Shown here: piece after piece, positions 1 to 20,582 of the stretch
Layout of the letters: the number at the start of each line of letters is the position of its first letter
Position numbering within the stretch: position 1 is the first letter of the stretch
Virus record (IMG/VR): IMGVR_UViG_3300036466_000104
Location: 1 to 20,582 of that record
Source: a virus
Strand: one strand, 5' to 3'
Length of the DNA stretch: 20,582 nucleotides
Position numbers and translations under genes: made by a program
The notes under the pieces: generated by a model
What the model saw: only the letters and a program-made list of their open reading frames with translations
Told to the model about the DNA's origin: nothing
Databases searched by the model: none

Positions 1-166
1 CTCGAATTTACGTAAAATCGCGATTTAAGGTAATCCCCTCTATTAATTCCTGCAAATATTTTATAAGTTGGATAAATTCATTATTGACTTCGGAAATAAT
101 TTATTAGTTGCATAAAATGATGGATTCCCCATAATACAAGGGACATTTTAAATTGAGGTAAACGAC
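1..166. promoter_or_regulatory. AT-rich non-coding leader upstream of terS
   Basis: No credible gene lies in this stretch. It is strongly AT-rich from about 40 to 130 and carries two similar 20-base units (61-80 and 101-120) plus a 6-bp inverted repeat (80-85 with 95-100). A TTGACT at 84-89 looks like a -35 box, but no good -10 box sits 16-18 bases downstream, so I do not assign a sigma-70 promoter. A late promoter and a packaging (pac/cos) or TerS-binding region would both be expected next to terS, and either could be here. Confidence 0.45.
61..120. repeat. Two direct 20-base repeats 40 bases apart
   Basis: Bases 61-80 and 101-120 match at 16 of 20 positions, sharing TTAT-AGTTG-ATAAA. The 20 bases between them (81-100) also begin TTATT and share a further AAA block, matching the outer units at 9-10 of 20, so this may be a degraded three-unit array. 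Placement just upstream of the terminase genes fits a protein-binding array for TerS or a transcription factor, but the function is inference. Confidence 0.5.
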
Positions 167-571
167 ATGAGCGACAACACACTCATGGTTGAAATACGGA
201 ATAAGCCACCGATGGCAGTCAAGGCCGACTGGCGCTGTGTTGAGGTATATCAAACTCTTTATGATGATATCACGGGCAACGGGGTCGTTCTAAAATTCGT
301 TGACCGTCATGCACTTGGTGAGCTAGCCGTGACCATGGTTGAGATGCAGGATCTGCGAGCGACCCTGGCCGTTGAAGGTGAGTCGAAGGAAGTGCAGGGT
401 GACCGCAACATGATAACCAAGCGCAACCCGGCACGTGACGCATTGGAGAAACTGCGTAGCCCGATGCTACGGTTGATGAAAGAATTTCAGATGACACCAG
501 GCAGCCGTGGCAAGACATTCAGCGTCGGTGGCGTGAACCAGAAAGTCAACGATGGTTTCGATGAGGTGTAA
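167..571 (+). CDS. terS: Terminase small subunit (P27-like)
   Basis: The 134-residue protein is the likely small terminase subunit, which recognises phage DNA and recruits the large subunit for headful or cos packaging. The C-terminal half has the pattern seen in the P27 family: KRNPAR at residues 85-90, a basic amphipathic helix, and a TPGSR motif at 110-114, the counterpart of the family's 'LTPSSR'. Location directly before terL and length both fit. The ATG at 167 has GAGGT seven bases upstream. The DNA-binding N-terminal region is not diagnostic by eye, so the assignment rests on the C-terminal signature and synteny. Confidence 0.8.
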   Translation: MSDNTLMVEIRNKPPMAVKADWRCVEVYQTLYDDITGNGVVLKFVDRHALGELAVTMVEMQDLRATLAVEGESKEVQGDRNMITKRNPARDALEKLRSPMLRLMKEFQMTPGSRGKTFSVGGVNQKVNDGFDEV

Positions 572-629
572 GAGAATTGGATGTGATCATGAATATTGCT
601 ATTGATAATGGTGGTAAGAAGGTGAGTAT

Positions 630-2396
630 ATGACCGACTTCGACCTCGATATTTCCCAATACGAATATCCTGACCTGAAACCATTAGAACAGGATTGGAG
701 ATGGTGTCATAAGTACGCTTACGATGTCCTAAAGGGGAATGTACCTGCAGGAAAACTCATTAAACAGGCTTGCATGAGACACTTCCGTGATATGGAACGT
801 GATGACCTGTACTTCGATGAAACAGCCGCTAACTCAATAGTCAGATGGTTCAAGTTTATCCCGATCACAGACGGTAAGAACGCAGGATCACCCACAATAC
901 TGTTACCTTGGCAGATATGGCTGGTGGTATCGCTGATCGCCTGGAAGTGGAAATATAACCGCTACAGTGATAACGGTGAACTGCTTGGTTCCGCTGGTGA
1001 GAGGCGTTTCAACCAATGTTTTGTACTGGTGTCACGTAAGGCAGGAAAGACCACCCTTGCTGCTGGAATAGTGTTGTATCTGCTATACAAGTCAGGATTT
1101 CAACCAAGGGCTTATTCAGTGGCTACAAAGCGCGATCAGGCTAAGCTGTTGTGGAATACTGCCAAGGTAATGATTAAGTTGTCACCTCGTTTACAACAGT
1201 ATTTTGAACCGCGTGCGAACGATATTCTGTTACCTGGTAAAGAAGGCGAGTTTAAACCACTTGCCTCGGACAGTAATCAGATGGATGGTCTTAATCCGGT
1301 GTGTGTTAGCCTCGATGAGCTACACGCATATAAAGACCGTAACCTCTATGGTGTAATGACGTCAGCGTTTGGCGCCCAAACAGAATATTTGTTAATCGGC
1401 ATCACCACCGCTGGTTTTGTATTGGACGGGTTATGTACCGATCTATATCGAAACGGGTGTCGTGTCCTCGACCCTACTGATGACGTCGTGCAAGATAACT
1501 ACTTCTACGCCATGTGGCAGATCGACAAAGATGACGACTGGTCCGACCCTAACAATTGGTACAAATCAAATGCAGGGTTAGCATACGGGTTACCTTCAAT
1601 GAAGTATCTGCATGACCGATATGCTGAAGCCACCATGTCAATATCTGAGCGTGCCAACTTCATCACAAAACATTTGAATATCTTCGTCAGCGGTTCCGAC
1701 AAGTGGTTAGACATGGAGAAAGTCTTATCGTGTGGTAAACCCCTCGGCACTTCTTACCTCGACCCGATATACCGTGGCCGTAAGTGTTATATTGGCCTCG
1801 ATAGGGCGCGTGTTAACGACATCACCAGCTTTCCTATCCTGTTTCCTATGGATGATGGCGGCTTAGACTTGTTCTTCGTCAACCTGTTGCCACGTAAGAC
1901 CATTGAGGGTGCTACTGCTTTCCTTAACCAGAAGTACCTCAAGGCCATTGAAACAGGTGATCTGATAGCACTGGAAACACCGACAGTTCGTGATGACGAT
2001 ATTAAATACTATATCAGAAAACTGAACGGTGAACTGAGTCCTGAAGGCATCTACTATGACCCATGGCACATGCGGTCAATCTGTGAGGACATGGAAACTG
2101 AGAACATCCCGTTAATCTCGGTATCACAGGGTACGGGTAATATGTCAGAACCAGCTAAAATCCTCGAAGGGTTGGTTGAGGAAGGTTTACTTAGGTTTGA
2201 CAGTGTGTTATTTGAGTATGCTTGTGAATGTGCTATGATGCGGCTATCTATGGAAAACAACATGAAGGTGTACAGGGAGAACGATAAGGTGGATCGAATT
2301 GACCCCCTGATAGCCACCATCATCGGCTTGTCCGGTGCCACTTTAATCAAGGCCGAGCGTAACGTCTATGAAGAACGGGGATTGCTGACAATATGA
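630..2396 (+). CDS. terL: Terminase large subunit
   Basis: This 588-residue protein is the ATP-driven packaging motor and nuclease that cuts concatemeric DNA and pumps it through the portal. The N-terminal ATPase has a Walker A-type SRKAGKTT at residues 135-142, a Walker B strand ending in acidic residues D229-E230 (VCVSLDE), and a coupling motif in LIGITTAG. The C-terminal RNase H-like nuclease shows candidate metal-binding aspartates at D391 (IGLDRA), D477 (YYDPWHM) and D558 (RIDPLIA). Length is typical of the HK97/P27-associated Terminase_1 family. The start at 630 follows AAGGTGAG; a 58-base gap separates it from terS, and its stop overlaps the portal start (ATGA). Confidence 0.95.
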   Translation: MTDFDLDISQYEYPDLKPLEQDWRWCHKYAYDVLKGNVPAGKLIKQACMRHFRDMERDDLYFDETAANSIVRWFKFIPITDGKNAGSPTILLPWQIWLVVSLIAWKWKYNRYSDNGELLGSAGERRFNQCFVLVSRKAGKTTLAAGIVLYLLYKSGFQPRAYSVATKRDQAKLLWNTAKVMIKLSPRLQQYFEPRANDILLPGKEGEFKPLASDSNQMDGLNPVCVSLDELHAYKDRNLYGVMTSAFGAQTEYLLIGITTAGFVLDGLCTDLYRNGCRVLDPTDDVVQDNYFYAMWQIDKDDDWSDPNNWYKSNAGLAYGLPSMKYLHDRYAEATMSISERANFITKHLNIFVSGSDKWLDMEKVLSCGKPLGTSYLDPIYRGRKCYIGLDRARVNDITSFPILFPMDDGGLDLFFVNLLPRKTIEGATAFLNQKYLKAIETGDLIALETPTVRDDDIKYYIRKLNGELSPEGIYYDPWHMRSICEDMETENIPLISVSQGTGNMSEPAKILEGLVEEGLLRFDSVLFEYACECAMMRLSMENNMKVYRENDKVDRIDPLIATIIGLSGATLIKAERNVYEERGLLTI

Positions 2397-3682
2397 AACT
2401 AAATCCGCTTACCTGGTTTAAGTCGAATAGTGACGTCCCCGACACCGTTGACACTACAAACGACGTCCCAGACACCGATAGTAAATCACTCTATACTGTC
2501 GATACTGTTAACGCTGTATTCGGTGTCGGCGGTGTCGTTTCACCAGATGCAGCAATGAAAGTCGAGGCTTATTATTCATGTTTGCGTGATAAGGCTGAAA
2601 CCATTGGTTCACTCCCACTTAGACTTTACCAGCAATCTAGAAACAATCCACGTGAGGAAGTCACACAAGGTCGTTATCTCGACATATTTACTCGTAGACC
2701 TAATGATTTCATGACAATGACCTCGTTTTTAGAGATGATGGCGGTATCGCTTGAACGTCGAGGGGCTTTCTATGCCTTAGTCATGCGTAATGACCGTGGT
2801 ACACCGATGGAAATCATACCTTTTTATAACCAATGGTCTGTACGACCAGATATGGATTTGAATGGCAACGTATATTGGACATACACCACAAACGATGGTC
2901 GTTCACAGGTGGCAGTGAGTGACCGTGATTTATTCAGGGTTACATTGTTCTCAACCAATGGTGTTGACCCAATCAGCCCTATTCAACAGTGTGCCAATTT
3001 ACTCGGAATAGCTGCTGCTCAGGATAATTCGTATAAAAATTTACAAGAGAAAGGTTTAACCTCACAGATGGGGTTAAAGACACCTAATGCGTTCACAGAC
3101 CCTAACGCCGCACAACGCCTCAAGGATGATTTCAAGGCTGCTCGCGGACCTAACGGGTTTACCAACATCCCCATATTCGAGAATGGGCTTGAACCAGTAT
3201 GGTTTCAGTTAAGTAGTCAAGAACAGGAATTACTTGGTCACAAGCAGTTCACAATCGAACGTATTTGTCGCATGACAAGAGTACCATTACATCGAGTCGG
3301 TTACAGGGACACCAAGGATCCATCTAAGCCGTTTGAGTTGGATGAGGCTTACATGACCTCGGCTATTAACCCGGTGTTAGTTAAAGTAGAACAGGAAATA
3401 AACCGGTTTTTACCTACTGATTATAACGTTGAGTTCAACCGTCGTATGTTTTACCAGGGTTCACCTTGGCGACTTGTTGAGGCTGTAGGTAATGAAATAT
3501 CTAAGGGTATGTGTACCATCAATGAAGGTCGTAAAGACCTTGGTCGTGAACCGGTTGAAGGTGGTGATGTTTTCGTAGTAGATAGTAACAACTTTACGTT
3601 TGGTAGTTGGGCTGACGCTGATAAGATCCAAGAGCGAATTTATGGGCGCACCAATAACAGTGAGGACAATGACAATGGATAA
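2393..3682 (+). CDS. HK97-family portal protein
   Basis: The 429-residue protein should form the dodecameric portal at one capsid vertex, through which DNA enters and to which the connector attaches. Features of the HK97 portal family include the N-terminal AYYSCLRDKAETIGSLPLRLY segment (residues ~64-84), a central region with RITRVPLHRVG-like sequence after the GHKQFTIERICRM helix, and the clip/stem part near INPVLVKVEQEINRFL. The order terL-portal-protease-capsid is the HK97 arrangement. The start ATG overlaps the terL stop as ATGA, with only a weak upstream purine stretch, so translation is probably coupled. Its last codons overlap the protease start. Confidence 0.93.
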   Translation: MKLNPLTWFKSNSDVPDTVDTTNDVPDTDSKSLYTVDTVNAVFGVGGVVSPDAAMKVEAYYSCLRDKAETIGSLPLRLYQQSRNNPREEVTQGRYLDIFTRRPNDFMTMTSFLEMMAVSLERRGAFYALVMRNDRGTPMEIIPFYNQWSVRPDMDLNGNVYWTYTTNDGRSQVAVSDRDLFRVTLFSTNGVDPISPIQQCANLLGIAAAQDNSYKNLQEKGLTSQMGLKTPNAFTDPNAAQRLKDDFKAARGPNGFTNIPIFENGLEPVWFQLSSQEQELLGHKQFTIERICRMTRVPLHRVGYRDTKDPSKPFELDEAYMTSAINPVLVKVEQEINRFLPTDYNVEFNRRMFYQGSPWRLVEAVGNEISKGMCTINEGRKDLGREPVEGGDVFVVDSNNFTFGSWADADKIQERIYGRTNNSEDNDNG

Positions 3683-4316
3683 GAAATTTTTACACGTTGG
3701 GGTCCTCGACTTCAAGGTGACAAACGAAACAACGGGTGAGTTTACCTGTTATGGTAATGTTAAGAATATCATCGACCATGCTCAGGATCGTACTGTTGAC
3801 GGTTGTTTCCGTAAAAGCATTCAACGGCATCGTGAAGCAGGTATAAAACCTAAAATGTTCTGGATGCATAACCCGTGGGACTTACCTGTCGGTGCATGGG
3901 TTGAGATGAACGAGGATGAAAAAGGGTTGTTTCTTAAAGGTCGTCTATCTGATACTGCAATGGGTCGAGACATTAAGACTCTGGCGATGGATGGTGCCTT
4001 AGACTCGTTCAGCATTGGTTATCGTGTTCTCGACAGTGAGTGGAATGATGAACTCAAATGTAACGACTTGAAAGAAGTAGATATTCTCGAAGTGTCATGG
4101 GTAACCTTCGCTTGTAATGAAGAATCACGACTTGAAACCATTAAGTCGAAAGTTCATGACGGTGAAACTGTCAATAAGGCCGATCTACGTGAACTGCTGA
4201 AGTCAGTACCTTGGTTGAGTAAAAACACCATTGAGAAAATTACAGCAAATTATAATCCTGTGACGGAAAATGATGAAATTAAAGCGTTACTTGAATCAAG
4301 TCCACTTTTCAAGTAA
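3675..4316 (+). CDS. Prohead maturation protease (HK97 gp4-like)
   Basis: The 213-residue serine protease would remove the scaffold-like delta domain of the capsid protein during head maturation. The U35/HK97 pattern is visible: catalytic-type His in MFWMHNPWDLPVG (H65), nucleophile candidate in LDSFSIGYR (S113), and an acidic residue in DILEVSWV (E139). I chose the ATG at 3675 over the in-frame ATG at 3669 because GAGGA at 3662-3666 then has a normal spacing, and the family begins with a short beta strand like KKFLHVGVLDFKV. It overlaps the end of the portal gene by 8 bases and directly precedes the capsid leader. Confidence 0.92.
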   Translation: MDKKFLHVGVLDFKVTNETTGEFTCYGNVKNIIDHAQDRTVDGCFRKSIQRHREAGIKPKMFWMHNPWDLPVGAWVEMNEDEKGLFLKGRLSDTAMGRDIKTLAMDGALDSFSIGYRVLDSEWNDELKCNDLKEVDILEVSWVTFACNEESRLETIKSKVHDGETVNKADLRELLKSVPWLSKNTIEKITANYNPVTENDEIKALLESSPLFK

Positions 4317-4411
4317 CCTTTTTAACAGGCGTACCGTGGAGACGTGAGCCACGCTTGGATAAGCGCAATCAATCAACCATTTAACTAATATTTTTGATAA
4401 GGAGTCCTATT
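4317..4411 (+). promoter_or_regulatory. Structured leader of the capsid gene
   Basis: This 95-base gap can form two alternative small hairpins in RNA: CGTGG 4335-4339 with CCACG 4349-4353, and CGCTT 4352-4356 with AAGCG 4361-4365 around a GGAT loop. They share bases 4352-4353, so both cannot form fully at once. There is no U-tract, so these are not terminators. They may be RNA processing or stability elements for the capsid message. No convincing sigma-70 promoter was found. The strong ribosome-binding site AAGGAG (4399-4404) sits seven bases before the capsid ATG. Confidence 0.4.
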
Positions 4412-5737
4412 ATGGACCTAGAAGAATTGAAGGCGCTTCTTCAGAAGGCCACTGAAAAGTTCGAAGCCCAAGACGGTGAGAACCAACGACTCGGTACTGA
4501 GATTAAGTCGTTAACTGACAAAATCGAAGAACTGCAACAACAAGAACACGTTGATGTTAAAACCATCGACGAACTGCGTGATGAAATTTCAGACCTGCGT
4601 TCTAAGATGAAGTCACCTATTCTGGCTATCACTGACGAAGACCAGAAAAAGGCATTGCGTGACTTAGCTCGTAAGTCTTACAACAGTTTCATCAAAGATG
4701 CCAAAGCAACCAACGTTGTCCAGTTCAAAAACTTTGGCGCTGCCATTGAATCCGAAGTAAAAACCTTGAACATTGGTACTGGCGGTTCCGGTACTGCTGC
4801 TGCTGCAATTGCTGAAATCTTGTCTATGGATCTGATTGAATACGCTCGTGAGTATTCACCAATCTTGAACGAGATTGCGATGCGTAACGGTCTAACTCGT
4901 GATTATCGTGAGCTGGTACTCGAAAGCTATCCTGCCATTGCTGATGGCATCGAAGGCGTACCTGGATCTGATTTTGCGGCCACTGCAACTCAAACCTATG
5001 GTGAAGTTAAAGCAGACGTTATCAAGCTGATGGCTAACGCTCCAATCACTGATGAAGCGTTCTATGGCACCACCTACAACGTGTATTCCGACCTGGTTCG
5101 TTTGCTTGGTGACCAGTTAGCAGTTACCTTTGCAGCTAAGGTGATGTTCGGCAACGGTGCCGACAAAAATGGTCGCGGTATCCTGTCAAGCTCCCGTGTT
5201 GATATCACTGATGTAACAGGTGAATCCTGGAAGCCTTCAATGGGTGCTAGTGCTCGTGACCATGATTACTTCCCTGTAATCAGCACTGGTGTCAATGGTG
5301 CTCTTGGTGCTGATGATCAAGCAGTTATCGACTTCGTTGAAGATGTAATTGCCACTCTGCCTACCAAGTATCTCGCTGGTGCTGGTTGGAAGATGAACCG
5401 CAAAACTCGTGCTGTATTCGCTAAGATTCGTGGTGCTGATTTACAACCAGTATTCAAGCGCAACTACATTGAAGGTGGTGTCGATACCATTGCAGGATTC
5501 CCTGTGTTGCTTGATGACACCATGCCAGATATTGCGAGTAATTCTACCCCAATCATCTTCGGTGATTTGAGTAAGGCATTTGCAATGTCTAACGGTGACA
5601 TCTCTTACATGCAGTTGAACCCGTACAAGACTCAGGGTGTGACCTATGTTGAACACAACCATGAAGTGTTCACCATCATGCAACACTCTGATGCTATCCT
5701 TGTGGTAGCTTGTACTGTAAACGACGCTAACCCATAA
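4412..5737 (+). CDS. HK97-fold major capsid protein with delta domain
   Basis: The 441-residue protein is the major capsid precursor. Residues 1 to about 65 form a charged coiled coil (ELKALLQKATEKFEAQ, then KIEELQQQ), as expected of the HK97 delta domain that acts as internal scaffold and is cut off by the upstream protease. The mature part likely begins before or around the FGAAIESEVKTLNIG region and shows HK97-fold hallmarks: the NGLTRDYRELVLESYP strands, an E-loop/helix region, AGAGWKMNRKTRAVF, AGFPVLLDDTMP and GDLSKAFAM. I placed the start at the ATG at 4412 rather than an upstream in-frame TTG, because AAGGAG lies seven bases before it. A terminator follows the gene, consistent with a highly expressed transcript. 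Confidence 0.94.
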   Translation: MDLEELKALLQKATEKFEAQDGENQRLGTEIKSLTDKIEELQQQEHVDVKTIDELRDEISDLRSKMKSPILAITDEDQKKALRDLARKSYNSFIKDAKATNVVQFKNFGAAIESEVKTLNIGTGGSGTAAAAIAEILSMDLIEYAREYSPILNEIAMRNGLTRDYRELVLESYPAIADGIEGVPGSDFAATATQTYGEVKADVIKLMANAPITDEAFYGTTYNVYSDLVRLLGDQLAVTFAAKVMFGNGADKNGRGILSSSRVDITDVTGESWKPSMGASARDHDYFPVISTGVNGALGADDQAVIDFVEDVIATLPTKYLAGAGWKMNRKTRAVFAKIRGADLQPVFKRNYIEGGVDTIAGFPVLLDDTMPDIASNSTPIIFGDLSKAFAMSNGDISYMQLNPYKTQGVTYVEHNHEVFTIMQHSDAILVVACTVNDANP

Positions 5738-5761
5738 CGGCTAAATCGTTGATATCGAAAT

Positions 5762-5789
5762 ACCCTGGCATTGCTGGGGTGTTTTTTTT
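5762..5789 (+). terminator. Rho-independent terminator after the capsid gene
   Basis: An imperfect hairpin at 5762-5780 (ACCCTGG, loop CATTG, CTGGGGT, with two G-U pairs) is followed by G and eight T residues (5782-5789). It lies 25 bases after the capsid stop. Because neck and tail genes continue on the same strand, it probably acts as a partial terminator that raises the capsid to downstream ratio, or there is a promoter between it and 5830 that I could not identify. Confidence 0.85.
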
Positions 5790-5829
5790 GTGCGATACTA
5801 TGAGTATTAATTAACCCGAGGTTATTGTC

Positions 5830-6354
5830 GTGTATAGCAAAATCATCACTCAGGACCCTCTTACGAACATCATCTCACTAGCTGATGCTAAGAAACAATG
5901 CCGTGTAACCCACACTGCTGAGGATGATTACATCACAGAGTTGGTTCAAGTATGCTCACTGCTGGCACAGGAGTACACCCGTAAGCTACTCTCACCTGGT
6001 ACAGTGAAGTGTGTGGTCGAGGATTACCAGGGTGAAATATTGCTACCTTTCGGTAATCCGACCACTATCACCTCGGTTTTTCTCGATGATGTAGAAACCA
6101 CGGAATATGATTTCGACTCTATCACCGAGAAAGTTATTATTACTGATACGTCCACCAGCTTTGACAAAATCACTGTTGAGTTCAATGCTGGGTATGCTGA
6201 CGGTACTATCCCTGTCAGCACGTTACACGCCATTAAGCTGATGATCTCGACGTTCTACAATACCCGTGAGGACAATATCCTTGGTATGACCGTTGAGAAG
6301 TTTCCAATGGCATCACTGGCACTACTGAATAAGGACAAATATTATGTCGTTTAA
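5830..6354 (+). CDS. Head-tail connector (gp6/gp15-like adaptor)
   Basis: The 174-residue protein matches the small alpha-helical adaptor family (HK97 gp6/SPP1 gp15-like) that docks beneath the portal. Residues SLADAKKQCRVTHTAEDDYITELVQVC and the following AQEYTRKLL are the typical opening helices of the family, and the ends of the protein are again helical (TLHAIKLMISTFYNTRE). The beta insert TTITSVFLDDVETTEYDFD is also typical. The start is GTG at 5830 with GAGG eight bases upstream. It is the first gene after the capsid terminator and overlaps the next gene by 11 bases. Confidence 0.85.
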   Translation: MYSKIITQDPLTNIISLADAKKQCRVTHTAEDDYITELVQVCSLLAQEYTRKLLSPGTVKCVVEDYQGEILLPFGNPTTITSVFLDDVETTEYDFDSITEKVIITDTSTSFDKITVEFNAGYADGTIPVSTLHAIKLMISTFYNTREDNILGMTVEKFPMASLALLNKDKYYVV

Positions 6355-6673
6355 GGTCAGCGCCAACCGACTACGCCATGTGGTGAATATCCTCAGCACA
6401 CCCACTGGTTCCGATGCTTACGGTGACCCGTTACCGTCGGTAGTTGTGGTGCAGGACATGTTCTGTGAGGTGCAGGTTAAGTCTGGCGACCAGAATGCGT
6501 TATACAACACTGAACTTACATCAGAAGTACTGACAATATTGTCATGGACAGACGACCGAGTTAACAATAACCACACCGTTGAATGGAAAGGTAATGAGTA
6601 TGTGATCCGTCACATTCGCCATAGCACAGATGATAACGGTATGATTATCACAGCGACGAGGGAATTCAGATGA
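6344..6673 (+). CDS. Head closure / head-tail adaptor protein
   Basis: This 109-residue beta-rich protein resembles the SPP1 gp16/HK97-type head-tail adaptor family that stops DNA leakage and bridges connector to tail. The family pattern is visible: N-terminal RLRHVVNILSTPTGSDAYGDP, a central VVVQDMFCEVQVKSG with a glycine-rich turn, then VEWKGNEYVIRHIRHSTDDNGMIITATRE. The start lies within the end of the connector gene, and its stop overlaps the next gene as ATGA. Confidence 0.8.
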   Translation: MSFKVSANRLRHVVNILSTPTGSDAYGDPLPSVVVVQDMFCEVQVKSGDQNALYNTELTSEVLTILSWTDDRVNNNHTVEWKGNEYVIRHIRHSTDDNGMIITATREFR

Positions 6674-6822
6674 GAGGTAGTAATCGTCATGTCTCACTGG
6701 AAGAAATCATCGGTAACACGTCTAACCAGGGTAATGGTAATGTGCTGCAGGTGATAGACTCACCTCAGTTGATACTGGATGATAATGGTAACTTCGTGAG
6801 ATATAGTGGTACTGTATTATGA
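6670..6822 (+). CDS. 50-residue hypothetical protein of the neck module
   Basis: A short frame begins MRGSNRHVSLEEIIGN and ends DNGNFVRYSGTVL. It overlaps the head-closure stop (ATGA) at its start and the tail-terminator start (ATGA) at its end, so it is tiled exactly between two translated genes. That is the best evidence it is real. I recognise no family. In other siphoviruses this slot often holds an HK97 gp10-like protein, but that family appears here further downstream (8476). It could be a small neck component, or mainly a way to couple translation. Confidence 0.6.
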   Translation: MRGSNRHVSLEEIIGNTSNQGNGNVLQVIDSPQLILDDNGNFVRYSGTVL

Positions 6823-7178
6823 GCGTAGAACTCGATCTCATAGCGATGCTTAAATCGTTACTGTCACCGACTTATAACGTCTATTCCGGCTTGGTTCCCG
6901 AGTCAGAGCCGAACAGCGCTGTTGCGGTCAATAACGTGGCTAACCCGAGTAATCGTGTCATCTCTGGTGTCAAGTACGGTAGAACGTCGGTGTGGCGTAT
7001 TACTGTCGTGGCCACAGGTAAAGCTCAGCGACAACAAATCATCGATTTACTTGAAACCCTTGACAATACGAGTAATAATAGTTTCCAGAGGGTCTTTGTT
7101 GACCTAGTTAACCTTGAGCCGAAAGATACTGAAGATCAACCGGTCGTCAGGGCATTTGTTGATATAACTTTAAGATAG
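6819..7178 (+). CDS. Tail terminator / tail completion protein
   Basis: The 119-residue protein looks like the small tail terminator family (lambda gpU/DUF3168-type fold), which caps the tail tube and joins it to the head. It starts with a helix (LDLIAMLKSLLSPTYNVYSGLVPES) and continues with a strand pair (RTSVWRITVVATGKAQRQQIIDLLETLDN) and an ending VRAFVDITLR, the usual order of this family. Position just before the major tail protein supports the call. Start overlaps the preceding small gene. Confidence 0.7.
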   Translation: MSVELDLIAMLKSLLSPTYNVYSGLVPESEPNSAVAVNNVANPSNRVISGVKYGRTSVWRITVVATGKAQRQQIIDLLETLDNTSNNSFQRVFVDLVNLEPKDTEDQPVVRAFVDITLR

Positions 7179-7188
7179 GACTTTCACT

Positions 7189-7857
7189 ATGAACGACGAC
7201 GTAATCTTACAGGCTGGCACGACCCTTGAGATGGAGTTGGCTGGTGGTGGTTGGCAACGTATCCCACGCGTGTCCGCTATGGGTGCATTAGGTGACCAGG
7301 CTGACCCTAAAGAGAAAACCACTCTTGAGGACAAGAAGAAAAAGTATTCTGACGGTCTTGCCGATGCTCAGGATAAGAACCTTCAAGTCCAGTACATCCC
7401 TAAACAAGAAGTCGGTGACGAATACTACGATGATTACGTGTTACAACAAGCGTTCATCCTACGTGCTCAAAACCGTGAAGAGTTCAACATCCGTGTTAAT
7501 TGGCCTGATGGTGAAATTAACGGCTTCCTGTTCAAGTCCCTTGGTTTCAACTGGGACGAAGGCACTCAGGAAGATTGGAAGATGTTCACTGTTAATGGTA
7601 AGCAAAACAGCTACGCAATCATGTCAGTGACTGTTTCTGGTACTAAAACCGTTGCTGTTGCTGCGACTACTCAGCTCACCGCCGCTTACGTCCCTTCGAT
7701 GGAGAATGACCCGGGTGATACCACTTGGACAAGCTCTGATGAAGCCGTCGCCACTGTTGATGCCAATGGTCTGGTTACCGGTGTCGCCGCTGGTACTGTT
7801 AACATCACCGCTGAGATCCGTGGCGTTCCTGGTGTGCTTGAGGTGACAGTATCGTGA
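7189..7857 (+). CDS. Major tail tube protein with C-terminal Ig-like domain
   Basis: The 222-residue protein likely polymerises into the tail tube. Residues 1 to about 145 are the tube domain (DVILQAGTTLEMELAGGGWQRIPRVSAMG, then EINGFLFKSLGFNW). Residues 146-222 form a bacterial Ig-like Big_2 domain, recognised from its VTVSGTKTVAVAATTQL start, TTWTSSDEAVATVDANGLV core and GVAAGTVNITA repeat motif, closely like lambda gpV's surface Ig domain. The decoration probably projects from the tube and may bind cell surfaces weakly. An AGGA ribosome site is eight bases upstream of the ATG. The stop overlaps the next gene's GTG start. Confidence 0.88.
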   Translation: MNDDVILQAGTTLEMELAGGGWQRIPRVSAMGALGDQADPKEKTTLEDKKKKYSDGLADAQDKNLQVQYIPKQEVGDEYYDDYVLQQAFILRAQNREEFNIRVNWPDGEINGFLFKSLGFNWDEGTQEDWKMFTVNGKQNSYAIMSVTVSGTKTVAVAATTQLTAAYVPSMENDPGDTTWTSSDEAVATVDANGLVTGVAAGTVNITAEIRGVPGVLEVTVS

Positions 7858-8246
7858 TTTTAAACTCACTCAATTTATCCTCGGTATCTCCACTTAAAAC
7901 GAAGTTGGTTCCAGTACCACAGTTTGGCAAGGATGCCGAGGTGATGATGACCCAACTGGATGTTAAGGGTCGTATTCGGAAGGAAAAGCTGTCTGCTGAA
8001 ATCGTTGCACGTGAAGACCTAACCGAGGCCGAAAAAACAGGCTTGTTAATGTGTGCTGCGGTGTCGTGTGCAATGATTGACCCTGAAACCAGAGGTTTTT
8101 TGGTTCAAGAAAGTGACATGGAAGCTTTTTACAACACCATCAGCGAACAGACTTTGATGACGTTGATACTGGCTTTGAATGAACTGAATGAAGTAAGTGT
8201 GGACGAGAAAGGTCAGACTCTTGCATCAAAAAAAAAGAAGTCTTAA
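7854..8246 (+). CDS. Tail assembly chaperone, short form (lambda gpG-like)
   Basis: The 130-residue protein sits between tail tube and tape measure, where siphoviruses encode the chaperone that coats the tape measure during tail assembly. It starts at GTG 7854 with GAGGTGA as ribosome site. The middle is mainly helical (EDLTEAEKTGLLMCAAVSC). It ends in a lysine run encoded by nine A residues (8228-8236), where a fraction of ribosomes should slip -1 into the following frame to make the GT-type fusion. Sequence similarity within this family is low, so identification rests on position and the frameshift. Confidence 0.82.
   Translation: MILNSLNLSSVSPLKTKLVPVPQFGKDAEVMMTQLDVKGRIRKEKLSAEIVAREDLTEAEKTGLLMCAAVSCAMIDPETRGFLVQESDMEAFYNTISEQTLMTLILALNELNEVSVDEKGQTLASKKKKS
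8231..8237 (+). promoter_or_regulatory. -1 ribosomal frameshift site A AAA AAG
   Basis: In the frame of the upstream gene the codons read AAA (8232-8234) AAG (8235-8237) preceded by A, giving the heptamer A AAA AAG, the most efficient known -1 slippery sequence in Escherichia coli. It lies seven bases before the zero-frame stop TAA (8244-8246). After slippage, translation resumes at GAA 8237-8239 in a frame open to 8473. Confidence 0.88.
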
Positions 8247-8473
8247 CTACCCCCAGTAAATGGTTAGTCAGACGGATCTGCAACCATCTTCGCCGCCCAT
8301 ACTTCGAGGTTGAGAACTGGCCAGCCAGTGAACTCGACAAGTGGGCGGTTTCTTTTTCTATCGAGGACAACAAAAACAAACCTAACTTCAGTGCTGTTAA
8401 ACAAGCTGATAGGACTAAGAATGTTGACCTTGACACTGAGAAAGCTAAGTTTAAGCGGATATTCGGACGGTAA
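8237..8473 (+). CDS. Tail assembly chaperone T-domain, made by -1 frameshift
   Basis: This 78-codon open frame continues the chaperone after the slip at 8231-8237, giving a fusion of 206 residues (128 + 78). It contains no ATG, GTG or TTG codon in frame anywhere, so it cannot start on its own. That is strong evidence for the frameshift. The protein has the aromatic, charged pattern of T domains (RRPYFEVENWPASELDKWAVSFSIED), which in lambda contacts the tail tube protein. It ends three bases before the next gene. Confidence 0.85.
   Translation, partial: EVLTTPSKWLVRRICNHLRRPYFEVENWPASELDKWAVSFSIEDNKNKPNFSAVKQADRTKNVDLDTEKAKFKRIFGR
8260..8287 (+). promoter_or_regulatory. Possible frameshift-stimulating hairpin
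   Basis: RNA from 8260-8287 can fold with ATGGTT pairing AACCAT, a G-C pair flanked by single-base bulges, and CAGA pairing TCTG around a CGGA loop. It begins 22 bases after the slippery heptamer, longer than the usual 5-9 base spacing, so a stimulatory role is uncertain. Confidence 0.35.
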
Positions 8474-8475
8474 AC

Positions 8476-8994
8476 ATGGCGAGAGGACTGATAACACTTA
8501 AGTCGTCAGGGTTAAAGGAGTTCGCTAACGAACTCACAGCACTTGCCGACCACTTTGATGAGATAGTGAAAGAGTCACAGAAAGCTGCACAGGATGTGAT
8601 TGAGGACGCTATCCGCATCAATTGGACCACTATGGTTGGTGGACAGTCAGGTGGTTACGTTTTCGACTCGATAGGTCAATCCCTGACAATGAGTCAATAT
8701 GACGCTCACACTGTGATCGGCACAGTGGGTGTTTATCACCTCGACGCTGTTGACAGTAAACACGGTAAAACCAACAAAGACCTTAACGCCGCCCAGATTG
8801 CATATTGGGTGGAGTTCGGTACATCCCGTTTAAAATCAGGTGCTAGAAAAACCAAGAGTACCGAGTATAATGAGGAAGACCTCGTTAAGATTGCTGCGGT
8901 GCCGTTCATCTCAAATGCCGGTTATCAAACAGTTAACGAGCAGGAAAAAGCATTCTCTGAGACGTTCAACAGACTAGCGGATAAGTATCGATGA
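8476..8994 (+). CDS. HK97 gp10-like protein
   Basis: The 172-residue protein resembles the HK97 gp10 family of small head-tail/tail completion proteins. It has an N-terminal helix (GLKEFANELTALADHFDEIVKESQKAAQDVIEDAIR) and the characteristic AYWVEFGT motif at residues 109-116, followed by a P-F-I region near the C terminus (AAVPFISNAGY). The family is usually encoded between head closure and tail terminator, but here it lies between the chaperones and the tape measure. GGACGG five bases before ATG serves as ribosome site. Its stop overlaps the tape measure start (ATGA). Confidence 0.65.
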   Translation: MARGLITLKSSGLKEFANELTALADHFDEIVKESQKAAQDVIEDAIRINWTTMVGGQSGGYVFDSIGQSLTMSQYDAHTVIGTVGVYHLDAVDSKHGKTNKDLNAAQIAYWVEFGTSRLKSGARKTKSTEYNEEDLVKIAAVPFISNAGYQTVNEQEKAFSETFNRLADKYR

Positions 8995-11366
8995 GTAACG
9001 TATTACGCTCAACCACATTTCAACTTGAGTTCAACGGTGCCGACGGTGTACGTGGTATTCGCCAATTTGTGAAAACGGTTGGTGATGCCGATGCTGTCGT
9101 TGAACGGTTATCACAGTCCCTTGGTGAAAACGTCAAGGTGTCAGCATCACAGGCTAAATCAGCGAAGGAATTGACCGCTGAAGCTCGTCGTGTAGCTAAT
9201 GAAATGGCACGTAACGAGCGTAATACTGAACGTCTTACTGAGCAGTACCGTAACATGGCCAAGGCCGTCGGCATGACCGATGATCAGCTTCAGGTCCATA
9301 ATGCAGTCATTCAACTTGGTTCCAATGCTACCGAAGAACAACGTCGCCAGGTGGAACAGTCAGTAATGGCATACCAGAAGCTTCGCGACGCTAATATTCA
9401 AACTCAGGGTTCGTTCCGTAATGCGCGTGGCACCATGCAAAACTTCGGTTGGCAGCTTCAGGATACGATTGTACAGCTTCAAATGGGAACCAGTGCGTTT
9501 ACAGTGTTTTCACAGCAAGGTTCTCAGATGGCGGCAGCATTCGGTCCAACCGGTGCCGTTGTCGGTGCCGTTATTGCCCTTGCCGGTGTTGTCGGTGGGA
9601 CATTGTTCACGTCTCTGTTTAACACTAAGAAAGCCAGTGACGAACTCGCTAAGTCAACAGAGAACATTGCTAAGGTGTTCAGTGTTACTAAAAATTCCAC
9701 TATCGAACTAACTGAGGAGTTTCGGAAGCTCTATAAGGTTGACCGTGACCTTGCTGAATTGAGACTAAAGGTTGCGTTGCTTGATGCCGAAAAAGCAATG
9801 CGTACAGCCAAGAAGGGTATTGCTGAGGCTTTTAATGAGATCGGTGTTGCCTGGTATAACCTGACAGTGAACGACCTCGTTGCAGGTGGTAAGGGTCTTG
9901 ATTATATCTACAACCTTACTGAGAGTATTACAGGATTAGAGAAGGGTGCTGAGGGGTTCTTCAAAGCATCCAACCAGGTCAGATGGTTTATTAAGCAGGT
10001 TGACCAGCTTAAAGAAGGTAAGGGTAGTGTAGATGAGTTCGGTACAGCCTTGCGTAATATTGAAAAAATCGCCAAGCCAGGTAACGACAAGCTCACCGAC
10101 TTTCTGAGAACATCACTTGACCTGGTTGTTAAGTTTGAAGAAGGTAAGATCACAGTCGATAAACTCAGGGAAGCTCTCGCTAACCTTGATACTACCGTGG
10201 TCGAAACCAGTGATTCCTTTATTAAAAATAAAGGCACCAGTGATCAATTCATCGCTAACCTCGCCTATGAAGCCGCTACACTCGGGATGACTTCTCGTGC
10301 ATTAAGGGAATATCAAATCAACCTAATGTCTATCCCTGAAGCAGACAAAGAGGTGTTGCGAGGACTTAATGACCGCATTGCGCTTTACGGTATTGAAGCA
10401 GCAATGGAAAAGCACTTTGCCGACTTAGCTGACAAGACCACAGATTCACTGTCTAGACAATACAACGCCCGTGAAGCTATTCGTCGTCAAATTGAAAATG
10501 CTCAGGTGAGACAATTTAAGAAAGACGACCCTGTACAAGGTGAAATTGAGCAGTTTGAAAGAAACCTCCTGGTTCTGGCAGAGCAGAAGCGTCAGACCGA
10601 CGCCCTTGGTTATGAAGGTTTAGCCGAGCGCCAACGTATTGATGGTTTGATCGAGGCCGAGGTTAACCGTCATAATGCTGCAATGGAACTAGCAAATCTT
10701 CAGTCGATGCAGAACTCTATCGGTTCACTTTCAATGGGTGTGTCAATGGCGAGTGGCATTGTTGACATGATGACAAACGGTGTGCAGCAAATTAAAAACC
10801 AGACTGCTGAGATGAATGCGTTTCAGAAGACTATGTTCCTGGTCACACAAACCATTGCTGCCGCACAGGCTATAATAAATGGTATTGATATTGGCATGAA
10901 GCTAGCTGCGGCATTCCCATTGGCCGCACCTGCTATGATCGCACTGGGAACCGGACTTGGTGCAGCTCAAGCCGGTGTTATTATGGGAACAACGTTTGCC
11001 GGTACATTCGATAATGGTGGTTATATCCCTGCTGGTAGCACTGGTATCATGTCAGAATACGGCACTGAGATAGCCAACGGTGCGTTAGTGCAAGGCCCTG
11101 CACAAATCACTAGCAGGGAAGATACTGCCGCATTGCTGGCTGGTTCAGGTGGTGGAGGGTATAACCTCACCATCGAGAATCGTATTCCGAGTGGAAACTA
11201 TAGCGTGGTTAAAGATGGTGATAACTCTATGAAAATTATTGCTGAGCAGGTGTTTAATAAGAACATCGACGGCGGTGTAGCTAACGTCCTTGGTAGCAGT
11301 AACAGTAAGTCAGCTAAATCGTTACGGTCGAATTATCAAGTAAGGAGAAACCTCGGTGGCAACTAA
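8991..11366 (+). CDS. Tail length tape measure protein
   Basis: The 791-residue protein is the longest helical protein in the tail module and sets tail length. At about 1.5 angstrom per residue it predicts a tail near 120 nm. Residues 1-140 are largely charged helix/coiled coil. Around residues 150-205 is the signature of the lambda-type tape measure family (NFGWQLQDTIVQLQMGTSAF, QQGSQMAAAFGPTGAVVGAV), including a hydrophobic stretch at about 184-210 that may insert in the membrane at DNA delivery. The C terminus has the family's glycine-rich ending (FDNGGYIPAG, GIMSEYGTEI). The start overlaps the previous gene as ATGA. Confidence 0.92.
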   Translation: MSNVLRSTTFQLEFNGADGVRGIRQFVKTVGDADAVVERLSQSLGENVKVSASQAKSAKELTAEARRVANEMARNERNTERLTEQYRNMAKAVGMTDDQLQVHNAVIQLGSNATEEQRRQVEQSVMAYQKLRDANIQTQGSFRNARGTMQNFGWQLQDTIVQLQMGTSAFTVFSQQGSQMAAAFGPTGAVVGAVIALAGVVGGTLFTSLFNTKKASDELAKSTENIAKVFSVTKNSTIELTEEFRKLYKVDRDLAELRLKVALLDAEKAMRTAKKGIAEAFNEIGVAWYNLTVNDLVAGGKGLDYIYNLTESITGLEKGAEGFFKASNQVRWFIKQVDQLKEGKGSVDEFGTALRNIEKIAKPGNDKLTDFLRTSLDLVVKFEEGKITVDKLREALANLDTTVVETSDSFIKNKGTSDQFIANLAYEAATLGMTSRALREYQINLMSIPEADKEVLRGLNDRIALYGIEAAMEKHFADLADKTTDSLSRQYNAREAIRRQIENAQVRQFKKDDPVQGEIEQFERNLLVLAEQKRQTDALGYEGLAERQRIDGLIEAEVNRHNAAMELANLQSMQNSIGSLSMGVSMASGIVDMMTNGVQQIKNQTAEMNAFQKTMFLVTQTIAAAQAIINGIDIGMKLAAAFPLAAPAMIALGTGLGAAQAGVIMGTTFAGTFDNGGYIPAGSTGIMSEYGTEIANGALVQGPAQITSREDTAALLAGSGGGGYNLTIENRIPSGNYSVVKDGDNSMKIIAEQVFNKNIDGGVANVLGSSNSKSAKSLRSNYQVRRNLGGN

Positions 11367-11853
11367 GGGTGATATTTCCGATTTAGACGAACTTATCTTC
11401 GGTGGTAAACCAATCGTTCCACAGGTTGCTATCGGCGGCTACAGTATGTATAAGCGCACCGGTGTCACTCAGAACGACGTCGCCGGTGGTGCAACACGTC
11501 AGCGACGTCGGTTCCACGGTACACCAATCATCGCATCGGCCACGTTCTTCCTCGAAACACCTGCAATGCAGGACTTCATACGTGTATTCATCGAGCGTAA
11601 CATTGGTAAATACTTCGTATGTCACACAGAGGCCGACCGTAAAATAGTAGAACCTTACGTGGTTCAGGTATTAGGAGACTGGGACGAGTCCGATATTAAC
11701 GCTGTGGATTCCACTGTTACCGTGACAATGGAAATTATATCTGTACGTGACCCTGACTTAGATAACTCTCTGTATATTCTCTACTCAGGTGTTGAGAACG
11801 TCGAGGGTTCACTGTTATCACTGAAGCACCTGGTTGAGACTTATCCGTTATGA
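11356..11853 (+). CDS. Minor tail protein, unassigned family
   Basis: The 165-residue protein occupies the lambda gpM-like position directly after the tape measure, so it is probably part of the tail tip. I do not recognise a specific family. It is predicted mostly beta, with a basic patch (TRQRRRFHGT) and regular strand pairs (TVTVTMEIISVRDP). The start is GTG 11356, chosen because AAGGAG (11342-11347) lies eight bases upstream. It overlaps the end of the tape measure gene by 11 bases and the next start as ATGA. Confidence 0.6.
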   Translation: MATKGDISDLDELIFGGKPIVPQVAIGGYSMYKRTGVTQNDVAGGATRQRRRFHGTPIIASATFFLETPAMQDFIRVFIERNIGKYFVCHTEADRKIVEPYVVQVLGDWDESDINAVDSTVTVTMEIISVRDPDLDNSLYILYSGVENVEGSLLSLKHLVETYPL

Positions 11854-12365
11854 CCTCAGATGAATTAAAGGCGATCTACGCCAGCGCACCTGTCAACTCC
11901 ACTGCTTTCGAGGTGGTCACACTTAGCGCACCATGGTACTCACGGACGTATCATTTGCAGAATGTTTACACTGGTGATCTTGAGGTCACCCTTGAAACTG
12001 CTGAAACAGTGACTGCAGAGTACGCACCAATGTCACTGGCACAGGCCAACAGTAACGCCGACCTCAATTATGAGCGTGAAATTGTTATCCAGATGCTCAA
12101 TGATCTGATTGCTGCTGAGATGGACAGGTTCGACCCTAGCCTTTATAGTTGGTTAGACCAGACAATCACTGTTCGAAGTTACATTTACTATCGTGACGGT
12201 ACTGTGAGTTCACTACAGTCTACACCGGTTGAAATGCCGATACGTGATATCACTAATAACACTATAGGGTCGAAGATCCGTGTTGCCTCGAAACCAAGCA
12301 ATGAGTCCGCCACAGGTGAGATAGCGACAATCGCCAGGGTGCCGATGTTAAAACCTTATGCGTGA
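11850..12365 (+). CDS. Minor tail protein, DUF1833-like
   Basis: The 171-residue protein resembles the DUF1833 family of siphovirus tail-tip proteins, placed as lambda gpL is between tape measure-associated genes and the NlpC/P60-like gene. The opening helix followed by SAPVNSTAFEVVTLSAPWYSRTYHLQN, and a later VIQMLNDLIAAEMDRF helix, fit that family. The start overlaps the previous stop as ATGA, and its last 8 bases overlap the next gene. Identification is from pattern and position only. Confidence 0.55.
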   Translation: MTSDELKAIYASAPVNSTAFEVVTLSAPWYSRTYHLQNVYTGDLEVTLETAETVTAEYAPMSLAQANSNADLNYEREIVIQMLNDLIAAEMDRFDPSLYSWLDQTITVRSYIYYRDGTVSSLQSTPVEMPIRDITNNTIGSKIRVASKPSNESATGEIATIARVPMLKPYA

Positions 12366-12735
12366 GTATATCGGTCGTCATTACAATATTGACAATTATC
12401 ACTGTGCTAACCTGGTAGCAGATTATTACCGGGATAAATTTAACGTCGAGTTACCCGTTAATGAAGCGTTTAACGTGTCGTTCACAAGATGGATGCGAAA
12501 GCACTGTGAACCGATAGCGTTACCAGTTAACGATTGCATAGTCAGGATGCGTAAAGATGGGCGAACTCATGTGGGGGTCTATACTGAGTATGGCGTCCTG
12601 CATAACTTCAAACCTTTTTATGGGCTTGGTTCCGTAGTACACTGGCCATTAGGTGTTGTGACCAGAAATTACGACAAGGTGGAATATTTTAAATGGTCAG
12701 AATTAGATACTACGAAGACCCAACCAAGGATGTGA
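12358..12735 (+). CDS. NlpC/P60-like tail-tip peptidase (gpK-like)
   Basis: The 125-residue protein has the arrangement of NlpC/P60 cysteine peptidases: nucleophile cysteine in DNYHCANLVADYY (C16), catalytic-type histidine in RTHVGVYTEYG (H71), and a following polar H82/N83. Lambda gpK carries such a domain and sits immediately before gpI/gpJ, as here. It probably cuts peptidoglycan peptides locally during DNA entry. It is short, with only the peptidase domain and no Mov34/JAB part. Its 3' end overlaps the tip protein gene by 43 bases. Confidence 0.72.
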   Translation: MREYIGRHYNIDNYHCANLVADYYRDKFNVELPVNEAFNVSFTRWMRKHCEPIALPVNDCIVRMRKDGRTHVGVYTEYGVLHNFKPFYGLGSVVHWPLGVVTRNYDKVEYFKWSELDTTKTQPRM

Positions 12736-15494
12736 CGATTGACCGTGAGTATGAGACTGTCGGTCATTTTATCCTTGCTGAGTTTCCTGCTGCAAGCCGT
12801 GAGACACTATTAGACCTGTTGTTCTTCGACGGTGAAGTCCTTGGCCACCAGATAGACACTAAAACCGAACACAGTGCATTTATCGACGTCAATGAAGGTG
12901 TCATAGCTGTCACTCATGACTCAATGCTACCACGTGAACCAGCTACGTGGGGTTACATTATTGTCGCGGTCATTTTCGCTGCTGCGGCTATACTGTTGGC
13001 ACCGAGCATCCCTGATGTGTCTACTGACCAACAGGGTTCGACTAACCGTCTCGGTGATACCACTAACAGTGTGAGACTGAATAAGCGTATTGACGACATT
13101 TTCGGGACAGTCAGCAAACACATGCCGTCACTGTGGCAGGTGCCGTACCGTATCGGGGTTGATAACGAGGAAACTGAGGTACTGTTTCTCTGTGTAGGTC
13201 GTGGTAAATACGACATTAACACCAATAACTGGTATGACGGTGACACCCCTGTCGTCAATATCCCCAATGCTGCGGTGAGTATCTATGAGCCTGGCACACA
13301 TCCGGGTAACGGGTCACCTGCTCAACAGATTGGCGACCTGGTTACAGAACCTCTCGGTATTTATCGCCAGTCGAATGACCTTAACCCTGCAGAATTATTA
13401 CCACCTAATGAACTGGAAAATGCCGGTATCAAGTGGCAGATCACAGGGACTGCAACTAGCGCAACATTAACCGCAACCAGTATCCCTGATGGTTTTAAGT
13501 TTTCCGAATACTACACTGTCGGCCAACTGCTCACTTTATCAGGTGTGATTTACGCAGCGGATGACGGTACGATTACCCTTTATGAATATGACGTTGGCAA
13601 TACTTACTATAACTCAAAGGTGTACTCAAAAGTAACCAATCCTGTTGATCTCAGTGAAGGAGGGACACTTCAATACGAGGTGACTGCTGTTACGTCAGAC
13701 TCTATCACCGTTGACGTTCCAACGGATGCAAGTACCGAGGTGAAAGACGCCTTGGCCGCTATGACTAACTACGTTCCTGTTGAAAGTGCGTATCTACTCA
13801 CATCCAGTAGTGGTTTAAATGTGTACTCTGATGACAGGTATGTTCTGTACACACCGCTGTTCGACAAGGTTGACGACGGTGAGGGTGGTTTCAATTATTA
13901 CCCTGTCACTGTCAGCGATCAAGAATACACACCTTTAATATCAGTGCCTTTCTCCAATGGTATTGGTCCATTATTTGTACCAAACGGTGCCACAGAGATA
14001 ATATTGAACTTCGTCAGCACCAGTGGTTTCTATAACCTCAATGGCAGTTCAGAGGTTGCCGTCGATGCCAATATTAGGATCACTAACATCGAACTCGATA
14101 GTAACGGAGTCGAGACGGGTAACTTTACCGTCACTAATTTCCCTTATTCAAGTAATGAGATTAAGTTGCGTTTCTCGGTGTTCCAGACCGCACGAATAGC
14201 ACTGCCTTACACGTATAGTAAAGTGTTTGTTGAACGTACCACAGACCGTGATAAGTCCAGTAATGTCAGTAATGTCGATAAAATCGAATGGCGTGATTTC
14301 TACAGCTATGAACCTGTGTCGGTGTCAAGCTTTGGTGACGTGACTACCGCTCATGTGGTCATACCAAGTAACTCGCAATCTCGACTTGTTAAAGAGCGTA
14401 AACAGAATGTTGATTTAACCCGTAAGATCACCCAATACCTCGGCAACGGTAGTTTCGGAACCACTGAGAGTCATGCGACCGACGACTTTAGTCAGATCCT
14501 CATTCATACTGCACTTGACCCACGTATTGGCCGGTTACAGTTAAAGCATATCAATGCCGACGGTTTCTTACTGCTCAAACAGGAGATTCTTGATTACTTC
14601 GGTGACCCCGAGATGATTAAGTTTGGTTATGACTTCGATGATGCGGGATTGACCTTCCAGGACACGTTCATTGCTATATGTCAGGCTGTGATGTGCTTAC
14701 CTTACGTTCAGCAGGGCGTATATGATGCGTTCTTCGAGAAGTTGCAGCCGACGTCATCGATGCAAATAACCGTTCGTAACAAGTTACCTGACTCTGAAAC
14801 CCGTAACACCACGTATGAACGTGATAACGACGGTGTACAAATTACCTACCGTGATAACAATGGTGGTGTTAGTAATGTCATTGAGTACCCCACAGATGGT
14901 TCAAGTATTAACCCTGAAACCGAAGACGTTAAAGGCATCACCACCGAGTTACAGGCTTACCGATATGCACTGCGTAAGTACAACAAACAGGTTCACCGTC
15001 GCGTCGCTGTGACATTTGACGTCGATGATTTCGGTCGTAACGTGATACCCGGTAAACGTATTGATAGCCCGGATAGCACCCGTTTCACTAAGCGCCCTGG
15101 TGTTACCGATGGTTACCGTGTGTACGATGGCCACGTAGTTGAGGTTAAGGGTTTGAATGTGGAATTGTCCGACCCTGTTGAGTTCACACCAGGTGAAGAT
15201 CATTACATCACGTTTACCACTGAAACCGGTGATATCAGTAGTGCTATTCTATGTACACAGGTGAGTGACAACGTGGTTCAGTTATCATCACTACCATCGG
15301 AAGCGATTTACGACGGGTATAGTCGTGATAAAACAACCTATGTGTTTGCTTCAGAGCAACTTAGAGATTCGGTGGCATTGATACCACAGACAATCGAGTC
15401 TAATATAGGTGTTGACGGTGTTGAAACCAACACTATTAACTCTATTAACTATTCTGACCGCTACTATGACGGTGATACGGAGTACCCAGCATGA
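12693..15494 (+). CDS. Tail-tip central hub protein (gpJ-like) with fused membrane segment
   Basis: The 933-residue protein is the likely central tail hub or host-specificity protein. Residues 1-80 form a small domain. Residues 86-104 (WGYIIVAVIFAAAAILLAP) are a clear hydrophobic segment like that of lambda gpI, which is a separate protein in lambda. The hub part covers about residues 105-240 (IDDIFGTVSKHMPSLWQVPYR and VLFLCVGRGKY) and 580-850 (AYRYALRKYNKQVHRRVAVTFD, GRNVIPGKRI). Between them are beta-rich inserted domains (about 240-560). Start ATG at 12693 has AAGGTGG upstream. The stop overlaps the fibre start as ATGA. Confidence 0.85.
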   Translation: MVRIRYYEDPTKDVTIDREYETVGHFILAEFPAASRETLLDLLFFDGEVLGHQIDTKTEHSAFIDVNEGVIAVTHDSMLPREPATWGYIIVAVIFAAAAILLAPSIPDVSTDQQGSTNRLGDTTNSVRLNKRIDDIFGTVSKHMPSLWQVPYRIGVDNEETEVLFLCVGRGKYDINTNNWYDGDTPVVNIPNAAVSIYEPGTHPGNGSPAQQIGDLVTEPLGIYRQSNDLNPAELLPPNELENAGIKWQITGTATSATLTATSIPDGFKFSEYYTVGQLLTLSGVIYAADDGTITLYEYDVGNTYYNSKVYSKVTNPVDLSEGGTLQYEVTAVTSDSITVDVPTDASTEVKDALAAMTNYVPVESAYLLTSSSGLNVYSDDRYVLYTPLFDKVDDGEGGFNYYPVTVSDQEYTPLISVPFSNGIGPLFVPNGATEIILNFVSTSGFYNLNGSSEVAVDANIRITNIELDSNGVETGNFTVTNFPYSSNEIKLRFSVFQTARIALPYTYSKVFVERTTDRDKSSNVSNVDKIEWRDFYSYEPVSVSSFGDVTTAHVVIPSNSQSRLVKERKQNVDLTRKITQYLGNGSFGTTESHATDDFSQILIHTALDPRIGRLQLKHINADGFLLLKQEILDYFGDPEMIKFGYDFDDAGLTFQDTFIAICQAVMCLPYVQQGVYDAFFEKLQPTSSMQITVRNKLPDSETRNTTYERDNDGVQITYRDNNGGVSNVIEYPTDGSSINPETEDVKGITTELQAYRYALRKYNKQVHRRVAVTFDVDDFGRNVIPGKRIDSPDSTRFTKRPGVTDGYRVYDGHVVEVKGLNVELSDPVEFTPGEDHYITFTTETGDISSAILCTQVSDNVVQLSSLPSEAIYDGYSRDKTTYVFASEQLRDSVALIPQTIESNIGVDGVETNTINSINYSDRYYDGDTEYPA

Positions 15495-16975
15495 CATTAA
15501 CTAAAGAGATTATAGAGGCTGCTGAGAAAGACTTTCAGTTTGTCGCCGACGTAGTTGAAGGAACCAGTGACACTGTACTGAACCCGAGAACTGGTCAAGT
15601 GCAAAAAACGTTGCCGAAGATCATTGATGATTTGGATTGGTCTTATGTTGGGTTGTTTGCTGATGGTGTGACATTCACAGACAAGACGGATTTCGCAGTC
15701 GATGCAGTTGGCACACAGTGGATTTACACTGGGTCACTTCCGTTTTCTGCTGCTGCTGGCACTGTGCCTAGTGAGCCGACATATCAGGTGGTACATGTTA
15801 GAAGTGCTGATGCAATCAGCAATGCAAATGGTGGGAGCGTTCAGGATTTTATTGATGCTCAGTATACTACCGTTGCAGAGTTAGCGACTGGAAAGTTTCA
15901 TGTAGGTCAGTATGTGCGATTAACAGACAGAGCAATGGGATTGTTTTTAGTACAATCTGGCGGCACACCAGACGGGAAAGGTGTTCTTGACGCAGGTAAC
16001 AGCAATACGGCTGTATTAAAATACACCCAATTTATGAACATCCGTGCATTCGGCGCGAAGCTCGATGGCTCTATTGATGATTCAATTGCAATGCAAAGGA
16101 TGTCTGACCTTAATATTACAGGCATAGTTGATACAGATTACTATGCAGAAACAGATGTGATTGGTGGCAGTTTTATTTCATCTAAACCAGTTAAAAATTT
16201 ATCCTCTGGTGCAGTTTATGTAAAAAACACATCTGAAAAGTCAGTGTTAAATAAAATTGAACTTATTGCGCATAGGGGTTTAGCGGGTGCTAATGTTCAA
16301 AATTCTATGGCTGCATTTGTAAATGCCGCCGCACTTGGTTTTAAATCAATGGAGCTAGATGTTAACTACAGCGCAGATGGTACTTTCTATGTGTTTCATG
16401 ATGCAGTAGTAGACAACATCACCACAGGTACAGGTACGCTCAGGGAACTAACTGACGAATATTTAGACGGCCTAACATTTTCGTTTGTTTCAGGGAAATA
16501 CTCAGATATGCGGATTTTAAAGCTGGATGAGTTTTTAAAAATTGCATCACGCAGAGGATGGAAACTCTATATTGAATTAAAAGAGGTATGGGATGACACC
16601 AAAATATTTGAAATGATAGATTTACTCGAGCAGTATGGGTTCAATAACGATGCGTGTCATTTGCAAGCCTCAACAGTATTGTATTTGGAGACAATCAGAG
16701 GTTACTCCGAAAATATCGGAGTGGCACTTATAACTGGGGTGAGCACACTTCCAGCAATAAAAGACTTATTAGTCAGACTCTCTCAACTACATCACGCTGT
16801 AACCATCAGCGATAAGTCTGTAATGACAAGACCTTTTGTTGAGTTTTGCCAAGGCATAGGGGTTGGGGTTATTGCATATACCACTGTAAAAGAATATGAG
16901 GCGATAACATTGCTTAGTAATGGTGTGTCGAGAATAATGACTGATTGCCCACTGGTAGTAGGAGGATATAGATAA
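15491..16975 (+). CDS. Tail fibre/spike with GDPD domain
   Basis: The 494-residue protein starts with a short virion-attachment region and phage-type spike stem (residues 1 to ~205: LDWSYVGLFADGVTF, YVRLTDRAMGLFLVQSGGTPDG, NIRAFGAKLDGSIDD). From residue ~257 it is a glycerophosphodiester phosphodiesterase TIM barrel. The usual residues are present: A260-H261-R262-G263, E288 and D290 (MELDV), H303-D304, and E362-K364 (YIELK). The usual PENT sequence after HRG is replaced by VQNS. The domain would cut glycerol phosphate linkages in a surface polymer such as capsule or O-antigen. No trimerising C-terminal domain is seen. DNA from about 15900 on is AT-rich. GGAG lies eight bases before the ATG. 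Confidence 0.86.
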   Translation: MTLTKEIIEAAEKDFQFVADVVEGTSDTVLNPRTGQVQKTLPKIIDDLDWSYVGLFADGVTFTDKTDFAVDAVGTQWIYTGSLPFSAAAGTVPSEPTYQVVHVRSADAISNANGGSVQDFIDAQYTTVAELATGKFHVGQYVRLTDRAMGLFLVQSGGTPDGKGVLDAGNSNTAVLKYTQFMNIRAFGAKLDGSIDDSIAMQRMSDLNITGIVDTDYYAETDVIGGSFISSKPVKNLSSGAVYVKNTSEKSVLNKIELIAHRGLAGANVQNSMAAFVNAAALGFKSMELDVNYSADGTFYVFHDAVVDNITTGTGTLRELTDEYLDGLTFSFVSGKYSDMRILKLDEFLKIASRRGWKLYIELKEVWDDTKIFEMIDLLEQYGFNNDACHLQASTVLYLETIRGYSENIGVALITGVSTLPAIKDLLVRLSQLHHAVTISDKSVMTRPFVEFCQGIGVGVIAYTTVKEYEAITLLSNGVSRIMTDCPLVVGGYR

Positions 16976-17739
16976 TGACAACATTAAATTTTGGTAAAAA
17001 TTGGGAGTCAGTAATTAGTACAACCTCTGGTGATGGTGTTGTTAACATAACTAACGGAGTACTAACAACAACGTCCACAGCTGGATCTAACTCAAAGATA
17101 ACTAAATTTCTGTTTGTAAATCCTGGTGAAACGATTCGGGTTTCCTGTATGGCAAAAAGGCTTTCAGGCACGGCAATCGGAGGTATTGCTTTTTCTGTAG
17201 GTGGCGCCGAAAGAGGCAGGGTTTTTGCTGATAAAGACGACTGGTCTGAGATATCATGTGAGTACTCCGCTCCAGCATATTTATCTGAAGCAACAACGTT
17301 AGCTGTTGATGTTGGTGTTTTCACCTCAGAATATGGTTCTGTGAAATATGCAGATCCAAGAATTGAAATTCGTAATTCGACAATGGGCACGATGAGAAGT
17401 ATTGCGGCAGGCTTAATTGGTGTAGCCTCAGGAGTGCCAAGTTTAAACACCTCTTTTGTTACATTTGGCATAAGCAATCTAACATATAACGCAGGGACTC
17501 AATCGCTCACATTTAATGTCAGACGTTCAAGCGGGGCCAGTTACACTTCACCAATCATTTTAATCGGAAACAATGGTGGGGGCGCAGCAGGAGCAATACC
17601 AATTATACCGAAACAGACCAGTTATGACGCAGCAACAGGGTTGGTATCAATTAAATTCATGGACGTAACAACTGGCGCTTTTGTTAACATAGCCACAATA
17701 GCGAGTTTGTTCTTTTTTATTGAAGTTCGAACTATATAA
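16975..17739 (+). CDS. Putative receptor-binding or accessory tail fibre protein
   Basis: The 254-residue protein has no family I recognise. Residues 1-135 resemble a beta-sandwich carbohydrate-binding module (GDGVVNITNGVLTTTS, ITKFLFVNPGETIRVSCMAKR, DDWSEISCEYSAP, TLAVDVGVF). Residues ~155-254 are a second beta-rich part with LTYNAGTQSLTFNV and a glycine-rich GNNGGGAAGA. No signal peptide is present. It starts within the fibre stop (TAATG) with a perfect AGGAGG nine bases upstream, so it is probably strongly translated and coupled to the GDPD fibre gene. Its low GC matches the 3' half of that gene, suggesting a two-gene host-range cassette. Confidence 0.6.
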   Translation: MTTLNFGKNWESVISTTSGDGVVNITNGVLTTTSTAGSNSKITKFLFVNPGETIRVSCMAKRLSGTAIGGIAFSVGGAERGRVFADKDDWSEISCEYSAPAYLSEATTLAVDVGVFTSEYGSVKYADPRIEIRNSTMGTMRSIAAGLIGVASGVPSLNTSFVTFGISNLTYNAGTQSLTFNVRRSSGASYTSPIILIGNNGGGAAGAIPIIPKQTSYDAATGLVSIKFMDVTTGAFVNIATIASLFFFIEVRTI

Positions 17740-17772
17740 CCGATGGAAGCCAAGGACGGCTAAGGATTTGAT

Positions 17773-17856
17773 ATGAAACTAGGTGAAAAACAAGAGCTGT
17801 TCATGCGTCTATTGCCGAGACTGATTGACAAGGCGCATGGCGTTATAAAATCTTAA
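17773..17856 (+). pseudogene. Truncated remnant of an M15-peptidase endolysin
   Basis: A 27-codon frame with AAGGA six bases before its ATG encodes MKLGEKQELFMRLLPRLIDK then AHGVIKS and stop. The opening matches the N terminus of VanY/M15-type phage endolysins (L-Ala-D-Glu peptidases), which begin with a helix of the form GE-Q-LF-RLL--LI-KA-. The zinc motifs that follow in complete enzymes are absent, and only 21 bases separate it from the converging polymerase gene, so it cannot be complete. It is best seen as a deletion remnant. It could alternatively be a short real peptide, but that is less likely. Confidence 0.6.
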
Positions 17857-17877
17857 CCACCACAAAGACGGTACTCA

Positions 17878-18423
17878 TCATACCAACCCATCAACTAACT
17901 TCCTAGCCTCGGCAACGTAAAACGCGATGTCGAGGTTTTTTATTGTTAACCCACCGCGAATGTCATTAACCACGGTAACACGGTTACCAGCGTTAATGCC
18001 TATACGACGCATAGGTGGTTCTGGTGTTGGTGGTGGGATACGGACATACTTACCTGACGGTGCTTTATCGCGGTTAACAGTCTTACCGTTATCGACGTGT
18101 TTCCAGTGAGGCTTAGTGTTCCAGTTATCCCGCTGTAACTGAGTTGGTTCCATTACTTTAAACAGGTAGTCACCATCGGTGCTGATGTAGTAACGGTTGA
18201 CTCTCTGGATTAACTGCTCACCATGGTACAACTCAGTCTTACGGTTAACCTTAGTCCTGAGCATAAAGTCCATTGGTTCAATACTCAGGTGACGACGGAT
18301 AAACGCCTCGATGTTCTCACCGCGGATCAATGCAGCTTCAGCGGCCTTGGCCACAACCACGGCGCTGTGATTTTGGTGCCAACCGAGGTCGTAATTAAAT
18401 ACCCCTTTACGTTTAATTTTCAT
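17878..18423 (-). CDS. DNA polymerase family B, C-terminal piece
   Basis: The 181-residue protein begins MKIKRKGVFNYDLGWHQNHS and continues with VVVAKAAEAALIRGENIEAFI, EPMDFMLRTKVNR, LIQRVNRYYISTDGDYLFKV, GINAGNRVTVVNDI and AEARKLVDGLV. This is the thumb/C-terminal region of compact phage family B polymerases, continuing directly from the NNYIGVLED end of the upstream piece, with nothing missing as far as I can judge. I chose ATG 18423, not the in-frame ATG at 18447, because AAAGAAAGG lies nine bases upstream and the first shared residues match there. That ribosome site is inside the endonuclease gene. The two pieces total 662 residues. Confidence 0.85.
   Translation of the reverse strand: MKIKRKGVFNYDLGWHQNHSAVVVAKAAEAALIRGENIEAFIRRHLSIEPMDFMLRTKVNRKTELYHGEQLIQRVNRYYISTDGDYLFKVMEPTQLQRDNWNTKPHWKHVDNGKTVNRDKAPSGKYVRIPPPTPEPPMRRIGINAGNRVTVVNDIRGGLTIKNLDIAFYVAEARKLVDGLV
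17907..17941 (+). terminator. Rho-independent terminator of the late operon
   Basis: RNA from 17907-17935 folds with CCTCG pairing CGAGG, continuing through a G-U and two more pairs, an A-A mismatch and a short inner helix around an AAAAC loop. Six T residues follow (17936-17941). It is oriented for plus-strand transcription. It lies inside the 3' coding end of the C-terminal polymerase gene on the opposite strand, so the two transcripts overlap there. Confidence 0.82.
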
Positions 18424-18976
18424 AAGAGTAAGCCTTTCTTTTAGCATGGTTTGGATGGTATTTGAAATTTATTTCTGCTTGTTTTCTAGCAGCAACGGCG
18501 TCTTCAAAATCGTCAAAATAACCCAGAACGTATCTAACCCCTTTATGACTAATCCTAGCCACCCACTTTGATCTCCCTCTGTAGTTCGTTCTATCCGACC
18601 AAGTAACACCTCTCACCCCACTTTTACAATCTTTTCTGACCCCTTGGTTTCTTGAGTTCTCAAAAGCAGAAACCTGTCTTAGATTAACCCATCGATTATC
18701 TAGCCTGTCCCCATTAATATGGTCAATCTCATCGTCAGGGTGACCGCCAGTCATCCACAACCAAATCAATCGGTGGACAAGACATGTTTTACCAAACACC
18801 GCACACCAATAATACCCACGGTTATTTTTACCTCGCACTGGTTTAGATATGTTTTGTAGTTTTCCATATGAGTCATACCGCTTAATACGGGTTAGTTCAC
18901 CGGTAAGAGCATTGTAATCAAACCAATCCTTCACCATCGACTGCGTTATTTCGCTTCTGTCAGAAACCCTAATCAT
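18413..18976 (-). CDS. HNH-AP2 homing endonuclease splitting the polymerase gene
   Basis: The 187-residue protein is a free-standing-type homing endonuclease. Residues ~14-68 resemble the usual DYNALTGELTR opening. The HNH domain covers ~68-100, with H69 (LVHRLIWLWM), D85-H86 and N88 in DEIDHINGD, and N94/N98 after it. An AP2-like DNA-binding domain follows at ~119-168 (SGVRGVTWSDR, KWVARISHKGVRYVLGYFDDFEDAVAAR). I chose ATG 18976 over an upstream TTG. The ATG overlaps the premature stop of the upstream polymerase piece, and the stop lies within the first codons of the downstream piece. GC is lower than either flank: 32% at 18421-18480 and 35% at 18841-18900, against about 50% in polymerase lines sampled by hand. 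Confidence 0.92.
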   Translation of the reverse strand: MIRVSDRSEITQSMVKDWFDYNALTGELTRIKRYDSYGKLQNISKPVRGKNNRGYYWCAVFGKTCLVHRLIWLWMTGGHPDDEIDHINGDRLDNRWVNLRQVSAFENSRNQGVRKDCKSGVRGVTWSDRTNYRGRSKWVARISHKGVRYVLGYFDDFEDAVAARKQAEINFKYHPNHAKRKAYSYEN

Positions 18977-20414
18977 CTTCAAGCACCCCGATATAATTAT
19001 TAACGTCTTTAACAGCCAACATCTTGTAATTCTGAAACTCCAATGTCAAACCAGTGTGTTTATCTGACCATTCACATAATTCATGCAGGTATTTCTCGTA
19101 GTACCGTGGTATACGACAACAAATACCATCCGTATTGACAAAAATTAATTTAAAATCAGGAATGTGCGTCATTAACAATTCACACAACATACTTATTATA
19201 AACTGACCGTTTACCGTGATTGCCATTGTATACTGAGGGTCGTAAAAAGGACTGTACTTGTCGTTTGACTTACCATACGACCCATTCAACCCTAGCTTAT
19301 ACGCCTTTCCCATTGCTGTTTGTTTGCCTAGAACCATGCGTTCGTTGAACATGTACGCCATTGCATCGCACCACCCTATACCGAGGTGGGCAGGAAACAC
19401 CTTATTGGCAATGGAGATACGAGGATAAAATGATTGGTAGTCAATATCGACTATCACATGTGTTTCATCACTCCTAATCACCTGTGTAGGAACACACCCA
19501 TGCAACCCACCAGCACCAAAGTCGAACGTGAAGCCGTTTAAAGTGGCTGAGGTGAATTTAGTTTCCTCGTCGTCATCAGATTCTTTGAAGAAACCCTTAA
19601 TTTTAGTTGGGTCAATTACGGAGCGACGGAAATAGTCGAGCACCTGGTTAAATTCCTTGGTTTCAAATTGGATGTACGGGAAGATAATGTCGTTAACCAC
19701 AATCTCGTTACGGATGGTCTGGTTGTACTTGCTGACTTGAACCCCACGTTTTTGTAATTCGATTTTAACGATTTCCTCGCCAATCTTGGTGTCGTTGAAG
19801 TTAGTGAAATCTCGGCCGTACTTCTCAGACAGTTCATCACGGAAAGCCAACATCTTACGAGTGTGACCGAAAAACTCACTGGTGGCGTCAACGTCATCAT
19901 CGTTATAGGCCAACATCTCGCGTGACTGTTCCCATGTGACAGGTTGGTTCCAATCAACCATCATTTCATTGATGTTATCGAGACGCATGTTAAATTCGAG
20001 CAGCTTTAGGCTGGTGGCCTTTGCCTTGTTATCGAAATGATGGATTTTCAATAGGTCCACCTGGGGTACATAGCGTTGGTCAGGCCATATAAAGTGGCTA
20101 AAATCCTTCATCTGACCATTACCGGCCTCAATGATGCTGCGGGATTTGTTGTAGAGAATGGCGTTATTGATGATACCGTTGTAGTCCATGATCAGGTGCA
20201 ACATCGGGTAATCATACCACTCGTTGTTGTACCCGGTCATACGCCCACCACTGGCAGCAATCTGGTGCAGGAAGGCACATAGTTCACGACCTTGGTTCAC
20301 CCATTCGGATATTTCAAATGTCCACCGTGCGCCGTCTTCCTCACGCTTACACTTGAATGAGAAGAAATTAGGGACACACTCGATGTCATAGGTGTAGTGG
20401 GCGGTATAGTTCAT
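18969..20414 (-). CDS. DNA polymerase family B, exonuclease-palm piece
   Basis: The 481-residue protein holds all catalytic motifs of a proofreading family B polymerase. The 3'-5' exonuclease has D10-E12 (TYDIECVPNF), the Exo II D68 in GYNNEWYDYPML, and Exo III Y170-D174 (AYNDDDVD). The polymerase has motif A D325 in DIDYQSFYPR, motif B K373-N377-Y380-G381 (YKLGLNGSYGK), and motif C as NTDG at 427-430, where the classic DTD has N for the first D. It stops just after VKDVNNYIGVLED, the KxY-like palm/thumb boundary, because the endonuclease gene interrupts it. The ATG overlaps the stop of the upstream gene (ATGA). It should replicate phage DNA once joined by the C-terminal piece. Confidence 0.93.
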   Translation of the reverse strand: MNYTAHYTYDIECVPNFFSFKCKREEDGARWTFEISEWVNQGRELCAFLHQIAASGGRMTGYNNEWYDYPMLHLIMDYNGIINNAILYNKSRSIIEAGNGQMKDFSHFIWPDQRYVPQVDLLKIHHFDNKAKATSLKLLEFNMRLDNINEMMVDWNQPVTWEQSREMLAYNDDDVDATSEFFGHTRKMLAFRDELSEKYGRDFTNFNDTKIGEEIVKIELQKRGVQVSKYNQTIRNEIVVNDIIFPYIQFETKEFNQVLDYFRRSVIDPTKIKGFFKESDDDEETKFTSATLNGFTFDFGAGGLHGCVPTQVIRSDETHVIVDIDYQSFYPRISIANKVFPAHLGIGWCDAMAYMFNERMVLGKQTAMGKAYKLGLNGSYGKSNDKYSPFYDPQYTMAITVNGQFIISMLCELLMTHIPDFKLIFVNTDGICCRIPRYYEKYLHELCEWSDKHTGLTLEFQNYKMLAVKDVNNYIGVLEDD

Positions 20415-20582
20415 TCAGCGAGTTTTCCGTATTTGTCGTAGTGGCCTGCTTGCCACGCATGGAAAGGTAGCACCTGACTCACCCGTGAATAGGGGTTCTT
20501 GTCAAGTATATTACTGTTAAATCCCTCGTCATAGAAATGACGGGTTAACTCGTCCATTATTTCCGATTTAATGGTTGTTTTC
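20411..20582 (-). CDS. 3' end of small hypothetical protein, partial
   Basis: The last 56 codons of a gene that continues beyond the right edge are visible. It ends in PFHAWQAGHYDKYGKLAE, preceded by DEGFNSNILDKNPYSRVSQV. Its TGA stop overlaps the polymerase ATG (ATGA), so the two are co-transcribed and probably translationally coupled. The spacing of NPY and AW-x-x-G recalls ribosome-modulation-factor-like small phage proteins, but this is a weak resemblance and I do not assign a function. Confidence 0.65.
   Translation of the reverse strand, partial: KTTIKSEIMDELTRHFYDEGFNSNILDKNPYSRVSQVLPFHAWQAGHYDKYGKLAE

Follow-up and report, generated by a model that had tools for sequence, protein, structure and literature searches.

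The window analysed here, a 20,582 nt stretch of the IMG/VR virus record IMGVR_UViG_3300036466_000104 (positions 1–20,582), carries on its minus strand the two pieces of a family-B DNA polymerase gene, separated by a gene for a homing endonuclease. The N piece (18969..20414) specifies 481 aa comprising the 3'-5' exonuclease and the palm, ends in ...VKDVNNYIGVLEDD and is closed by a TAG stop codon at 18971–18969. In a profile search it matched positions 53–509 of the 663 positions of phrog_1252 (E-value 1.7 × 10−129), whilst the C piece (17878..18423; 181 aa, thumb and C-terminal region) took up the same profile at 512–649 (E-value 3.2 × 10−24). Motifs A, B and C and the exonuclease motifs of family B are all found within the N piece (DIE, NNEWYD, YNDDDVDAT, DIDYQSFYP, KLGLNGSYG and NTDG). 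A further profile, phrog_15833 (192 positions), matched only the thumb piece, covering 179 of the 181 residues (E-value 9.3 × 10−49), a sign that other phages had previously yielded separate thumb pieces of this kind. Published variants of the crAss polymerase belong to family A and are unrelated to this enzyme.

The free-standing HNH-AP2 endonuclease gene (18413..18976, minus strand; 187 aa; phrog_99) occupies the entire gap and overlaps both polymerase pieces. Its ATG at 18976 overlaps the stop codon of the N piece in ATGATTAG (18969..18976), a junction of the form ATGATTAR that is common to locus L045, and its TAA at 18415–18413 falls within the first codons of the C piece, the ATG of which lies at 18423; this second overlap, ATGAAAATTAA (18413..18423), is also found in Klebsiella phage KpVB3 and in L037, L113 and L114. 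The first-pass annotation had described this arrangement, and upon re-reading of the sequence all of its coordinates for the split locus proved correct to the base. It had also credited the C piece with a ribosome site of its own, which was borne out in part: the Shine–Dalgarno-like AAAGAAAGG (18441–18433, minus strand) is indeed positioned nine bases 5' of the ATG, but it is weak (−3.2 kcal/mol), being matched by 26 % of random sites (background fraction 0.26). From the start/stop overlaps it is plausible that the three genes form a translationally coupled unit.

A second IMG/VR contig from another record is 100 % identical to the window over 8405 bases, including the polymerase locus, which, together with the same layout in many isolates, rules out a sequencing artefact. 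Reading TAG as a sense codon was likewise rejected, as translation would meet a TGA in the same frame no more than three codons later. Elsewhere in the window, on the plus strand at 15491–16975, we noted a 494 aa tail-region protein with a C-terminal glycerophosphodiester phosphodiesterase domain (GDPD, E-value 3.9 × 10−18), which, given weak, tail-spike-like matches at its N-terminus, may be an enzyme-bearing tail fibre.

Intact homologues and the position of the break

In order to align the gap with an uninterrupted homologue, as had been proposed in the first-pass annotation, we sought intact polymerase genes among related phages. The close IMG/VR relatives L008 and L009 carry a single gene of 688 aa, and uninterrupted genes are also present in Vibrio phages 159E43-1b, 1.004.O and D63 and in Aeromonas phage KLEA5, as well as in all four of the relatives (4/4) recovered from bacterial genomes. 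These homologues do not stop at residue 481 but continue through the gap into the thumb, and the C piece of the window is 66 % identical to the thumb of the L008 polymerase. L009 is colinear with most of the window in a mosaic fashion, at 65–96 % DNA identity. As the matches to phrog_1252 are consecutive and the intact homologues continuous across the gap, the split gene is not a product of chance. A clean empty site is offered by L041 (NNYIAEYTDGKLKRKG) when compared with L037 (NNYIAVYE* ... MKIKRKG), where about two residues of the turn have been lost and one Met gained.

The break had been placed at a domain boundary, and a structure model upheld this. An AlphaFold2 model of the intact L008 polymerase (41 homologues; pLDDT 92, pTM 0.89) puts it between palm and thumb, in the loop joining strands 480–485 and 500–504, i.e. 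the turn of a β-hairpin. The loop varies in length, whilst it is flanked by the invariant N479-x-Y481 on one side and by the conserved K502-R-x-G505 (R in 41/42) on the other. The best PDB matches to this model in Foldseek were the family-B polymerases 9N, Deep Vent, KOD and Tgo (E-values of about 1 × 10−12 to 1 × 10−11, with TM scores of only about 0.4). Judging from the model, the last strand of the first chain and the first strand of the second may pair with one another despite the break and would in that way direct how the two chains assemble.

Both pieces have start and stop codons of their own and are conserved, and both polymerase chains are under purifying selection. The dN/dS values of thumb pieces compared between split genes were 0.07–0.18, against 0.10–0.13 for intact thumbs (related, non-independent pairs), with about 0.09 in L113–L115, a clade in which every member is split; the N pieces gave 0.04–0.15 and the endonucleases 0.03–0.2. 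The thumb of the window compared with that of L008 gave 0.24–0.32, which is still purifying, but looser. Ribosome sites had a median background rank of 0.046 at thumb starts, 0.036 at N pieces and 0.32 (weak) at endonuclease starts; the thumb start of the window is among the weaker, whereas most other split loci have a good one.

Recurrence of the split and exchange of the endonucleases

A break at this position is also seen in Klebsiella phages of the Jedunavirus group, where we inspected 11 cases (KpVB3, RCIP0030, cmc20193, JD001, BUCT791, RCIP0081, RCIP0033, KpTRp1, RCIP0045, BUCT_49532 and JustaPhage) and judged about 22 from match spans, and is likewise found in Edwardsiella phage PVN06 and Acinetobacter phage phiAB441. 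Amongst distinct IMG/VR polymerases, 10/66 were split at the palm/thumb turn in a thumb-only search, and 15/72 in all. Intact alleles exist within the same genera as split phages (1611E-K2-1, ZCEC13 and MSW-3), and at least 14 changes of the split state are counted on a maximum-likelihood tree of 92 polymerases (quick search, no bootstrap).

Four types of insert occupy the site: the HNH-AP2 type of the window; a second HNH type with AP2 (BUCT_49532, with L063 being similar); a Seg-type GIY-YIG endonuclease (KpTRp1, L033, L037, L044, L072, L079, L105 and phiAB441); and a zinc-ribbon GIY-YIG or T5orf172 type (BUCT791, JD001, RCIP0081 and JustaPhage). The latter is present in JD001 as an intact but unannotated ORF of 276 aa. 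In most split loci the endonuclease gene ends inside the first codons of the thumb gene. The palms of KpVB3 and BUCT_49532 are nearly identical, yet their endonucleases differ, so that endonucleases have displaced one another in situ. On these sequence comparisons, the palm/thumb turn is a hot spot for endonuclease insertion.

The endonuclease of the window has an HNH domain (Pfam HNH_3, E-value 6.9 × 10−14) in which H68, D85, H86 and N94 are invariant in ten relatives, and it aligns weakly with I-HmuI (1u3e), its nearest solved structure. Its AP2 domain lies below the Pfam threshold in its own sequence; the related endonuclease of BUCT_49532, however, has a Pfam AP2 match (E-value 5.6 × 10−10) and its alignment with the window protein extends through this region, whilst the predicted fold of the window protein superimposes on the AP2 domain of AtERF1 over 54 columns (rmsd 1.7, probability 1.00, E-value 0.09). 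A C-terminal AP2 DNA-binding domain is thus supported by a related protein and a predicted fold. The endonuclease shares 58 % identity with its counterpart in the polymerase locus of KpVB3. We rejected the idea that the entire cassette had recently come from a Klebsiella or Edwardsiella phage, for although the endonucleases are 56–61 % identical, the palm of the window is not close to theirs.

In Vibrio phage LMAVpS1 the polymerase is split with no insert (NNYIAVYE-TAA-TATT-ATG). Its thumb piece begins with MKLSHDPKQSGKIKRIG, resembling MKLTKNTSASGKIKRIG of L033 (shared pattern MKL.......SGKIKRIG), a locus with a GIY-YIG insert, and at the end of the palm (~60 residues) the two are reciprocal best matches (75 %). 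This fits a loss of the endonuclease with the split retained. A single frameshift would join the two LMAVpS1 frames, and the record may therefore be in error; four sister records from the same host strain have the same two adjacent matches.

A number of variants were seen beside these. In L027, L033, L037, L044, L079 and L105 the exon motif AATAACTAYATTGC (codons for NNYIA) is present in tandem with a degenerate second copy, and the N-piece stop lies inside that copy; with Seg-type GIY-YIG inserts these copies retain 10–13 of 14 bases, in the same register in 6/6, and shuffled sequences seldom match as well, L079 excepted. Possibly, the copy is a displaced duplicate of the cleavage site. L110 (2030–2263) and L111 are split at the palm/thumb boundary with a gap of 328 bases that holds just one ORF of 77 aa, for which we found no family match above threshold and no Rfam match. 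In phiAB441 (L120, 718–3560) the polymerase is in three pieces, in the order exonuclease, palm, GIY-YIG gene and thumb; the first of the breaks, between exonuclease and palm, is due to a frameshift, perhaps a sequencing error, whilst the palm/thumb break is at the hot-spot site. Flavobacterium phage Fpv1 (L121, 1171–4238) has a polymerase of the same family with a GIY-YIG gene elsewhere, inside motif A, where coding sequence is missing on both sides of the insertion, giving it an intron-type appearance. Lastly, in the Schitoviridae Vibrio phage JA-1 (L015, 3959–4582) and L035 there is a lone thumb-domain gene with no palm nearby, just upstream of which is a second thumb remnant in another frame.

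In several split polymerases, that of the window included, the palm sequence adjoining the insert has been replaced by divergent sequence. Similarity between the window and L008 (blastn) ends at 19496 and restarts at 18372, leaving a tract (18373..19495, minus strand) that spans the palm end, the endonuclease gene and the first thumb codons, and is a probable co-conversion tract. At the protein level, identity is 77–93 % just before residue 294, mostly 27–60 % beyond it (higher near motif B), and is back at 85 % after the first 12 residues of the thumb piece. The pair of PVN06 (split) and MSW-3 (intact) behaves similarly, with 93–100 % identity outside residues ~305–505 and 40–50 % over most of this stretch, directly before the insert. 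The palm deficit was at most 12 points in 42 close intact–intact pairs and up to 44 in split–intact pairs (the pairs are non-independent), as would be expected if homing co-converts flanking DNA. For KpTRp1, L037, L044 and L079, all of which have Seg-type GIY-YIG inserts, there is no or almost no palm replacement relative to intact relatives. The last ~60 palm residues of the window are reciprocal best matches with L045 (55–56 %, the mean being 36 %). L045 is a distant phage, 38 % identical in the exonuclease, which shares with the window the type of endonuclease and the ATGATTAR junction; the endonuclease would thus appear to have arrived together with flanking palm sequence.

Origin and persistence of the proposed two-chain polymerase

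The explanation we favour, with a probability of about 0.86, is a free-standing homing endonuclease in a split polymerase gene, the two chains of which reassemble; the endonuclease would spread by homing with co-conversion of the palm. The HNH-AP2 gene sits in the turn where the last strand of the palm leads into the first strand of the thumb, so that the polymerase is made as two separate chains, with exonuclease-palm, endonuclease and thumb each read as a separate protein. The two polymerase chains would then form an active enzyme by associating non-covalently at the interrupted hairpin; their assembly and activity are suggested by the selection on them and by the growth of cultured split phages. 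The endonuclease, for its part, would cut uninterrupted polymerase genes of co-infecting phages, whereupon repair would copy its gene into the cut allele and carry flanking palm sequence along; that it cuts the insert-free allele and spreads is what the empty sites, the turnover of inserts and the co-conversion-like tract point to. Against this explanation stand the weak ribosome site and somewhat higher dN/dS of the window thumb piece, the possibility that another polymerase is encoded outside the window, and the missing palm replacement in the four split polymerases with Seg-type GIY-YIG genes. The claim that the endonuclease split the polymerase stood in that it fills the gap and intact relatives exist, but not in full: it need not have made the split in the lineage of the window, as another split phage may have donated it along with a piece of palm.

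Related to this is the possibility that the split came first, by a frameshift or small insertion, and that endonucleases settled later in the divided gene. The insert-free split of LMAVpS1, the several unrelated endonuclease families in the same gap and gene 43 of phages 25 and 44RR, for which the order was not settled either (PMC2988022), all lend themselves to this order of events, which we nonetheless consider unlikely, as LMAVpS1 looks like a case of loss (by its thumb start and palm-end match to L033) and intact and endonuclease-bearing alleles alternate inside close clades. Less probable still is a polymerase that is dead or decaying after the insertion, with another enzyme replicating the phage. 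The window is a genome fragment, and hence another polymerase could be encoded elsewhere in the genome; related Vibrio and Aeromonas phages have a primase-polymerase gene upstream, and JA-1 has its orphan thumb gene. Opposing this, both pieces are open and under purifying selection even in all-split clades such as L113–L115, the exonuclease and palm motifs are retained, and cultured split phages grow.

Very little weight falls on the two readings in which the frames are rejoined. Group I introns with HNH endonucleases occur in phage polymerase genes, and I-HmuI is the closest solved structure to the window endonuclease, as might be expected had the gene come within a self-splicing intron from which the polymerase mRNA is rejoined into one frame. 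The interrupted tape measure gene of ICP1, which is spliced (PMC10448857), offers a further precedent. Here, however, the gap is coding throughout, with overlaps on either side, and a ribozyme core would have nowhere to lie; thumb pieces regularly begin with a start codon of their own, in most cases preceded by a ribosome site; and Rfam gave no match in the window or 14 related loci, with the gathering threshold applied to these 15 sources and a relaxed threshold to the junction. The separate frames of the first-pass annotation accordingly stand, and we regard an intron as highly improbable. Ribosomal frameshifting that fuses the polymerase with the endonuclease, or all three frames, is the least probable reading: both window junctions are short overlaps into the +1 frame, but the spacing from N-piece stop to endonuclease start ranges from overlap to about 55 bases among relatives, such that no frame relation is conserved, and no fused gene was seen. 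A split intein was also discarded, as neither piece has residues beyond the polymerase alignment at the break. Of the three outcomes that the first-pass annotation had named as fatal to its reading (a spliced RNA, one continuous polypeptide, or homologues that naturally end at residue 481), none turned up in these sequence comparisons.

The precedents that the first-pass annotation had invoked, Aeh1 nrdA and gene 43 of Aeromonas phages, split by endonuclease genes with function kept, were confirmed by a review (PMC2988022). Gene 43 of Aeromonas phage 25 is arranged as 43A, seg43 and 43B, the products of 43A and 43B co-purifying and being active (Petrov, Ratnayaka and Karam 2010, as given in PMC2988022), and the same review describes gene 43 of 44RR as split with no endonuclease between the pieces; whether the endonuclease made the split was left unclear (PMC2988022). 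Like the window, these are family-B phage polymerases in two pieces, with a homing endonuclease between them in phage 25, whilst 44RR parallels LMAVpS1. They differ in that gp43 is T4-type, of a different PolB family and associated with a GIY-YIG (seg) gene, whereas the window belongs to a phrog_1252 family with HNH-AP2 (in relatives also GIY-YIG) genes at one hairpin turn and with known intact relatives. In Aeromonas phage Aeh1, nrdA is split by mobE, an HNH endonuclease gene, and the two polypeptides form an active enzyme (PMC2988022); as in the window, an essential enzyme gene is divided by an HNH gene, with a start/stop overlap that suggests coupled translation, although the enzyme is a ribonucleotide reductase, the endonuclease MobE-type and the case a single phage. 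A split B-type polymerase, also a family-B enzyme of two polypeptides, is known from Methanobacterium thermoautotrophicum (Kelman et al. 1999, cited in PMC3984812), where it is an archaeal cellular enzyme with no endonuclease at the break. The HNH-AP2 (IPA-HNH) and T5orf172 phage endonucleases covered in PMC10448857 are of the same classes as the inserts found here; there, 29 % of phage HNH-AP2 genes are near DNA polymerase genes, such genes are described near, bracketing or within introns of essential genes, and in the passages on them we found no polymerase split at the palm/thumb turn.

Active split gp43 and NrdA (PMC2988022) and HNH-AP2 genes near polymerases (PMC10448857) make the principle an already known one. 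We found no published description of this Jedunavirus split in a literature search that covered subscription journals little, and within the literature searched none of the involvement of this polymerase family, of one common turn, of endonuclease families replacing each other, of a split that persists without its endonuclease or of the linked replacement of the palm. We see an even chance that these add up to a general picture, in which the turn serves as a landing site where endonuclease families interchange, homing repeatedly swaps the palm, and some lineages have become obligate two-chain users after loss, as in LMAVpS1. Earlier work had not decided whether homing endonucleases make split genes or move into existing ones, or whether a split can outlast its endonuclease; as intact, endonuclease-bearing and insert-free alleles exist in related phages, several of them cultured, both questions become testable. 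The findings also suggest that selfish genes can drive exchange of the catalytic domain of a polymerase, and they mark the palm/thumb turn as a surface site where PolB tolerates being cut in two, which is useful for split-polymerase design. Genomes with the split layout are currently annotated as having a 'hypothetical protein' or two polymerases.
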